In this document: positions 1 to 64,000 of the stretch, in pieces
Layout: each line of letters starts with the position of its first letter
Position numbering within the stretch: position 1 is the stretch's first letter
DNA from: Aquirhabdus parva
GTDB taxonomy: Bacteria > Pseudomonadota > Gammaproteobacteria > Pseudomonadales > Moraxellaceae
Assembly: GCF_003351745.1 (NCBI RefSeq)
Contig: NZ_CP031222.1
Coordinates: 2,648,207 to 2,712,206 of the forward strand
DNA length: 64,000 nucleotides
Direction of reading: 5' to 3'
Notes under the pieces: generated by a model
The model's database searches: none
What the model saw: the letters and a program-made list of their open reading frames with translations, nothing else
What the model was told of the DNA's origin: nothing
Made by a program: the position numbers and the translations under genes

Positions 1-1154
1 ATCGTTTCATAACCGGTGATCGAGCTAATTTTGAATTGATCAAAATTCCAGGTCAGATGCAGATTGGTACCAGATGTTTGTAACTCTTGCTTGTTATGTG
101 CATCGGTTGATATTTCGGCAGGATCAAAACCATCAATGAGTTTATTAGTGCCGGGTTGAATAATGTTTGCACGGAACAATCGTGCAGAGCCGCTCATATC
201 CCGCGCATGCACATTCAATAACGCTGAAAAGTCATCGCTCGGTTTGTACAGCAACTGGATACGGCCCGCTTTCTCATCGTAGCCCTCAAGCTTGCCACCT
301 GTCACAGTGTCCTTGACCCAATCATCACGATGCTGAACCAAGCCAGATACCCGTACAGCCAAGACATCGTTCAAGGGAATATTGATGGCACCTTCTGCAT
401 TCGCCGTATTATAAGTCCCGTCGGAAAGACTATAGTAACCACTAACTTTATTGTCTAAAGTCGGTTTGACGGAATCAAACTTCACCACACCAGCGGGTGA
501 GTTACGACCAAACAAAGTGCCCTGTGGACCACGCAATACTTCTACAGCCGCCAAGTCAAACATTGGATAGCCTTTTAGTACCGCATTTTCCTGCACGATA
601 TCGTCATAAACGAGAGACACGGGTTGCGAGGCGTAGGTATTAAAGTCGGTATTGCCATATCCGCGGATATATAAACGCGGGAAGCTACGACCGTTTGAAG
701 ACTCAATGTTTAAGCTCGGTGTTTTTGCTGCGAGTACACGAATATCCTGCCCACCAGAATTGAGCACATTCAATTGTTCACCGCGGATCAAAGAGACCGA
801 AACAGGCACATTTTTAATATTTTCGGTACGACGCGATGCCGTAACCGTAACTGCTTCCAGTTTCGGTGCGGCTTCAGTTGCGGCCGTCGGTGTGGAATCT
901 GTTGCGGGTGCAGCGACTGCTGTATCAGCAACAGGCGCAGGCTGAGGTGCATCTTCTGCCCAAGTCATCCCGATTGGCAAGGTCATTCCCAAAAGCAAGC
1001 CACCAATTTTGCCCAGTGAACTGGCTTGACTCAAGTGTTTAGACGTCATTTCAAAACTGGCGCGGCTCAATGCTTGTGCTAGCACGTTTTTAACCAGCTT
1101 TAAGGAAGGCGAAGATGGTTCGCCATGCTGTTTGACACGCCTAGATTCACTCAT
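1..1154 (-). CDS. TonB-dependent outer membrane receptor, N-terminal part (cut by window edge)
   Basis: The frame runs off the left edge, so only the first 384 codons are visible. The start ATG at 1154 opens a long N-terminus (MSESRRVKQHGE) followed by a hydrophobic stretch and a likely signal peptidase site after GMTWA near residue 65. The mature part begins with an Ala/Pro/Thr-rich linker, then a plug domain with EAVTVTASRRTENIKNVPVS (TonB-box and plug start), YIRGYG, and EVLRGPQGTLFGRNSPAG, the classic plug signature of siderophore-type receptors, before the first barrel strands. The protein would use TonB energy to import a ligand, most likely a ferric siderophore given the Fur-like site just upstream. 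The substrate cannot be told from sequence alone, and a link to purine uptake is possible but unsupported. Confidence 0.9.
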   Translation of the reverse strand, partial: MSESRRVKQHGEPSSPSLKLVKNVLAQALSRASFEMTSKHLSQASSLGKIGGLLLGMTLPIGMTWAEDAPQPAPVADTAVAAPATDSTPTAATEAAPKLEAVTVTASRRTENIKNVPVSVSLIRGEQLNVLNSGGQDIRVLAAKTPSLNIESSNGRSFPRLYIRGYGNTDFNTYASQPVSLVYDDIVQENAVLKGYPMFDLAAVEVLRGPQGTLFGRNSPAGVVKFDSVKPTLDNKVSGYYSLSDGTYNTANAEGAINIPLNDVLAVRVSGLVQHRDDWVKDTVTGGKLEGYDEKAGRIQLLYKPSDDFSALLNVHARDMSGSARLFRANIIQPGTNKLIDGFDPAEISTDAHNKQELQTSGTNLHLTWNFDQFKISSITGYET

Positions 1155-1458
1155 AATAGTCCCCAATGGCATAATGAAAATGATTAAAAAATTTAAAGCA
1201 GGCTGCCCCCTGCTTGACCCCAGATAGGCGATTACAGACTGCAAAAGAAAAAACACATTCCAACAACATGGACCCGATACTAGCAACTAATTCTTGTGCC
1301 ACCCATGTTGCGGCGGTTATGTGGAGTATTGGTAAAATCGAATTTTTAAGCCCTGCATTCCGTCCTATACTCATCGTCATGTTGGCTTTGCAGCCTCCCA
1401 TTGATCGTAATGTGCAGATCGGTAGAGCCTGTCTGACCTTTCATTACCCTGATTAGGC
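1155..1458. other. intergenic region between divergent receptor and guanine deaminase genes
   Basis: About 300 bp separate the two divergent starts. Apart from the Fur-like site at its left end I see no convincing gene: short open frames on both strands here have no ribosome binding site and no family resemblance. It must hold promoters for both neighbours. Confidence 0.4.
1170..1188. promoter_or_regulatory. candidate Fur box upstream of the TonB receptor
   Basis: The 19-bp stretch reads CATAATGAAAATGATTAAA and matches the classical Fur consensus GATAATGATAATCATTATC at 14 of 19 positions (counted by hand). It lies 16 to 34 bp upstream of the receptor start, where a repressor would block transcription. 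Iron control of the receptor is an inference from this match. Confidence 0.5.
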
Positions 1459-2004
1459 ATGCTAAAAAACATGAATACAGAAATAGAAGCCGCTATAAAC
1501 ACATCAGCGCCGGTAGAAACACAATCCTTGTCTATTCGCGATCAGGATTTCTTACGCCAAGCCATTGCCCTATCACAGCAATCCCGCGAACAAGGCAAAC
1601 ATCCTTTCGCGGCTATCGTGGTCAATCCAGACGGAAAAATCGTTGCCCAAGCAGGTAATAACTCGCTCCCGCCGGAAGGCGATCCTACCCGTCATGCCGA
1701 AATTGTGGCCGTGGGTATGGCGGCTAAAATTCTTACCCCGCATGAGATGCAAGGGTGTACGCTCTATACCAACGCTGAGCCTTGTGCGATGTGTGCAGGC
1801 GGTATCTATTGGGGCGGGATTGGTCGCGTGGTTTATGGTATTTCAGAAGTTCACTTACTTGAGATCACAGGCAACCACCCTGAAAATCCGACACTCTCCT
1901 TGCCCTGTCGGCAAGTATTTGCCAGTGGTCAGCGTCCAACTACCGTGATTGGACCCTGCCTAATTGAAGAAGCTGCTGCCGTTCACGAAGGTTTTTGGAA
2001 ATAA
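1459..2004 (+). CDS. guanine deaminase / nucleoside deaminase, cytidine-deaminase fold
   Basis: The product of 181 residues is a zinc hydrolase of the cytidine/deoxycytidylate deaminase fold. The zinc and proton-shuttle motif HAE is at 79-81 and PCAMC at 108-112, followed by GIYWGGIGRVVYG. Length and motif spacing fit the small guanine deaminases (Bacillus GuaD, Nitrosomonas guanine deaminase), which turn guanine into xanthine. Placement 10 bp upstream of xanthine dehydrogenase supports this, since xanthine is the next substrate. Two ATG codons (1459 and 1471) are possible; neither has a strong ribosome binding site. A second, unrelated guanine deaminase lies at 18112-19428, so this one could instead prefer another aminated purine or triazine. 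Confidence 0.8.
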   Translation: MLKNMNTEIEAAINTSAPVETQSLSIRDQDFLRQAIALSQQSREQGKHPFAAIVVNPDGKIVAQAGNNSLPPEGDPTRHAEIVAVGMAAKILTPHEMQGCTLYTNAEPCAMCAGGIYWGGIGRVVYGISEVHLLEITGNHPENPTLSLPCRQVFASGQRPTTVIGPCLIEEAAAVHEGFWK

Positions 2005-2014
2005 CGAGGTCGAT

Positions 2015-3610
2015 ATGTCTTCACGCGCTATTCAATTTTACTTCCGCGGTGAAGTCCAGCAGGTGGAGGCGATTTCCCCCACCCGTACCGTCTTGCAATA
2101 CTTACGCGAAGATTGCCACCATACCGGTACCAAAGAAGGCTGCGCCGAAGGAGACTGTGGCGCGTGTACGGTTGTGGTCGGAGAACTGGCTTCATTAGAC
2201 GGTAAAGAATGCTTGCAACTACGTACGGTCAATTCATGTATTCAATTCCTCCCGACGTTAGATGGCAAAGCCTTATTTACGGTTGAAGATCTGGCGCAGA
2301 TTCAAGCACTGCAAACCCTTAAAGACACTCATTCGCCTGCGATTAATGCGCATTCAGCCCATGCTGCAAGCAAAACACTGCACCCGATTCAGCAAGCGAT
2401 GGTAGATCACCACGCCTCACAATGCGGTTTTTGCACGCCGGGCTTTGTGATGTCGCTGTGGGCAATGTACGAAAACCAAACCCATGCCCCTACTCGCACG
2501 GAAGCCACTGAACACATCTCGGGTAATCTGTGCCGCTGCACAGGCTACCGTCCCATCCTAGATGCCGCCATTGCAGCTTATGACTTGCCACGGGTCACCC
2601 TTGAACGCGAACCGATCATCAGTACGCTGAAAGCCCTAGAAGCACTCCCCGCACTGAGCTATCACATCGCAGGTCAACGGTTCTTTGCACCAAGGACTCG
2701 GGCAGAACTGGCAGTATTACGCATTGAATATCCACAAGCGCGTTTGCTTGCGGGAAGCACTGATGTCGGTCTCTGGATTACCAAACAAGGTCGTCAGTTG
2801 AGTGATGTGATTTATTTAGGTCATGTTACGGATCTTAAAAAAATTGATCATCAAGATGCTTACATTGAGATTGGTGCGATGGTATCGCTAACCGATGCCT
2901 TCGCCACGCTCACTCGTCTAGATACAGGCTGGACAGAATTGGCACGGCGCTTTGCCTCAGAACCGATCAAAAATGCGGGGACCTTGGGTGGCAATGTCGC
3001 CAATGGATCACCGATTGGCGACTCCATGCCCGCGCTGATTACACAGTCTGCGGAGATTGTGCTGCAGCACGGTGCATCCACTCGCCGCCTGCCCCTTGAA
3101 GATTTTTATCTCGATTACCAAAAAACGGCGCTGATGAATGGAGAGTTTGTTGCGGCGATTCGTGTGCCCATCTCTAAAACAATCGCGGGGATGTCTGCAT
3201 ACTTTCATACCTACAAAATCGCCAAGCGCAATGAGCAGGATATTTCTGCGGTATGTGGCGCATTTGCGGTAGTACTCAATTCAGCAGGAATCGTACAAAG
3301 CGCACGAATTGCCTATGGGGGTATGGCCGCCATTCCCAAACGCGCGGCATCTTGCGAGGCCGCACTGGTTGGGCAGCCATGGTCAAAGGCTCTCATTGAA
3401 TCCGCAAAAAAAGCATTACAGCTAGACTTTGCACCGCTTAGCGACGGTCGCGCCAGTGCTGAGTATCGTCAGGTTATCGCGGCAAATCTCTTGACCCGCT
3501 TCTGGTTTGAGACCCTTCCAGCAGACGCTGCCACTCATGGCGCTCATGGACAGGCACCACACGTCAAGCGCTTAAGTGATCTGATCCCGACTCAAGCGGT
3601 GGAGGGCTAA
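2015..3610 (+). CDS. xdhA: xanthine dehydrogenase small subunit (FeS/FAD)
   Basis: XdhA passes electrons from the molybdenum subunit through two [2Fe-2S] centres to FAD and NAD+ during oxidation of hypoxanthine to xanthine and urate. Residues 1-80 form the plant ferredoxin-like domain (GCAEGDCGAC, Cys43/48/51, with Cys75). The second FeS domain carries CGFC at 137-140 and CRC at 173-175, and the FAD domain starts near 225 (LLAGSTD; AGTLGGNVANGSPIGD). The frame is open further upstream, but ATG 2015 is chosen because GAGG lies five bases before it and the protein then starts like its family. At 531 residues it is slightly longer than typical XdhA. xdhB begins three bases after its stop. Confidence 0.95.
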   Translation: MSSRAIQFYFRGEVQQVEAISPTRTVLQYLREDCHHTGTKEGCAEGDCGACTVVVGELASLDGKECLQLRTVNSCIQFLPTLDGKALFTVEDLAQIQALQTLKDTHSPAINAHSAHAASKTLHPIQQAMVDHHASQCGFCTPGFVMSLWAMYENQTHAPTRTEATEHISGNLCRCTGYRPILDAAIAAYDLPRVTLEREPIISTLKALEALPALSYHIAGQRFFAPRTRAELAVLRIEYPQARLLAGSTDVGLWITKQGRQLSDVIYLGHVTDLKKIDHQDAYIEIGAMVSLTDAFATLTRLDTGWTELARRFASEPIKNAGTLGGNVANGSPIGDSMPALITQSAEIVLQHGASTRRLPLEDFYLDYQKTALMNGEFVAAIRVPISKTIAGMSAYFHTYKIAKRNEQDISAVCGAFAVVLNSAGIVQSARIAYGGMAAIPKRAASCEAALVGQPWSKALIESAKKALQLDFAPLSDGRASAEYRQVIAANLLTRFWFETLPADAATHGAHGQAPHVKRLSDLIPTQAVEG

Positions 3611-3613
3611 GTC

Positions 3614-6064
3614 ATGAATCAAGCGACGAATCTATCTGAAGTCATTCACATCAATAAAGACCCCGCGCTCAAGAACGCTGGGCCTATCGGCAAATCGATC
3701 CCGCATGAAAGTGCGCATCTGCATGTCAGCGGTCAAGCAACCTATATCGATGACCTACCCGAATGGGAAGGCACCTTGCATGCCGCGCTCGGTCTATCCA
3801 CCTGCGCGCATGGGCGGATTAAGAAACTCGACTTAAGTGCGGTATATACGGCGGCTGGCGTGCGCTGCGTCTATTTGGCTAAAGATATCCCTCATCATAA
3901 TAACTGCGGCCCCATCGTCGCCGATGAACCGATCATCGCTGATGATGTCATTCAATTTTATGGACAAGTCATTTTTGTGGTTGCGGCGGATACCTATCAA
4001 CAGGCACGTGCCGCAGTGCGTCTGGCTAAAGTCGAATATGAAGCTTTTGAACCCATCCTAACCATTGACGATGCCATCAAGGCAGAGTCTTGGGTTTTAC
4101 CTCCAGTCGATCTCAAGCGTGGTGAAACGGCAGAAAGTCTGAAGAACGCCCCCCATCGTCTGCAAGGATCGAGCGCTGTCGGTGGACAAGAGCACTTTTA
4201 TCTGGAAGGACAAATCTCTTACGCCTACCCCAAAGAAGATCACACCATTCACGTTCACTGCTCAACCCAGCACCCCACTGAAATGCAGCATCTCATCTGC
4301 CATGCACTGGGTTATCGTGCCCATCAAGTCAGTGTGGAAGCTCGGCGTATGGGCGGCGGTTTTGGCGGCAAAGAATCGCAATCAGCGCAGTGGGCCTGCA
4401 TCGCATCGCTACTCGCCGTCAAAACGGGGAAGCCGGTCAAACTGCGCCTTGATCGAGATGATGACATGGTCGCAACGGGCAAACGTCATGGTTTTGATTT
4501 TGAATGGGATGTCGGCTTTGATGATGAAGGACGCATCCTAGGACTACAAATTCAAATCGCCTCCAACTGTGGTTTCTCAGTGGATCTATCGGGTCCTGTG
4601 AATGACCGTGCAATCTGTCATATCGACAATGCCTACTATCTGGATGCGGTTGCAATCCGTAGTCTACGCTGTAAGACCCACACGGTCTCCAATACGGCCT
4701 TTCGCGGATTCGGCGGCCCTCAAGGCATGTTCCCGATCGAATACATCATCGACGATATTGCCTACTATCTAGGCCATGATCCTTTAGCTGTCCGTCTAAT
4801 CAACTTCTATGATGATGTCACGCAGATCGCAGCCCACCCTGAAACTGCACGGAATACCACCCACTATGGCACGACCATTACGGATAACGTCATCCCAAGT
4901 CTCGTCAAAGAGTTGGCGCAAAGCTGTGATTACACTGCCCGGCGGGCAGAAATTGACGCATTCAATGCACAAAGCCCTATTATCAAGAAAGGTTTTGCAC
5001 TGACACCGGTAAAGTTTGGGATTTCATTTAACGCGACGCTATACAACCAAGCGGGTGCCTTAGTCCATGTCTACAGTGACGGTACTGTACTGCTCACCCA
5101 TGGCGGCACAGAAATGGGACAAGGTTTATATAGCAAGATTCGCCAGATTGTCGCCCATGAGTTTGCCATTCCCTTAGCCGATGTCCGTTTCTCGGCAACC
5201 GATACCAGCCGAGTACCCAACACCTCTGCAACGGCTGCCTCAAGCGGTACCGACTTAAATGGTAAAGCCGCACAAGCCGCTTGCATCACGATTCGCACCC
5301 GTCTCGCGATCTTTGCAGCAGAGCTTGCCCATACAACACTGGATCATGTTGTGTTCAGTGAGGGTCACGTCTATGCTGGAACTGACGACGCGATTGATGG
5401 TAAAGGATTGCAAAAATGGACCTTTGGCGAATTGGTGCTGCGCGCCTATCAAGCACGGATTCAGCTCTGGGACAGTGGTTTCTATAAGACCCCCGATATC
5501 CACTGGAATCCCGCCATTCGTTTTGGAAGACCTTTTTACTACTTCGCGTATGGCGCTGCCGCAACCGAAGTCGCTATTGATACCCTAACCGGTGAAACAC
5601 AGATCCTACGTGTGGATGTACTGCATGACGTGGGGCAATCAATTAACCCCGCTATTGATATTGGTCAGATTGAAGGTGGCTTTATTCAAGGCATGGGCTG
5701 GCTGACCAGCGAAGAGCTGTATTGGGTCAAAAGCGGTGCCAAGACCGGGCATTTATTTACCCATGCGCCATCGACCTATAAGATTCCCACCGCTGCCGAT
5801 TGTCCTTCGATTTTTAATGTCAAACTCTTCAACAATCAGAATGTTGAAAACACTATACATCGCTCTAAAGCAGTCGGTGAACCGCCATTTATGCTGGCAC
5901 TGTCCGTCTTTTCTGCACTACGCGATGCGGTGAGCGCTGCGGTGGAAGCCGAAACAGGCATCAGAACCAAACTCAAGCCTAAGCTTGAAGCACCGGCTAC
6001 ACCTGAATCGATATTGCGGGCAATTCACCTTGGAATCAGCCAGCCCTTCGGACCACGGCCATGA
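3614..6064 (+). CDS. xdhB: xanthine dehydrogenase molybdopterin-binding subunit
   Basis: This 816-residue subunit binds the molybdenum cofactor and hydroxylates hypoxanthine and xanthine. Family motifs are intact: GGGFGGKESQ, RGFGGPQGM, GGTEMGQGLY, QIEGGFIQGMGW, and GEPPFML near the C-terminus, where Glu756 corresponds to the catalytic glutamate. Length is normal for the bacterial two-subunit form (about 780-820). The start has GGAGG at 3602-3606, about seven bases upstream. The stop overlaps the xdhC start (ATGA at 6061), which points to translational coupling. The cofactor must be made elsewhere; moaA at 33.8 kb supplies one step. Confidence 0.96.
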   Translation: MNQATNLSEVIHINKDPALKNAGPIGKSIPHESAHLHVSGQATYIDDLPEWEGTLHAALGLSTCAHGRIKKLDLSAVYTAAGVRCVYLAKDIPHHNNCGPIVADEPIIADDVIQFYGQVIFVVAADTYQQARAAVRLAKVEYEAFEPILTIDDAIKAESWVLPPVDLKRGETAESLKNAPHRLQGSSAVGGQEHFYLEGQISYAYPKEDHTIHVHCSTQHPTEMQHLICHALGYRAHQVSVEARRMGGGFGGKESQSAQWACIASLLAVKTGKPVKLRLDRDDDMVATGKRHGFDFEWDVGFDDEGRILGLQIQIASNCGFSVDLSGPVNDRAICHIDNAYYLDAVAIRSLRCKTHTVSNTAFRGFGGPQGMFPIEYIIDDIAYYLGHDPLAVRLINFYDDVTQIAAHPETARNTTHYGTTITDNVIPSLVKELAQSCDYTARRAEIDAFNAQSPIIKKGFALTPVKFGISFNATLYNQAGALVHVYSDGTVLLTHGGTEMGQGLYSKIRQIVAHEFAIPLADVRFSATDTSRVPNTSATAASSGTDLNGKAAQAACITIRTRLAIFAAELAHTTLDHVVFSEGHVYAGTDDAIDGKGLQKWTFGELVLRAYQARIQLWDSGFYKTPDIHWNPAIRFGRPFYYFAYGAAATEVAIDTLTGETQILRVDVLHDVGQSINPAIDIGQIEGGFIQGMGWLTSEELYWVKSGAKTGHLFTHAPSTYKIPTAADCPSIFNVKLFNNQNVENTIHRSKAVGEPPFMLALSVFSALRDAVSAAVEAETGIRTKLKPKLEAPATPESILRAIHLGISQPFGPRP

Positions 6065-7116
6065 AAGCATGGCTCAATACCTTGCCGACATGGCTGCTAT
6101 CTCGGGATTGTGTTCTGGTCACCGTTGCTCGGGTCGAAGGCTCTACCCCGCGTGAAGCGGGTGCATCCATGTTGATCGGTGTTGATGAGACGGGTCAAAC
6201 GCTCCAAGTCGATACGATTGGTGGCGGTCATCTGGAATGGCAAGCGACCGACATCGCTCAAAAGATGCTGGCAGGCTCAGAGCCTATACATCCGATTCAC
6301 TTTGAACGCTTTAATCTCAGTGCCCGCTTAGGACAATGCTGTGGCGGCGTTGTATGGCTCATTTTTGAAAAGATCGCACCGGATCATTCGCAAAGTTGGC
6401 AAGCATTTATCAAGGCGTTAGAACAAGGCGCATGCCTACTCCGCACGCTTCGCCATGATCAAAGTCACTCGACGTGGACGACCCAATCAACGGGTAAAAA
6501 TCGTGTCCAGCTCGACCATAGCACCGCAAAAAAATCGACGGTGGGAAAAAGTCAGACACCCGAAACTTTATGGCAATTTGAACAAGAAATTCTGGGTAGC
6601 CCATTTACGGTTTACCTGTTTGGTGCAGGACATGTTGGTCGTGCTGTGGTCGAAGCGCTACGTCCGCTTGATGCGAAAATTCGCTGGATCGACTCCCGCG
6701 ATCATGGCTTTCCTGAGCATCAAGAAGCACATATTGATTATGTCAGTAGCGACGAGCCTGAAGATGAAATTGCACGAGCTCCAGCCAATAGCTACTTCCT
6801 GATCATGACGCACAACCATGCGCTTGATTTTAGATTGTGCTTAGCGTTATTCAAACGTAACGACTTTGCCTACTTTGGCTTGATTGGTTCGGAGAGCAAA
6901 CGGGCTGTCTTTGAGCATCGCCTGCATGCACGCGGGGTTGACACCCTCCGTTTTCAAGAAATGACCTGCCCGATTGGCATTCAAGGCATCTACAGTAAAG
7001 AACCGGCTTTGATTGCAGTGTCAGTGGTTGCTCAAATGCTACAAGTCCACACTACCCGCCTCCAGACCGAACGGATCTATGGTGGCAAGACTTATCAGTC
7101 ATCAAACTTGAGCTAG
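6061..7116 (+). CDS. xdhC: xanthine dehydrogenase accessory protein XdhC
   Basis: XdhC binds the molybdenum cofactor, helps its sulfuration and loads it into XdhB; it is not part of the mature enzyme. The N-terminal XdhC/CoxI domain shows VTVARVEGSTPREAGASM and IGGGHLEW, with RLGQCCGGVVWL around residue 90. The C-terminal Rossmann domain starts with YLFGAGHVGRAVVEAL near 185 and continues with MTHNHALDFRLC. Between them, residues about 125-165 are a polar, Ser/Thr/Lys-rich stretch that looks like a variable linker. It overlaps xdhB by four bases and closes the guaD-xdhABC transcription unit. Confidence 0.94.
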   Translation: MKAWLNTLPTWLLSRDCVLVTVARVEGSTPREAGASMLIGVDETGQTLQVDTIGGGHLEWQATDIAQKMLAGSEPIHPIHFERFNLSARLGQCCGGVVWLIFEKIAPDHSQSWQAFIKALEQGACLLRTLRHDQSHSTWTTQSTGKNRVQLDHSTAKKSTVGKSQTPETLWQFEQEILGSPFTVYLFGAGHVGRAVVEALRPLDAKIRWIDSRDHGFPEHQEAHIDYVSSDEPEDEIARAPANSYFLIMTHNHALDFRLCLALFKRNDFAYFGLIGSESKRAVFEHRLHARGVDTLRFQEMTCPIGIQGIYSKEPALIAVSVVAQMLQVHTTRLQTERIYGGKTYQSSNLS

Positions 7117-7141
7117 CGAAATCGACCTAGGACACCACACA

Positions 7142-7738
7142 CTATGGCTTGCGCGTCAAATGGGTGATGATTTCGGCATGCTGCGGAAAAGCAGCAAGCA
7201 GTGCGCTACGCGATCCAATTTCAAAATCTTCAAAATCAAATCCCGGACTCACGGTGCAACCGACTAGCGAATACTCACTGCCTACCGCCGGTTCAGCCGC
7301 AAACCAGCTGCCACGCGGTGCCAGCGCTTGGAAGACCTGCCCCTGATGCGGATCATTTCCCAGCAGATGAATGATCAGTTGACCATCAGGCATCAACACA
7401 TACAGTTTCAGCGGTCCCCCAGCATAAAAGTGCCATAACTCATCGGATTGCAAACGATGAAAGGTACTGTAATCACCTTTGTTTAATAGAAACTCAATTG
7501 CGGTGCTTGTCGAGCGTGGGCCTTTGTAGCGTGCGGGGAGCATCGCTTGTGTGTATTGCTCCTCAGACTTATACGTCTGCTTGTAGTAGCCCCCTTCAGG
7601 ATGAGGCTCCAGCGAAAGTAATTTGACGAAATCTGACGACTGATCATGTGGTGACATGGCACACCCTGAAAGCAGCAAATAGGCAGGAATGGATATCGTC
7701 CAGAAACAATGACGCATCGCATGACGTAGATATTTCAT
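7142..7738 (-). CDS. DUF985 cupin-fold protein with lipoprotein signal
   Basis: The 198-residue product has two parts. Residues 1-26 form a lipoprotein signal peptide with lipobox LLSG-Cys26, so the mature protein should be anchored to a membrane. The rest matches the DUF985 (Cupin_5) family: PHPEGGYYKQTYKS, STAIEFLL, FHRLQSDELWHFYAGGPL, LAPRGSWFAAEP and LVGCTVSPGFDFEDFEIG. The His/Glu-rich beta-barrel pattern suggests metal binding or sugar-phosphate-like chemistry, but no reaction is firmly established. Most DUF985 proteins I know of are cytoplasmic, so export is odd. The start at 7738 has AAAGGA some 12 bases upstream. It lies downstream of the porin on the same strand with a 200-bp gap. 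Confidence 0.8.
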   Translation of the reverse strand: MKYLRHAMRHCFWTISIPAYLLLSGCAMSPHDQSSDFVKLLSLEPHPEGGYYKQTYKSEEQYTQAMLPARYKGPRSTSTAIEFLLNKGDYSTFHRLQSDELWHFYAGGPLKLYVLMPDGQLIIHLLGNDPHQGQVFQALAPRGSWFAAEPAVGSEYSLVGCTVSPGFDFEDFEIGSRSALLAAFPQHAEIITHLTRKP

Positions 7739-7946
7739 TGCTCAGATCCGTCCTTTATCAAGGCTTAAGCTAACTTCGCTAGACAAGTAAGCTGGTCTCT
7801 TTAAACTAACGGATATGACTCATTGAACATAGCTTAATCTGGATATAACGTCTATCTGATTAACAGCATATAAGCGTTGAAATCGGAATGAACTAAATCA
7901 AACGATGTGAGGCAATTTTTTTAGAGTGACTCGTCCCCTATAGACT

Positions 7947-9053
7947 TTAGAATCGGTAGCGCACGCCTACGGCCGTAGACATCTGATTCTGATTGGGATA
8001 TCCACCACCGACAAAATCAGCATGAGTATTTACAAAAGACTCCGTCGCGCCGCCTTGATTATGTAAGTACGCCAAATTGGCCGTGAGACTGAGCGGCTTG
8101 GAGATCTTATATTCACCCGACAAACGATACATGAGTGTCTGGTTAGACAACGTCGTATTGTCACGATAAATCACATTGGCGGATCCCGTAAACGCTGAAG
8201 TAAACGGATAGTCCACTCCGACTTCTACAGCATACGCTTTGCGTGCCGACATGGCACCGATGGACTGTAACTTGGCTGGACCTGAAATATCGGCATATGT
8301 CAGTCCCAGTCTGCCGTTAATCCAACCCCAGTTATAACTGCTGCCCAAAGTGGTGAGCAAATATCGATTGCCCGTATAATTTTCATCCACCCCAGTGTCT
8401 TCCTCATGGTTATGGGTTAAGCCCACCATGAGTGGACCTGACGTATATTTGACACCCAAACTATACATGGAGCCCGCTTGCTCGAGTTTACGGTAATCAT
8501 TCAGCCCATACATGGCACCGACTTGCAGACCTGAGATTTCAGGTGAGGTGTATTTCACGGTATTACGATACAGCTCGCTGATCGCATCAAACTCGGAGAA
8601 TTTGAAAATTGCCCCAGTGTTATAGCCCCCCTTAAACACAGTGCCAAAGAACCAGTCGTCATTAAAATCCCACTGTTTACCCAGCGTAAAAGTCCCCCAT
8701 GGACTTTCAAGCCCGGCATAGGCATTGCGTGAGAAGAGCTCATGGTTAGTTGGAATTTGTAGTCTGGAAGGGCTAAAACTTGCCTGAAGATTCACGATCG
8801 CCTTGAACCCAGAGCCAAAATCATAACTGCCGCCTAGACCGAGACCCGATGCACTTAAAATCCCATCGGTCGTATCGGTCTTGATTTGATGTCCATCTCC
8901 GGTATGCGTCACCGCTACTAGACCCGTATCAATCAAACCAAATGCCTTCAATGTGGCATTGCCGCTGGTCACAGTTAAATCCGCACTTGCATTACTACTC
9001 CCTAATACCGCAGTGCATGTCAGCGCTGCTAAGGGGATATTCATAAACTTCAT
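7947..9053 (-). CDS. general porin (trimeric, Neisseria/Burkholderia type)
   Basis: A 368-residue outer membrane porin. Residues 1-24 are a signal peptide ending SNASA; the mature protein begins DLTVTSGNATLKAFGLIDTG, as in gram-negative porins of the Porin_4 family. Repeated aromatic beta-strand segments follow (GLGLGGSYDFGSGFKAIVNL, TLGKQWDFNDDWFF, GLQVGAMYGLNDYRKL) and the chain ends YRF, the C-terminal phenylalanine needed for assembly by the Bam machine. It would let small solutes cross the outer membrane. Its position between xdhABC and adenine deaminase suggests a possible role in uptake of purines or related compounds, but that is inference. Confidence 0.88.
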   Translation of the reverse strand: MKFMNIPLAALTCTAVLGSSNASADLTVTSGNATLKAFGLIDTGLVAVTHTGDGHQIKTDTTDGILSASGLGLGGSYDFGSGFKAIVNLQASFSPSRLQIPTNHELFSRNAYAGLESPWGTFTLGKQWDFNDDWFFGTVFKGGYNTGAIFKFSEFDAISELYRNTVKYTSPEISGLQVGAMYGLNDYRKLEQAGSMYSLGVKYTSGPLMVGLTHNHEEDTGVDENYTGNRYLLTTLGSSYNWGWINGRLGLTYADISGPAKLQSIGAMSARKAYAVEVGVDYPFTSAFTGSANVIYRDNTTLSNQTLMYRLSGEYKISKPLSLTANLAYLHNQGGATESFVNTHADFVGGGYPNQNQMSTAVGVRYRF

Positions 9054-9166
9054 CGGTACAGCCTAAGTATCATTCTAATCAGTTCTTATTTTAGCTTATT
9101 CCAACCAAGCATATAGTTATCAATTAAATATAATTACCTTTTGGTCAAAATTAACACTGCATATAT

Positions 9167-9901
9167 TTGATTCTTCATCCTAACAAATGCATTTTATTAA
9201 GAATAATCAAGATAAATGATCCTCTCACTTCCCCCACCAATGTGCCATATCCATTGACTCTATCGGCACGTGAAGATTTTGCAGTTGATATCAATCTCAC
9301 TGCCACTGGCGATATCACATGGTTTGGTCACAGCCCCATTTACCAGCATTTTAGTTTATTGATGCGGTATGAAGGGACGGTCATCCATCAGGGGCAATCA
9401 ACCCTAGTCAAAGGGCTATGTACTTGGGAAAACTGGCAGACGGTGTCTTTATACCTTCCTGTAAACAAACTGATTCCACGGCGCTTTAAACTGGGTGCAG
9501 ATTTCTTCACCTATCAAGTGATCAATTTGGATCAGGATACGCAATTGCTTCTCGGCTATGTTGCTTTTCTGGATAGACCTATTGCCACAGTCGCTTACTT
9601 AAGAACAGTCGACGGCGGGAGTCAAAGACTGGATGCTGATGTCCGCTTTCAAGTCTTGACTGCCCAAGTGGAGCCAGCCATAGCACCAGACGGATCCGCC
9701 ATGACATTGCCGCAAACCTTTCGCTGGACTATCACAGATGGCAAAGGAGAGCGTCTTTTTGAAATCAATGCAACCGTCGATACGCCCATGCTCTATGGCT
9801 TGGCAGCGGGGTATGTTGGTGCATATCACTGGGAGGGGACCCGGAATGGTCTGCCGCTGACTGGTCGCGGCTATGTAGAATATATCGATCAGCGTGACTA
9901 A
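9167..9901 (+). CDS. AttH/CrtC-like (possibly DUF6670) protein, probably 5'-truncated
   Basis: The frame is open from about 9155 and encodes up to 244 residues, but no ATG lies in frame near its beginning: only TTG 9167 and GTG 9242 are available and neither has a ribosome binding site. The body looks like a lipocalin-like beta protein: repeated short strands (HFSLLMRYEGTV, FFTYQVINLDQDTQLLLGYV) and a C-terminus YVGAYHWEGTRNGLPLTGRG followed by YVEYID, which resembles the end of AttH/carotenoid-hydratase-like domains. Full-length relatives, as I recall them, have a longer N-terminal half. It is either a real gene with an unusual start or the remaining 3' part of a decayed one. Function unknown. 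Confidence 0.5.
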   Translation: MILHPNKCILLRIIKINDPLTSPTNVPYPLTLSAREDFAVDINLTATGDITWFGHSPIYQHFSLLMRYEGTVIHQGQSTLVKGLCTWENWQTVSLYLPVNKLIPRRFKLGADFFTYQVINLDQDTQLLLGYVAFLDRPIATVAYLRTVDGGSQRLDADVRFQVLTAQVEPAIAPDGSAMTLPQTFRWTITDGKGERLFEINATVDTPMLYGLAAGYVGAYHWEGTRNGLPLTGRGYVEYIDQRD

Positions 9902-9922
9902 GATCACATCGCAAAACCGAAT

Positions 9923-10447
9923 CTATAGTTTAAAGATAAAATGAATATCCTCAGGCTCCAGTGCATACAGCGCTGGATCTGGCTCTAGAGTCATCATGCA
10001 GCCTAAGCTTTGGTAAAAATGAACGGTACTCTCGGATGGCGTTGCGGATATATAGAGAAATTGGGCGCCACGTCTTCTTGCCTCGGCGACTGCCAAGTTG
10101 AACAGTTTCCTCCCTAGTCCTTTGCCGCGGTATGCACTACTGACATGCAGAAACTTCAATTGCAACTGGTCCTGATCCTGACCCAAAAAACGATTATCAA
10201 CCACCACAACGCCAATGAGTTTTCCACCCTCAAACAGTCCATAAAACCAACCGCCACGATCATAACAAGCCTCTAAAATCGGCGTATATTGCGCAGCCTC
10301 TCCCTCTGGCCAGCCCCCCATATCATAGTGCTCGGGCGTTAAGACCAACTGACCATCGATCAGATAGTAGATATGATGAATGATCTCGCTGCGATCAATC
10401 GTCCATACATCTTTGATCTCATCACGGCTCAACGCTCTACCTAACAT
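9923..10447 (-). CDS. GNAT family N-acetyltransferase
   Basis: A 174-residue acetyltransferase of the GNAT fold, which transfers an acetyl group from acetyl-CoA to an amine. The acetyl-CoA loop is visible as LHVSSAYRGKGLGRKLFNLA (motif A, Q/RxxGxG/A), followed by ARRRGAQFLYISATPSESTVHFYQSLGC (motif B). The substrate cannot be told. ATG 10447 is preferred over the GTG just before it. It begins 25 bases after the merR stop on the same strand, so the two are probably one transcript under MerR control. Confidence 0.82.
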   Translation of the reverse strand: MLGRALSRDEIKDVWTIDRSEIIHHIYYLIDGQLVLTPEHYDMGGWPEGEAAQYTPILEACYDRGGWFYGLFEGGKLIGVVVVDNRFLGQDQDQLQLKFLHVSSAYRGKGLGRKLFNLAVAEARRRGAQFLYISATPSESTVHFYQSLGCMMTLEPDPALYALEPEDIHFIFKL

Positions 10448-10472
10448 CACACTAATCTCTTTATAAAATGAA

Positions 10473-10856
10473 TCATCGCGTTACGGCGGCTATAGACAAT
10501 GACGTATCCACGGGACAGGTCAACACACTAAACGTGTCCGTCAGCTCTTTTCTCATGGCGTAAAGTGCTGTTATTTTTTGATCGATCTGATCGATCTTGG
10601 CTGCCAAGCGTTTCTCGATCTCCATGCGCCCAAATTTCCCATCCAGTACATCTGGCATGATGTCTTTAATTTCTGAGAGTGAAAAACCCAGCGTCTGGCT
10701 ACTCCGAATAAATTTCACGTGACGAACATCGTCATCTTTATAGAATCGATAGCCATTGTCTTGGCGCTTGGGCGTTCCCAACAGACCTTGCTTTTCATAA
10801 TAACGAATCGTATCTGTCGTCGTTTGAGTCACTCTCGCCAGTTCACTGATATTCAT
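10473..10856 (-). CDS. MerR family transcriptional regulator
   Basis: A 127-residue regulator. The N-terminal winged helix reads MNISELARVTQTTTDTIRYY followed by EKQGLL, with YRFYKDDDVRHVKFI in the wing and helix 3, then a long dimerisation helix from about 78 to 110 (coiled coil). The C-terminus has one Cys in a VLTCPVD context. The metal-type second cysteine is absent, so an organic or redox effector is as likely as a metal. ATG 10856 is chosen because AAGGAG lies eight bases upstream; open frame extends further but adds a non-family leader. A perfect 22-bp palindrome upstream is its likely operator. Confidence 0.88.
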   Translation of the reverse strand: MNISELARVTQTTTDTIRYYEKQGLLGTPKRQDNGYRFYKDDDVRHVKFIRSSQTLGFSLSEIKDIMPDVLDGKFGRMEIEKRLAAKIDQIDQKITALYAMRKELTDTFSVLTCPVDTSLSIAAVTR

Positions 10857-10895
10857 TGACCCACTCCTTTGTCTACAGCCCAATCATAACACTTG

Positions 10896-10917
10896 ACCTT
10901 GGTCTATAGACCAAGGT
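10896..10917. promoter_or_regulatory. MerR-type operator: perfect 22-bp palindrome in a divergent promoter
   Basis: The two halves ACCTTGGTCTA and TAGACCAAGGT are exact reverse complements. On the plus strand TTGACC (10893-10898) precedes it and TTTAAG/TTAAGG follows, giving a spacer of 18-19 bp between -35 and -10, the stretched spacing typical of MerR-activated promoters. This arrangement points at the membrane protein gene at 10982. On the minus strand TATGAT (10884-10889 region) could serve merR itself. Confidence 0.72.
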
Positions 10918-10981
10918 TTAAGGTGCATTTTCTAGGGCAATTTGACAACGCCCAGTACTAACTCTCTATAGAAGGTAGTGA

Positions 10982-11377
10982 ATGATGATAAATACTCAAT
11001 ATCGAAAAATTGTCCGCGCTTCGGCAATTTATGACTTGCTGGTGACAGCACCTTTTGCAACACCGTGGACATTTGCAGTCGTATACCAACTCTTAAACAT
11101 GATCGCCCCTGTCCCGCCCTTCGAACCTACCCATATTCTTTTTGTCAATCTCTTTGGCTCAATCGTGCTGGTCTGGTCGATTTTGAGGATTCGCGATCCT
11201 CAGCCTATTTACGGTTTTTATGATTCGATAGGTCGGGCACTTTTTTCAATCTGGTTTTTTTATTATTTAATTCGTTACGACATCAATCCGGTTACTTGGA
11301 TTTTTGCCGTACTTGAACTATCGTGGTTTGTGATTCAGGCCTATGGATTCATCAGACTGTCTAAGCAAAGGGTCTGA
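10982..11377 (+). CDS. small four-helix membrane protein, probable MerR target
   Basis: The 131-residue product has about four hydrophobic segments (residues about 18-40, 48-68, 78-95 and 102-122) separated by short charged loops, and a basic C-terminus. I do not recognise the family. It starts with two adjacent ATG codons behind GAAGGT. The gene sits directly downstream of a promoter with stretched spacing containing a perfect MerR palindrome, so it is probably induced by the divergently encoded regulator. A role in efflux or stress tolerance would fit, but nothing in the sequence shows it. Confidence 0.68.
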   Translation: MMINTQYRKIVRASAIYDLLVTAPFATPWTFAVVYQLLNMIAPVPPFEPTHILFVNLFGSIVLVWSILRIRDPQPIYGFYDSIGRALFSIWFFYYLIRYDINPVTWIFAVLELSWFVIQAYGFIRLSKQRV

Positions 11378-11428
11378 GTAAAAATAGATCAACTCATGTC
11401 AATGAAGCATGATGACAATAAACTTGAG

Positions 11429-11467
11429 AACTAAGACCTTGCTGACTATTGTTGCAAGGTCTTAGTT
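11429..11467. terminator. bidirectional hairpin between convergent genes
   Basis: Arms AACTAAGACCTTGC (11429-11442) and GCAAGGTCTTAGTT (11454-11467) pair perfectly over 14 bp around an 11-base loop. It lies between the plus-strand membrane gene and minus-strand adenine deaminase, exactly where a shared terminator is expected. The T-tracts are weak on both sides. Confidence 0.7.
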
Positions 11468-11477
11468 GTATCCAAAG

Positions 11478-12506
11478 TTACTGAACACGCCATGCAGCCC
11501 AAACCCGGTCAATCTCCGCCAGCCACTTGGCTTTCTCGGCATCACTCATCCATGCCGCTTCAAAACTATTTTTAGCCAATTGCACTATATCAGCATCCGA
11601 TAAATCTAAAGCCGCACGGCACGCGATAAAATTGTCATTCACATAGCCGCCAAAGTAGGCAGGATCATCAGAATTGATCATGACGGCTAAACCCATGTCC
11701 AGCATCTTTTTCAGCGGATGCAGCTTCAAATCGTTATAGACCTTTAAGCGCACGTTAGACAGCGGGCAAACAGTCAGCGGCATCCGCTCTGCAACGAGAC
11801 GCTTGACCAAGGCCTCACTTTCAAGACTGCGAACACCATGATCAATGCGCTTGACCTGCAATAGATCTAGGGCTTCATAGACATACTCAGGCGGACCTTC
11901 TTCACCTGCATGGGCAACGACCGGTAGATTCAGCGCATGACAGCGTGCATAGAGACGCTCAAATTTTGAAGGTGGGTGACCCTTTTCACTGGAATCCAGA
12001 CCAAAACCATCAATCCCAGATAGATATGGTATGGCCTGCTCAAGCACCTCAAAGCCTTCCGCCTCAGACAAATGCCGCAGAAAACTCATGATCAATTTAG
12101 AGGTCAAACCCCATTTGGCCTGCGCATCATCCAGCGCGCGGCGTATGCCGTTGTAGACGGTGGCAAACTGAATACCGCGCATCGTATGTGTTTGCGGATC
12201 AAAGAAAATCTCGGTATGCACCACATGATCCTGATGAGCTTTTTTAAGGTATGCCCAAGTCAAATCATAAAAATCCTGCTCATGGATCAGGACATCCGCC
12301 CCTGCATAGTACAAGTCTAAAAAGGACTGCAAATCTTTGAAATCATAAGCTGCGCGAATCGCATCGATGTCCGCATAATTTAACGTCACGCCATTGCGCT
12401 CGGCCAGCATCAGCATCATTTCTGGCTCTAAGGAGCCTTCGATATGCAAGTGCAGCTCGGTTTTGGGTAATTGTTGAATCAAAGAATCCAGAGGATGTGT
12501 GGTCAT
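11478..12506 (-). CDS. adenine deaminase (adenosine deaminase family, type 2)
   Basis: A 342-residue zinc amidohydrolase. Zinc ligands HLH at 19-21, the AHAGEEGPPEY segment with the catalytic glutamate-type motif, RIDHGVRSLE and the final MINSDDPAYFGGYVNDNF are all present. It resembles the Pseudomonas protein PA0148, which acts on adenine and not adenosine; shared wording such as LQSFLDLYYAGADVL, FDPQTHT and LDSSEKGHPPSKF supports that subtype. The product, hypoxanthine, is the substrate of the nearby xanthine dehydrogenase. ATG 12506 matches the family start; an open 22-residue extension upstream is unlikely. The gene is divergent from the ABC importer, with which it may share control. Confidence 0.88.
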   Translation of the reverse strand: MTTHPLDSLIQQLPKTELHLHIEGSLEPEMMLMLAERNGVTLNYADIDAIRAAYDFKDLQSFLDLYYAGADVLIHEQDFYDLTWAYLKKAHQDHVVHTEIFFDPQTHTMRGIQFATVYNGIRRALDDAQAKWGLTSKLIMSFLRHLSEAEGFEVLEQAIPYLSGIDGFGLDSSEKGHPPSKFERLYARCHALNLPVVAHAGEEGPPEYVYEALDLLQVKRIDHGVRSLESEALVKRLVAERMPLTVCPLSNVRLKVYNDLKLHPLKKMLDMGLAVMINSDDPAYFGGYVNDNFIACRAALDLSDADIVQLAKNSFEAAWMSDAEKAKWLAEIDRVWAAWRVQ

Positions 12507-12660
12507 GCTGTTTCGCCCGCATAGATGAGGTGACTGGCAAATCTGCCTACACGTTTTGACGCCAATCACCATAAATGAATCTGCATAAAATACACTAATC
12601 TAGAGCCTGATAGCGTCTACTTTATGCTTTATATGCAATCTGCTATAGCAAATATAGATG

Positions 12661-12675
12661 GATACAAACGGTATC
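12661..12675. promoter_or_regulatory. short inverted repeat, possible operator
   Basis: GATAC and GTATC arms flank a five-base spacer in the divergent region between adenine deaminase and the ABC importer. The half sites ATAC/GTAT recur in the LysR boxes at 28.4 kb, although with a spacer two bases longer. A regulatory role is a guess. Confidence 0.3.
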
Positions 12676-12720
12676 TGATTATGGCTCAGCGATTGCTTAC
12701 TATTTGATGATGCTTAAAAC

Positions 12721-12751
12721 ATTAAGCGTGAACCGATGGTTCGTGCTTAAT
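12721..12751. promoter_or_regulatory. 13-bp stem-loop in the leader of the ABC importer operon
   Basis: ATTAAGCGTGAAC and GTTCGTGCTTAAT can pair over 13 positions, with two G-U wobbles if formed in RNA, around the loop CGATG. It ends about 35 bp before the ATPase start codon and lacks a T-tract, so it is not an ordinary terminator. It could be an operator palindrome, an mRNA stability element or a leader structure. No known purine riboswitch core is visible. Confidence 0.45.
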
Positions 12752-12786
12752 CAGCGCTTGACTCAAAACACAGTTCAGGAAATCTC

Positions 12787-14376
12787 ATGACGCCGACGAC
12801 CGAATCCATAGCACCGGCTCCATCACAAGATGCGACGCGATTTTTGCCCAAGCGTTTAGAGCTGCACAACATCACCAAACGCTATAGCAGCGTCGTGGCG
12901 AATGATGATGTGAGTCTCAGTGTTGCCGCAGGTGAAATTCATGCTGTGCTGGGTGAAAATGGTGCCGGAAAAAGCACCTTGATGAAGGTCATTTACGGTG
13001 CGACCAAAGCCAATCAAGGACATATCATTTGGAATGGTCGCGAAGTTGAAATCGACAATCCAGCGGCTGCACGTCGTCTCGGTATCGGCATGGTCTATCA
13101 GCATTTCTCACTGTTTGAAACCTTAAGTGTGGTGCAGAACATTGCGCTGGTATTGGAAGAGAAATATGACTTGGCAGGGCTTGCCGCGCGGGTCAAAGCC
13201 GTGTCAGAGAAATATGGTCTACCGCTTGACCCGCATCGACTTGTCCATAGCTTGTCGGTTGGTGAGCGACAACGCGTTGAAATTGTGCGCTGTTTATTGC
13301 AGAACCCCTCACTGCTGATTCTGGATGAACCCACCTCAGTCCTCACCCCTCAAGCCGTACTCAAGCTGTTTGAAACCTTGCGTCGTCTGGCCAGTGAAGG
13401 CGTTTCGATCCTCTATATCAGCCATAAGCTCCACGAGATTCAAGAGCTGTGTGATAGCGCAACGATCATGCGTGGCGGTAAGGTCACAGGCACTGCCAAA
13501 CCCAAAGAAGAGACGACGGCAAGCCTTGCACGCATGATGATTGGTCGCGATCTACCTGCTTATGAAAGCCCTGTCTATCAAGGCACCAGTCGCCCTATCC
13601 TGCAAGTCAGTCATCTCAGCTTAACGTCGGAAGATCCTTTTGGTACACAGCTAGATGATATTAATCTGACTGTCAACTCAGGAGAGATTCTAGGCATTGC
13701 AGGTATATCGGGCAATGGTCAAGCAGAATTACTTGCCGCATTGTCAGGTGAAATGACCAGTAAAAAACAACATATTTCGTTAGACGGTATTGATGTTGGA
13801 CATCTGGATGCGGGCAAACGTCGTGCGTTAGGCCTCGGTTTTGTACCCGAAGAGCGCCTAGGGCGAGGCGCTGTACCGGCCATGTCACTCACACAAAATG
13901 CCCTCCTCACTGCACATGCACAAGGCTTCGTAAAGTTCGGGCTGGTCAGTTACCAGAAAGCCCGCGCGTTTGCTCAAGCGTGTATTACGCGCTTTGATGT
14001 GCGTACGGGTGGACCAGAGTCTGCGGCACGCTCCCTATCAGGCGGTAATCTACAAAAATTCATTGTGGGCCGTGAAATCATGCAAACCCCGAAAGTCATG
14101 ATCGTTGCCCAACCGACTTGGGGCGTGGATGTTGGCGCATCCGCCTTCATACGTCAAACCCTGATTGATTTGTCTAGGCAAGGGGTCGCAATCCTCGTCA
14201 TTTCTGAAGAGCTTGAAGAATTGTTTGAAATCAGCGACCGCATCGCAGTCCTTGCAGAAGGCAAGCTCTCCGATGCCCGGTTAAAATCTGAAACCAATGC
14301 CGAGGCTATTGGCCTCATGATGTCAGGTCTCAAAAGCCAAAAGACAGCAGAAAAACCTGTGCTTGAGCCTGCATAA
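12787..14376 (+). CDS. nucleoside-type ABC importer, double ATPase
   Basis: A 529-residue tandem ATPase of the carbohydrate/nucleoside uptake class (relatives NupO/YufO). The first cassette has Walker A GENGAGKST at 57-65, signature SVGERQRVE and Walker B LLILDEPTS. The second has the degenerate P-loop GISGNGQAELLAAL, signature LSGGNLQKFIVGRE and IVAQPTWGVDVGA, as is usual for this class. Two permease genes follow at short distance. Their position between adenine deaminase and 8-oxoguanine deaminase suggests import of purine bases or nucleosides. Start ATG 12787 has TTCAGGAAATCTC upstream, with a usable AGGA. Confidence 0.9.
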   Translation: MTPTTESIAPAPSQDATRFLPKRLELHNITKRYSSVVANDDVSLSVAAGEIHAVLGENGAGKSTLMKVIYGATKANQGHIIWNGREVEIDNPAAARRLGIGMVYQHFSLFETLSVVQNIALVLEEKYDLAGLAARVKAVSEKYGLPLDPHRLVHSLSVGERQRVEIVRCLLQNPSLLILDEPTSVLTPQAVLKLFETLRRLASEGVSILYISHKLHEIQELCDSATIMRGGKVTGTAKPKEETTASLARMMIGRDLPAYESPVYQGTSRPILQVSHLSLTSEDPFGTQLDDINLTVNSGEILGIAGISGNGQAELLAALSGEMTSKKQHISLDGIDVGHLDAGKRRALGLGFVPEERLGRGAVPAMSLTQNALLTAHAQGFVKFGLVSYQKARAFAQACITRFDVRTGGPESAARSLSGGNLQKFIVGREIMQTPKVMIVAQPTWGVDVGASAFIRQTLIDLSRQGVAILVISEELEELFEISDRIAVLAEGKLSDARLKSETNAEAIGLMMSGLKSQKTAEKPVLEPA

Positions 14377-14449
14377 CCCGATTATTTTTAAATTTTTATT
14401 ATTTTTTTATATAGAGCATTGATGTTCACCAGAATTTTAGGACTGCCCT

Positions 14450-15520
14450 ATGCACTTACTTGAGCCACGCGCCCATCCGTCACAACTCATGAAATGGCTG
14501 TCGCCTTTGATTGCGATTGCCCTCATGCTGATCACGGGAAGTCTGCTATTTCTTGCACTGGACAAGAATCCGATTGAAGCGTTTAAGGTCTTTTTTATCG
14601 ATCCGCTGACCAGTAGCTATGGATGGGGTGAGCTCTTAATCAAAGCCAGCCCGCTGATCCTGATCGCTCAGGGTCTTGCGATTGGCTTTCGAGCCCGTAT
14701 CTTTAACATCGGTGCCGAAGGTCAATTGATCATGGGCGCACTGTTTGGCGGGGGGATCGCGATCACGTTTCAGGGCATGACCGGATGGTGGATTCTGCCC
14801 TTGATGGTCATTGGTGGTGCAATCGGTGGTGCATTATGGGGCGCCCTGCCTGCACTTCTTAAGACCCAATTCAACGCCGAAGAGACACTGACCACATTAA
14901 TGCTCAATTATGTGGCAACCTTTATTCTGCTCTATATGGTTAATGGTCCATGGCGCGACCCTGCAGGCATGAACTTTCCACAATCGATCATGTTTGATGG
15001 CAGTACGCTCCTCCCCATCCTGATTGAAGGGTCACGGGTAAATGCCTCGGTGTTTATCACCCTCTTCGCCGTGTTCGCGTTTTGGCTATTCACCTCGCGC
15101 AGTTTTCTTTCTTATCAATTAGAAGTCGGTGGTCAAGCTCCTGCTGCATCGCGTTATGCGGGTTTCTCCGCCAAGCGCACAGTGTGGTTCAGCCTCTGTA
15201 TCTCAGGAATGATGGCCGGAATCGCAGGTGTTGGTGAAATCGCAGGGCCTGTCGGTCAGCTCAACCCCAACATCTCCCCAGGCTATGGTTTTGCCGCGAT
15301 CATTGTCGCGTACTTAGGGCGCTTAAACCCAATCGGCATGGTGTTATCTGGGTTTCTGATGGCGCTTCTTTATCTCGGCGGAGAGGCTGCACAAATGTCC
15401 ATGCAATTACCCGCGGCGATCACGGGATTGTTTCAGGGCATGTTGCTGTTCTTCCTGCTGGGGTCTGATGCGTTTATTGAGAATCGTCTACGCCGCCGTG
15501 CAGGAGCAAAACCTGCATAG
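14450..15520 (+). CDS. nucleoside-type ABC importer permease 1
   Basis: A 356-residue inner membrane permease of the BPD_transp_2 family. After a short polar N-terminus come about nine hydrophobic segments. Family patterns visible are GFRARIFNIGAEGQLIMGAL and GPVGQLNPNISPGYGFAAI. In this importer class two different permeases pair to form the channel; the partner begins 61 bases downstream. The 73-base gap from the ATPase gene is AT-rich with no strong terminator, so one operon is likely. Confidence 0.9.
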   Translation: MHLLEPRAHPSQLMKWLSPLIAIALMLITGSLLFLALDKNPIEAFKVFFIDPLTSSYGWGELLIKASPLILIAQGLAIGFRARIFNIGAEGQLIMGALFGGGIAITFQGMTGWWILPLMVIGGAIGGALWGALPALLKTQFNAEETLTTLMLNYVATFILLYMVNGPWRDPAGMNFPQSIMFDGSTLLPILIEGSRVNASVFITLFAVFAFWLFTSRSFLSYQLEVGGQAPAASRYAGFSAKRTVWFSLCISGMMAGIAGVGEIAGPVGQLNPNISPGYGFAAIIVAYLGRLNPIGMVLSGFLMALLYLGGEAAQMSMQLPAAITGLFQGMLLFFLLGSDAFIENRLRRRAGAKPA

Positions 15521-15581
15521 CAAGTTTGCACAGAGATAAGAAGCCCTATTTTGAATTATTGGATTTTGAGGAAATAACGCC

Positions 15582-16499
15582 ATGCTTGATTTAGTTCCGA
15601 TCCTTGCAGGCACGCTCGCAGCGGGCACGCCGCTCATTTTTGCGGGTCTCGGCGAATTAGTCACCGAACGTACTGGAGTCATCAATCTCGGTGTCGAAGG
15701 TATGATGCTGATTGGTGCGGTGGCAGGTTTTGCCTGTGCGGCTGAGACAGGTATGGGCGCTGGAGCAGGACTGCTTGCCGGTGCAGCGGCTGGCATGGGA
15801 GCCGCGTTGCTCTTTGCCATTCTGGCCCTATCTTTAGCCGCAAACCAAGCGGCATGTGGTCTGGCGCTCACCATCTTTGGTGTAGGACTTTCGGCGTTTA
15901 TTGGTCAGCACTATGTCAGTTATAGCCTACCGGGTCTAAAACCGTGGGATATTCCGCTGCTCTCGGACATCCCCTTTCTCGGCAAGGTTCTCTTTCACCA
16001 AGACTTCGTGGTGTATCTTTCGATCATTGCCTTTGGGATCGTCTGGTGGGTACTGGCCAAGACACGTTTAGGGCTATTGCTTAAAGCGGTGGGCGAATCC
16101 CCGGAAGCTGCCCATGCAATCGGCTATCCAGTGCTGGCCATTCGCTACGGCGCTACCCTGTTTGGCGGAGCGATGGCCGGTATAGGCGGTGCTTATCTAT
16201 CTACGGTCTATACCCCACTTTGGGTTGAAAACATGGTCGCCGGTCGCGGCTGGATTGCAATTGCATTGGTAGTCTTTGCCACATGGAAACCTGCTCGCCT
16301 GATGCTGGGCGCTTACCTGTTTGGCGGTGTTACCATCCTGCAATTCCAAGCGCAGGCACTGGGCATTAATCTTCCCGTACAGCTCTTGGCGGCCTTACCG
16401 TACGCCGCAACCATCGTTGTGTTGGTCGTCATTTCACGTGATCGAAAGGTCCTGCAGATGAATTTGCCTGCATCACTTGGTAAATCATTTTTACCCTAG
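15582..16499 (+). CDS. nucleoside-type ABC importer permease 2
   Basis: A 305-residue permease of the same family, with the hallmark ERTGVINLGVEGMMLIGAV near residue 30 and AVGESPEAAHAIGYPV in the cytoplasmic coupling loop. It has about eight to nine membrane helices. Together with the preceding ATPase and permease it makes the translocation complex. The usual fourth member, a BMP-family periplasmic lipoprotein that captures the ligand, is not encoded before, after or between these genes in the window. Confidence 0.9.
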   Translation: MLDLVPILAGTLAAGTPLIFAGLGELVTERTGVINLGVEGMMLIGAVAGFACAAETGMGAGAGLLAGAAAGMGAALLFAILALSLAANQAACGLALTIFGVGLSAFIGQHYVSYSLPGLKPWDIPLLSDIPFLGKVLFHQDFVVYLSIIAFGIVWWVLAKTRLGLLLKAVGESPEAAHAIGYPVLAIRYGATLFGGAMAGIGGAYLSTVYTPLWVENMVAGRGWIAIALVVFATWKPARLMLGAYLFGGVTILQFQAQALGINLPVQLLAALPYAATIVVLVVISRDRKVLQMNLPASLGKSFLP

Positions 16500-16682
16500 G
16501 GTGATGCCGATCAGATTTCCTTGTTTTATCAAAGCCAGATGAAACAAGGAAATAAATCCCAAAACGATAGAGCCCCCATTCATTCAGGGGATACACCACC
16601 ATCGACCACTTCTCCCATGCAATCCCTGAGAGAAATATATACCTGCTCCAAAACTGCACTTGTAATGAAATAAGGAAAACCC

Positions 16683-18044
16683 ATGTCTACACTCCTCCTC
16701 AACCATGCCGACGTCGTCATCACCATGGATACTACGCGTCGAGAAATCAAAGATGGAGCCGTATGGATTCGGGATGGCGTGATTGAGGCCGTAGGGAGCA
16801 GTGCAGAACTGGCAATGTATGCTGCCAAGGCAGATGAAGTCATCAATATGACAGGACGCATTGTGCTTCCAGGATTGATTAATACCCATCACCATATGTA
16901 CCAAAGCCTGACTCGCACGATCCCTGGGGCACAAGATGCCGAGCTTTTCGCATGGTTACAGCGGCTCTATCCGATCTGGGCTGGACTCACACCAGAGATG
17001 ATCAAGGTTTCAACGCTAACAGCCATGTCTGAGCTCATTCTGTCGGGTTGCACCACATCCAGCGATCACTTGTATATCTATCCCAATGGCTGCCGTCTGG
17101 ATGACTCAATTGAAGCAGCCTATCAGATTGGCATGCGCTTTCATGCCTGCCGTGGCAGCATGAGTGTGGGCGAAAGCCAAGGGGGTCTTCCGCCTGATCA
17201 TCTGGTCGAAGCAGAAGACTTTATCCTCAAAGACACACAGCGTCTGATAGAGCGCTGGCACAACCCCGAACGCCACGCCATGTTGCGTATTGCAGTTGCA
17301 CCTTGTTCACCCTTCTCCGTCAGTCGCGATCTCATGCGTGAATCCGCAGTACTCGCCCGCTCTTATCACGTCTCTCTGCATACCCATTTAGCCGAAAATG
17401 ATAACGACATTGCTTATAGCCGCGCCAAGTTCGGTATGACCCCAGCCGAATATGCGGACTCACTGGGTTGGGTGGGTGAAGATGTCTGGCACGCGCATTG
17501 TGTCAAACTGGATCATGCAGGAATTGCGCTGTTTGCACGAACAGGCACGGGGATTGCACATTGCCCTTGTTCCAACATGCGACTGGCTTCGGGCATTGCC
17601 CCCATTCCAGCCCTTCGGGAAGCAGGCGTTGCTGTTGGACTGGGTGTCGATGGTTCAGCCTCCAATGATGGCGCGCATATGCTCGGTGAAGCGCGACAAG
17701 CCATGCTGCTTGCACGCGTGGGTCATGGCCAGTCGGCAATGAATGCGCGGCAAGCCCTAGAGATGGCCACACTGGGCGGCGCACGCGTATTGGGCCGGGA
17801 TGATATCGGGGCACTAGCGATAGGTATGTCTGCCGATGTGGTTGCGTTTAGAAGTGATACTTTGGCGATGGCAGGAGCCGCCGTGCACGATCCTGTCGCG
17901 GCTTTAGTCTTTTGTGCGCCTCAGCAAGTCGATCTCTCCGTGATCAACGGCAAAGTGGTGGTGCGCGATGGACATCTGACAACGGTTGAACTGCCCGTCT
18001 TGATTGAGCAGCACAATCATTTTGCGCGTCAGCTCATGATTTAA
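16683..18044 (+). CDS. 8-oxoguanine deaminase (amidohydrolase family)
   Basis: A 453-residue amidohydrolase of the AtzB/TrzN/guanine deaminase group. Metal ligands occur in GLINTHHHMYQS (His69/71), HTHLAEND, a later AHCVKLD and GVDGSASNDG (Asp). The sequence closely follows the Pseudomonas enzyme PA0142, shown to convert 8-oxoguanine to urate; shared stretches include LFAWLQRLYPIWAGL and SGCTTSSDHLYIYPNG. Hydrolysing 8-oxoguanine would feed oxidised guanine straight into the urate branch. The start has AAGGAAAACCC upstream. It follows the importer by 183 bp and precedes the second guanine deaminase. Isoguanine or hydroxyatrazine-like substrates are alternatives. Confidence 0.83.
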   Translation: MSTLLLNHADVVITMDTTRREIKDGAVWIRDGVIEAVGSSAELAMYAAKADEVINMTGRIVLPGLINTHHHMYQSLTRTIPGAQDAELFAWLQRLYPIWAGLTPEMIKVSTLTAMSELILSGCTTSSDHLYIYPNGCRLDDSIEAAYQIGMRFHACRGSMSVGESQGGLPPDHLVEAEDFILKDTQRLIERWHNPERHAMLRIAVAPCSPFSVSRDLMRESAVLARSYHVSLHTHLAENDNDIAYSRAKFGMTPAEYADSLGWVGEDVWHAHCVKLDHAGIALFARTGTGIAHCPCSNMRLASGIAPIPALREAGVAVGLGVDGSASNDGAHMLGEARQAMLLARVGHGQSAMNARQALEMATLGGARVLGRDDIGALAIGMSADVVAFRSDTLAMAGAAVHDPVAALVFCAPQQVDLSVINGKVVVRDGHLTTVELPVLIEQHNHFARQLMI

Positions 18045-18111
18045 GTTTTCTCACAATTGTTAATTCTTTCTTTCGAATACGTGCATCATTCATGCACTGA
18101 GGCACAGGGTT

Positions 18112-19428
18112 ATGTCATCCGCTTTAACGTTGGTTCGTGGTCAAATTTTGCACTTTCTGAGTGACCCTATTCAGGACGATCCGTCATCGTATGAATACTT
18201 CGCAGACGGCGCTTTATGGATTGAGCAGGGTAAGATTCTCAAAGTCGGCAACTGGGAAACGATCACCTCGACCATCACACCAGAAAAACTAAGTCGGGCA
18301 ACGCTGTATGACTATTCGGGCAAACTCATCATGCCAGGACTCGTCGATACCCATTGCCACTATCCCCAAGCCAAGGTCATCGGGTCTTATGGGCGACAGC
18401 TTCTGGATTGGCTCAATGACTACACCTTCCCCACCGAAGCGGCATTTGCAGATCCCGATGTTGCATTGCGCGGTGCGGAATACTTCGTCAAGCGCCTGCT
18501 GGCTCACGGCACCACCACCGCCTCAGTCTTTGCGACGGTGCATCCGACATCCGTCGATGCCTTTATGCAAACCGCAGAGAAATATGGCTTAAGAATGCTG
18601 TGTGGCAAGGTCATGATGGATCGCCACTGTCCAGATAATCTACGAGACACTGCGCAACAATCTGGAATTGAAAGCCAAGACTTGATTGATCGTTGGCATG
18701 GCAAGGGGCGTCTACGCTATAGCATCACCCCACGCTTTGCACCGACCTCAACGCCGGAACAACTCCACATCGCGGGTGAGCTCTATCACAGTCGCCCAGA
18801 TTTACATGTCCAGTCTCATCTTGCTGAAAATTGGGATGAGATTCATTGGGTGCGTAGCTTGTTTCCAGAGCTCTTCGATTACCTGAATGTCTATGAGTAC
18901 TATGGATTGACGGGAGAGCGAACCATTTACGGCCACTGCATTCACCTATCCCCGCGTGAAATCCAATCGATGAGCGAGCAAGGCACTGCCGCAGCCTTCT
19001 GTCCGACGTCTAACTTATTCTTGGGCAGTGGCTTCTTTGATTACAGTAAAGTGGCCGAAGCCAATGTTCGCATCGGCCTTGCAACCGATGTCGGCGGAGG
19101 CACCTCATTCAGCCTGATTCGTACCCTGGGTGAAGCCTACAAAGTCTCTCAAGTGCACAAACAACCGCTGTCCGCACTGCGCGGCTGGTATTTGGCGACC
19201 TTAGGCGGGGCTAAGGCGCTTTATCTCGATTCGTTTATTGGTAACTTCACATCCGGTAAAGAAGCCGACTTTATCGTCATCGACACCAGTACAATTGAGG
19301 AACTGGATTATCGCCTACAAGGTGTAGAGTCGTTATCTGAGCGGCTTTTTGCGCTGATGATCATGGGTGATGAACGCAATATCTATGCGACTCATATTCA
19401 AGGCAATAAAATCTCCTTTGACGCATAA
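18112..19428 (+). CDS. guaD: guanine deaminase (amidohydrolase family)
   Basis: The 438-residue product has the guanine deaminase layout: metal motif GLVDTHCHYPQAKVIG near residue 77, LLDWLNDYTFPTE, ITPRFAPTSTPEQL, QSHLAENWDEI, GHCIHLSP, FCPTSNLFLGSG and ATDVGGGTSFS. It hydrolyses guanine to xanthine and ammonia. Length fits the family (about 430-450). It lies 67 bases after 8-oxoguanine deaminase on the same strand, probably in one operon with the importer. It is evolutionarily unrelated to the small cytidine-deaminase-fold enzyme at 1459-2004, giving the strain two candidate routes for the same step. Confidence 0.92.
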   Translation: MSSALTLVRGQILHFLSDPIQDDPSSYEYFADGALWIEQGKILKVGNWETITSTITPEKLSRATLYDYSGKLIMPGLVDTHCHYPQAKVIGSYGRQLLDWLNDYTFPTEAAFADPDVALRGAEYFVKRLLAHGTTTASVFATVHPTSVDAFMQTAEKYGLRMLCGKVMMDRHCPDNLRDTAQQSGIESQDLIDRWHGKGRLRYSITPRFAPTSTPEQLHIAGELYHSRPDLHVQSHLAENWDEIHWVRSLFPELFDYLNVYEYYGLTGERTIYGHCIHLSPREIQSMSEQGTAAAFCPTSNLFLGSGFFDYSKVAEANVRIGLATDVGGGTSFSLIRTLGEAYKVSQVHKQPLSALRGWYLATLGGAKALYLDSFIGNFTSGKEADFIVIDTSTIEELDYRLQGVESLSERLFALMIMGDERNIYATHIQGNKISFDA

Positions 19429-19451
19429 CTCAAAGATCAAGTCATATCAGG

Positions 19452-19482
19452 GACCTGAGTTAATGAATACTTAACGCAGGTC
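19452..19482. terminator. hairpin between convergent guaD and dctA
   Basis: GACCTGAGTTAA and TTAACGCAGGTC pair over 12 bp with one mismatch around a 7-base loop, followed by TTTAAT on the plus side. The stem includes the dctA stop codon. It probably terminates both genes. Confidence 0.55.
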
Positions 19483-20745
19483 TTTAATCGATACGGCATC
19501 CAGCATTTTTTGCGCTTGCACCCGATCAATATCTCGTTCCCAAACAGCAATCACCACAGTCGCAGCACAATTGCCAATCAAATTGGTCAGTGCACGTGCA
19601 ATCCCCACAAACCAATCAATCGATAGAATCAGGACCAGACCAATGGCGGGAATCGCCGGAATCGCGGACAACGTCGCGGCCAAAATCACGATCGCAGACC
19701 CCGGAATGCCATGTGCACCTTTAGACGTCAGTAGTGAAACCAGCAGAATCAACCCCAAATCATGCATGGATAGCGGCGTATTGGTCGCTTGTGCAATGAA
19801 CACCACCGCGAGACTCAGATAAATCGAAAATCCATCCAAATTGAATGAATACCCTGTTGGAATCACCAAGCCGACCGTTGACTCTTTAATGCCGAGTTGG
19901 GTGAGTTTACGCATAATTTGTGGCAAGACTGCATCAGAGGATGCCGTACCCAATACGATGAGTAACTCTTCGCGTAAGTATCCGATCAGCTTAAAAATAT
20001 TAAAACCAACCAACTTCAAGATCAGTCCCAAAATCACCACGATAAAACTGATGCAACTGATATAAAAAACCAGCACCAGCATCCCCAACTGCTTGAGAGA
20101 TGCCACGCCATATTTCGCCGTGGTATATGCAATTGCACCCAGCACACCCAATGGCGCCAATTTAATAATCATGCCCATGATGCGGAAGAGAATTTGTGAC
20201 AGGCTCTCCAACAAGTCTGCCACCGGCTTGGCGGACTCACAAATCATCGACATACCTGCGCCAAAGAGCAGCGCGATCAATAGCACCTGCAAAATATCGC
20301 CTTGCGCAAAAGCATCCACAACCGTCGAGGGAATAATATTGAGCAAATAATCAGACACACTGTGCAGACTTTTGGTGCGCTCGACATAAGTCGCCATGGA
20401 TGTCCCGTCAAGCGTCTGGGTATTGATATTCATCCCGACACCCGGCTTTAAGACAAAAGCCATGAGCAGTCCTAATGCCAGTGCCACCGTGGTCACAACC
20501 TCAAAATAGAGAATCGTTTTACCGCCTACCCGCCCGACTTTCTTGAGGTTACCTGCCCCATAAATGCCAAGTACCACCACGCAAAAGACGATCGGTGCCA
20601 CAATCATCTTGATCAGTTTAATAAAGCCATCGCCAAGGGGCTTTAGATCTAAACCCAAATCAGGCACGATCACACCAATGATGACGCCCACAATCAACGC
20701 AAAGAGCACTTGGATAAATAATGATTTTTTGATGAAGGTCGGCAT
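19471..20745 (-). CDS. dctA: C4-dicarboxylate/cation symporter, DctA type
   Basis: A 424-residue transporter of the DAACS (SDF) family, which takes up carboxylates such as succinate, malate or aspartate with protons or sodium. The N-terminal membrane half has KMIVAPIVFCVVVLGI; the transport core shows LGTASSDAVLPQIM (SSxxxLP-like serine loop), GLVIPTGYSFNLDG and LLTSKGAHGIPGSA, all as in DctA/GltP. ATG 20745 with GAGAG six bases upstream is preferred to the TTG four codons earlier. Within a purine island it might move a carboxylate product or co-substrate, but ordinary dicarboxylate uptake is the simplest reading. Confidence 0.87.
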   Translation of the reverse strand: MPTFIKKSLFIQVLFALIVGVIIGVIVPDLGLDLKPLGDGFIKLIKMIVAPIVFCVVVLGIYGAGNLKKVGRVGGKTILYFEVVTTVALALGLLMAFVLKPGVGMNINTQTLDGTSMATYVERTKSLHSVSDYLLNIIPSTVVDAFAQGDILQVLLIALLFGAGMSMICESAKPVADLLESLSQILFRIMGMIIKLAPLGVLGAIAYTTAKYGVASLKQLGMLVLVFYISCISFIVVILGLILKLVGFNIFKLIGYLREELLIVLGTASSDAVLPQIMRKLTQLGIKESTVGLVIPTGYSFNLDGFSIYLSLAVVFIAQATNTPLSMHDLGLILLVSLLTSKGAHGIPGSAIVILAATLSAIPAIPAIGLVLILSIDWFVGIARALTNLIGNCAATVVIAVWERDIDRVQAQKMLDAVSIKDLR

Positions 20746-20920
20746 AGATGCTCTCAAAACAAAAAGCGCTCAGTTGCTCAAACAGCAAACAACTCACGCA
20801 AAATAAAACGATCTGTCAAAATTAAAGGTGCAATAACCACGCCATCAAGAAACCAGATGGTCGTTATAAATTACTCTTTAAAAGCATTATTTTTATGAAA
20901 TGAACTAGATACCCACCGTC

Positions 20921-20960
20921 AAAACAAAATAATATCCCCAAACTTTACGTCAGGGGATAT
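20921..20960 (-). terminator. rho-independent terminator of the Tsx-like gene
   Basis: Read on the minus strand, ATATCCCC and GGGGATAT pair over 8 bp around a 13-base loop, and the distal arm is followed by a T-rich run (TATTATTTTGTTTT). It lies about 20 bp beyond the stop codon of the outer membrane channel gene. Confidence 0.75.
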
Positions 20961-20981
20961 CGTTAAGCTTTTACATGCAGA

Positions 20982-21875
20982 CTAAAAATGATATTCCGCT
21001 CGGATCATCGGCGTACTTGCCGTTGCACCCTTGCCCGCTTGGGATTCTGGGTTACCGAATTTGTTATGCCAATATTCATACTCAGCACCTACGCGGAACG
21101 TCTTTTTAGACATGCCCAGATCAGCACCTAAGTCATACATGACCTGCATATCGACATGAGTTTCAGGCGCGGTTGCACTACCAAACTCATTTTTCCCTTT
21201 AGGCCCGATAAAAAGTGCATAGCCCTCAAAGGATAAAGGCAACGAGAACACCGGCATGCCCCAAACCATTTCTAACATCGGATGGGTATCGTAGGTATAT
21301 CGCTTATCAATCCCCGCAGGATCATTGCTCTCATTCAGTGCCAAGACGCTGATTTTAAGAAATCCCGGCACATCCATCATGATAGTAGGTCCAAGCACCA
21401 GCATGCGCTTTTTAGAACCATAACTGTCATTTTTGGTATTAAGGTCAAAACCACCGGTAATCCCAAACCCTTGAATCGGACCAATCTTTAAGTCCTTTTT
21501 AAACGCTTTGCCTAAATCAAAAGTATTGCGATACACCACATATACCTCTTGAGCGCCGTCTTTAGTACCTTTGCCCGGATCTTTATCATCCGATAGCAGC
21601 ACATCTGCATTAAAGAAGTTGGTACCGTATTTATAGCCGCTGACGTGATTTAAAGAGATGATATTCTTACTGATATCCTGACGACTGCCATCGGGTTTGT
21701 TGTCATAGGGTTCAGCGAATGTGGTGCCATAACGCCATCCCAATGACGTATCACTCCATTCTGCCGCATGAATTTGTGTCCCCAAAGCCAACAGTCCCAG
21801 TCCGCAAAGCAGGCTTTTCTTTAACTTTTTCGTCGGAACGGTCGTGTTTAAAACGCTGACTGACTGAGCAATCAT
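20982..21875 (-). CDS. Tsx-like nucleoside-specific outer membrane channel
   Basis: A 297-residue outer membrane protein of the Channel_Tsx family. A longer than usual signal region (residues 1-37: basic segment TKKLKK, then a hydrophobic core ending IHA) precedes the mature start AEWSDTSLGWRYGTTFAEP, typical of these proteins. Barrel segments include NAGTNFF-like aromatic strands and FEGYALFIGPKGKNEFG, and it ends AEYHF with the terminal phenylalanine. Tsx channels pass nucleosides and similar compounds, so it fits as the outer membrane entry point for this purine island. GGGGGA lies six bases before the ATG. It is divergent from the allantoinase operon. Confidence 0.85.
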   Translation of the reverse strand: MIAQSVSVLNTTVPTKKLKKSLLCGLGLLALGTQIHAAEWSDTSLGWRYGTTFAEPYDNKPDGSRQDISKNIISLNHVSGYKYGTNFFNADVLLSDDKDPGKGTKDGAQEVYVVYRNTFDLGKAFKKDLKIGPIQGFGITGGFDLNTKNDSYGSKKRMLVLGPTIMMDVPGFLKISVLALNESNDPAGIDKRYTYDTHPMLEMVWGMPVFSLPLSFEGYALFIGPKGKNEFGSATAPETHVDMQVMYDLGADLGMSKKTFRVGAEYEYWHNKFGNPESQAGKGATASTPMIRAEYHF

Positions 21876-21977
21876 GATGAATCCCCCATAAGCTTAAGTG
21901 ATGATCTTACGACTAAGTCAATTTTGTGATTAACTTATTTCTTATTATTCAATTTGCAAAACTCTGACCAATATTAA

Positions 21978-21991
21978 GACTATAGATAGTC
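21978..21991. promoter_or_regulatory. perfect inverted repeat in the tsx/puuE divergent region
   Basis: GACTAT and ATAGTC flank AG. It lies about 100 bp upstream of the Tsx-like gene within the roughly 300-bp region that must hold promoters for both the channel gene and the allantoinase operon. A second weaker repeat (GCATCGTC near 22088 and TTGATGC near 22108) is nearby. I see no other feature in this gap. Confidence 0.35.
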
Positions 21992-22174
21992 CCGCATGTT
22001 CTCCATAACTGATCTTGTATAAGAAATAAAGCTCTGCCAATATAAGCTAAAATGATCAAAATCACGGATTTATTCCGCCCCCGATTCAAGCATCGTCTAG
22101 ATAAAATTGATGCTGTTTCCTGCGAAAATTCAATGCATAGGATTCATTTAGCGGTCTTTTGAGGAGCGACAAGT

Positions 22175-23125
22175 ATGTCCAAGTCCATCACCAGTTACCC
22201 GCGTGATTTGATCGGTTATGGTGCAACACCGCCGCATGCCAACTGGCCCAATGGAGCACGCATCGCTGTCCAATTTGTACTGAATTATGAAGAGGGCGGT
22301 GAAAACAGCATTTTGCATGGGGACGCAGGATCAGAACAATTCCTCTCCGAAATGTTTAATCCTCCGGCATTTGAGGACAGGCATTTATCAATGGAATCCA
22401 TCTATGAGTATGGTTCTCGTGCTGGGGTGTGGCGCATTTTGCATGAATTTGAACGGCGCAATCTACCCCTAACCATCTTTGGTGTTGGCATGGCTTTAGC
22501 ACGCCACCCAGAACTGGCTCTGAAGTTTCAAGAACTGGGGCATGAAATTGCCGCGCACGGCTTGCGCTGGATTAGCTATCAGAACATTGATGAAGCCACT
22601 GAACGTGCCCATATGCAAGAATGCATCACGCTTTTCAAGGAACTCTATGGCACTGTGCCACAAGGCTGGTATACCGGCCGCGATAGTCCCAACACACGGC
22701 GTCTACTGGTTGAACTGAATCAACTCGAACAAGGCGCAATCTTGTATGACAGTGATTATTACGGGGATGACTTGCCCTTTTGGACACAAGTCGAGTTATC
22801 GAACGGCGAGAAAAAACCACACTTAATTGTGCCCTATACCTTAGATACCAATGACATGCGCTTCTCATTGCCACAAGGTTTTGCAACGGGAGATGATTTT
22901 TTCCACTATCTACGGGATGCCTTCGATGTCCTGTATGCCGAAGGCAGCTCAACACCCAAAATGCTTTCTATCGGCCTGCATTGCCGACTGATTGGACGAC
23001 CAGGGCGCTTCAAAGCCTTACAGCATTTTTTAGATTATGTGCAAAAACACGATCACGTCTGGGTTTGTCGTCGTGTCGATATTGCAAAGCATTGGATCGA
23101 AAACCACCCTTTTCAAACCCCTTAA
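22175..23125 (+). CDS. puuE: allantoinase PuuE (polysaccharide deacetylase fold)
   Basis: PuuE opens the allantoin ring to give allantoate. It is the metal-independent type related to polysaccharide deacetylases and unrelated to the amidohydrolase AllB. The 316-residue sequence begins YPRDLIGYGATPPHANWPNG and has FVLNYEEGGENSILHGD, EYGSRAGVWRIL, LTIFGVGMALARHP, GHEIAAHGLRW and YTGRDSPNTRRLL, all family hallmarks. Length is typical. GAGGAG lies a few bases upstream of the ATG. It leads a six-gene operon whose next member, allantoicase, uses its product. Confidence 0.95.
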   Translation: MSKSITSYPRDLIGYGATPPHANWPNGARIAVQFVLNYEEGGENSILHGDAGSEQFLSEMFNPPAFEDRHLSMESIYEYGSRAGVWRILHEFERRNLPLTIFGVGMALARHPELALKFQELGHEIAAHGLRWISYQNIDEATERAHMQECITLFKELYGTVPQGWYTGRDSPNTRRLLVELNQLEQGAILYDSDYYGDDLPFWTQVELSNGEKKPHLIVPYTLDTNDMRFSLPQGFATGDDFFHYLRDAFDVLYAEGSSTPKMLSIGLHCRLIGRPGRFKALQHFLDYVQKHDHVWVCRRVDIAKHWIENHPFQTP

Positions 23126-23162
23126 ACGCATTTATTTAAATTTTACTGTAGAGAAACGCCTC

Positions 23163-24185
23163 ATGGATTTTATTGAATCACCAGCCGTTGAACTCCCTGA
23201 GTTTGCCAAGATCGGTATGAACCTTGCCGATGGCAGTTTAAATGCAGTCGTGCTTAGCGTGACCGATGAGTTCTTCGCACCGCGCGAGCGCATGCTCAAC
23301 CCTGCACCAGCTCGCTTCTATCCTGGGCTGTATGATGATAATGGCAAGTGGATGGATGGCTGGGAAACTCGTCGCCGTCGCAATACCGGCCATGACTGGT
23401 GCGTGGTTCGCTTGGCCTATGCCGGCACTCTGCTGGGCGTAGATTTTGATACCAGTTTTTTTTCCGGAAACTTTCCACCGGCGGCGTCCCTTGAAGGCTG
23501 TTTCTGTGCAGAAGGAGATCCCGATGAACAAACGACGTGGGTGACGCTGATTGATTCAGTTGCCCTATCCGGTAATCAACATCACTTTCATGCGATTGAC
23601 AGTCAGCAAACGATTAGTCATGTGCGCCTGCATATTTGGCCGGATGGCGGCATGGCACGATTGCGCATTTATGGTTTGCCATGGTGCAACTGGGAAAATC
23701 GGGATTTGAGTCAAAGCTACGACTTAATCGCCCTTGAAAATGGCGGTCGCCAGATCGCATGGAGTGATGCCCACTACGGTGAACCCCGTCAGATTTTAAA
23801 ACCGGGTCGCGGTAAAGACATGGGGGATGGGTGGGAAACACGCCGTCGCCGTGAGCCCGGCAACGAATGGTGCATACTGGCCCTTGGGCAAGCGGGCACG
23901 ATTGAAAAAATTGAAATTGATACCGCGCACTTCAAAGGAAATTTCCCGGATCGTTTTTCGATTCAAGCCGCATTTGAAGAGGTGACTTTAGAGCGGGCAT
24001 TAGTCACCCGCAGTATGTTCTGGCCTTATCTCATTCCTGAACAACCCCTGACTGCCGATAGTATCCATAGCTATATCAATGAAATCAGCAAGCTCGGAAA
24101 AATCAGTCACGTTCGTCTCAACAGCATTCCCGATGGCGGTATCAGTCGTTTACGCCTTTGGGGCAAAGTCGACTCAGTACAGTGA
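23163..24185 (+). CDS. alc: allantoicase
   Basis: Allantoicase hydrolyses allantoate to ureidoglycolate and urea. The 340-residue protein is an internal duplication: DGWETRRRR occurs near residues 62 and 223, each followed by a matching block (CVVRLAYAGTLLGVDFDT and CILALGQAGTIEKIEIDT) and by HVRL...PDGG.xRLR. This two-repeat jelly-roll layout is characteristic. ATG 23163 is used: the upstream open frame overlaps puuE by almost 90 bases without family similarity. The gap from puuE is 37 bp and allA follows after 18 bp. Confidence 0.95.
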   Translation: MDFIESPAVELPEFAKIGMNLADGSLNAVVLSVTDEFFAPRERMLNPAPARFYPGLYDDNGKWMDGWETRRRRNTGHDWCVVRLAYAGTLLGVDFDTSFFSGNFPPAASLEGCFCAEGDPDEQTTWVTLIDSVALSGNQHHFHAIDSQQTISHVRLHIWPDGGMARLRIYGLPWCNWENRDLSQSYDLIALENGGRQIAWSDAHYGEPRQILKPGRGKDMGDGWETRRRREPGNEWCILALGQAGTIEKIEIDTAHFKGNFPDRFSIQAAFEEVTLERALVTRSMFWPYLIPEQPLTADSIHSYINEISKLGKISHVRLNSIPDGGISRLRLWGKVDSVQ

Positions 24186-24203
24186 GCGCTTAAGGAGCAT
24201 GTC

Positions 24204-24725
24204 ATGTCTGACCAGATGACCTTGAACATCGAGCCATTGACGGCTGAATCCTTCGCCCCTTTTGGTGAGGTGATTCAGACCGAATCTGCACACTCATTCC
24301 TGATTAACAACGGCACGACTGAACGTTTTCATGCCTTGGCTGCAGTTGAACTGCTCGAAGAGAATAGTGACGTCACACGAGAGAATCACTGCCGTGCCAT
24401 CATTTCTATTTTCCGAGCAGAGGCACGGCACTTTCCATTTTCGGTCAGCATGCTGGAAAAACACCCCCTCGGTAGTCAGGCCTTTATCCCGCTTTCAGGT
24501 GAACCTTATTTGGTGGTCGTAGCAACAGGAATGGACTCACCTGGGCAACTGCGCGCTTTTATCGCCACGGCAACCCAAGGCGTCAATTATCGCGCTGGAG
24601 TTTGGCATCACCCCTTATTGGCCCTACATAAAACCTGTGATTTTCTGGTAGTTGATCGCCAAGGCTCGGGGGTGAACTGTATCGAGGATGATCTAGACCC
24701 ACCCTATCTACTCATTTATCCGTAA
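24204..24725 (+). CDS. allA: ureidoglycolate lyase
   Basis: AllA splits ureidoglycolate into glyoxylate and urea, the final step of this branch. The 173-residue product is of normal length; visible family patterns are LTAESFAPFGEVIQ, SIFRAEARHFPF, LEKHPLGSQAFIPL, GVNYRAGVWHHPLLAL and FLVVDR near the C-terminus, with cupin-type histidines in the WHHPL segment. AAGGAG is eight bases before the ATG. The urea and glyoxylate products are not handled by any gene in this window: no urease or glyoxylate carboligase is present. Confidence 0.95.
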   Translation: MSDQMTLNIEPLTAESFAPFGEVIQTESAHSFLINNGTTERFHALAAVELLEENSDVTRENHCRAIISIFRAEARHFPFSVSMLEKHPLGSQAFIPLSGEPYLVVVATGMDSPGQLRAFIATATQGVNYRAGVWHHPLLALHKTCDFLVVDRQGSGVNCIEDDLDPPYLLIYP

Positions 24726-24734
24726 AGGTTTTCC

Positions 24735-25085
24735 ATGGAGTCGAAAATGCTGACAATCAGCACGCATGTTCTCGATACCAGTCGCGGTTTACCCGCTGCC
24801 GATATCCCTGTGGAACTCGCCATTTGGCAAGATCATGCATGGCATCATTTGGGATCGGGAGTGACCGATCCCGACGGGCGAATCCGCTATTGGGGCGAGC
24901 AAGTCTTTACGCTCATTGGTCACTACCGCCTGACCTTTCACTTAGTTGATTACTTTGCAGCACGTGAACAAGCGGCTTTCTTTCCTGAAGTCAGCCTACA
25001 GTTTCAGTCCGATGGTGCGCTCAAACACTTGCATGTTCCCTTACTCCTCAACCCATACGGCTATAGCACTTATCGCGGTAGCTAA
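24735..25085 (+). CDS. hiuH: 5-hydroxyisourate hydrolase (transthyretin-like)
   Basis: This enzyme hydrolyses 5-hydroxyisourate, made by urate oxidation, to OHCU. The transthyretin-related family marks are ISTHVLDTSRGLPAADIPVE at the N-terminus (catalytic His), the central Arg, and the C-terminal YRGS tetrapeptide. Two starts are possible: ATG 24735 (116 residues, AAAGG upstream) or ATG 24747 (112 residues, GGAG upstream), the second matching the usual family start. There is no signal peptide, so it acts in the cytoplasm. It lies between allA and puuD in the operon. Confidence 0.95.
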   Translation: MESKMLTISTHVLDTSRGLPAADIPVELAIWQDHAWHHLGSGVTDPDGRIRYWGEQVFTLIGHYRLTFHLVDYFAAREQAAFFPEVSLQFQSDGALKHLHVPLLLNPYGYSTYRGS

Positions 25086-25139
25086 TTTTTTTGATCATTA
25101 TTTTTAAACGTTTACGCTAAAAAAAGCGTGGGAGATGCC

Positions 25140-26441
25140 ATGAGTGCATATCTGTTGGACTGGCTGAATTTACTGGTTCGTTTTATCCACGTGATCACGG
25201 CAATTGCCTGGATTGGCGCATCATTCTATTTCGTCTGGCTCGATAATAGCCTCGCAGAACCCCCTCAGGAGAAAAAAGACAAAGGGATCAAGGGCGACCT
25301 CTGGGCGATTCATGGCGGCGGATTCTATGAGGTTGCCAAATATCAGCTCGCACCGCCAGAGATGCCCAAGCATCTGCATTGGTTTAAATGGGAAGCCTAC
25401 AGCACGTGGCTAAGTGGTTTTTTATTGCTATCGCTCATGTACTTTTTTGGCGCAACGACCTATCTCATTGATCCCAGCAAGGTTGCGTTCACACCTAAAG
25501 TCGGCGTTGCCGTAGCGCTTGCCGCCATCTTTGGCAGTTGGTTGATCTACGATGCGCTCTGTCGCACCAACTTCGCACGTACTCAAGGTAAAGCCTTCGC
25601 CGCGCTGCTCATCGTATTGATAGGTCTGCTCAGTTTTACCCTCAACCACATTTTTAGTGGTCGCGCTGCTTATCTACTGGTCGGGGTATCGATCGGCACC
25701 TGTATGGTTTTCAACGTTTGGCGGGTCATCATGCCTGCTCAAACCAAACTGGTAGAAGCCGTACGCTTCAACAAAACTCCGAATCCGGCCTATGCTCAAG
25801 CGGCAAAACTACGCTCACTGCATAACAATTACGGCACCTTACCGATCGTTTTTCTCATGCTGAGCAACCACTATCCGATGACCTATGGCAATGCCCATGC
25901 ATGGCTGGTACTGGTAATTTTGGTATTACTGGGCATGTGGGTACGTCATTTTTTCAACCTGCGCCATCATGGCAAAATTCATCCCCCAATCCTGATTAGC
26001 GGGTTTATCGCATTCTTCGCCTTGGCCTTCATCTTAAAACCGCCTATGCCAGAGGCTCCTAAGCCCGTGAAGCGCGTACCGCGCATTTCAACGCCAGTGA
26101 CTGAAGGTCTATCCCAGAATACAACGCCCACCAGCAGTGTCGCGCCAACAGTAACCAACGCGGTTCAAGCCCCTTCAGGGGATATCAACATGCAAGCACA
26201 GTCGATCATCAAAGAACGCTGTGCCGTATGTCACTCCAAAACACCAACCGACCCAACATTCACGACAGCCCCCATGGGTGTGATGCTAGACAATGAAGCT
26301 CAAATGAAGCAATGGGCAGCACGCATTCGCGCCAATGCGGTCGACAGTCACACCATGCCGTTTATGAATAAAACCGGCATGACCGATGCAGAACGTGAAC
26401 AACTTCGCACATGGCTCGACAGCAGCACAAATAAACAATAA
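25140..26441 (+). CDS. puuD: membrane urate oxidase PuuD with C-terminal cytochrome c domain
   Basis: PuuD oxidises urate to 5-hydroxyisourate in the inner membrane and hands electrons to a respiratory chain through its own cytochrome c, so no hydrogen peroxide is expected. The 433-residue protein has about eight membrane helices (VRFIHVITAIAWIGASFYFV at the start, with WAIHGGGFYEVAKYQLAP after helix 1), then a Pro-rich linker near 310-345 and a cytochrome c domain with the heme motif CAVCH near residue 361 and the axial Met candidate in TMPFMN. ATG 25140 has GGGAGA upstream; the in-frame GTG 12 bases earlier is less likely. Confidence 0.92.
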   Translation: MSAYLLDWLNLLVRFIHVITAIAWIGASFYFVWLDNSLAEPPQEKKDKGIKGDLWAIHGGGFYEVAKYQLAPPEMPKHLHWFKWEAYSTWLSGFLLLSLMYFFGATTYLIDPSKVAFTPKVGVAVALAAIFGSWLIYDALCRTNFARTQGKAFAALLIVLIGLLSFTLNHIFSGRAAYLLVGVSIGTCMVFNVWRVIMPAQTKLVEAVRFNKTPNPAYAQAAKLRSLHNNYGTLPIVFLMLSNHYPMTYGNAHAWLVLVILVLLGMWVRHFFNLRHHGKIHPPILISGFIAFFALAFILKPPMPEAPKPVKRVPRISTPVTEGLSQNTTPTSSVAPTVTNAVQAPSGDINMQAQSIIKERCAVCHSKTPTDPTFTTAPMGVMLDNEAQMKQWAARIRANAVDSHTMPFMNKTGMTDAEREQLRTWLDSSTNKQ

Positions 26442-26644
26442 ATCAATACCCTATCTCATATAACCTCCATCAGCTCAATGCTGCACGTGCTGATGGGTTT
26501 ATATGAATTAGCACAACTTCGGTATATGCATGTACCCACTTGATGCCGTTTACAGAATCTTATACTTTCACCGTATACACAAAGATTGATAGATCAATCC
26601 ATACCGAAACCCGATACAAATCGCCAAGCGCAGGGAAACCTTTT

Positions 26645-27202
26645 ATGACCTTGACCACACTGCCAAAGATTGACGCGCAGCCGACATCGCATATCGCGGT
26701 CACCGCCCTGTCGAAATTGGATCAATCTGATTTTGTGCTCAAATTAGAAGGCATTTTTGAACATTCACCCTGGGTCGCTGCACGCGCTTGGGCAGACCGC
26801 CCGTTCCACAATCGCAGTGACCTTGAACGTGCGCTGCAATCCGCAATGTGGTGCGCCAGCCGTAATGAACTATTAGATCTGATTCGTGCTCACCCTGAAC
26901 TTGCGGGTAAAGCAGCCGCTTCAGGACAACTCACCAAAGAATCCACTCATGAGCAGGCGGGTGCAGGGCTTAACGCGTGTACCCCCGAGCAACTGGTGAA
27001 GATCCAGCAACTCAATGCTGCTTATATGGAAAAGTTCGGTTGGCCCTTTATCGTCGCTGTGCGCGGCATGAATGTTGATGCCATCATAGCCGCGATTCAA
27101 ACTCGGCTTGATCACACGGCTGAGCAGGAATTTGAGCAGGCTCTACAACAAATCAGCCGTATCGCCAGCCTACGCCTAGATGGACTTTTGATTGATGCTT
27201 AA
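26645..27202 (+). CDS. uraD: OHCU decarboxylase
   Basis: UraD decarboxylates OHCU to S-allantoin, completing the urate branch. The 185-residue product has the family patterns FEHSPWVAARAWADRPF, RAHPELAGKAA, LTKESTHEQAGAGLN, and KFGWPFIVAVRGM. ATG 26645 is chosen because the family starts here; an open frame extends 35 codons upstream but lacks similarity. The 203-bp gap after puuD is larger than elsewhere in the operon, so an extra promoter is possible. A strong terminator follows. Confidence 0.93.
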   Translation: MTLTTLPKIDAQPTSHIAVTALSKLDQSDFVLKLEGIFEHSPWVAARAWADRPFHNRSDLERALQSAMWCASRNELLDLIRAHPELAGKAAASGQLTKESTHEQAGAGLNACTPEQLVKIQQLNAAYMEKFGWPFIVAVRGMNVDAIIAAIQTRLDHTAEQEFEQALQQISRIASLRLDGLLIDA

Positions 27203-27236
27203 TTGATATCTCAAGGCAGGCGGTCATATCAGCCAT

Positions 27237-27275
27237 AAAAAAAGCACTATACCTTCTCGGTACAGTGCTTTTTTA
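27237..27275. terminator. bidirectional rho-independent terminator
   Basis: An A-run, AGCACT-A-TACC, loop TTCTC, GGTA-C-AGTGCT and a T-run form a long stem with a single A/C mismatch. Because A- and T-tracts flank it symmetrically it can end both the puu operon and the convergent lysR gene. Confidence 0.9.
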
Positions 27276-27323
27276 TCGCTTCCTTTTAAATCATTGCATA
27301 TACGTTTTAGTGCAAGTCAAAGA

Positions 27324-28337
27324 TTAAGCATAAGCGACATGAGGAGCTGGCTGCTTGGTTGACACGGGTGCTTGAACTTTTGCCGGTGCGGACTGTGGAC
27401 GCAAATACGCAGACTTGGTATCTCGCATCACCGCAATCACTTGTTCACGGAACCAACGACACTCTTCGGAATGGTGTGATCGATCATGCCAAAGTAAATA
27501 GAATGGAATCGGCGGGAAATCAATCGGAATATCAGAGACCTTAAGCGGCATCAATGAGCAGAAATGTTCTGCAAAGATACGCGGAGCAGAAAACACTGCA
27601 TCCATCTGCATCAGCATATACGGCACCATATTAAAATACGGGACATACACCACCACATTGCGCTTCAAGCGCTCTTTGGCCAGATGTAAATCAATAACGC
27701 CACGCTGTCCTACCGTATACGGTGTCGGCACCAGATGCTCTGCATTCAAGTAGGTATCTTTGGTCAGGGTCTGACCTGCCAATGGATGCGCTTTACGCAT
27801 CAAGCACACCACTTCATCTTCGAACAATGGTGCTAAACGTAAATGCTCTGGAGGCTGGGGCCAGTTGGCAATCACGCCATCGAGCATCCCTGTTTCTAAT
27901 GCATTGCTATAGTTAAAATCAGGTCCGAGTGAATGTAGAATCACCTGAGAATTCGGTGCAAGCCTGCGAATCCGGCTCATCATCTCACCGAGCATCACTG
28001 CACTTAAATAGTCCGGTGTTGCCAAGTTATAGACTCGACGTGATTGGCTAGGGTCAAAACGCACTTGTTGAATGCCGATTGCCTCAATTTGGCTCAGCGC
28101 GGTACGCACGGGTTCGAGTAATGCTTGTCCACGCTCCGTTGGAATCATACCGTTGCGGCTACGCACCAATAGTTGATCCCCGGTAATTTCACGTAAACGA
28201 CGAAGAGAAGTACTGACTGCTGGTTGTGACTGGTTCAAACGCCTTGCTGCATTTGACACACTACTTTCCGAAAGCAACGCATACAAAACTTGTAATAAAT
28301 GAACGTCTAACGATTCCCACTTGCTGGAAGTACTCAT
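27324..28337 (-). CDS. LysR family regulator, probable purine catabolism regulator
   Basis: A 337-residue LysR-type regulator. The N-terminal helix-turn-helix spans about residues 10-68 (LLQVLYALLSESSVSNAARR, NQSQPAVSTSLRRLREITGD), and the effector domain starts near 95 (YNLATPDYLSAVMLGEMM). It belongs to the NodD/LeuO-like branch by eye. The last 30 residues are a Pro/Ala/Gln-rich tail (APAKVQAPVSTKQPAPHVAY) beyond the usual family end. It is convergent with the allantoin operon, and two T-N11-A boxes lie upstream of its start, indicating autoregulation. Control of the puu and xdh genes is inferred from position only. Confidence 0.85.
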   Translation of the reverse strand: MSTSSKWESLDVHLLQVLYALLSESSVSNAARRLNQSQPAVSTSLRRLREITGDQLLVRSRNGMIPTERGQALLEPVRTALSQIEAIGIQQVRFDPSQSRRVYNLATPDYLSAVMLGEMMSRIRRLAPNSQVILHSLGPDFNYSNALETGMLDGVIANWPQPPEHLRLAPLFEDEVVCLMRKAHPLAGQTLTKDTYLNAEHLVPTPYTVGQRGVIDLHLAKERLKRNVVVYVPYFNMVPYMLMQMDAVFSAPRIFAEHFCSLMPLKVSDIPIDFPPIPFYLLWHDRSHHSEECRWFREQVIAVMRDTKSAYLRPQSAPAKVQAPVSTKQPAPHVAYA

Positions 28338-28361
28338 TGCTTTAACCTCAATTTTTTCGTG

Positions 28362-28376
28362 ATACAGATCATGTAT
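28362..28376. promoter_or_regulatory. LysR-type box 1 (T-N11-A)
   Basis: ATACAGATCATGTAT contains perfect arms ATACA/TGTAT around five bases and fits the LysR T-N11-A rule. It lies 25 bp upstream of the lysR start. Confidence 0.6.
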
Positions 28377-28403
28377 TTTGAAAATGTTTTTTCAGTTTTT
28401 AAA

Positions 28404-28418
28404 ATACAGATCGTGCAT
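28404..28418. promoter_or_regulatory. LysR-type box 2 (T-N11-A)
   Basis: ATACAGATCGTGCAT repeats box 1 with two changes. The centres of the two boxes are 42 bp apart, close to four helical turns, so a tetramer could bind both on one DNA face. Both are followed by ATTTT and A-rich sequence, so the repeat unit is about 25 bp. Confidence 0.6.
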
Positions 28419-28540
28419 TTTCAAAATGAAAAACATACTAACCATGTGGTAAGCAATATTCGTTCCAAGAATCCATTTTTTACGAAAAAAAATTCAGGAC
28501 AATGTATTTCTGTCAAGAGGGTCAAACTATATAGACCTTA

Positions 28541-29824
28541 TTACTTTTTCTTAAAGTTCTGCCACTTATCGCTCATTGCCTTAGCCGTTTCACGCTCACG
28601 CGGGTTATCGCCAGCTTGATAAAAAATCGTCCCTTGCAAACGTTCTGGTAAAAATTCCTGCTGTACAAAGTTCCCTGCAAAGTCATGCGCGTATTTATAG
28701 CCCACGCCATAGCCTTGCTCTTTCATTAGCCGAGTTGGAGCATTACGAAGGTGCATCGGCACTGGAAGCTCTGCGGTTTTCTCGGCCAGATCCAATGCGG
28801 CGTTGATCGCAAGATAGGTACTATTGCTCTTCGGACTGGTCGCCAAATACACCACCGTTTGCCCCAAAATAATGCGACATTCTGGATAACCAATCGCCTG
28901 CACCGCACGGAAGCACTCCCCTGCAAGGAGCAATGCATTGGGATTGGCATTGCCAATATCTTCTGATGCCAAGATCAGCATACGCCGCGCGATAAATACA
29001 GGGTCTTCCCCGCCTTTAATCATGCGTGCCATCCAATACAGCGCCGCATCGGGATCACTGCCGCGCATCGACTTAATAAACGCAGAGACAATATCGTAGT
29101 GCTGGTCACCCGATTTATCGTAGCGCACAATATTTTGCTGGGCACTTTGCAGTACTAAGTCATTAGTGATTACTACATCAGCATCGACAGGCTGAGTATC
29201 TACAATCAACTCCAGCAGATTGAGTAGTTTTCGTGCATCCCCGCCAGACAACTGCAACAATGCATCTGGTTCACGCAGAACGATACTGCGATTCTTAAGT
29301 TCGGTATCAAGGGTTAGCGCCCGCTCAACGACCGCAATCAGTTCCTCACGACTCAGTCCGTGCAGGGTATAAACCTGACAGCGGGATAACAGCGCAGAAT
29401 TCACCTCAAAAGAAGGGTTCTCGGTGGTAGCACCGATCAGCGTAATTTTGCCCTTCTCAACCGCAGCAAGCAGTGCATCTTGTTGAGATTTATTGAAGCG
29501 ATGAATTTCATCGATAAACACTACTGGTGGCGCCAGTAACCCAGCTTGCTCACCGCCCTGTCCAATCACATCACGAATATCTTTAACACCCGCACTGATC
29601 GCCGACAGACTAATCAGTGGACGATCAACGGCCTCGGCCAAGAGTAATGCCAACGTCGTCTTACCGACACCAGGAGGTCCCCAAAAGATGATGGATGGCA
29701 AGCGCCCCTGATCAACGGCTTGTCTCAGTGGACCATGCTCACCCAATAAATGCTGCTGACCAATAACATCGGATAAACGACGCGGACGGATACGTTCAGG
29801 AAGGGGTATTAGAGAAGCTGTCAT
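28541..29824 (-). CDS. rarA: replication-associated recombination protein RarA
   Basis: RarA (MgsA) is an AAA+ ATPase of the clamp-loader clade that acts at stalled replication forks. The 427-residue sequence has Walker A GPPGVGKT at 49-56, Walker B VVFIDEIHRFNKSQQDALL, sensor 1 IGATTENPSFEVNSALLSRC and the C-terminal tetramerisation part with YWMARMIKGGEDPVFIARRM and GYKYAHDF. Length is slightly below the E. coli protein (447). The gap before lysR holds only the LysR boxes. Confidence 0.95.
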   Translation of the reverse strand: MTASLIPLPERIRPRRLSDVIGQQHLLGEHGPLRQAVDQGRLPSIIFWGPPGVGKTTLALLLAEAVDRPLISLSAISAGVKDIRDVIGQGGEQAGLLAPPVVFIDEIHRFNKSQQDALLAAVEKGKITLIGATTENPSFEVNSALLSRCQVYTLHGLSREELIAVVERALTLDTELKNRSIVLREPDALLQLSGGDARKLLNLLELIVDTQPVDADVVITNDLVLQSAQQNIVRYDKSGDQHYDIVSAFIKSMRGSDPDAALYWMARMIKGGEDPVFIARRMLILASEDIGNANPNALLLAGECFRAVQAIGYPECRIILGQTVVYLATSPKSNSTYLAINAALDLAEKTAELPVPMHLRNAPTRLMKEQGYGVGYKYAHDFAGNFVQQEFLPERLQGTIFYQAGDNPRERETAKAMSDKWQNFKKK

Positions 29825-29872
29825 AAATACTGTGAATTCTATTCAAGAGAAGAGTTTATATATGGGGATGGA

Positions 29873-30361
29873 TTATGCTAATCCAGCTAACCCTGTAAAA
29901 CGTTTAATCAACATATCCCAAGCATCCGCGATTAAGTCCTCGTCGCCACCATTATCAAACTTTGACTGACAATAACTCAGCAACTCTTTGTAGCGTCCCT
30001 GTGATAATTTGATTCGAGCTGACTCAATAAAAACATCCATCCCTCGAATGCCTTTTGCATAAGTGACTAAATATGCAGATCCACCGCGCTCAAGCATTTC
30101 TTGCGCGAGCTCAGAGACTACACGATTTACACCCCATGCTTCATAGGCAAATAATGTTTCAGCTTTATACAGTGCTGCGATGAGTTCTATAGATGCCTTA
30201 TTTTTTTCTGTTTTAAATATCTCACAAACTTCTCGTCTGAAAAGCATATTTGAATCCTCAAAGGATTCTGCATGCTTACCATTCCATGCAAAACAAATTT
30301 GATCTTCCATAGATGGATTATAGTTATTAAAAAACTTTTCTGCGGGGCTACTATTCTCCAT
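29873..30361 (-). CDS. AT-rich hypothetical protein, no family recognised
   Basis: The 162-residue acidic, mostly helical product contains no signal peptide or membrane segment. Blocks such as ASIELIAALYKAETLFAYEA and GRYKELLSYCQSKFDNGGDE resemble helical repeat or immunity-type proteins only in a general way. Base composition is clearly richer in A and T than the neighbours rarA and spoT, and the ATG at 30361 has no clear ribosome binding site. It begins 36 bp after spoT on the same strand. An acquired orphan gene, perhaps a stray immunity protein, is one reading; function is unknown. Confidence 0.6.
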   Translation of the reverse strand: MENSSPAEKFFNNYNPSMEDQICFAWNGKHAESFEDSNMLFRREVCEIFKTEKNKASIELIAALYKAETLFAYEAWGVNRVVSELAQEMLERGGSAYLVTYAKGIRGMDVFIESARIKLSQGRYKELLSYCQSKFDNGGDEDLIADAWDMLIKRFTGLAGLA

Positions 30362-30397
30362 ATAACAAACTAGTCCATTCTTATAAAAATAAAACTC

Positions 30398-32587
30398 TTA
30401 AACCCCGAACCGCGTCACCCTCGGAAAATCGAGCAATATCCGCATTTCCTGAATCAAACGGGCAAGGTGGTTACGATCACGGACTAAAACAGAGAGATTG
30501 CTGGACTCTTCCAAGCTTTCTAAACGCTCAACCCCACCTTGAAACTGGCGGATCAAATAAATGAGCTGTGTGCTTTCTTCATCAGTGATCGGACGATCGA
30601 TTTTGAGATGTACAGGGAAACGTGGGTCGGTATCTGTAGCAGTTTGCCAATGTAATCTCACCACATTTTCAGGATGGCGATTGAGTTCATGCTTTAAATT
30701 CGGACAACGTCTACGATGAACGACGAGACCGCGTCGGGTGAGATGACCATCGATACGGTCACCGAGGATCGGAATACAGCATGGTGCATAACGCACATCC
30801 AAGCCATCCGTACCGACGATCAGATTATTGGATTGATTTACATGCAGTGAACTTTCAGCGACTGCCGCACCATGCGATTCCGAAAGGTGCGTGAGCAGTC
30901 GTGTCGCAACCATTTGCGGGAGTAACGCGCCCAAGGCAATTTTCTCAAAGAGTTGGGCTTTACTTTTGAGGTGCTGCCAGTCCAAGACACCTAACCAATC
31001 GTCATCCGACAAACTTTGAATATCAATTTGATAGAGTTGCAGTGCACGGCTTAAAGCTTGTTGACCCAAGGCCAGACGATCCGTGGGTTCAGAGGCTTTC
31101 AACACTTGCTGGATAGCGCGTCGTGCCTTACCAGTATTCACAAAACCTAGCCAATCCGGATTAGGAGTTGCTAAATCATCGGTAATGATCTCGACCACTT
31201 GTCCAGTACTAAGCGGTGTCGCAAGTGGACAAGGCTGACCATCAATGGTTGCAGCAATCGCATGATTCCCTAGATACAAGCTCGCGGCGTAAGCAAAATC
31301 AACCGCGGTCGCGCCCTGTGGTAACTCATGCAAATCCCCATCAGGCGTATAGACCGAGATTTTTTCACGATGCAGATAATCCAGCAGCGCATCAAAAGTA
31401 TTGGTCGCACAATCTTTATCGATCAGCTCACCCAAATTACGCAAGGACGCCTGAATCGCAGAACGAGATGACTGCGGCGCAATATCACCCAGTACAACAC
31501 CCAATTGCGCTGCTTTGCGCATTAACTGAGTACGGAGCGTGATGTCCAGTCGTCCCCGCTCGTCACTAAGTGACAACTGCAATGCTTGATTACCGCCAGG
31601 TAGTGGATTACGAATATGATCCGTCAATTGTGACCATAAGAAATGCTCACGAACCACTGCAGCAAACTGATCGCACTCAGCAATGCTTTCAAGTTCTATC
31701 TCATAAGCATGGGTATGGAGTAACGTCGGGATATCCGCATGTTCATTTAAGAAGCGCTGATAGAGCGTAATGTCATTATTAATACAAATCGGGGTGCCAT
31801 GTAAGTGATGGCCTGCAATAAAGCGCCCAATCTCGCCTGCCCAATGCTGCTTTGCACGAAGTCGGTCATCAGTACTTTGTACCAGTTCATCATGCAGACG
31901 CTTAAACAGCTCAGGCTCTAGATTTTCATAACACAAAATTTCAAGCTGATCGGCAATCTCATTGACGCCAACCAATCGTCCCATCGGGACAAAAATATTC
32001 AAGGTTTCCGAAGCAATCGCTCGTCGTCGATCAGGCTTGAGCGCTGCAAGGGTCGACATATTATGCAGACGATCTGCAAGCTTAATTACGATCACTCGAG
32101 GATCATTTAAGGTCGCAGTCAGAATTTTACGTAAGGTCGCAGCTTTATTATCATTTTTGTCATTTGAAACTGTGAGCTTGGTCAAGCCATCCACAATATC
32201 GGCAACGGTTTGCCCAAAACGCTCTTCAATTTCTTCTTTACTGACGTCAGTATCTTCAATCACATCATGCAGTAGGGCAGCCATCAGGCTTTCCGTGTCG
32301 AGGCGCATATTACCCAATACTTCAGCCACGGCAATCGGATGCACAATATAAGGCTCACCACTTTTGCGTGTTACGCCTAAATGCGCGGTATCGGCAAAAG
32401 CGCAAGCATCCATGACTTGTTTAATTTGCGAGTCGAGCAGATATTCACTAAGCGTCGCCCGTAGACCAGCCGTCAAGTCTGGAAGATGACTCCAACTTGA
32501 ATGGGTGAAACCTGCTTTTTCAAAAGCAGTTGGCTGGACGCGCCCTTGATTTGACTCAAGTTCACGATCTGGCGTCGCGGTTGTCAT
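30398..32587 (-). CDS. spoT: SpoT-type (p)ppGpp hydrolase with degenerate synthetase domain
   Basis: A 729-residue RelA/SpoT homologue. The HD hydrolase domain is intact: His83 in YIVHPIAVAEVL, HDVIED at 107-112 and KLADRLHNM at 169-177. The synthetase domain (about 225-365) is ruined: the region matching the GTP-binding loop NGYQSLH reads GGNQALQ (331-337), and the catalytic ExQxRT element reads DITLRT (348-353). A TGS domain follows (SVYTPDGDLHELPQG, from 411) and a C-terminal ACT domain. It should therefore degrade, but not make, the alarmone, leaving synthesis to a RelA elsewhere. Hydrolase-only SpoT has been described for Acinetobacter. It is not next to rpoZ as in enterics. Confidence 0.9.
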   Translation of the reverse strand: MTTATPDRELESNQGRVQPTAFEKAGFTHSSWSHLPDLTAGLRATLSEYLLDSQIKQVMDACAFADTAHLGVTRKSGEPYIVHPIAVAEVLGNMRLDTESLMAALLHDVIEDTDVSKEEIEERFGQTVADIVDGLTKLTVSNDKNDNKAATLRKILTATLNDPRVIVIKLADRLHNMSTLAALKPDRRRAIASETLNIFVPMGRLVGVNEIADQLEILCYENLEPELFKRLHDELVQSTDDRLRAKQHWAGEIGRFIAGHHLHGTPICINNDITLYQRFLNEHADIPTLLHTHAYEIELESIAECDQFAAVVREHFLWSQLTDHIRNPLPGGNQALQLSLSDERGRLDITLRTQLMRKAAQLGVVLGDIAPQSSRSAIQASLRNLGELIDKDCATNTFDALLDYLHREKISVYTPDGDLHELPQGATAVDFAYAASLYLGNHAIAATIDGQPCPLATPLSTGQVVEIITDDLATPNPDWLGFVNTGKARRAIQQVLKASEPTDRLALGQQALSRALQLYQIDIQSLSDDDWLGVLDWQHLKSKAQLFEKIALGALLPQMVATRLLTHLSESHGAAVAESSLHVNQSNNLIVGTDGLDVRYAPCCIPILGDRIDGHLTRRGLVVHRRRCPNLKHELNRHPENVVRLHWQTATDTDPRFPVHLKIDRPITDEESTQLIYLIRQFQGGVERLESLEESSNLSVLVRDRNHLARLIQEMRILLDFPRVTRFGV

Positions 32588-32907
32588 GGGTGGTCAACTA
32601 GGCAAATGAATACGAATACAACGAACACACCTAAATGAAACGCATATCACGGTATATTGTCAATGAATATAAGCTATTTTTTTATCAGAATAAACAAAAT
32701 ACCGCCAAGCCTATCGACTAATTCACAACTTATCCGTCTTTCAGTAATGCAACTTTATCATCTCGTAAGTTAAAGCACAGATCGCATCACTATAGAGAAG
32801 CACTGCCCTTTCACGTACAATTGATTTGAAGAGACACGCACCATCGATCCACAGCAGGTTCAAAATCTCTATTTCACATTTTGCCACTTTCATTCATCCC
32901 CCTAGCC
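32588..32907. other. divergent promoter region between spoT and mazG
   Basis: About 320 bp with AT-rich stretches around 32660-32700 and no open frame with a ribosome binding site. It must contain the spoT and mazG promoters. No repeat or RNA structure stands out. Confidence 0.35.
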
Positions 32908-33771
32908 ATGACGACCAATCCAATGATCTCAGAGCCATCGACCCACTCCCAACAAAAGAATGTGAGCGAACCGCTGCTTGAGCTACTCGCCGTCATGAGC
33001 CGCCTTCGTGCGGAGTGTCCATGGGATCAGGCGCAAACGCCAGCCAGTCTGACGCGCTACGCCATTGAAGAAGCCTACGAAGTCGAAGCCGCGATTCAAA
33101 CAGGCAATATTGATCATATTCGTGATGAACTCGGTGACTTGCTACTACAGGTGGTCTTTCAAGCACAAATGCATGCTGAGCAAGGACACTTTAATTTTTT
33201 TGACATTGCCCAGACCCTTTCGCAAAAACTGATTCGACGTCATCCACATGTCTATGGTGATGATGTTGCGGCGCAAGCATCTGATGTGAGTGTGCTTTGG
33301 GAGCAGGTTAAGCAAAGGGAACGTGCAGCCAAGGGTGAGCAAACTTCCATTTTAAATGATGTTAAACATGGCTCCCCGCTCATCCAAGCCCAGTCTTTAC
33401 AAAAACTCGCTGCCAAAGTCGGCTTTGACTGGCCGGATGTCCAAGGTGCACGTGATAAACTGTCTGAAGAAATTGCCGAACTGGATGAAGCCATCGCCGC
33501 AAAAGATCTCACAAAGATTGAAGATGAACTGGGCGATAGTTTCTTTGCACTGGTCAATGTGGCAAGAAAATCAGGGATTCAGAGCGAAAGTGCACTACTC
33601 GGCACCATCGCGAAATTTCGTAGACGCTTTAGTTTCGTGGAGAAACAACTCAAAACTCACGGGATCAGCCTTGAGGAAGCGGATTTAGCCACCATGGATC
33701 AGTTATGGGATGAGGCAAAACGCTTAGAGCGCCTCCCCACCCAATCGACTTTAGACCGGGAGCAACAATAA
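32908..33771 (+). CDS. mazG: nucleoside triphosphate pyrophosphohydrolase MazG
   Basis: MazG hydrolyses NTPs to NMPs and pyrophosphate and helps control (p)ppGpp and damaged nucleotides. The 287-residue protein carries two MazG domains: the first has CPWDQAQTPASL and EEAYEVEAAI..DELGDLLLQVVF, the second EEIAELDEAIA and KIEDELGDSFFALVNVAR, both with the EExxE and ExxD metal motifs. The start is uncertain: ATG 32908 or 32923, neither with a good ribosome binding site. moaA starts five bases after the stop, suggesting co-transcription. Confidence 0.92.
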   Translation: MTTNPMISEPSTHSQQKNVSEPLLELLAVMSRLRAECPWDQAQTPASLTRYAIEEAYEVEAAIQTGNIDHIRDELGDLLLQVVFQAQMHAEQGHFNFFDIAQTLSQKLIRRHPHVYGDDVAAQASDVSVLWEQVKQRERAAKGEQTSILNDVKHGSPLIQAQSLQKLAAKVGFDWPDVQGARDKLSEEIAELDEAIAAKDLTKIEDELGDSFFALVNVARKSGIQSESALLGTIAKFRRRFSFVEKQLKTHGISLEEADLATMDQLWDEAKRLERLPTQSTLDREQQ

Positions 33772-33776
33772 CGCGC

Positions 33777-34790
33777 ATGAATGCACATGCTGATCAACTC
33801 AAGAAGCCTGAGCTCATCGACCCTTTCGCGCGATCGATCAAGTACGTTCGGCTGTCGGTCACGGATCGTTGTGACTTCCGCTGCGTGTACTGTATGAGTG
33901 AGGACATGCGATTCCTACCTCGAAACCGCGTTTTGACATTAGAAGAACTGGTGCGCTTAGGTCAAATCTTTGCCAACCTCGGTGTAGAAACCTTTCGCTT
34001 GACTGGTGGTGAACCGCTGATTCGTCGAGATATACCATGGTTAGTTGAGCAACTGGCGAAATCTGGTGAGGTCGTCATGACCACGAATGGCTCACGTTTA
34101 GACAAACTGGCTGCACCCCTCAAACAAGCAGGCTTGTCCCGCCTTAATATCAGCCTAGATACACTCAACGACAAGCAATTCCATGAATTAACCCGTACAG
34201 GTCATCTCAAAGATGTGTTAAATGGCATTGATGCCGCTCAATCAGCGGGATTTTCAATTAAGCTCAATGTCGTCATGATGAAGGGACGCAATGACGATCA
34301 AATCTTGCCTCTGGTTGAGTTTGCAACTGCACGCGGTTTAGATATCAGCTTCATTGAAGAAATGCCACTGGGCGTTATCGATGAACACTCAAGACAACTG
34401 GCTTTTATGTCAAGTGCAGATGTACGCCAAGTGATCCAAACGCATTTTGATTTACAACCGAGCACACATCACACTAGCGGCCCCTCACGCTATTGGCAAA
34501 TCGCTCAACCTCAAAATCCGCATGCCAGTCGCGTCGGTTTTATCTCTCCACATAGTCATAATTTTTGTGGAGACTGCAATCGAGTACGCGTCACTAGCGA
34601 AGGACGCCTCCTACTCTGTTTAGGTAATGAGGAAGGGACCGATTTAATGCCCTTGTTACGCGGAGGGGATGATGATGAAGTGATTGCCTCTCGTATCAAA
34701 ACCGCACTTCTGATGAAACCCGAAAAACATCACTTTGACCTGAACAACGAACCACAAATTGTGCGCTTTATGAATATGACTGGAGGCTAA
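33777..34790 (+). CDS. moaA: GTP 3',8-cyclase MoaA
   Basis: MoaA, a radical SAM enzyme, makes the first intermediate of molybdopterin from GTP. The 337-residue sequence has the SAM cluster motif CDFRCVYC (Cys32/36/39), LRLTGGEPLIR-like binding of SAM (FRLTGGEPLIRRDI), TNGSRLDK, the C-terminal cluster motif NFCGDCNRVRVTSEGRLLLCLG and the terminal GG needed for activity. Length is normal. Molybdopterin is required by XdhAB encoded 30 kb away, but no other moa or moe genes are in the window. Confidence 0.95.
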   Translation: MNAHADQLKKPELIDPFARSIKYVRLSVTDRCDFRCVYCMSEDMRFLPRNRVLTLEELVRLGQIFANLGVETFRLTGGEPLIRRDIPWLVEQLAKSGEVVMTTNGSRLDKLAAPLKQAGLSRLNISLDTLNDKQFHELTRTGHLKDVLNGIDAAQSAGFSIKLNVVMMKGRNDDQILPLVEFATARGLDISFIEEMPLGVIDEHSRQLAFMSSADVRQVIQTHFDLQPSTHHTSGPSRYWQIAQPQNPHASRVGFISPHSHNFCGDCNRVRVTSEGRLLLCLGNEEGTDLMPLLRGGDDDEVIASRIKTALLMKPEKHHFDLNNEPQIVRFMNMTGG

Positions 34791-34908
34791 TCATCAGCAC
34801 CATGTCATTGATCACGAAATGAACCATTAAAACAATCCTTAAAACAGTTGCATAATGTAGTATTATCTCTCCAGTATTATGCAATTCCGCTCACATTAAG
34901 GAGCATCT

Positions 34909-36636
34909 GTGCCTCTGAAAACCCTCTCCGCCTCAAGTTTAGGTCTTAACGAATCCATGGTTTCCGCCGCAATTTTGGATGTCATCGACACCCTCATGCG
35001 TGCAGGATTTAAGGCATATATCGTTGGCGGCGGTGTACGCGACTTATTATTGGGTTTACGTCCTAAAGATTTTGATGCGGTAACCAACGCAACTCCGGCC
35101 CAGATTCGCGAAGTTTTTGGCAAACGTTCACGCATTATCGGACGACGTTTTGAGCTTGCTCACGTCTACTCCGGCCGTGAGATGATCGAAGTCGCCACCT
35201 TCCGCGCCCCTCCACGCAAAGTCTCAACAACTGCTTCTGGCATGATCACCCGGGACAACGTCTGGGGAACGATTCAGCAGGATTATGTGCGCCGTGACTT
35301 CACCATCAATGCCATGTATTACCAGCCACGTGAAGGAGTCGTTCTAGACTTTACCCACGCCATTTCAGATATCAAAAATAAGCAACTGACCTTACAAGGC
35401 AAACCTACCGTCCGCTTTGAAGAAGATCCGGTACGGATGTTGCGGACCTTGCGCTTTGCGGCGAAACTCGAGTTCACGATTGATCCTGAGATCACCAAAG
35501 TCTTGACACCTGCAATGACCCAATTATTGCTTGAAGTCTCCCCACACCGTATTTACGATGAAACCCAAAAGATGTTTTCAGGAGGTCACTTAGCACCCCT
35601 TCTGCCTCTCATGGTTCAATATCATGTCTGGAATAGACTCTTTGTTGACGTTTCTCCAGAACTCACACCTTTGATCAAGCAAGCTGCAGAAAACACGGAT
35701 GCGCGGATCGCCATCGGCAAGAGCATTAACCCTGCGTTCTTTTACGCCGTGTTGCTCTGGGAACCGTTCCTTGCTCGCGTCAAAGAACTGGTAGCCACGG
35801 GCGCTCCGCATTCCATCGCTTGGACACAAGCGGGTCTTGATGTTCTCCGTCGTCAGTCTAAACACACCGCCATTCCACGCTTTAGCGAAATGTTCATCCG
35901 TGAAGTATGGGAATTACAGCCGCGTTTAGAACAGCCAAAACCGCGCCAAGTTCCAGCACTGGCTGCACACCCGCGCTTTCGTGCAGGCTTTGACTTTTTG
36001 CTTATGCGTGAGCAAACCGGTGATGTATTAGTAGGCACCATGGGGCAATGGTGGCATGACTACCAAACTCTGAGTAATGATGGTCGTGAACGCGCCATTG
36101 CCGACCTCAACCGTTTGCAGCAGCGTCTACAACGTAAACGTCAAGCGGGTGAAACTGTACAGCCCTTACAAGCGGTAATCGCGGAAGCTGATCATAGCGT
36201 TTCTACAGTAGAAATCACGGCTCAAAACACGGTGGATAACGCAACATTGAATATCACGACACCGACAACTAAAGCAAAGCGTGTACGAAACCGTAAGCCC
36301 AAAACAGCAACACATGAGCAAACCCTTGCAGCGCTTGCAGCTGAAGTACAAGAGGCGGCGATTTTTGACGAAAGCACGCCATTAAAATCAGCCCCAACAC
36401 GTGAAAAGCCATTGGAGTCGGTGGAAGCTATTCAGTTACTGCCTTCCGATGATCCTGCGATGATCCATGCCAATCTTCGTGCAAAGCGCCGATCCAATCG
36501 TAACGACTCCCAAGGATCAAGCAATGGCAGCGATACTCGCTATAGCCTCGCCCCACGTCGTCGTCAACCACGCAGTAAACCGATTCAAATCGAGCCAACT
36601 ATTGCGCCGTCAACCTCAGCAGAAGACGCGTCATAA
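34909..36636 (+). CDS. pcnB: poly(A) polymerase I with long C-terminal tail
   Basis: PcnB adds poly(A) tails to RNA 3' ends and so promotes decay. The nucleotidyltransferase head has YIVGGGVRDLLLG (38-50) and the metal-binding DFD at 54-56, then FGKRSRIIGRRFELAHV and YVRRDFTINAMYY; the PolyA_pol RNA-binding part follows (RFEEDPVRMLRTLRFAAKL). At 575 residues it is longer than E. coli PcnB (about 465): from roughly residue 415 on it is a polar, basic, low-complexity tail (KRVRNRKPKT, RAKRRSNRND, RRRQPRSKP) probably for RNA contact. Start codon is GTG, with AAGGAG six bases upstream. folK begins at the next base after the stop. Confidence 0.93.
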   Translation: MPLKTLSASSLGLNESMVSAAILDVIDTLMRAGFKAYIVGGGVRDLLLGLRPKDFDAVTNATPAQIREVFGKRSRIIGRRFELAHVYSGREMIEVATFRAPPRKVSTTASGMITRDNVWGTIQQDYVRRDFTINAMYYQPREGVVLDFTHAISDIKNKQLTLQGKPTVRFEEDPVRMLRTLRFAAKLEFTIDPEITKVLTPAMTQLLLEVSPHRIYDETQKMFSGGHLAPLLPLMVQYHVWNRLFVDVSPELTPLIKQAAENTDARIAIGKSINPAFFYAVLLWEPFLARVKELVATGAPHSIAWTQAGLDVLRRQSKHTAIPRFSEMFIREVWELQPRLEQPKPRQVPALAAHPRFRAGFDFLLMREQTGDVLVGTMGQWWHDYQTLSNDGRERAIADLNRLQQRLQRKRQAGETVQPLQAVIAEADHSVSTVEITAQNTVDNATLNITTPTTKAKRVRNRKPKTATHEQTLAALAAEVQEAAIFDESTPLKSAPTREKPLESVEAIQLLPSDDPAMIHANLRAKRRSNRNDSQGSSNGSDTRYSLAPRRRQPRSKPIQIEPTIAPSTSAEDAS

Positions 36637-37188
36637 ATGGCGCGTGTTTTTATTGGTTTAGGTAGTAATCTTGCGAATGAATCTGGTGACTCACGCCAGA
36701 TTCTGCGTGATGCAGTTCATGCATTACAGGCTCTGAGTACGAGCAAAACTCAAGTCTCAAGTTTATATGCCAGCAGCCCAATGGGTCCCCAAGACCAACC
36801 TGATTATTTGAATGCTGTCGCTCTGATTCATACAACCCTCCCTCCTCATGACCTACTTGATGCCTTACAAAAGATAGAGCAACGTGCGGGTCGTGTTCGC
36901 GTTCGTCGTTGGGGGGAGCGTACCCTCGATTTAGATATTCTTATTATGGATGAAGGAGACCTTCCCTCCAGCGATAATGCAGAAAACCCTTTTCCTAAAC
37001 AGATCATTATGCATGATGAACGCCTCAGCATTCCCCATATCGGAATTTTAGAACGCTCATTTGTCGTACAACCACTCTTGGAACTCGACGCGAGTTTGAG
37101 CATCGGTGGTATTATCTTGACCAAATGTTCTGCCGCAACAGCACAAACCGGAATCCGGATTGTTGAAAATGTTGATTGGGCAGATTAA
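36637..37188 (+). CDS. folK: 6-hydroxymethyl-dihydropterin pyrophosphokinase
   Basis: FolK transfers pyrophosphate from ATP to hydroxymethyldihydropterin in folate synthesis. The 183-residue protein has FIGLGSNLANE at the start, SSLYASSPMGPQDQPDYLNA, and the HPPK signature RRWGERTLDLDILIM near 88-102, then LSIPHIGILERSFVVQPLLEL. Its ATG follows the pcnB stop with no gap, so ribosome binding site sequence lies within pcnB and translation is probably coupled. panB and panC follow, a common arrangement in gammaproteobacteria. Confidence 0.95.
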   Translation: MARVFIGLGSNLANESGDSRQILRDAVHALQALSTSKTQVSSLYASSPMGPQDQPDYLNAVALIHTTLPPHDLLDALQKIEQRAGRVRVRRWGERTLDLDILIMDEGDLPSSDNAENPFPKQIIMHDERLSIPHIGILERSFVVQPLLELDASLSIGGIILTKCSAATAQTGIRIVENVDWAD

Positions 37189-37260
37189 AGCCGTATTGCC
37201 CTGTCATCCTCCCCTAAACACGTCACAGATCGATGTGATGCAAAAAAGGAAGTCACTTAA

Positions 37261-38058
37261 ATGATTCGTCTCAGTCAATTAGCCCAATATAAAGCTGAAG
37301 GTAAACCTTTCTCATGCCTGACTTGCTACGATGCCAGTTTTGCCAAGGCTATGGAAATCGCTGAAATCGACTCTATTTTAATAGGCGACTCGCTGGGCAT
37401 GGTCATCCAAGGACACGACTCCACACTTCCCGTTACTGTTGAAGATATTGCTTACCACACCCGTGCAGTTGCACGCGCCAATCATCATGCGTTTATCATG
37501 GCCGACTTACCATTTATGTCCTACGCCACACTGCCCGATGCGATTCGTGCCGCAACCACGATGATGCAAGCAGGCGCACATGCGGTAAAGCTCGAAGGCG
37601 GTGCTTGGCTGGCAGAAACGATCCGTGTACTCAAACAAAACGGCATTCCTACGTGCGTTCATCTGGGGTTAACACCTCAATCTGTTAACGTTTTTGGTGG
37701 CTACAAACTGCAAGGGCGTAACCGTGACGCGGCGGATCATCTTTTGGCCGATTGCCAAGCCGTTGTCGATGCTGGCGCTGCATTATTATTGCTCGAAGTC
37801 GTACCTGCGCAACTTGCAAAAGAAGTTCAGGCACGATTTAATGTGCCTGTAATTGGGATTGGTGCAGGTGTTGATTGTGATGGTCAAGTATTGGTCATGC
37901 ATGACATGCTGGGATTGAACTTTGAAAAACCGGCGCGATTTGTTCATGACTTCTTACAAGGCAAAGGCAATATTGTCGATGCGTTTCGTGATTTTCATCA
38001 TTCCGTACAAAAGCGAGCGTATCCTGAGGCTAAACATGCCTTTCATATCGCGCTGTAA
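37261..38058 (+). CDS. panB: 3-methyl-2-oxobutanoate hydroxymethyltransferase
   Basis: PanB adds a hydroxymethyl group from methylene-THF to ketoisovalerate, the first step to pantothenate. The 265-residue product has LTCYDASFAKAMEIAEID, ILIGDSLGMVIQGHDSTLPV (metal ligand Asp), MADLPFMSY, VKLEGGAW, HLGLTPQSVNVFGGYKLQGR and IGIGAGVDCDGQVLV. Length is typical. The start is preceded by AAAGGAAG. panC follows after 62 bp. Confidence 0.96.
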   Translation: MIRLSQLAQYKAEGKPFSCLTCYDASFAKAMEIAEIDSILIGDSLGMVIQGHDSTLPVTVEDIAYHTRAVARANHHAFIMADLPFMSYATLPDAIRAATTMMQAGAHAVKLEGGAWLAETIRVLKQNGIPTCVHLGLTPQSVNVFGGYKLQGRNRDAADHLLADCQAVVDAGAALLLLEVVPAQLAKEVQARFNVPVIGIGAGVDCDGQVLVMHDMLGLNFEKPARFVHDFLQGKGNIVDAFRDFHHSVQKRAYPEAKHAFHIAL

Positions 38059-38120
38059 CCCATTCGTTTGCTGTATTTTGAAGTCATTATTTAAGATTTA
38101 ATTCGTAGAGTAAGCTAAGC

Positions 38121-38984
38121 ATGAGAACCGAAACCACTATCCAAGGGCTACATGCCGCACTCAGCCCTGTGCGTGCCAGTCGTAAAAGTATTGGTTTTGT
38201 CGCGACAATGGGCAACCTGCATGAAGGTCATCTCAAACTGGTACAAGAAGCCAGTCAGCTCTGCGATGTAGTGGTGGTCAGCATCTTTGTAAATCCAACC
38301 CAATTTGGTCCAAACGAAGACTTTGCCAACTACCCCCGAACCTTTGAAGCTGACAGTAACCTTTTGGCTGAAGCAAACTGCGATATTTTATTCGCACCAA
38401 GCACTGAACAAATTTATGGCGAGCAACCTCAAAAAACAACGGTTCAAGTGAATTCACTTGCGGACGATCTTTGCGGTCGAACTCGTCCCGGACATTTCAC
38501 CGGTGTAGCAACCGTTGTCACTAAACTGTTTAATATCGTTCAACCCACAGTTGCCCTCTTTGGTGAAAAGGACTATCAACAGCTCGCTATCATCCGCCAT
38601 CTAGCCAATGATCTCTGCTTTGATGTTGATGTCATTGGTGTACCCACAGTACGTGCAGAAAATGGCTTAGCACTCAGCTCACGTAATGGCTACTTATCTG
38701 AAGAAGAGCTGATTCTCGCACCCGCTATTTATGCGGCTCTGCAAACGATTCAAGCGCAAATATTAGATGCATCTGAAAATGGTAAAATTGATTTTGATGG
38801 ATTCGCAGCAGAAGGCCGCAAGGCACTTGAAAAGCAACAATTCGCTGTTGATTACGTTGAAATCCGCAATCCAGACCTTACTCCTGCGCAAATCGATCAG
38901 GGCAAATGGGTCATTTTGGTCGCAGCAAAACTTGGGAAAACACGTTTAATCGACAATTTGACAGTCACTCTGCCCAGCGCATAA
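38121..38984 (+). CDS. panC: pantothenate synthetase
   Basis: PanC joins pantoate and beta-alanine using ATP. The 287-residue sequence has the adenylate-forming nucleotidyltransferase motifs [46 protein letters not shown] and [17 protein letters not shown], the last being the KMSKS equivalent. Length matches the family. It is the final gene of the pcnB-folK-panBC group and is followed by a terminator. Confidence 0.96.
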
Positions 38985-39035
38985 AAGTAATATCTTATTT
39001 TCTATAAAAGCTGAATTCATTTACATTTCGAAATA

Positions 39036-39063
39036 AACCCTCACACCGTGGGGGTTTTTTTTT
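39036..39063 (+). terminator. rho-independent terminator after panC
   Basis: AACCCTCAC and GTGGGGGTT pair over nine positions with one G-T wobble around a short loop and are followed by nine T residues. It lies about 50 bp after the panC stop. Confidence 0.88.
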
Positions 39064-39220
39064 CGATAAAAGACCGCTCATAATGATAAAATCAATTGTA
39101 TTCATCACGTGTAAAACGATTATGATGACACTCTTAACAGAAAACTTAGCTGAAAAGCGCTTTTGTCATCATTATTGCGAATAATAATGAATTGGAAAAC
39201 TTTATTGTGAAGATCATATT

Positions 39221-40072
39221 TTGAAAAAACTTCTTATCGTATCAGGTCGTTCTGGAGCAGGGAAAAGCTCGACACTGCACATGCTTGAAGACCTTGGCTA
39301 TTATTGTATTGATAATCTGCCTGTCTCTTTGCTGCCTGAAATTGTGGCAAAACTAAACGCCCAAAAAAATATCGAAATGCTGGCGCTAGGGGTTGATGTC
39401 AGAACGCCTCAATCCGATCTCATGCAATTCGAAGACATCCTCGAACAACTCCGCCAACATGGCGAGATCGAAGTGATCTTCCTAAATGCTCGCGATGATG
39501 TATTGTTGGCCCGCTATGGTGCTACACGCAGACGCCATCCGTTGACGGATCGATACAACACCATTGCAGAAGCTTTGCAAGCAGAAGACTCCTTGCTTTC
39601 AGGCATCGCACGTCATGCAACCCTAACGCTGGATACCAGCAACCTGAATGTGCATGAACTGCAACATACGCTGTCCGTAAAAATGGGCCAAAATGAACGT
39701 ATGATTCTGATTCTACAGTCATTTGGCTACAAGCGCGGTGTTCCCCTTGATGCGGATTTCGTTTTTGATGTGCGTCACCTTCCTAACCCACACTGGCAAC
39801 CCGAACTACGCGCTCTGACTGGGATGGATCTGGAGGTCCAAGAATTCCTGAACGGTAATGCAGATGTGACGGAAATGTATAATGACATCCTTGCTTTTCT
39901 GCTAAAATGGCTTCCAGTTTTCGCAGCAAGTCATCGACATTACTTGACGGTGGCTATTGGTTGTACCGGTGGCCAGCACCGCTCCGTTTATTTGGTTAAC
40001 CGACTTGCTGATGCACTTAAAGCGCAATGGCCCACCCAAACCCTTCACCGTGAATTAAAGTATTGGTCATGA
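39221..40072 (+). CDS. rapZ: RNase adapter protein RapZ
   Basis: RapZ is a nucleotide- and RNA-binding adapter that steers RNase E and controls amino sugar metabolism in enterics. The 283-residue product has Walker A GRSGAGKSS at 9-17, DNLPVSLLPEIV, FLNARDDVLLARYGATRRRHPL and the conserved C-terminal block VAIGCTGGQHRSVYLVNRLA. The only workable start is TTG 39221 (a stop codon lies 33 bases upstream and no ATG or GTG intervenes), which gives the family N-terminus. The stop overlaps the npr start by four bases. Confidence 0.92.
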   Translation: MKKLLIVSGRSGAGKSSTLHMLEDLGYYCIDNLPVSLLPEIVAKLNAQKNIEMLALGVDVRTPQSDLMQFEDILEQLRQHGEIEVIFLNARDDVLLARYGATRRRHPLTDRYNTIAEALQAEDSLLSGIARHATLTLDTSNLNVHELQHTLSVKMGQNERMILILQSFGYKRGVPLDADFVFDVRHLPNPHWQPELRALTGMDLEVQEFLNGNADVTEMYNDILAFLLKWLPVFAASHRHYLTVAIGCTGGQHRSVYLVNRLADALKAQWPTQTLHRELKYWS

Positions 40073-40359
40073 GTACAGCACAAAACGATCCAATTGACAC
40101 CACGCTCGACGTGATCAATAAATTAGGCTTACACGCACGTGCTTGCGGCAAGCTTATAGAAGTGACCTCTCGCCATCGCTGTGATATTCGTATTGGTCGA
40201 GATGACAGTCTGGTTGACGCAAAAAATATTATGGCTTTGCTGATGTTAGGAGCAGGTAAAGGCTCAACGCTAAGGCTCGTCATCCAAGGATCTGACCAAG
40301 ACAAAGCTCACGATGCCATACGAGAGTTATTCGCTCTGAGATTTCACGAAGCGGAATAA
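40069..40359 (+). CDS. ptsO: HPr-like phosphocarrier NPr
   Basis: NPr belongs to the nitrogen-related phosphotransferase system and passes phosphate from EI-Ntr to EIIA-Ntr. The 96-residue protein has the phosphorylated histidine His22 in KLGLHARACGKLIE and the regulatory-site block NIMALLMLGAGKGSTLRL. Its ATG overlaps the rapZ stop (ATGA), the same pairing as in the ptsN-rapZ-ptsO clusters of pseudomonads; ptsN is absent here. ATG 40069 is preferred over the TTG six bases earlier. Confidence 0.9.
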   Translation: MSTAQNDPIDTTLDVINKLGLHARACGKLIEVTSRHRCDIRIGRDDSLVDAKNIMALLMLGAGKGSTLRLVIQGSDQDKAHDAIRELFALRFHEAE

Positions 40360-40485
40360 AGCATTTCTAACCCGTTTTACAGGTACAAGAGGATATTCCC
40401 CTTATCTTCTTGAATACTCGCCCTCTATTAATTCTTTATTTTTTAATATTCATTCATTTTTTTAGAGTTGATTTAAAAAACCATT

Positions 40486-41013
40486 ATGCGTAAAAAACCC
40501 CATACCGATATCCCTGACTTTGAAGATCTTGAAGATCGCCCAAGTCGAACAGAACAAAAAAAAGCAATGGCTCGCTTACAGCTCTTGGGAGAAAAGCTTG
40601 CAGCGTTACCACCAGAGCGCATTAAAGCATTACCCGTCAATGAAGTATTGATCGATAATTTGCTAGAGATGGGTCGTATTCCTAGCTTTGAAGCACGTCG
40701 TCGTCAATCGCAACTTATTGGAAAACTGCTCAAACGTGAAGATGAAAGTGCTGTTCTAGCGACTTTTAACGCCAAACAACCCGCAAAAAAGCAAGCACAA
40801 ATCACACGTTGGGTGGATCGTCTTATTGCACAAGGTGACGGTTCATTAAATGACTTCGTACGCCAATTCCCTGCCGCCGAGCGCCATACTTTACGCCAAC
40901 ACGTCATGCGTGTGCAGAAAGCCAAAGTCGAACAAGCTTCGGAGGAAGAACAAGCAGATGTACTGCGCGCACTCGAAAATTATGTCCATCAAGTAGCCCT
41001 GCTTTCTGATTAA
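40486..41013 (+). CDS. darP: ribosome-associated protein DarP/YjgA (DUF615)
   Basis: A 175-residue basic protein of the DUF615 family, which binds late 50S ribosome precursors. Visible marks are RPSRTEQKKAMARLQLLGEK, LPPERIKALPVNEVLIDNLL, ARRRQSQLIGKLLKRED and RHTLRQHVMRVQKAK. Length is as expected. It stands alone between npr and pilA on the same strand. Confidence 0.92.
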   Translation: MRKKPHTDIPDFEDLEDRPSRTEQKKAMARLQLLGEKLAALPPERIKALPVNEVLIDNLLEMGRIPSFEARRRQSQLIGKLLKREDESAVLATFNAKQPAKKQAQITRWVDRLIAQGDGSLNDFVRQFPAAERHTLRQHVMRVQKAKVEQASEEEQADVLRALENYVHQVALLSD

Positions 41014-41178
41014 AATCCGCCCTTTAGCTGCTGTAATACATAGCGACTACATCAGCTAACACAATAATTCACTATCTGACATAAATTGTCACAGATACAC
41101 ATTGATCACAAACATCCTGCCTATTATCAAATTCACATATCTAACTAATTTATATCAATTAAATATAATAATTTAAAA

Positions 41179-41197
41179 TTGGCACGCCTTCTGCATA
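41179..41197 (+). promoter_or_regulatory. sigma-54 promoter of pilA
   Basis: TTGGCACGCCTTCTGCAT matches the -24/-12 consensus TGGCACG-N4-TTGCA: GG at 41181-41182 and GC at 41193-41194 are separated by exactly ten bases. Transcription would start near 41206, leaving a 45-base leader. Type IV pilin genes of Pseudomonas and relatives use such promoters with PilR; no pilSR genes are in this window. Confidence 0.85.
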
Positions 41198-41250
41198 ATC
41201 TCTAACAGAATCAGTACGTACTGATTACTTATTCCTCTAGGAGAGTTAAA

Positions 41251-41703
41251 ATGAATACTGTACAAAAGGGTTTTACATTGATCGAATTGATGATCGTTGT
41301 TGCGATTATCGGTATTTTGGCAGCGATTGCTATTCCTGCTTATCAAGATTATATCGCTCGTTCACAAGCCTCTGAGGGTGTGTCTCTTGCGGATGGTATG
41401 AAAGTAACCATCGCAGACAATTTGCAAAATGGAGACTGTATTGATAGCGTAACCACAGCTAATAATACAGTAAATGGCAAGTATGTACAAAACGTCCTCT
41501 CCACTAAAACCGCTGCTTCTGCAGGAACTCCAGCTGTTTGTCAAGTAACCGCAACTTACGGTAGTGGTACTGCAGGGACTAGCGTTTCAGCTGGTATCAA
41601 TGGAAAAACATTGATTATGACTCTCAATGGTAATGGATCATGGGTTCAAAGCGGTGGCACTATTCTTGCGAAATATGTTCCTAAAGCTTTAACTACTTCA
41701 TAA
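41251..41703 (+). CDS. pilA: type IV major pilin
   Basis: PilA is the pilus subunit used for twitching, adhesion and DNA uptake. The 150-residue prepilin has leader MNTVQKG, cleaved before Phe8, Glu12 (mature position 5) and the hydrophobic helix [20 protein letters not shown]. Cysteines are at 63 and 97, so the disulfide is internal and not the usual C-terminal loop. The chain ends LTTS: a C-terminal serine is the glycosylation site used by TfpO-type ligases in group I pilins, and a ligase gene lies close downstream. AGGAGAG precedes the ATG. Confidence 0.94.
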
Positions 41704-41717
41704 GATGAATTAGATTA

Positions 41718-41759
41718 TTAACCAACAATAGGCTGACAATACGGTCTATTGTTGGTTAA
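41718..41759 (+). terminator. strong hairpin after pilA
   Basis: Arms TTAACCAACAATAG and CTATTGTTGGTTAA pair perfectly over 14 bp around a 14-base loop. No T-tract follows, so it may act as a partial terminator or as a 3' stabiliser that keeps pilA mRNA much more abundant than the downstream accessory genes. Confidence 0.65.
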
Positions 41760-41826
41760 CAGATTGAGTAGATGCAATCGTTTCAGTCAAACACTATAAA
41801 CTTTAAGCATATGAGATATTCATAAT

Positions 41827-42561
41827 ATGCCTCCCCGTCTAAAAGCATTTGCTATTCATCTGATTGCATCCATCTTATTAGCCATTTTTGCTTTGATCTT
41901 GGTATTTCTCATTTGGTATCCCGCACCACTCGCACAAGCCGTAGGTGTAACTCACATATTCCTACTTATGCTAGGAATCGATGTAATACTAGGGCCACTT
42001 CTTACACTATTTGTATACAAAACGGGGAAACGCACACTAAAATTGGATCTAACCATTATTATTGTTATACAGCTTGCAATGTTTGGTTACGGCCTGAATA
42101 CCGTGGCACAAGGACGTCCAGCTTGGTTAGTATTCAATAACGATCAATTTTACCTCGTACGACCATCCAATATTGACCCGCTAATATCGAGAAAAGCAGC
42201 TCCTGAGTATCGTTCGGCATCTTGGTTCGGTCCCAAATGGGTTTCTGTACAGTTACCAAGCGAAAAAATGGCGAGACGATCTATCATTTCAGAAACGCTT
42301 CAGTCAGGTGCAGGATTATTCAATAGTCCTACGTTATATGGTCCAATCCAACATGATCTAACCAAAATTGAATCACAAGCGCGTGACTTTCGGGAATTAG
42401 AAAAATTTAATTCGCCATTAGCTATTGAATCTACAATAAAAAAATGGCCAAAAGCTATGAAATGGCTACCATTATGGAGCAGCCAAAAAGGAATGACTGT
42501 TCTTTTGGATGGAATGGGTAATGTAATTGCAATCACTGACTTAAATCCGTGGAAGCAATAA
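41827..42561 (+). CDS. tfpZ: TfpX/TfpZ-like type IV pilin accessory protein
   Basis: A 244-residue inner membrane protein. Three or four helices fill residues 8-110 (IHLIASILLAIFALILVFLI, THIFLLMLGIDVILGPLLTL, LTIIIVIQLAMFGYGL), and a soluble domain follows, ending in a Trp-rich part. In Pseudomonas and Acinetobacter, genes of this family stand next to particular pilin alleles and help those pilins assemble. It sits between pilA and the oligosaccharyltransferase, fitting that role. The exact mechanism is not known. Confidence 0.82.
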   Translation: MPPRLKAFAIHLIASILLAIFALILVFLIWYPAPLAQAVGVTHIFLLMLGIDVILGPLLTLFVYKTGKRTLKLDLTIIIVIQLAMFGYGLNTVAQGRPAWLVFNNDQFYLVRPSNIDPLISRKAAPEYRSASWFGPKWVSVQLPSEKMARRSIISETLQSGAGLFNSPTLYGPIQHDLTKIESQARDFRELEKFNSPLAIESTIKKWPKAMKWLPLWSSQKGMTVLLDGMGNVIAITDLNPWKQ

Positions 42562-42708
42562 TATAGAACCTATATTATATGTTTGTAAATCTACGCCAAG
42601 CGTAGACATAATGAAATTTATAGGCAGTGTCTAACAATAATCCGTACACTTAACAAAAAATGTCTATAATCACAGCATCCAATTAAAACCCTGACACTAA
42701 GGTTGCAA

Positions 42709-44469
42709 GTGACAAAAACCATAATCTCCACACTGGCTGGCTTATCTCTCTTAATATCGTGGCTTATTCCCCATCACTATAACCCTTGGTTAACGAGTGA
42801 CAGTGAGTTCTTAGCTTTTATTGCCGTATTACTCCTTTCCCCATTATTGTTTAATGCAAAAATCGCCCTACCTCGTATCAGTATCTTTATCGCTTTATGC
42901 GCGCTCATTCCAATCATCCAATGGGCATTCGGTGTCATTTTCTTTTTGGGCGATGCGGTTATTGTCTCGTCTTATTTGCTTGGTCTTGCAACTGCAATCA
43001 TGTTAGGGCATAACTTCGCAGCCAATGAAAATGCCCGAAACCATGCCTACCTAGGTTTAGCCAGCATACTGATTATTGGGTCGGTAATCTCGACATGGCT
43101 AGCATTTCGACAATGGCTCCAATTTGATAGTGGCTTTAATAGTTTTTCTGCTTATATCCCACCTAATTCAGGCTATAGACCTTTTGCCAACTTTGGACAA
43201 CCTAACAACTTAGCAACACTCCTGTGCATGGGTTTGGCTAGCGTTTGGTATTTATTTGAACGACATCTAATTAGACGCATTGCAGGTAGTTTGTTAGCGG
43301 TATTTCTGATTTGCGGGGTGACACTCACCCAATCTCGCACCCCCTGGGTCGGATCATTTTTTGTGTTGGTCTGGTGGGCTTGGAAAAGCCGCTTTATCAG
43401 CCCTCGCCTTTCTTGGCTCAGCCTGATTGCTTGGATCACCTTATATGTCGTTCTGATCTTAAGTCTGCCGACTGTTACTGACTACTTAAGAGTAGGAGAA
43501 GTCGATTTAGCAGGCCACGCACAAGCTTTTGAACGTTTGGGTCTATGGCAACAGTTCAGTCTGGCCGTCATTGATGGCCCATGGTGGGGCTATGGCTGGA
43601 ATCAGGTCAGTGTGGCGCAATTGGCAATGTCAAATGTGTTTCCAGTAGCACAGATGACTAATTCGAGTCATAACATTTTACTCGACTTGCTTGTCTGGAA
43701 TGGACCCATTGTCGGGATGATCATGATCTCTGTAATCGGGGTCTGGATTTGCCGTTTGGGATATTCAGCAAGAAATCAGGAAACCATCTTTGGTCTCATG
43801 GCGGTGGGTTTTGTACTCATACATGGCATGCTTGAATATCCACTGTGCTATGCCTACTTTCTATTACCTGTGGGATTCCTGCTGGGTTTAAGCAATGGTG
43901 AGCTTGCTCAGCCGATTACCTCCCCATTACTACGCTTCAAATGGGCTACCATACCTAATGTCACACTGCCGCACGTTGCATTTGCAAGCTTTTTAGTTTT
44001 GAGTGCCGGTTGCATAGCCTGGATTGGGCAAGAGTATTCAAATCTTGATAAGAACTACCGTGCTCAGAAAGTAGTGGAGCAAAATACTGCAAAACCGCTT
44101 TCAACCGAAGCCCATGCTATTTTGCTCACTCAACTCCGTGATCGCCTCCGTTTAAAGCACTCAGATCCAGCGGCCCGCATGACAGCTCAGCAATTGGATT
44201 GGACGCGCAACGTAGCCTATCGCTATCCACAAATAGCCAATCTTTACCACTATGCCGCAGCATTGGCACTCAATAATCAGCCGACTAAAGCCCAGTTAGA
44301 ACTCACCAATCTGCGAGCCTTGTATGGTGAAACGGTATACACGAATGCATTGAATCAACTCGAAGCACTGGAAAAACAGACCAGCACATTAAGTACGCCA
44401 CTGATGCAGAATCAGAAACCTTGCCGGAACCACCGCAAACACACGCATTGCCATAGCGTAATCCAGTGA
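42709..44469 (+). CDS. pglL: PglL/TfpO-like protein O-oligosaccharyltransferase
   Basis: A 586-residue polytopic membrane protein with about eleven to thirteen helices. The periplasmic core carries the Wzy_C pattern: LTQSRTPWVGSFFVLVWW, AFERLGLWQQFSLAVIDGPW, GYGWNQVSV and TNSSHNILLDLLVWNGPIVG, with the conserved His of the ligase family; a C-terminal soluble Wzy_C_2-like part follows from about 450. Such enzymes move a lipid-linked glycan to serine or threonine of pilin or other proteins. Pilin linkage is inferred from the location after pilA-tfpZ. GTG 42709 is chosen, with AAGG six bases upstream; TTG 42703 is an alternative. Confidence 0.87.
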   Translation: MTKTIISTLAGLSLLISWLIPHHYNPWLTSDSEFLAFIAVLLLSPLLFNAKIALPRISIFIALCALIPIIQWAFGVIFFLGDAVIVSSYLLGLATAIMLGHNFAANENARNHAYLGLASILIIGSVISTWLAFRQWLQFDSGFNSFSAYIPPNSGYRPFANFGQPNNLATLLCMGLASVWYLFERHLIRRIAGSLLAVFLICGVTLTQSRTPWVGSFFVLVWWAWKSRFISPRLSWLSLIAWITLYVVLILSLPTVTDYLRVGEVDLAGHAQAFERLGLWQQFSLAVIDGPWWGYGWNQVSVAQLAMSNVFPVAQMTNSSHNILLDLLVWNGPIVGMIMISVIGVWICRLGYSARNQETIFGLMAVGFVLIHGMLEYPLCYAYFLLPVGFLLGLSNGELAQPITSPLLRFKWATIPNVTLPHVAFASFLVLSAGCIAWIGQEYSNLDKNYRAQKVVEQNTAKPLSTEAHAILLTQLRDRLRLKHSDPAARMTAQQLDWTRNVAYRYPQIANLYHYAAALALNNQPTKAQLELTNLRALYGETVYTNALNQLEALEKQTSTLSTPLMQNQKPCRNHRKHTHCHSVIQ

Positions 44470-44475
44470 ATTCAA

Positions 44476-44519
44476 GAGATAGATCAGAGTGACGCAAACA
44501 AATTTCTTGCGTCTATCTC
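44476..44519 (+). terminator. imperfect hairpin after pglL
   Basis: GAGATA plus GACGCAA pair with TTGCGTCTATCTC, leaving a nine-base bulge in the 5' arm, and CATTCCTTTT follows. It is a plausible but weak terminator seven bases past the pglL stop. Confidence 0.45.
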
Positions 44520-44693
44520 ATTCCTTTTGAATCCGCCGACAATATCGCTTATACTTCGCCACTAATTTTTTCATGCAATGCGACCCGTAGCTTGTAGAGC
44601 CTCTTTTTAAGCTTCCGTACTGCAGAATTTAACTGATTTTAGCTATTTTTTTACAAACAACCCTAATTATCATTTTCTAGGATCGAGGAAACC

Positions 44694-46028
44694 ATGCAAA
44701 TTACGACTGAAGTGGTCTCTGGGCTAGAGCGCCGCCTGAACGTTACCGTTCCAGCACAACGTGTTAAATCTCAATACGACGCACGTTTGAAGCGCGTTGC
44801 CAAAACAGCAAAAATCAACGGTTTTCGTCCAGGTAAAGTGCCACTATCCCGTATCCAAGCTGAATATGGTCAAGGCATTCAACAAGATGTGATCAACGAT
44901 CTCGTTCGTGATACGGTATTTGAAGCGATTGAACAAGAAAAAATTCAAGCTGTGGGCATGCCAAACATTGAATCAGTCGATGTCAATGATGCTGGCTTAA
45001 CCTATAAAGCGCTCGTTGAAGTTTACCCAGTTGTGACAGTAAACAGCTTTGATGGTTTAACTGTTGAACGTCAAATCAGCACAGTTAATGATGCCGATGT
45101 CGATACTATGGTTGATAATCTACGTAAACAACGTCAAAGTTTTGCCGTTAAAGATGGTGCATCTGCTGACGGCGATCAAGTTACCTTTGATTTCGAAGGC
45201 AGCATTGATGGCGAACTCTTTGATGGCGGCGCAGCAAAAGACTTTAAACTGGTCTTGGGCTCAAACAAAATGATTCCTGGCTTTGAAGCCGGCATCGTCG
45301 GCATGAAAGCAGGCGAAGAAAAAGTAATCGACGTTACCTTCCCAGCTGATTATCAAGCTGAGAACTTGGCAGGCAAACTGGCTCAGTTCAAAATCAACGT
45401 ATCACAAGTTGAAACTGCACAGCTTCCAGAAGTTGATGCTCAGTTCCTGCAATTATTCGGTATCGACCTTGCGCCAAATGAAGGTGGAATTGAAAAGCTC
45501 AAAGCAGACGTTCGCAAAAACATGGAACGCGAAGTGAAAAGCAGTTTGCGCAACCAACTGAAACAACAAGCATTTGATGCTGTTCTTGCAGCCAATGAAA
45601 TTGAAGTGCCTAAAGCAATGATCGCTGAAGAAACAACCCGTCAGCGTAAATTGATGCTTCAGCAATTTGCACAGCAATTTGGTGGGGCACAACAATTTGA
45701 TGAAAGCATGCTGCCTGATGAATTGTTCCGCGACAAAGCAGAACGTTCAGTAAAGCTTGGCGTATTGATCAGCAAAGTTATTGCGGATGCGAACCTGCAA
45801 GTGGATCAAGATCGCGTTAAAGCGATGATCGCTGAAACTGCAGAATCCTATGAAGATCCAAGTGAAGTGATTGAATACTACACCAACGACAAGCAACAAC
45901 GTGCTCAAGTTGAAGCTGTCGTTCTTGAAGACCAAGTCGTTGATCACATTCTTGCGGGTGCTAAAGTGACTGAAGTCACTGTGGACTACCAAGAGCTGTT
46001 AAAACGCAACCAACAGCAACAAGGTTAA
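44694..46028 (+). CDS. tig: trigger factor
   Basis: Trigger factor is the ribosome-bound chaperone and prolyl isomerase that meets nascent chains. The 444-residue protein has the ribosome-docking loop GFRPGKVP at 43-50, the FKBP-like isomerase domain at about 150-240 ([38 protein letters not shown]) and a helical C-terminal chaperone domain. GAGGAAACC lies just before the ATG. It precedes clpP and clpX in the usual bacterial order, but with its own terminator. Confidence 0.97.
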
Positions 46029-46093
46029 TGCCATCGATTAAAATCAGAAATTAAGACAAGTGCTTAAAATCTGGTTTTCAGATCGATTTGATT

Positions 46094-46121
46094 AAAAAAG
46101 GCGCTAATAGCGCCTTTTTTT
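46094..46121 (+). terminator. rho-independent terminator after tig
   Basis: AAAAAAGGCGCT, loop AAT, AGCGCC and seven T residues make a compact GC-rich stem with flanking A and T tracts, 65 bp after the tig stop. Confidence 0.92.
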
Positions 46122-46228
46122 ACAAATAAATTTTACAGTTGCCCTTTGCAATTTAGTGCAATATCCCCCATATTCAAGAATTAGCCCCTAATATCTACAT
46201 AGCATTCATATTAAAAGGAAGAGATACG

Positions 46229-46852
46229 GTGATTGATTTATACACCCCTGAACGCAATGCTCTAGTGCCTATGGTCGTCGAACAGTCTGCTCGCGGCGAA
46301 CGCTCTTTTGATATTTTTTCTCGCTTGCTCCGTGAACGCGTCATTTTCTTGACTGGCGAAGTTGAAGACCATATGGCGAATCTCGTCGTTGCTCAACTCC
46401 TCTTCCTAGAAGCAGAGAACCCAGACAAAGATATTCACTTATATATCAACTCCCCTGGCGGCTCAGTGACTGCAGGTATGGCGATTTACGACACCATGCA
46501 ATTCATTAAACCCGATGTCTCGACCATTTGTATCGGTCAAGCCTGCTCCATGGGCTCTTTCCTGCTCACCGCGGGCGCCAAAGGCAAGCGTTTTGCACTG
46601 GATAACTCGCGTGTGATGATTCATCAACCGCTAGGTGGCTTCCGTGGCCAAGCCTCGGATATCGAGATTCATGCACGTGAAATTCTGTATATCCGCTCAA
46701 AACTGAACAGCCTTTTGGCACACCATACGGGTCAATCGGTGGAAACTATCGAAAAAGACACGGATCGCGATAACTTTTTAAGTGCTGAAGCTGCACGCGA
46801 TTATGGTTTGGTCGATGCTGTGTTAACGAAGCGACCAAGTGTTGCTGAATAA
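46229..46852 (+). CDS. clpP: ATP-dependent Clp protease proteolytic subunit
   Basis: ClpP forms the 14-subunit protease chamber. The 207-residue product has Ser107 in [10 protein letters not shown] and His132 in [10 protein letters not shown], with the aspartate in the KDTDRDNFL segment completing the triad. The start codon is GTG, preceded by AAGGAAGAG. A short N-terminus suggests only a small propeptide ([18 protein letters not shown]). clpX begins 57 bp downstream. Confidence 0.97.
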
Positions 46853-46909
46853 GCTCAACAACAGCTTCGGTTTTGCTATAATTATTCACATTATTACTTG
46901 GGAGCTCCC

Positions 46910-48253
46910 ATGACTGACCTTCCCAAAAACTCAGGTCATAGCGACAAGAGTTGTTCATTCTGCGGCAAACGTCAGGATGAAGTTAAAAAACTGATTGCAG
47001 GCGAAAACGCATATATCTGCAACGAATGCGTTGATATCTGTATTGATCTGGTTCAGACCCCTGCTCCTGCAGCAACAGGCTCGTGGGCAGAGCGTCCTTT
47101 GCCTAAGCCTGCTGAAATTCGTGCAGCGTTGGATCAATATGTGATCGGCCAAGAGCAAGCGAAGAAAACGCTTGCCGTTGCGGTTTACAACCATTACAAA
47201 CGTTTGAAAGCATCTCATAACGTGCCAGCCAAAACCGGTGCACGTGAAGCTATGGTTGAGCTATCAAAGAGCAATATTCTCCTCGTCGGCCCGACGGGTT
47301 CAGGGAAGACGTTGCTTGCTCAAACCTTAGCCCGTCTGCTCGATGTCCCGTTTGCCATGGCCGATGCCACAACCCTCACCGAAGCGGGTTATGTCGGTGA
47401 AGATGTTGAGAACATCGTACAAAAACTGCTGCAAAAAGCAGAATACGATGTCGAAAAAGCCCAAATGGGTATTATCTACATTGACGAAATCGATAAAATC
47501 AGCCGCAAAAGCGACAACCCTTCCATCACCCGCGATGTTTCCGGTGAAGGCGTCCAGCAAGCTTTGCTCAAAATGATCGAAGGCACGGTTGCGTCTATTC
47601 CACCACAAGGCGGCCGTAAGCATCCACAGCAAGAGTTTGTGCAAGTTGATACCTCAAACATTCTCTTCATTTGCGGTGGCGCCTTCTCGGGTCTAGAGAA
47701 AGTGGTTAAACAGCGCAGTGAAAAAGGCGGCATTGGCTTTGGTGCTGATGTGAAGAGCAAAGATGGAACCAAGACTTTGGGACAATTGTTCCGCGAAGTC
47801 GAACCGGAAGATCTGATCAAATATGGTCTGATCCCTGAGTTCATTGGTCGTTTACCTGTGCTGGCTACGCTTGAAGAGCTGGATGAACAAGCCCTGATTC
47901 AGATTTTGACCGAACCACGTAATGCATTAACCAAACAGTACCAACGTCTGTTTGAAATGGAAAATGTGGATTTGTCTTTTGACGAAGCATCGTTAAAAGC
48001 GGTTGCCAAGAAAGCACTGGAACGTAAGACTGGTGCCCGTGGTCTGCGTTCAATTCTGGAAAACGTACTCTTGGACACGATGTACGATCTACCTTCCATG
48101 AAAGATGTCGGTACCGTTCAAGTGACTGAAGCAGTCATCAACAGCGGTGAGAAGCCTACGCTTAAGCCAGAACGTCTTCCGGCAGTCGCCAACGACAGCA
48201 AAGACCCGTTAGAGCATTTGCAAGTTCTAGAAAACACTCAAAAACTTGCTTAA
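46910..48253 (+). CDS. clpX: Clp protease ATPase subunit ClpX
   Basis: ClpX unfolds tagged proteins and feeds them to ClpP. The 447-residue protein has the C4 zinc finger (Cys15, Cys18, Cys37, Cys40), Walker [18 protein letters not shown], Walker [11 protein letters not shown], and the IGF-type ClpP-docking loop ([12 protein letters not shown]). ATG 46910 with GGGAG five bases upstream is preferred to the open frame beginning 12 bases earlier. The lon gene, which follows clpX in many relatives, is not here. Confidence 0.96.
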
Positions 48254-48278
48254 ACTCCCTCGGTCATTGATCTGATCT

Positions 48279-48308
48279 AAAGCCGCCTATACAAAGGCGG
48301 CTTTTTAT
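48279..48308 (+). terminator. rho-independent terminator after clpX
   Basis: AAAGCCGCC and GGCGGCTTT pair perfectly over nine bases around TATACAAA-type loop, with a T-run continuing. It lies about 26 bp after the clpX stop. Confidence 0.92.
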
Positions 48309-48424
48309 TGGCGAATGAATCGCGAATACATAACTCTGACAAACCAGTGCCACTTTTTTGACTATCGTAGACTCATGCACTTGCCCGCAATTCATCCACG
48401 ATAGAACAAGAGCTTGAGAGTTTT

Positions 48425-49507
48425 ATGCCTGTAACATCAATGACCCAGCGTTTCTTATTACTCATTTTACTCACCGGGCTGCTGTTACTAAGCTATCAAG
48501 TTCTTGTCTTTTTTATTTCCCCTGTACTCTGGGCGGCCATACTGGCTTATGTCACATGGCCCCTTTATAGCCGCCTGCGCAGCCGATTGGGGGAACGCAA
48601 TAATTTAAGCGCCCTACTCATGACCTTTGCACTGATCTTGGTTGTCGGTATCCCCGTACTCATTGGAACTTTCTTACTACAACAAGAAGCCCGTAATCTC
48701 TATCTCAGTCTGCAAGGACAAATTGCCGAAGGGCGACTCATCGTGCCAGATTCCGTGCTGAGCTTACCTGCAATTGGCGGTGAGATTAAAATCATTGTCG
48801 ATAAAATCAATAACGATCCGAGTGAAACAGTACAAATGATTCGTCAGTGGACCCAAGCCCATCTGACCTACGGTAAAGTGATTATCAATGAAATCTCTCG
48901 CAATGCCGCAAAACTTGGCTTTGCCTTAATGACGGTATTCTTTCTCTATCGTGATGGCGATACCGTACTCAAGCAAATCCGTCGAGCGCTGCACCACATC
49001 ATGGGACAACGCGTGGATGGCTATCTGTCTGAAATTGGTCTCACCACGCAGGCGGTGGTCTATGGTATTGGGTTAACGGCATTGGCTCAGGCGTTACTTG
49101 CAGGTATTGGATATGCGTTTGCTGGTGCCCCTAGCCCAATCCTCCTCACTGTCATGACATTGTTATTCGCCTTGATCCCTTTTGGAACTCCGTTTGCGTG
49201 GGGTGGCGTCAGCTTATGGCTTCTTGCTCAAGGCCATACGATACCCGCCATTGGCTTGGCACTTTGGGGAGGGCTGGTAGTGAGCTGGGTGGATAATATT
49301 ATTCGCCCCATGGTCATCTCTGGAGTCACGCAGGTGCCCTTCTTACTGATCATGTTCGGTGTTTTAGGAGGGCTGGGTGCCTTTGGTCTCGTAGGCTTAT
49401 TTATCGGGCCTGTCATTCTGGCCGTTTTACTCGCAGTCTGGCGCGAATGGCAAGCACGTGGCATCGTGATTGATGATGAACAAGCCATCCCCGAAGAGCA
49501 GCCATAA
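48425..49507 (+). CDS. AI-2E family (PerM-type) permease
   Basis: A 360-residue inner membrane protein of the AI-2E transporter family. It has two helices at the N-terminus (FLLLILLTGLLLLSYQVLVFF), a soluble periplasmic-like segment (about 95-150), and five or six helices towards the end, with VVSWVDNIIRPMVISGVTQVPF, the family signature DNxxxP. Members are thought to export small molecules or ions; some are sodium/proton antiporters. The substrate is unknown. The reading frame is separated from clpX by a terminator and so has its own promoter. Confidence 0.88.
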   Translation: MPVTSMTQRFLLLILLTGLLLLSYQVLVFFISPVLWAAILAYVTWPLYSRLRSRLGERNNLSALLMTFALILVVGIPVLIGTFLLQQEARNLYLSLQGQIAEGRLIVPDSVLSLPAIGGEIKIIVDKINNDPSETVQMIRQWTQAHLTYGKVIINEISRNAAKLGFALMTVFFLYRDGDTVLKQIRRALHHIMGQRVDGYLSEIGLTTQAVVYGIGLTALAQALLAGIGYAFAGAPSPILLTVMTLLFALIPFGTPFAWGGVSLWLLAQGHTIPAIGLALWGGLVVSWVDNIIRPMVISGVTQVPFLLIMFGVLGGLGAFGLVGLFIGPVILAVLLAVWREWQARGIVIDDEQAIPEEQP

Positions 49508-49521
49508 CAACTCCTCAATGT

Positions 49522-50730
49522 TCAATCATCGGGCACGCTAAAGCGTTCGAGTACGGCATTGAGGTAATTAAAGCCCAATGCCGAACAAACCAGCTGTGAT
49601 GGATTTGGCTGCATTAGCTGTTCTTGCTGCAATGCGCTAACCGTAGACCAGATTCGATCAAGCGATAATCCTGTCCGCTCTGCAAAGTAAGATTGTGGCA
49701 CGCCATCTACCAAACGCAATGCATTCATCATAAACTCAAAAGGTAAGTCTTCTGCTATCACAGGCTCAAACTGTAAGGCAGGGGCCGGAACCTGCGCTAA
49801 ATAATCCTTGGGCAATCGTGACTTTTGGAACCGATAAATCGTAGGCGTCTCACTGTCCTGCTCTTGCACAGTGATTTTGCCGTGAGCGCCCGCACCGATT
49901 GCTAGATAATCACCAAACTGCCAATAGTTTAGGTTATGACGACTGGGCAGCTCCTTCGCCCAAGCGGAGACCTCATATTGCACATACCCATGCGCACGCA
50001 ATAACGCCTCACCAGCCGACTGGATGTCTGCCAAGCGATCTTCATCAGGAAGTACGGGCTGAGTCCGAAAAAAAACTGTATTGGGTTCAATCGTCAATTG
50101 ATACCAAGAGATATGCGTTGCCCCACAGTCCATTGCGCTCTGGAGATCAAACAGGGCCATTTCCACCGTTTGATTAGGTAATCCATGCATCAAATCCACA
50201 TTCAATCGATCAAAACCATCTGCGCGCGCACGTGCAATCGCAAGTCTAGCCTCATCTGAGCCATGAACTCGCCCTAATGTATGCAACAGCTCATCATTAA
50301 ACGTCTGTACACCCAGTGACAATCGGTTAATACCTGCAATCAGATACTCTGAGAAAGGCGCATGTTCGAGCGTTCCCGGATTAGCTTCTAACGTGATTTC
50401 ACAATCAGCGGCAAACTCAAAAATTTGGCGTAGCTCAGCGAAAAGCCATTGATAACCTGCTGCAGAAATGAGAGATGGCGTCCCTCCCCCAATGAACACA
50501 CTCACCAAAGGTCGATTCTGGGCCCATGCGGCTTGCTGCTTGGCATCGGCGAGCAGCGCAGAAAGATACTCTTGCTCTAAACTGATGGATAACGTGCCTT
50601 CTACCGAAAATGTACCTTGCGGCACGGCATGTGAGTTAAAATCACAATAAGGGCATTTTTTTACGCACCATGGCATGTGGATATACAATGCTAAGGGAAT
50701 GTGAGAATCAACAGTGATAAAAGGACTCAA
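49522..50730 (-). CDS. hemW: radical SAM heme chaperone HemW
   Basis: HemW binds heme and delivers it to respiratory enzymes; it is related to oxygen-independent coproporphyrinogen oxidase but not one. The 402-residue product has the cluster motif CVKKCPYC (Cys22/26/29), VFIGGGTPSLI, LEANPGTLE, RLSLGVQTFNDELL and the C-terminal HemN-type domain. The HNxxYW motif appears as RHNLNYWQFGDYLAIGAGAH. The start is TTG 50730; the radical SAM core begins too soon for later in-frame starts. It is divergent from the EVE-domain gene with only 14 bp between start codons. Confidence 0.9.
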   Translation of the reverse strand: MSPFITVDSHIPLALYIHMPWCVKKCPYCDFNSHAVPQGTFSVEGTLSISLEQEYLSALLADAKQQAAWAQNRPLVSVFIGGGTPSLISAAGYQWLFAELRQIFEFAADCEITLEANPGTLEHAPFSEYLIAGINRLSLGVQTFNDELLHTLGRVHGSDEARLAIARARADGFDRLNVDLMHGLPNQTVEMALFDLQSAMDCGATHISWYQLTIEPNTVFFRTQPVLPDEDRLADIQSAGEALLRAHGYVQYEVSAWAKELPSRHNLNYWQFGDYLAIGAGAHGKITVQEQDSETPTIYRFQKSRLPKDYLAQVPAPALQFEPVIAEDLPFEFMMNALRLVDGVPQSYFAERTGLSLDRIWSTVSALQQEQLMQPNPSQLVCSALGFNYLNAVLERFSVPDD

Positions 50731-50744
50731 AACGGGAGCATCCT

Positions 50745-51203
50745 ATGGCCTATTGGCTAATGAAATCTGAACCAGAAACATTTGGCATTGAACATCTTAA
50801 AGCACGTGGCACGGCACTTTGGGATGGCGTACGTAACTATCAGGCACGTAACTTTTTACGACAAATGGCTGTGGGTGATGAAGCACTATTCTACCACTCA
50901 AACACCAAAGTGCCGGGAATAGTTGGACAGATGACGATTAGTCGTGCGGGCTATCCAGACCCTACGCAGTTTGATCCCCATCACAAATACTATGATCCGA
51001 AATCGACATTGGATAATCCACGCTGGACAGGCGTCGATGTTAAGTTTGGTGAAATCTGGTCGAAGCAACTACCGCTGGAACAATTACGATTGATGCCGGA
51101 GCTTGAAAGCCTCGCTTTGGTTCGCCGTGGCAATCGTCTTTCGCTCATGCCTGTCAGTCCTGCTGAATGGCAAGCCATTATGAAGAAGCATCAAAGCCTA
51201 TAA
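50745..51203 (+). CDS. EVE domain-containing protein
   Basis: A 152-residue single-domain EVE protein (thymocyte nuclear protein 1 group). Marks are YWLMKSEPETFGIEHL, LWDGVRNYQARNFLRQM, GDEALFYHSNTKVPGIVGQM and WTGVDVKF. EVE domains belong to the PUA/YTH superfold and are thought to bind modified bases in DNA or RNA. In bacteria the free form is common and its role is open; some fused forms are in restriction systems. GGGAG lies six bases before the ATG. The next gene is a lipoprotein. Confidence 0.92.
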   Translation: MAYWLMKSEPETFGIEHLKARGTALWDGVRNYQARNFLRQMAVGDEALFYHSNTKVPGIVGQMTISRAGYPDPTQFDPHHKYYDPKSTLDNPRWTGVDVKFGEIWSKQLPLEQLRLMPELESLALVRRGNRLSLMPVSPAEWQAIMKKHQSL

Positions 51204-51267
51204 CGTCCAATATAGAATTTCAATCTTGAGATTGAATATCACGCAAGACCGAAAAAAAGGAATATTC

Positions 51268-52080
51268 ATGTTACACAACAAAAAAATGCTACTCATCGGC
51301 CTGACCGCCAGCATCCTGCTCTCTGGCTGTGGCGGCGGTACGGGTGATGCGATTGTTGATGCGATTACACCGCCGGCCCTCACCGATGGTGCTGGAGGCC
51401 GTTTCTACGGCTATTATGTACAAAGTGCAGATACCGCAGATACGCCCTCAACCGTAGGCGGAATGTATCTGTCTTTGCCCAATAGTGAAGGCGGGTTTAA
51501 TGGTCGTATGTCTTATCAATTCTTTGATTGTCAGCGGACCAATGCCCTGCAAATCACAGGGCAAAAAACTACGGCTTACCTCACCGGAAAAACCGTAGGC
51601 TCGCTAGACACCTTGAATTGGGATCAGCTGAATCCTACATTTGCGGCAACATTCTCAGGTAGCTACTCTCGGGCAACCGATAATTATTCTGGCAAATACA
51701 ATCGCATAGACAAAAGTGGTGATGATCGTAAAACCGTCAATAACTGTGGAAGTTATACCGTTGCAGATAAAGGTACTTGGCAAGTTTACAAAGACTCCGT
51801 TACTTTTCCCAATAATTTTGCATTAACGCAAACTGGCGATCTGATTAACTGGACCTTTGTAAGCAACGCCACTCGCGCAGTGGTCTTGATTGTCGATCCA
51901 AGCCAAGTGGATAGTTCAAACAATGCGGTTGTGCGTCAGATCATTGCACCTGCAACGACGCTCATCACCAATGCAGTTAATAATAATGTCGCCCGCGGTC
52001 AACAATATCTGGCAGTGGTTGAACTGTTTGATATCAATAATACGCCTGTGGCTTTTAAGACCCTTGCCGTCAAGTTCTAA
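51268..52080 (+). CDS. lipoprotein of unknown function
   Basis: The 270-residue product has a lipoprotein signal peptide with lipobox LLSG-Cys21 followed by Gly-rich GGGTGDA. The body is rich in Ser, Thr, Asn and aromatic residues, with beta-type patterns (FYGYYVQSA, GGMYLSLPNSEGGFNGRMSY, TFAATFSGSYSRATDNYSGK). Two cysteines (in FDCQRT and NNCGSY) could form a disulfide outside the cytoplasm. I do not recognise the family. ATG 51268 has AAAAGGA upstream; the in-frame start 42 bases earlier is rejected for lack of a site. Confidence 0.72.
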   Translation: MLHNKKMLLIGLTASILLSGCGGGTGDAIVDAITPPALTDGAGGRFYGYYVQSADTADTPSTVGGMYLSLPNSEGGFNGRMSYQFFDCQRTNALQITGQKTTAYLTGKTVGSLDTLNWDQLNPTFAATFSGSYSRATDNYSGKYNRIDKSGDDRKTVNNCGSYTVADKGTWQVYKDSVTFPNNFALTQTGDLINWTFVSNATRAVVLIVDPSQVDSSNNAVVRQIIAPATTLITNAVNNNVARGQQYLAVVELFDINNTPVAFKTLAVKF

Positions 52081-52108
52081 TGGCCCCATAACAGCCTTTT
52101 TCGATATC

Positions 52109-52141
52109 GAATATTGCTGAAACTATTTTTCAGCAATATTC
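52109..52141. terminator. perfect 14-bp hairpin after the lipoprotein gene
   Basis: GAATATTGCTGAAA and TTTCAGCAATATTC pair exactly around CTATT. It lies 28 bp after the lipoprotein stop and 30 bp before yacG. No T-tract follows directly. Confidence 0.65.
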
Positions 52142-52171
52142 ATTCTAAAATCTCATCAACGAAGGAAAACC

Positions 52172-52378
52172 ATGACTACACCATCAACTCCTGCCATCCC
52201 AAGTTTTCCCTGTCCTCAGTGCGGTAAGCCGTCCCACTGGACCGACAATCCCAGCAGACCTTTTTGCTCTGAGCGCTGTAAACTGATTGATTTAGGCGCA
52301 TGGGCCAATGAAGAATATCGAGTTCCAGAACGTCAAACTACGACTCGCTATGATACCAATCATGATGATGAGGTATAG
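52172..52378 (+). CDS. yacG: DNA gyrase inhibitor YacG
   Basis: YacG is a 68-residue zinc protein that binds GyrB and inhibits gyrase. The four zinc cysteines are Cys14, Cys17, Cys32 and Cys36 ([14 protein letters not shown]), followed by the conserved [23 protein letters not shown] lies before the ATG. It usually accompanies coaE/pilD in pseudomonads; here it stands alone, convergent with a GGDEF gene eight bases away. Confidence 0.93.
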
Positions 52379-52385
52379 AGCAAGG

Positions 52386-53624
52386 TCATGAGGTAAATAC
52401 GACATCCGACTCTTTAAGAGCGGCGATAGGCACTTGATCATAGTGCATGACCAGATTCGTACCATTCTGCTGGGCTTGAGCGAGTGCTTGTTCAGCTTGT
52501 ATCAAAATTGAATCGGCTCCCACCATGCCAAAAGGCAGACAGGTAGAGACACCAATACTCGCCGTTATCTGTATCTCAAGTCCAAACCCATCTGCAATGA
52601 TGAGATTCTCAATCCGAACCCTGATTCGCTCTGCGACAGCCAAACCCACTTCACGATGGGCAGCAGATAAAATCACAATAAAATGATCATCGTCGAAGCT
52701 GCCTGCTAAATCTTGATTACGCAAACTAAGCTGTAAAAGTTTGGCAATCTTTTTCTTCAACTCATTGCAAAAAGTACGGCCATACGTTTTTTGAATATAT
52801 TCAATTCTGTCGATGGCAATTAACAAAGTCGATATTTCTTTCTGATCTGAACTCAGTGTCACTAAACGCTCTAAGTGTTGATCAATACTGTAGCGACTTA
52901 GAAGATGGGTAAGCGAGTCTAGTTTGCTTTGCATCGCCGCATCGCGTTCGCGTTGACTCCATTGCCTTAAAATCACATCCATAATAAATAAGATAAATAG
53001 CAAAGGTGGCAGGGTAAAATAAAGCTGACTATATAAATAAAACGATGCAAAACCTTGCATCCCCACTAGGTCCTGATGGGTGAACAGTGGCGCATAAGGA
53101 ATCACGTTCAGATTACTGGCTATAGTTAAAAGTACCATAGTCAACATCGTCAGAACGGCCATGATCAGCACAATTTTACGCGGAAATAAAACTAGTCCAA
53201 TCAAAGGTGTTCCAATTACAAATACCCCTGTCGCAGGACTCAAGACGCCTAAACAATATCCTGATATACACATCGCAGTTGCGAAAAAGATGATACAAAA
53301 GATTGGAAAATAACGATTGACCCGCGCACTGGTCCGCCATGTATAGCCAAAAATCATTGCAGCAAATGCAATCATCAGAATGACCACATCTTTCCATAGT
53401 AAGATCGTCGAATTGACATTAATGAAATGGTGTAATGTTGGATGAAGCATGACAAAAGCAACATACAGCGCATACGATGTAAATAACACAACCATAATCG
53501 CAAGCAAGAGGATGCTCTTTTGAATAAAGCTCCACTCAATAATGATCAAAGAGCTGAGGTTTTTTTGGCGTATGTCACGAATGTGTTGTCTAATTTTTTT
53601 AAGTGTTAATGCTTGGGCCACCAT
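52386..53624 (-). CDS. membrane GGDEF-domain protein with destroyed active site
   Basis: A 412-residue protein with about six membrane helices (residues 30-210, LLLAIMVVLFTSYALYVAFV, LVLFPRKIVLIMAVLTMLTM) and a C-terminal GGDEF domain. The catalytic motif GG(D/E)EF is replaced by SFDDDH in the segment LAGSFDDDHFIVILSAA, and the upstream Dxx(G/N)xRR loop reads HLLSRYSI, so both substrate and metal sites look lost. It should not make c-di-GMP; a sensing or dominant regulatory role, or decay, is possible. It is clearly a paralogue of the intact gene just upstream. Confidence 0.86.
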   Translation of the reverse strand: MVAQALTLKKIRQHIRDIRQKNLSSLIIIEWSFIQKSILLLAIMVVLFTSYALYVAFVMLHPTLHHFINVNSTILLWKDVVILMIAFAAMIFGYTWRTSARVNRYFPIFCIIFFATAMCISGYCLGVLSPATGVFVIGTPLIGLVLFPRKIVLIMAVLTMLTMVLLTIASNLNVIPYAPLFTHQDLVGMQGFASFYLYSQLYFTLPPLLFILFIMDVILRQWSQRERDAAMQSKLDSLTHLLSRYSIDQHLERLVTLSSDQKEISTLLIAIDRIEYIQKTYGRTFCNELKKKIAKLLQLSLRNQDLAGSFDDDHFIVILSAAHREVGLAVAERIRVRIENLIIADGFGLEIQITASIGVSTCLPFGMVGADSILIQAEQALAQAQQNGTNLVMHYDQVPIAALKESDVVFTS

Positions 53625-53766
53625 GGTTCACATACCCATTTTAATAATATACGCTCAAAAATCAGAGCAGATCGAAAGTTCAAGCCTTCCATTCGATATG
53701 GCCTAAATTCAATACATTTTAGCGATTTATAGTGACCTAGTATACAAATTATCGACTAACAGTTTA

Positions 53767-55074
53767 TTAAATTGAAGGAGGTATGGGATATGCCCCCATA
53801 TGTTTAACCAGTGCCCCTTCTTCACTAACTTCAGCTTTAGCATCATAAATATGGAAATCGGGGGCTTGCTCTACAACCAACTGATCAAAATGAATGACTT
53901 GATTCCGTCCGGCATTCTTAGCGAAATAGAGCGCTTGATCGGCCTCGTGTAGCATAGGATCGATACCCGTCATCACTTGGGGGGCGCAACTGGATACCCC
54001 AACACTGGTCGTGATCTTAATCTCTTGTCCGTTTTTATCCAGAATGCGAATCGCTTGTATGCGATTACGTATCCGCTCCGCCACTTGCATACCTACCTGA
54101 CGCTCAGAGCGGGCAAGGACAACGATAAACTCTTCACCACCAAAGCGTCCTGCGACATCATTTTTACGCATACTCTGTTGTAGCACCTGACCAACCGCCT
54201 TGAGTACCTCATCACCGATCATATGACCATGAGTATCATTAATCTGTTTAAAGTGATCAAGGTCCAAAATCAAAATCGAGATTCGCTCCGCTTCCGTACT
54301 TTCAATAATCAAGCGCTCAAGATGTTCATTAATCGTTCGCCGATTAAACAGATTGGTCAATGAATCGAGTTGACTGAGTAACGTCACTTCCCGCCCACGC
54401 ATATGCCATTGCTTTAAAATCACATCAGCAGCAACCAAGATAATTAGCGACGGGGGCAGCATAAAATACATCTGGCTATAGAAATAGAAGCGTGAATGCT
54501 GCTTTAAATCTAAAATACCGCCGCTAGCAAAGAGTGGTGCATACGCAATCCAGCCTGATACACCAGCAAAAGCAAGCGATGTCATCAAAATCGTCGCAAG
54601 TATGGTCACCCACAACACCATCCCACGTGGAAACAAAGCGAGTCCGATCAGTGGCGTGCCGATGAGGAAGATGCCCGTGGCAGGGCTCATGGCACCAACC
54701 AGATACCCAGTAAGGCACATGGAGATCGCATAAAAGACAATAATAAAGAGAGGTAGATGTCGATTAGCCCAAGCACTTTTACGCCAGATATAGCAACAAC
54801 AGAAGAAAATAGCAGCAAGTAGGGTGACTAGAATATCTTTCCAAATCAAAATTTTGAAAAGAGGAACATTAATATAAGCCGCCCACTCTGGATTCAGCGG
54901 TACTGCAAACATATAGAGTACATAGGAAGAATAAAGCATGATCATGAATACGAGCAACAGCATGCTTTTTTGAGCAAAACTCCACTCCATCACGATAACC
55001 GAACCAAGCGTCCGTTTATATAATGCAATAATTTGCGCTTTGAGGTCTTTGGGGTTTAAATCACTGATATTCAT
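53767..55074 (-). CDS. membrane diguanylate cyclase
   Basis: A 435-residue membrane protein with six or so helices up to residue 225 and an intact GGDEF domain: DSLTNLFNRRTINEHLERL, LILDLDHFKQINDTHGHMIG, and RFGGEEFIVVLARSERQVG. It should condense two GTP into c-di-GMP. No RxxD inhibitory site is seen five residues before GGEEF (VAGRFGGEEF), so product inhibition may be weak. The N-terminal region aligns by eye with the downstream degenerate paralogue, pointing to tandem duplication. A sensory input through the membrane part is likely but the signal is unknown. Confidence 0.9.
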   Translation of the reverse strand: MNISDLNPKDLKAQIIALYKRTLGSVIVMEWSFAQKSMLLLVFMIMLYSSYVLYMFAVPLNPEWAAYINVPLFKILIWKDILVTLLAAIFFCCCYIWRKSAWANRHLPLFIIVFYAISMCLTGYLVGAMSPATGIFLIGTPLIGLALFPRGMVLWVTILATILMTSLAFAGVSGWIAYAPLFASGGILDLKQHSRFYFYSQMYFMLPPSLIILVAADVILKQWHMRGREVTLLSQLDSLTNLFNRRTINEHLERLIIESTEAERISILILDLDHFKQINDTHGHMIGDEVLKAVGQVLQQSMRKNDVAGRFGGEEFIVVLARSERQVGMQVAERIRNRIQAIRILDKNGQEIKITTSVGVSSCAPQVMTGIDPMLHEADQALYFAKNAGRNQVIHFDQLVVEQAPDFHIYDAKAEVSEEGALVKHMGAYPIPPSI

Positions 55075-55661
55075 GTTCCGTCACAAATCAGCTAGCGTGT
55101 ATTGTTCGTAAGACTGTAATGAAATAGTCTACATCCACCAACTCTTTTATGGTGATTTCCGACCAGCTCACTTATTGCCCTTATGAACGCGTTTTTTTGC
55201 TGTGTTGAAAGTCATACGTCCTTTATGACTAGTACGAGTATTCTAGCGCAAAAATTATGCAGTTGTGCTCATTTTTCGTCTGACATTTCATACCTCTGAA
55301 ACAATCACTTTATTTCAACACTGGTAAAACACCCTATTTGATCGGATATGGGATCCATTTTCACGTTATCATTTGGCATAAGGATTGCTGCACTCTTAGT
55401 GATAAAGCCGTCTGACTGCATTGCTTCAGGATAAAAATTTGCTCCTTTTGCACTCTATAGCACAAGTGATGCAAACCAATCCTATATTCATTATTTGCAT
55501 TAAGGTCGTTATAATCGGCAGAATTAAGACTATAAGTTCATGTGGCTTTCTTGCGTTTTAGATGGCGTAATGGATGTCTGATTTCAAAGCATCGATAGCA
55601 CGTCAGAATATTAACTCTGTCGAACTATGCGATGAATGCCAAAATGGAGCCTAACTTCGAT
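55075..55661. other. long intergenic region with divergent promoters
   Basis: About 590 bp without a supported gene lie between the diguanylate cyclase and the amidotransferase. A TATAAT at 55510-55515 with a weak -35 (TTCATT) 17 bp upstream is a candidate promoter for the amidotransferase, leaving a leader of some 150 bases. I searched both strands for tRNA-like or strongly paired structures and found none that convinces. Confidence 0.4.
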
Positions 55662-56504
55662 ATGTGCCAATTACTCGGCATGAACTGTGCGACACCAACT
55701 GATATTACCTTTTCATTTAAGGGATTCTCGCAGCGTGCGGGCGTGACTTCGGATCATGCCGACGGCTGGGGAATTGCTTTCTTTGAAAATAAAGCCTGTC
55801 GCCTGTTTATTGACAATCAATCTGCGGTGAACTCACCGATTGCGGATTGTTTACGTCGTAATCCGATTAAGTCCAAAAACGTGATCGCGCATATTCGTAA
55901 AGCTACACAAGGCAATATTGAAGTTGAAAATAGCCATCCGTTCATGCGGGAACTATGGGGGCGGCACTGGATCTTTGCCCATAATGGCGATCTCAAAAAT
56001 TATGCCCCAGTATTAAATGGCACCTACTTGCCTGTAGGAACGACAGACAGTGAACTGGCGTATTGTGCTCTGTTGCAAGGACTACGAGATCGCTTTGGTA
56101 ACAATGAACCGGATCTTGCTGAAATTTTCTCGGTGCTGGCCGAACTTGCGCCGACCATTGCAGCCCATGGTACTTTTAACTTTATGCTGTCCAATGGTCA
56201 GGCACTCTTTGCTTATGCGACAACAAACTTGCATTGGCTGATTCGCTCGTGGCCTTTTAGCCAAGCCCATCTGGTCGATATGGATCTCGACATCGACTTT
56301 AGTCATTATGCTAAGCCTGATGATCGTGTTGCGGTCATTGCAACTGAACCGCTGACAGACAATGAACAGTGGACTGCTTTTACTTCGGGAGAATTACTGG
56401 GTTTTGAAAATGGTCATTTACGCTATCAAGCACAAACCCACGTCAAACTCATAGAGCCGCCCACGCAGCCTGTTCAAGAACAAGCCTTTGCCAATGCTGT
56501 TTAA
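55662..56504 (+). CDS. class II glutamine amidotransferase, YafJ type
   Basis: A 280-residue protein of the class II (Ntn) glutamine amidotransferase family. Removal of the first Met exposes the catalytic Cys2 in MCQLLGMN, so ATG 55662 is the functional start although the frame is open ten codons further upstream and GGAG lies a little far. Other active-site segments are HADGWGIAFF, IAHIRKATQG, NSHPF and FAHNGDL (Asn/Gly oxyanion hole). Relatives such as YafJ have no separate synthase domain, and the acceptor of the released ammonia is unknown. A terminator follows. Confidence 0.9.
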   Translation: MCQLLGMNCATPTDITFSFKGFSQRAGVTSDHADGWGIAFFENKACRLFIDNQSAVNSPIADCLRRNPIKSKNVIAHIRKATQGNIEVENSHPFMRELWGRHWIFAHNGDLKNYAPVLNGTYLPVGTTDSELAYCALLQGLRDRFGNNEPDLAEIFSVLAELAPTIAAHGTFNFMLSNGQALFAYATTNLHWLIRSWPFSQAHLVDMDLDIDFSHYAKPDDRVAVIATEPLTDNEQWTAFTSGELLGFENGHLRYQAQTHVKLIEPPTQPVQEQAFANAV

Positions 56505-56518
56505 TTCCCCATAGCAAC

Positions 56519-56560
56519 AAAAAAATCCCTTCCAGAAATAAAAAGGAAGGGATTTTTTTT
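56519..56560. terminator. bidirectional rho-independent terminator
   Basis: AATCCCTTCC and GGAAGGGATT pair perfectly over ten bases around a ten-base loop and are flanked by A- and T-tracts. It separates the convergent amidotransferase and hemH genes. Confidence 0.9.
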
Positions 56561-56623
56561 ATCCGATAAAGAAACTAAATCTCTTAGAACACTTGTCGAC
56601 TCAAAACCATTTTGACAGTGGAT

Positions 56624-57646
56624 TTAAGATATCGCCTCAAAGCCGTCTAGAATAGGATTAATCAGCGCTGCCATCATTTCAATATGGGCAACATCAGCAT
56701 TCAGCGCTGGGATATATTGATAGGATTGACCACCCGCGCTAAGGAATACGTCACGATTTTCGATCGCAAGTTCTTCTAGCGTTTCTAAACAGTCTGCTGA
56801 AAACGCGGGACTGATAATCTGTACCGACTTGACGCCCGCTTGCGCCCACTCAGTCAGCAATACATTGGTATAGGGCTTAACCCACTCTTGTTTGCCAAAG
56901 CGCGATTGAAAGCTGATTGCCCACTGATCATCACGTAAACCCAATGCCTCTGCCACACGTTTAGCTGTCACATGACAACGCTCAGGGTAAGGATCGCCGC
57001 GCTCTGCATAAGGGATAGGAATACCATGAAAGGACATTAGCAGTCGATCAGGAGTCCCATGCTCAACTTGATAACGTCGCACACTATCAGCAAGCGCTTG
57101 GATATATAAGGGATGCGCAAAATAATCTTTAATAAAGGTCACTGTGGGTAAATTGCGCTGTGTCTGCATCCAGCGTGTTGCCACATCATAAACAGCGCCC
57201 GTGGATGTAGCTGAATACTGCGGAAAAAGCGGCAAGATAATGATCTGCTCGACCCCATCAGCGGATAAACGATCCAATGCTGCTGCCAAACTCGGAGTAC
57301 CATACGTCATCGCAGGCAGCACCGCGACATCCCGATGTACTATCTGAAAATCAAGCATTTGCTGAAGTGCATTGGCCTGCGCGTTCAAAATTAACCGCAT
57401 CGGTGAATCACCCATGGCCCAGATCGAAGCGTAGGCATGCGCAACACGCTTGGGCCGAAATGGCAGCACAAACAGATTAAGAATGATTGCCCAGATAACC
57501 CGCGGAATCTCTATCACCCGCGAATCGGAGAGAAACTCGCGTAAAAAACGCCGCACAGCCTGCGGCGTTGGCGCATCAGGGGTACCGAGATTAACGAGGA
57601 GCACAGCACGTTGGATTGCAGAAGTATCCTGGGAATTCGATGTCAT
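56624..57646 (-). CDS. hemH: ferrochelatase
   Basis: HemH inserts ferrous iron into protoporphyrin IX, the last step of heme synthesis. The 340-residue sequence has [38 protein letters not shown], the active-site His in [19 protein letters not shown], and the Glu-rich [19 protein letters not shown] near the end. Length is normal. Its ATG (57646) directly follows the stop codon of the DUF4062 gene (57647-57649), so the two are transcribed together and probably translationally coupled. Confidence 0.96.
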
Positions 57647-58729
57647 CTATGAACCTGTTTCAAGGCGCTGACCTGCCATGAGTTTATTAAGTTGACTCTC
57701 TCCCTGCGGTGATAAGCCCCATAGGATGCGATGCTTTTCATCACGGCCGACTGGGACAATCCATTTATTATTTTTAAGCTGCATTTTAATGGCATGCAAT
57801 GCACGAATATTAATCTGACAGCGAGCAGTCGCATGGGCACGCGGCATGGAATCTTTGACATCGCCCAGTGCTGAGATGTTCAAATAATCATTGATGATCC
57901 GCGCAAAGTCCTCTTCAGGTGCAGGCGGACGAAAGCCCGGACCCATTGCCATGAGCAGTTCATTCCATGACATTTGACGACGTGGACGCAGTTCTCGGAA
58001 ATTACCATCCTGATAGGCATGAACACGATAGTCAAAAGCAACCACCTCATCCCCACGGACCACTGGGACCTCAAGCGGTGCCGGTTTTTCTTCGATATCC
58101 ACAAAAGCCTGTTCAACTTCGGCATCCACAGGGGTCGGTCTCGCTGTAGAGCGACCACGACCTAGCGTCGTCAGTTGTTGAACTTTAAGACGTAGCTTCT
58201 CATTTTCAGCCTGCAATGCTTGCATCGGCCCATCGTTTGGACGCACCCAACCCAAGGAGGGGTAACGCTGTGTAAGTTGTGGCATGGCATGACGCAAAAT
58301 CACTTCAAGTTCACGCGGTTCGCGGAACGTGACCACCATATCACGCTCGCGTTGCAATTGACGGCGGAAATCTTGAAATTTAACCTGCCCTTCTTGCGTC
58401 TTTTCCTGAAAATCTGGGGAACGCGTCTCAGGTGACTCGTGCAGAATCACAAAAACTGGTTTTTGTTTGGTAATGGCATAGATGTATTCAAGATGGACGT
58501 AACTGACGCCCGAAGCCGATAATTCACCATAGCGAGAACCCAGCATCAATACGAAATAATCGCAATCATCGATTTGACGGCGAGCAAAAGCTGTCGTCAG
58601 CGGTGTACGAGTCTCTAGTCCCCACGAGAAAAAGCCTAAACTGGCCAAAGTTTGTGCCAGTACCGACCGCTCAGCTTGCATATCCGCGCCAGTCGTACTG
58701 ATAAATACATGATACCGCTTGTCGATCAT
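57647..58729 (-). CDS. DUF4062 protein upstream of hemH
   Basis: The 360-residue product begins with a DUF4062 domain: YHVFISTTGADMQAERSVLA, GFFSWGLETR, QIDDCDYFVLMLGSRYGELS, SYVHLEYIYAITKQKPVFVI, an alpha/beta fold distantly like TIR or nucleoside-deoxyribosyltransferase domains. A short coiled coil follows (MQALQAENEKLRLKVQQLTT, about 180-200), then a linker and a C-terminal region with WNELLMAMGPGFRPPAPEED and KWIVPVGRDEKHRILWGLSP that looks like a winged-helix or nucleic-acid-binding part. ATG 58729 with GGGAG seven bases upstream is preferred; starts 18 and 33 bases earlier exist. DUF4062 is often found in signalling and defence proteins. Function here is unknown. Confidence 0.8.
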   Translation of the reverse strand: MIDKRYHVFISTTGADMQAERSVLAQTLASLGFFSWGLETRTPLTTAFARRQIDDCDYFVLMLGSRYGELSASGVSYVHLEYIYAITKQKPVFVILHESPETRSPDFQEKTQEGQVKFQDFRRQLQRERDMVVTFREPRELEVILRHAMPQLTQRYPSLGWVRPNDGPMQALQAENEKLRLKVQQLTTLGRGRSTARPTPVDAEVEQAFVDIEEKPAPLEVPVVRGDEVVAFDYRVHAYQDGNFRELRPRRQMSWNELLMAMGPGFRPPAPEEDFARIINDYLNISALGDVKDSMPRAHATARCQINIRALHAIKMQLKNNKWIVPVGRDEKHRILWGLSPQGESQLNKLMAGQRLETGS

Positions 58730-58976
58730 CTGATCGCTCCCATTCATGACTGCCTTTGGCAATCTGCAGATTCATCCTTTTCTGCTTTCCCGATGAGTGT
58801 ACATTTGCAAAGATGAGCACGCAACTAGCTCAACGCCCAACTCATGCAATAAATACGTCAATATGTGACATATTCTGCATAAAAGTGTTAAAAAGCATCA
58901 TCCGCCTAAATTAACATCACCTCTCAACGATAAACTTTGCAGTCTGAGCATGAATAAGCCGTGACAAAAAATGTCA

Positions 58977-59891
58977 CTATCGCCCTTGTGTCATGCGCGC
59001 CAGTAAGGTTAAAAAGCCCTGCATAAACACCAACTCCTGATCGACCTCGCGTACGGCGGCATAGAGCGTACGGCGTAATCCTAGCGGAGCTGCTTCAGCA
59101 TTTTTTGGAATTAAACGGCGACTGACCACCCAGCCTTTTTGCTCATAATCCTTCACCACCCAATCGGGTAATGCCGCTATACCACGACCACTCGCGACTA
59201 ACTGAATCAGCATCGGCGTCAGTTCAGTAGTGCGTAATTGAGCAGGCTTTAAGCCATAAGGGGTTAAATACCCCGCGACAATATCTAGTCGAGTCGGCTC
59301 AACCGGATAAGCAATTAGCGTCTGTGCTGCGACTTCTTCGGCATGAATCACCTCTTGTGCAGCAAGGGGGTGCGATGGTGCCAGGACTAGCCGGGATTCA
59401 TAGTCAAATAAGCGCAGATACTGAATGCCCTTGACGGGTAAGCAATCGGTAGTGACCAATAAATCAATCTCGCCCTGCTGTAACTGCGTATGGGGCTCTG
59501 GCTCAAAACCACTGGCAAAGTCTAAATCGACATCGGGAAAATCCTGCCGATAGCGATTCAGAACCGGCATTAACCAGTCGAAGCAGCTATGGCACTCCGA
59601 TGCCAGCAACAAACGACCAGTTTGTCCATGCGCCAGTCGCGTAAGTTCCGCACGCGTCATCTGTACCAACGGTAAGACTTGATCGGCAAGCTGGAGTAAG
59701 CGTAATCCGGCTGCTGAAAACTGGAGAGGCTTGGTCTTGCGATTGACCAACGACATCGATAACCATTGCTCAAGCTCTTTGAGTTGATGTGACAACGCTG
59801 AGGGGGTGAGGTGTAGATGCTCAGATGCGGCGGCCAAGGAGCCTTGCTCACGGAGCGCGTGCAATGTTTTCAAGTGGCGAATTTCCAGCAT
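58977..59891 (-). CDS. metR: LysR-type regulator MetR
   Basis: MetR activates methionine synthesis genes with homocysteine as coinducer. The 304-residue protein has the helix-turn-helix LEIRHLKTLHALREQGSLAA, LTPSALSHQLKELEQWL and the MetR-specific effector-domain block LASECHSCFDWLMPVL, with VDLDFASGFEPEPHTQLQQG and PLFDY-like YLRLFDYESRLVLAPSHPLA. ATG 59891 has AAGG eight bases upstream, better than the GTG three codons earlier. In most relatives the divergent neighbour is metE; here only a fragment of metE remains. Confidence 0.92.
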   Translation of the reverse strand: MLEIRHLKTLHALREQGSLAAASEHLHLTPSALSHQLKELEQWLSMSLVNRKTKPLQFSAAGLRLLQLADQVLPLVQMTRAELTRLAHGQTGRLLLASECHSCFDWLMPVLNRYRQDFPDVDLDFASGFEPEPHTQLQQGEIDLLVTTDCLPVKGIQYLRLFDYESRLVLAPSHPLAAQEVIHAEEVAAQTLIAYPVEPTRLDIVAGYLTPYGLKPAQLRTTELTPMLIQLVASGRGIAALPDWVVKDYEQKGWVVSRRLIPKNAEAAPLGLRRTLYAAVREVDQELVFMQGFLTLLARMTQGR

Positions 59892-60022
59892 GAAGCGCAC
59901 CTTTTCAAAATAAAAATATTTTAATGTTAATATTATTCATCTTATCATGAAAAAGATGAGCCTAATTCATGTTTGTAAAATAGTCACACTAGAACAGCGA
60001 AATTCTTGTTAGGCCGTAATAA

Positions 60023-60133
60023 AAATTAACCACGACTCATATCTTTGGATATCCGCGCATTGGCGAAAAACGTGAAATGAAGTTTGCGGAAGAATTTTAT
60101 TTAGCAGCCGTTTCTATTCCAAGTAAAATGTAA
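60023..60133 (+). pseudogene. metE: remnant of metE (5' end only)
   Basis: From ACG 60032 the plus strand reads [20 protein letters not shown] and then EFYL, matching the start of cobalamin-independent methionine synthase (pattern H-x-L/F-G-F/Y-P-R-I-G-x-x-R-E-L-K). The frame has no start codon: an in-frame stop lies at 60020-60022 and the place expected for ATG-ACC reads ATTAACC. After about 25 codons the similarity ends and a stop follows at 60131. The remaining 95 percent of metE is absent. Location divergent from metR is exactly where metE normally lies. Confidence 0.75.
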
Positions 60134-60187
60134 AGTTTACTTGACATATTTTTATTTAACACTAAGATGTAAAGCATACTTTACATC
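60128..60187 (+). promoter_or_regulatory. promoter with two palindromic operators for the membrane/XRE operon
   Basis: Site 1 (60128-60147) is ATGTAAAG-N4-CTTGACAT and site 2 (60166-60187) is GATGTAAAG-N4-CTTTACATC, perfect with nine-base arms. TTGACA at 60141-60146 and TAAGAT at 60163-60168, spaced 16 bp, form a strong sigma-70 promoter: site 1 covers the -35 and site 2 overlaps the -10. Binding of the XRE protein encoded downstream would shut it off. Site 1 starts inside the metE remnant. Confidence 0.75.
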
Positions 60188-60198
60188 TCTGGGGGTGC

Positions 60199-60585
60199 AT
60201 GATGATCTCAACAAACTATAAATATGCTTACTTGGCTGAATTAACAGGCTCACTACTGGTGTATTTCATTACACTTGCGGCGTCTTTAACGCTCGGCGAA
60301 CGAGTGTCGGGTATCTCGCAAACTCTTATCTATATTACCCCCATGTTGCCTGTACTCTTGATTATTTGGGCGATCGTTCGACAGTTTCGCCGCTCCGACG
60401 AACTTCTGCGTAAAACAATTCTCGAGCATATTGCAATTGCTACAGCAATTACTGTGGGTTGGACATTTACCTATGGCTTCCTTGAAAATGCAGGTTATCC
60501 CAAATTGAGTATGTTTATGGTTTGGCCAGTAATGGGGGTACTGTGGGCAATCCTTGCCATTTTTGATCGACGATACCATCAATGA
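60199..60585 (+). CDS. small four-helix membrane protein of an XRE-linked cassette
   Basis: The 128-residue product has four hydrophobic segments (about 12-33, 40-60, 78-96 and 104-122), with a charged stretch RQFRRSDELLRKTILEHIA between helices 2 and 3. Pairs of such a protein with a tiny XRE regulator are common, and the function of the membrane partner is unknown as far as I can tell. Two adjacent ATGs follow GGGGG; the second gives better spacing. Its stop overlaps the XRE start (ATGA). Confidence 0.75.
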   Translation: MMISTNYKYAYLAELTGSLLVYFITLAASLTLGERVSGISQTLIYITPMLPVLLIIWAIVRQFRRSDELLRKTILEHIAIATAITVGWTFTYGFLENAGYPKLSMFMVWPVMGVLWAILAIFDRRYHQ

Positions 60586-60776
60586 AGAATATTATCCGTG
60601 ATTTACGCGCAGAGCGCGGCTTAAGCCAAGCCGCTTTAGCCGATTTACTAGGAGTATCACGTCAAACCATCAACGCGATAGAAACGGGGCGCTACGACCC
60701 CAGTCTGCCTCTCGCATTTGCGATAGCTAAGATATTCTCATTAAACATTGAGGCCATTTTCTCTATTGATGAGTAA
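60582..60776 (+). CDS. small XRE family repressor
   Basis: A 64-residue protein that is almost only a helix-turn-helix: IRDLRAERGLSQAALADLLG, VSRQTINAIETGRYDPSLPL. It resembles the YozG/YgzD group of minimal Cro/CI-type regulators. Translation is coupled to the membrane gene by a four-base overlap. The perfect palindromes at the operon promoter are the obvious binding sites, so negative autoregulation is expected. The stop is four bases from the convergent TolC-like gene. Confidence 0.88.
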   Translation: MKNIIRDLRAERGLSQAALADLLGVSRQTINAIETGRYDPSLPLAFAIAKIFSLNIEAIFSIDE

Positions 60777-60780
60777 AAGC

Positions 60781-62298
60781 TCATAGCGCCCAAAGTCCAA
60801 GTCGCCCTAGGCTACTGGCCAACTTCAAACGTGCCACATGCCAATTCGAAAGCGCCTGTACACGTTGCTGCTCCGCTTTACTTAAAGCGCTTTGCGCATT
60901 CAGCAACTCAATAATGCTCCCTACTCCGGCCTTATAACGACCTTTCGCGGTATCGAACGCTTGTCGTGCACTTTTGAGCAGGTCGTCAGTGGCTTTAAGT
61001 CCTTCTGTCTCCGTGGCCAAAGCTTGATAGTTTTTCCATACCTCTAGCGAAACTTGCTGTTCAGCATTCTCAAGCTCCACGGATTTCAGTTCTGCTTGTG
61101 CTTTGGCTGCACGTACACGATAACTACGACCAAACCCTTCAAAGAGCGGAATTTTTAATTGTATCCCCACGCTACTATTATCAGACTCAGTCGCAGAAGG
61201 CGGTTGACCGATTTGCCGATTGCGGTTTGCCGACCCAAACAAAGACACTGAGGGTAATCCTTCATCGCGTACGGCATTCACATTGGCATTGGCGGCTGCC
61301 AGCTGTGCTTGTGCTGCCCGTAAACTGGGATGGGTACGCTTGGCATCAGCAATCAGTTGATTGATTGAGGTGACAAATGCCGTATCCGGCAAATCACGCG
61401 TATCGGTACTGACTGTAAAAGGTGTATTCGCATCGACACCCATCGCAACGGCAAGCGTACCTTGGGCAGTTCTCAAATCCCCTAATGCTTTCACACAATC
61501 CAGACGCGCTTGAGCGTAATCCGTCTGGGCTTGTAGCTTATCTACGAGCGTACCTGCCCCTGCATTATATTTGGCCTCGGCAGCCTTGAAACTTTCACCA
61601 GAAGTCTTTTCTGCCTCACTATAGGCATCCAGAGCACTTTGGGCGCTCATCAAATCATAGTAGGCTTGTGCGGCGGCGACAAAAACCTTCTGTAATGTCA
61701 GGTCTTGGGTGGCATTGGCTGCAATCAGCAATTGCCGTGCGTTTTCAAGATTGGCACGACGCAGCCCAAAATCAAACAGTACCCAATTGGCATTCACACC
61801 AATATTATGGGCCGAGGTCTTAGAATTAAAGCTTAAATCGGGTCGATCCTGCACCTGATAATTATTCGGTCCTCGACTATAGCTTAATGTTGCATCGGCG
61901 GTAGGGAGAAAGGCCGCTTTCGCAACACCGACCTGTGCAGCTTGAATCTTGACGTTGACCCACGCTTGACGCGCTTCAGTGTTACTACACATTGCCCGCT
62001 CAACGACCTCAAGCAAATCGACCGAAGTCTTGATACTGCCCCACGTACAGGGATCAGCCATGGCTCTGTCTGGCGCAGTACTACTCGCGGTGGGTTTTGT
62101 CGCAGGTTCAGCCCCAGCGGTAGAGAGTGATTCGAGTTGAGGCTGTTTTTTTTCCAACACTTGACCTTTAGAAGGTGTTTTTGAATAGAGCTTTTTTACC
62201 GAAAAAGGATCTATTTCAAAGGCATGTGCAGGATTTACGGTCGCATAAAGTGCGATCAACACCCCAACCGTGACCCCGTGACGAGCAAACTTGCTCAT
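60781..62298 (-). CDS. TolC family outer membrane secretion protein
   Basis: A 505-residue protein of the TolC family. Signal peptide 1-26 ends VNPAHA; then an unusual polar segment of about 75 residues rich in Lys, Ser and Thr precedes the first OEP repeat. DPCTWGSIKTSVDLLEVVER, ALCxNTEARQA-type (MCSNTEARQAWVNVKIQAAQ) and GVAKAAFLPTADATLSYSRG mark repeat one, and YKAGVGSIIELLNAQSALSK the second. It would form the outer membrane tunnel of a type I secretion system. The start ATG is one base after the stop of the ABC exporter gene, so the two form one operon. An adaptor (HlyD-like) gene is expected beyond the window. Confidence 0.88.
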   Translation of the reverse strand: MSKFARHGVTVGVLIALYATVNPAHAFEIDPFSVKKLYSKTPSKGQVLEKKQPQLESLSTAGAEPATKPTASSTAPDRAMADPCTWGSIKTSVDLLEVVERAMCSNTEARQAWVNVKIQAAQVGVAKAAFLPTADATLSYSRGPNNYQVQDRPDLSFNSKTSAHNIGVNANWVLFDFGLRRANLENARQLLIAANATQDLTLQKVFVAAAQAYYDLMSAQSALDAYSEAEKTSGESFKAAEAKYNAGAGTLVDKLQAQTDYAQARLDCVKALGDLRTAQGTLAVAMGVDANTPFTVSTDTRDLPDTAFVTSINQLIADAKRTHPSLRAAQAQLAAANANVNAVRDEGLPSVSLFGSANRNRQIGQPPSATESDNSSVGIQLKIPLFEGFGRSYRVRAAKAQAELKSVELENAEQQVSLEVWKNYQALATETEGLKATDDLLKSARQAFDTAKGRYKAGVGSIIELLNAQSALSKAEQQRVQALSNWHVARLKLASSLGRLGLWAL

Positions 62299-62299
62299 A

Positions 62300-64000
62300 T
62301 CATTGCTCACTTGACGGTTGTAGCCCCGCCTCAACGGGGACATCGTGTACGACTTTACCGCCTGACAGTACAATCACACGCTTGGCCGATGCAATCGTTT
62401 CAGGACGATGGGCAATGATCACCCGGGTCACATCCAGTGACTTCACGACCTGATTGACCTCTTGTTCTTTAGCGATGTCCAAATGACTGGTTGCTTCATC
62501 GAGAAAGAGAATCTTTGGACGCTTATACAGCGCACGGGCAAGGAGAACACGTTGTTTTTGCCCACCCGATAAGACTGTGCCCATATCACCGACTAAGGTG
62601 TTATAACCCATCGGCATTGCAGAGATTTCAGCATCTACGGCGGCCATCTTGGCGCATTGTTCAACCCATGTCTGATCGGCTTTGGAATCAAAGAAACTGA
62701 TGTTATCCGCAATCGAGCCAGCAAAAAGCACGTCGTCCTGAAGCACCGTACCGACCATGCTGCGTAGCGTATGGATACCAAGCTGCTTGGTACTGATTCC
62801 ACCAATCAGCACATCACCGTCAGTCGGTGGTAATACACCCAGCAACACATTCATCAGCGTGGTTTTGCCACAGCCCGAGGGACCAATGATGGCGACGGAA
62901 TCCCCAGCACTGATCGTAAAGTTCACATCATCCAAAACATAAGGTTCTTGGTCTGAATAGCGATAGCGTAAATTGGTTACGGTAATGGACGGCGTGAGTG
63001 GTGCATCCTCAGCCAGCGTTTGACGCCCAAAGACTTCCTCAGGCTCAGTCAACACGATATCTGCTAGACGCTCACCTTGCAGTTGCAGCATTTTGACTTC
63101 GACAAACTTATCAATCAACGAGCCCACCCGTCCATCAAACTGCCCTTTATACGCCATGAAGGCCATCAAGGCGCCGACACTGAAATTACCATCCAGCACC
63201 AGTAAAGCACCGAGCCAAATGATCAAGATGTTTTCAACGCCAAATAAGACACCATTAAACAGTCTAAACAGAATTTGTAATTTTTGAGTCCGTAAGCCAG
63301 CATTGGTTTGATCAACCACAAGCGTCAGCCATGTCGAACGGCGCTCATCTTGGCGTTCAAAGAGTTTGATCGCTTTAACGCCGCGCACCGTTTCCATGAA
63401 GTGGCTTTCTTGCTTGGCTGAGTGAATAATTTGCTCTTCAGTGGCATTACGCAGGGGGCGATACCAGATCCAGCGGCTCAAGGCATACAGAACCATCGCC
63501 GCAATGGCGATCAATGCTAGCTTTGGACTATAGATAAACATCATGATGAGCGTCACAACGGTCATCAGACCATCCAGAATCGCCTCCAAAAAAGTCGCGG
63601 TCAACGTATGCTGAATCTGGTCGATCGAACCAAAGCGTGAAATCACATCACCCAAATGACGTTTCTCGAAGTACTGCACAGGGAGGCGAATGAGGTGAGT
63701 AAAGACATTGGCGCGCCATTGCACGTTGAGTGTCGTCCCCATATACATGATGACCCAAGAGCGCATCACACTGACTGCTTGTTGCATCAGCATTAAAATC
63801 CCAAAACCTATCGCCAAGGTCGCTAGCAGATCACGATCAGCAGTCACAATCACATTATCGATTACCCACTGCATAAAGAATGGACTAACAAGTGCGAAGA
63901 CTTCTAAAGCAAGCGCAAGCAATAAGATCTGACTTAAAGAGCGCCATAGTCCTTTAACATGCCCCATGAGCTCACGCAGTCGAACCGCCTGAACCTCTTC
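62300..64000 (-). CDS. peptidase-type ABC exporter (RaxB/CvaB-like), N-terminus beyond window
   Basis: The frame stays open to the right edge, so the N-terminal part is missing; 566 residues are seen. The membrane domain has VSPFFMQWVIDNVI, YMGTTLNVQWRANVFTHLIR, LPVQYFEKRHLGDVISRFGS and LIDKFVEVKMLQLQGERLAD. The ATPase follows with Walker A GPSGCGKTT, LSGGQKQRVLLARALYKRPK and ILFLDEATSHLD. This matches exporters of the bacteriocin/colicin V group, which carry an N-terminal C39 peptidase domain that cuts double-glycine leaders; that domain would lie outside the window. Secreted cargo is probably encoded nearby to the right. Confidence 0.88.
   Translation of the reverse strand, partial: EEVQAVRLRELMGHVKGLWRSLSQILLLALALEVFALVSPFFMQWVIDNVIVTADRDLLATLAIGFGILMLMQQAVSVMRSWVIMYMGTTLNVQWRANVFTHLIRLPVQYFEKRHLGDVISRFGSIDQIQHTLTATFLEAILDGLMTVVTLIMMFIYSPKLALIAIAAMVLYALSRWIWYRPLRNATEEQIIHSAKQESHFMETVRGVKAIKLFERQDERRSTWLTLVVDQTNAGLRTQKLQILFRLFNGVLFGVENILIIWLGALLVLDGNFSVGALMAFMAYKGQFDGRVGSLIDKFVEVKMLQLQGERLADIVLTEPEEVFGRQTLAEDAPLTPSITVTNLRYRYSDQEPYVLDDVNFTISAGDSVAIIGPSGCGKTTLMNVLLGVLPPTDGDVLIGGISTKQLGIHTLRSMVGTVLQDDVLFAGSIADNISFFDSKADQTWVEQCAKMAAVDAEISAMPMGYNTLVGDMGTVLSGGQKQRVLLARALYKRPKILFLDEATSHLDIAKEQEVNQVVKSLDVTRVIIAHRPETIASAKRVIVLSGGKVVHDVPVEAGLQPSSEQ

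What the first reader, a model, noticed from the sequence alone, without database searches (positions are those of the whole stretch)
56624..58729. DUF4062 protein coupled to ferrochelatase
The DUF4062 gene ends one base before hemH starts, so heme synthesis would be made from the same message as a protein of a family often linked to signalling or conflict systems. The C-terminal part looks DNA- or RNA-binding. Coupling might let a stress or infection signal change heme output, or could be a simple accident of order.
Basis: inference. Interest (0 to 1): 0.52.

Follow-up and report, generated by a model that had tools for sequence, protein, structure and literature searches.

The report
Core TIR-like NADase gene beside hemH
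The gene next to the heme gene encodes a relative of a newly described phage-defence enzyme that destroys NAD, but here it is a fixed, inherited gene whose older neighbour is a cell-wall gene, so the link to heme looks like mere gene order.

Summary
Observation confirmed: a 360-aa DUF4062 gene (57647-58729, -) abuts hemH (56624-57646, -), and the pair recurs in related genera. The heme reading is not supported. Among 122 loci examined, murI is directly upstream in 115; hemH follows in 69, all in four genera; other genera have other genes there. In the window's genus murI has left the site. The protein has the layout of Swarozyc (KpSwz), an anti-phage TIR-like NADase reported in a May 2026 preprint: TIR-like domain with the catalytic Glu (E81), stalk, winged helix. 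Unlike what is reported for Swarozyc, it is near-universal and inherited in place (116 of 119 genomes of the Acinetobacter group; 45 of 46 in a second family). Its sensor hairpin is nearly constant, while mobile copies in the same bacterial family vary there. Several lineages lost the catalytic Glu; the one tested still shows dN/dS near 0.08. Best reading: a resident TIR-like NADase or NAD-binding switch reading a constant ligand. NADase activity, ligand and any phage role are untested.

The parts
57647..58729 (-). DUF4062 gene, 360 aa (ATG at 58729, stop TAG 57647-57649)
   Evidence: full-length profile match to KpSwz
58250..58723 (-). TIR-like (DUF4062) domain, residues 3-160
   Evidence: Pfam PF13271, residues 8-85; fold matches to TIR domains and MilB-type N-glycosidases over about 3-160 (Foldseek had none at E <= 0.001)
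58487..58489 (-). codon of E81, aligned with catalytic E97 of KpSwz (Ala in the solved mutant chain)
   Evidence: alignments; offset of 13 worked out by me from the construct name KpSwz 15-C,E97A
58052..58249 (-). predicted helical stalk and low-confidence linker, residues 161-226
   Evidence: model, (block means of pLDDT mostly 32-52 here)
57668..58051 (-). C-terminal winged-helix (AUX-like) domain, residues 227-354
   Evidence: model of residues 227-360, mean pLDDT 89.7; RosR/PadR/MarR-type folds, best Z 9.0 (Foldseek had none at E <= 0.001)
57992..58024 (-). beta-hairpin tip, residues 236-246, with the nearly constant AYxxGN motif
   Evidence: entropy, hairpin comparison
56624..57646 (-). 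hemH, ferrochelatase, 340 aa
57644..57649 (-). stop-start contact TAG|ATG between the two genes

Best explanation
The protein is a resident, vertically inherited relative of the Swarozyc anti-phage NADase: a TIR-like NAD+ hydrolase domain on a helical stalk with a C-terminal winged-helix sensor that carries a beta-hairpin. Most likely it idles as a closed oligomer and is switched on when the sensor hairpin binds a ligand, after which it consumes NAD+ or signals by binding it. Because the hairpin is nearly constant across genera while mobile copies vary there, the ligand is probably constant too: a cellular factor or an unvarying phage feature. Several lineages dropped the catalytic Glu but kept the gene, so a non-enzymatic role probably exists beside hydrolysis. 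Adjacency to hemH is inherited gene order. Shown here by sequence: layout, retained Glu, gene order, wide presence, purifying selection in two genera, hairpin constancy. Inferred: closed oligomer, activation, constant ligand, non-enzymatic role.
For: Profile of 27 relatives matches KpSwz (PDB 10wc, 11cq, 11cv) over positions 2-336, E 1.6e-68 (that profile includes L029, a Swarozyc-like copy); a profile of the genus and Alkanindiges group alone still matches 2-350, E 4.2e-28. E81 aligns with E97. Presence: 33 of 37 family genomes (one of the 33, G004, is the Swarozyc-like copy) and 5 of 21 other genomes of the order; 116 of 119 of genus g15; 45 of 46 of family f43. murI upstream in 115 of 122 loci. 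Median dN/dS 0.074 (g15, 25 pairs within the dS limits 0.15-1.2) and 0.079 (g9, 27 such pairs; all 31 g9 sequences have Ser for Glu). Glu absent in 41 of 122; at least 4 changes on the order tree. Hairpin segment of 22 residues in 116 of 118 positional copies, 16-27 in 12 accessory ones; at TIR identity 0.60-0.75 median hairpin identity 0.79 (944 pairs) against 0.06 (28 pairs). Accessory copies keep Glu in 22 of 22 readable.
Against: No biochemical test. Among distant positional pairs (TIR identity 0.2-0.4) hairpin identity is only 0.29-0.36 against 0.25-0.27 for the winged-helix core, so constancy there rests on a few residues. Accessory hairpins may be misaligned, which lowers their identity, and pairs are not independent. 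The tree needs only 2 changes for the Glu loss, against 4; both hold long branches. Two g15 genomes lost the gene cleanly and one is cut to 186 aa, so it is dispensable. Outside some families it is patchy: 33 of 194 in the order sample. The whole-protein model is weak (mean pLDDT 64), and Foldseek found no match at E <= 0.001 for it or for the C-terminal domain. dN/dS of murI and hemH is lower in g15 (0.044, 0.036).
Confidence: 0.55

Rival explanations
1. It is an ordinary anti-phage Swarozyc that happens to sit at a fixed chromosomal site: the sensor binds phage portal proteins and NAD+ loss kills infected cells.
For: Same layout and catalytic Glu as KpSwz. The hairpin tyrosine Y239 lies opposite one of the two portal-anchor residues of KpSwz, Y239 in one alignment and W238 in the other; anchors as named in PMC13174449.
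Against: Near-universal in some families and inherited in place against the patchy 1-15% stated in PMC13174449; nearly constant hairpin; Glu lost in whole lineages while accessory copies keep it, 22 of 22; the named neighbours in A. baumannii are housekeeping genes, though no systematic defence search of the neighbourhoods was made.
Confidence: 0.27
2. It is an NAD-responsive DNA-binding regulator: the TIR-like domain binds NAD+ or ADP-ribose and the winged helix binds DNA.
For: Winged-helix fold like RosR, PadR and MarR proteins; AUX median net charge +2 in positional copies, -2 in accessory ones; catalysis dispensable in several lineages.
Against: In KpSwz the same kind of domain binds a protein (PMC13174449); the charge is weak, and the helix 305-322 falls from +2 to 0 in Glu-less copies. 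No operator was sought.
Confidence: 0.18
3. It works with MurI (glutamate racemase) or senses cell-wall state, which would explain the old murI adjacency.
For: murI directly upstream, same strand, in 115 of 122 loci, also in ten loci of g3-g6, g12 and g13 where none of the other 15 A. baumannii neighbours searched for turned up, save one weak MBL match in L141.
Against: In the window's genus murI lies elsewhere (G000 at 1,130,101 against 2,705,856) with the gene intact; no murI match beside the relatives of other families; gaps between aligned ends run from 44 to 612 nt.
Confidence: 0.12
4. One reading: coupled expression lets a stress or infection signal alter heme synthesis.
For: Pair kept in g1, g8, g10 and g15, and kept in g1 where murI was lost; stop-start contact TAG|ATG in the window.
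Against: Contact not kept in the three genus mates; hemH not beside it in the other genera; two genomes lack the gene with murI next to hemH.
Confidence: 0.05

Closest known systems
Swarozyc (KpSwz, Klebsiella pneumoniae DUF4062; PDB 10wc, 11cq, 11cv; preprint PMC13174449)
   Same: TIR-like DUF4062 domain with the catalytic Glu, helical stalk, winged-helix AUX domain with hairpin; full-length profile match
   Different: Here near-universal in some families and inherited in place; the hairpin reads AYxxGN, nearly constant, with one aromatic residue opposite the W238/Y239 anchor pair (which of the two depends on the alignment); catalytic Glu lost in related lineages
Human TEP1, NWD1, NWD2, NPHP3 (DUF4062-NACHT proteins, as described in PMC13174449)
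   Same: DUF4062 domain; the preprint reports NADase activity only for TEP1 among the four, so members without detected activity are known
   Different: No NACHT or WD40 family among the Pfam matches here
MarR/PadR/RosR winged-helix regulators
   Same: Predicted fold of the C-terminal domain, Z up to 9.0 over 87 residues
   Different: Joined to a TIR-like domain; no DNA binding shown; best Foldseek E 8.7e-3

Membership tests
DUF4062 (PF13271) | Score above the curated cut-off | tested here: met
   65.1 bits against 24.7
Swarozyc | N-terminal TIR-like DUF4062 domain | tested here: met
Swarozyc | Catalytic Glu (E97 of KpSwz) | tested here: met
   E81 in the window protein
Swarozyc | Helical stalk and winged-helix AUX domain | tested here: met
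   Profile match over the whole length; C-terminal model pLDDT 89.7; the stalk itself is of low confidence
Swarozyc | Portal-anchoring hairpin with W238/Y239 | tested here: inconclusive
   One aromatic residue (Y239) instead of two; it falls opposite Y239 and opposite W238
Swarozyc | Patchy, horizontally spread, often beside defence genes | tested here: not met
   Presence and fixed position; neighbourhoods not searched for defence genes systematically. The preprint puts only about 20% in defence islands, so this is usual and not strict
Swarozyc | Portal-activated NADase giving abortive infection | not testable with these tools
   needs enzyme and phage assays
Canonical TIR (PF13676 TIR_2) | Score above the curated cut-off | tested here: not met
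   25.3 bits against 28
MarR/PadR-type transcription regulator | Winged-helix fold | tested here: met
   predicted model, Z 9.0 at best; Foldseek E no better than 8.7e-3
MarR/PadR-type transcription regulator | Sequence-specific DNA binding | not testable with these tools
   needs a binding assay

The most novel reading that the evidence does not exclude
An anti-phage TIR-like NADase was domesticated long ago in this order of bacteria into a core cellular NAD switch: the phage sensor was frozen onto a constant cellular ligand, and in several lineages catalysis was discarded while the binding switch was kept.
Probability: 0.38. Interest if true: 0.8.

Novelty: new variant of a known kind. Interest (0 to 1): 0.55.

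Why it matters
The preprint describes bacterial DUF4062 NADases as patchy, mobile immune executioners. A core, inherited member with a frozen sensor and repeated loss of the catalytic residue would be a bacterial case of an immune enzyme turned cellular switch, a useful comparison for TEP1 of the vault. It could be tested in the laboratory strain Acinetobacter baylyi ADP1 if that strain carries the gene (not checked here).

Tried and rejected
Heme coupling was the starting idea and was dropped on gene-order evidence. PADLOC had no model for either of the two proteins and NCBIfam none for the DUF4062 protein. Promoter and terminator scans were uninformative: 8 promoter-like sites against 5.9 expected, 1 terminator-like site against 4.3. 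KpSwz did not appear in the rows shown by the structure searches; that library ends in April 2026, so this says nothing. Searches for print: 'DUF4062' 9 papers, of which by listing only PMC13174449 is about the domain's function; 'KpSwz', 'Swz', 'DUF4062 TIR' 394 papers, 20 listed, again only that one fits by listing; 'Acinetobacter, murI, hemH' 2 papers, unrelated by listing; 'Acinetobacter, TIR domain, glutamate racemase' 0; 'Acinetobacter, TIR-like, core genome, NADase' 0. 'Swarozyc' gave 0 although the paper uses the word, presumably because of accented letters. dN/dS in the window's genus is unreliable, median dS about 2.

Rows left out before counts. Hairpin counts: from the 122, the g2 copy, the f2 outgroup, the truncated L234 and the contig-end L022, leaving 118; of 23 accessory loci, 11 used plus L029 (the same gene as L104): left out were L118 and L120 (same hairpins as L113 and L119 in the print), seven with other C-termini (L102, L103, L106, L107, L110, L124, L126), L104, L121 (short) and L108 (frame extraction failed). 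Tree: 73 of 122 rows; tree: 41 of 44. The 61 g15 and 31 g9 loci are those fetched, not all genomes with a match. dN/dS used only pairs within set dS limits.

Full report
What is there. On the minus strand, a 360-aa DUF4062 gene (57647-58729) is followed with no gap by hemH (56624-57646). Upstream on the same strand lies a LysR-type regulator, nearest to MetR but below that model's cut-off (58977-59900); on the other side, on the plus strand, a class-II glutamine amidotransferase (55632-56504). Pfam gives DUF4062 at 65.1 bits and ferrochelatase at 364 bits.

Which organism. The window lies in a single-contig genome of 3.78 Mb. Equal contig lengths tie its three genus mates to MAG contigs, two titled Moraxellaceae and one Gammaproteobacteria, and two of the three g10 genomes to Alkanindiges illinoisensis.

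What the protein is. A profile of 27 relatives finds one clear solved relative, KpSwz, chains 10wc/11cq/11cv, E 1.6e-68 over profile positions 2-336. As that profile holds a Swarozyc-like copy (L029), I repeated it with only the genus and Alkanindiges-group sequences: E 4.2e-28 over 2-350. The single protein matches over residues 2-216, E 1.7e-23. Of the preprint on KpSwz (PMC13174449) I read the outline and parts 1-3 of 6 of the text, up to the start of the reference list, not the figure legends. It reports that DUF4062 is a TIR-like NADase, that defence needs E97 and the auxiliary domain, and that this HTH/winged domain binds the phage portal, with W238 and Y239 at the tip of a hairpin, leading to NAD+ loss and abortive infection. 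The construct name implies an offset of 13 from the chain numbering (my working). E97, Ala in the solved mutant chain, then lies opposite E81 of the window protein. The hairpin tyrosine Y239 of the window lies opposite Y239 of KpSwz and opposite W238. The predicted C-terminal domain is confident (pLDDT 89.7) and is a winged helix like RosR, PadR and MarR proteins (best Z 9.0, rmsd 2.5, 87 aligned). The whole model is weak (pLDDT 64), yet the nearest folds of its first 160 residues are TIR domains and the CMP N-glycosidase MilB (Z 12.4 and 11.1). Foldseek gave no match at E <= 0.001 for either model.

How widely it occurs. 33 of 37 genomes of the family sample and 5 of 21 other genomes of the order carry a match; one of the 33, G004, is the Swarozyc-like copy. 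In g15 it is 116 of 119, one of them cut short. In g9 it is 34 of 40, one a weak match to an accessory-type copy. 267 of 299 family genomes have some DUF4062 domain, accessory copies included. In a second family, f43, it is 45 of 46. Across the order sample it is 33 of 194 at E 1e-10, five of them from the window's family. So it is core in some families and patchy or absent elsewhere; several g2 and g11 genomes are among the listed misses.

Gene order. In 122 loci, murI is directly upstream on the same strand in 115; the 7 exceptions are the 4 loci of the window's genus, one g2 copy, one outgroup from another family, and one g9 locus at a contig start. hemH is downstream in 69 of 122: 4 of 4 g1, 1 of 1 g8, 3 of 3 g10, the A. 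baumannii record, and 60 of 61 g15. In g3, g4, g5, g6, g12 and g13 the usual downstream genes encode what I read from the sequences as a FAD-linked oxidase, GlpD and an FGGY kinase; in five g7 and g9 loci a small acidic protein (names from recall, not from a family search). In A. baumannii the order is murI, DUF4062, hemH. The simplest history is that murI is the older neighbour, hemH joined in one group of genera, and the window's genus later lost murI from the site (murI of G000 at 1,130,101). No murI or hemH match lay beside the relatives in other families, and none of the f43 loci clustered with murI. Two g15 genomes (G092, G160) have murI next to hemH with no DUF4062 match between; a third without a match, G089, also lacked a murI match and cannot be judged. 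G106 keeps only 186 aa.

Selection and the catalytic residue. Median dN/dS is 0.074 in g15 (25 pairs), against 0.044 for murI and 0.036 for hemH; in g9 it is 0.079 (27 pairs) against 0.078 for murI. Yet all 31 g9 copies examined have Ser in place of the catalytic Glu; over the 122 sequences the position is Glu 81, Ser 34, Asp 6, Asn 1. The two f7 and four f6 relatives also lack it, while 20 of 20 f43 copies keep it. Parsimony needs 2 changes on the tree and 4 on the order tree, both with long branches. The window protein keeps Glu.

The sensor hairpin. The hairpin tip (residues 236-246) has mean entropy 1.42 against 1.83 for the TIR-like domain and 2.05 for the whole AUX domain; in g9 0.21. 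Of the regions compared only the catalytic loop is lower over all sequences (1.21). Its Y-to-W segment is 22 residues long in 116 of 118 positional copies but 16-27 in 12 accessory copies from the same family of bacteria; at TIR identity 0.60-0.75, median hairpin identity is 0.79 in positional and 0.06 in accessory pairs. All 22 readable accessory copies keep Glu. Against this, distant positional pairs share little more in the hairpin than in the core, accessory hairpins may be misaligned, and pairs are not independent. A similar motif (Y or F, two residues, G, mostly N or D) occurs in the relatives of f2, f26, f35 and most of f43.

Reading. The protein most likely works like Swarozyc in layout, but its distribution, frozen hairpin and repeated loss of catalysis point to a resident role with a constant ligand. 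That it hydrolyses NAD+, what it binds, and whether phage are involved are not shown. The heme link is best explained by gene order.

Noticed in passing
window 52386-55074 (-): Two neighbouring GGDEF proteins, 45% identical in the matched part, look like a tandem duplication of a diguanylate cyclase.
   Followed up: no
L069 (NZ_CP078044.1, A. junii plasmid): A DUF4062 gene sits between a reverse transcriptase gene and, past a transposase, an MspI-type restriction-modification pair on a mobilizable plasmid.
   Followed up: no
L070 (CAKLQH020000005.1): A record named Acinetobacter phage MD-2021a holds bacterial housekeeping genes (lnt, murI, hemH, ubiB) in the stretch seen and looks like a host chromosome contig.
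   Followed up: partly
L290, L291, L293, L294 (family f6); L288, L289 (family f7): Relatives with Val, Leu, Ala or Ile in place of the catalytic Glu, most with a hairpin like that of the window protein.
   Followed up: partly
L234 (G106): Copy between murI and hemH cut to 186 aa, about the TIR-like domain alone.
   Followed up: no
L318-L324 (family f43): There the gene lies near an opposite-strand ParA-like gene in 6 of 7 loci and a gene that reads as prolyl-tRNA synthetase in 5 of 7 (names from recall).
   Followed up: no
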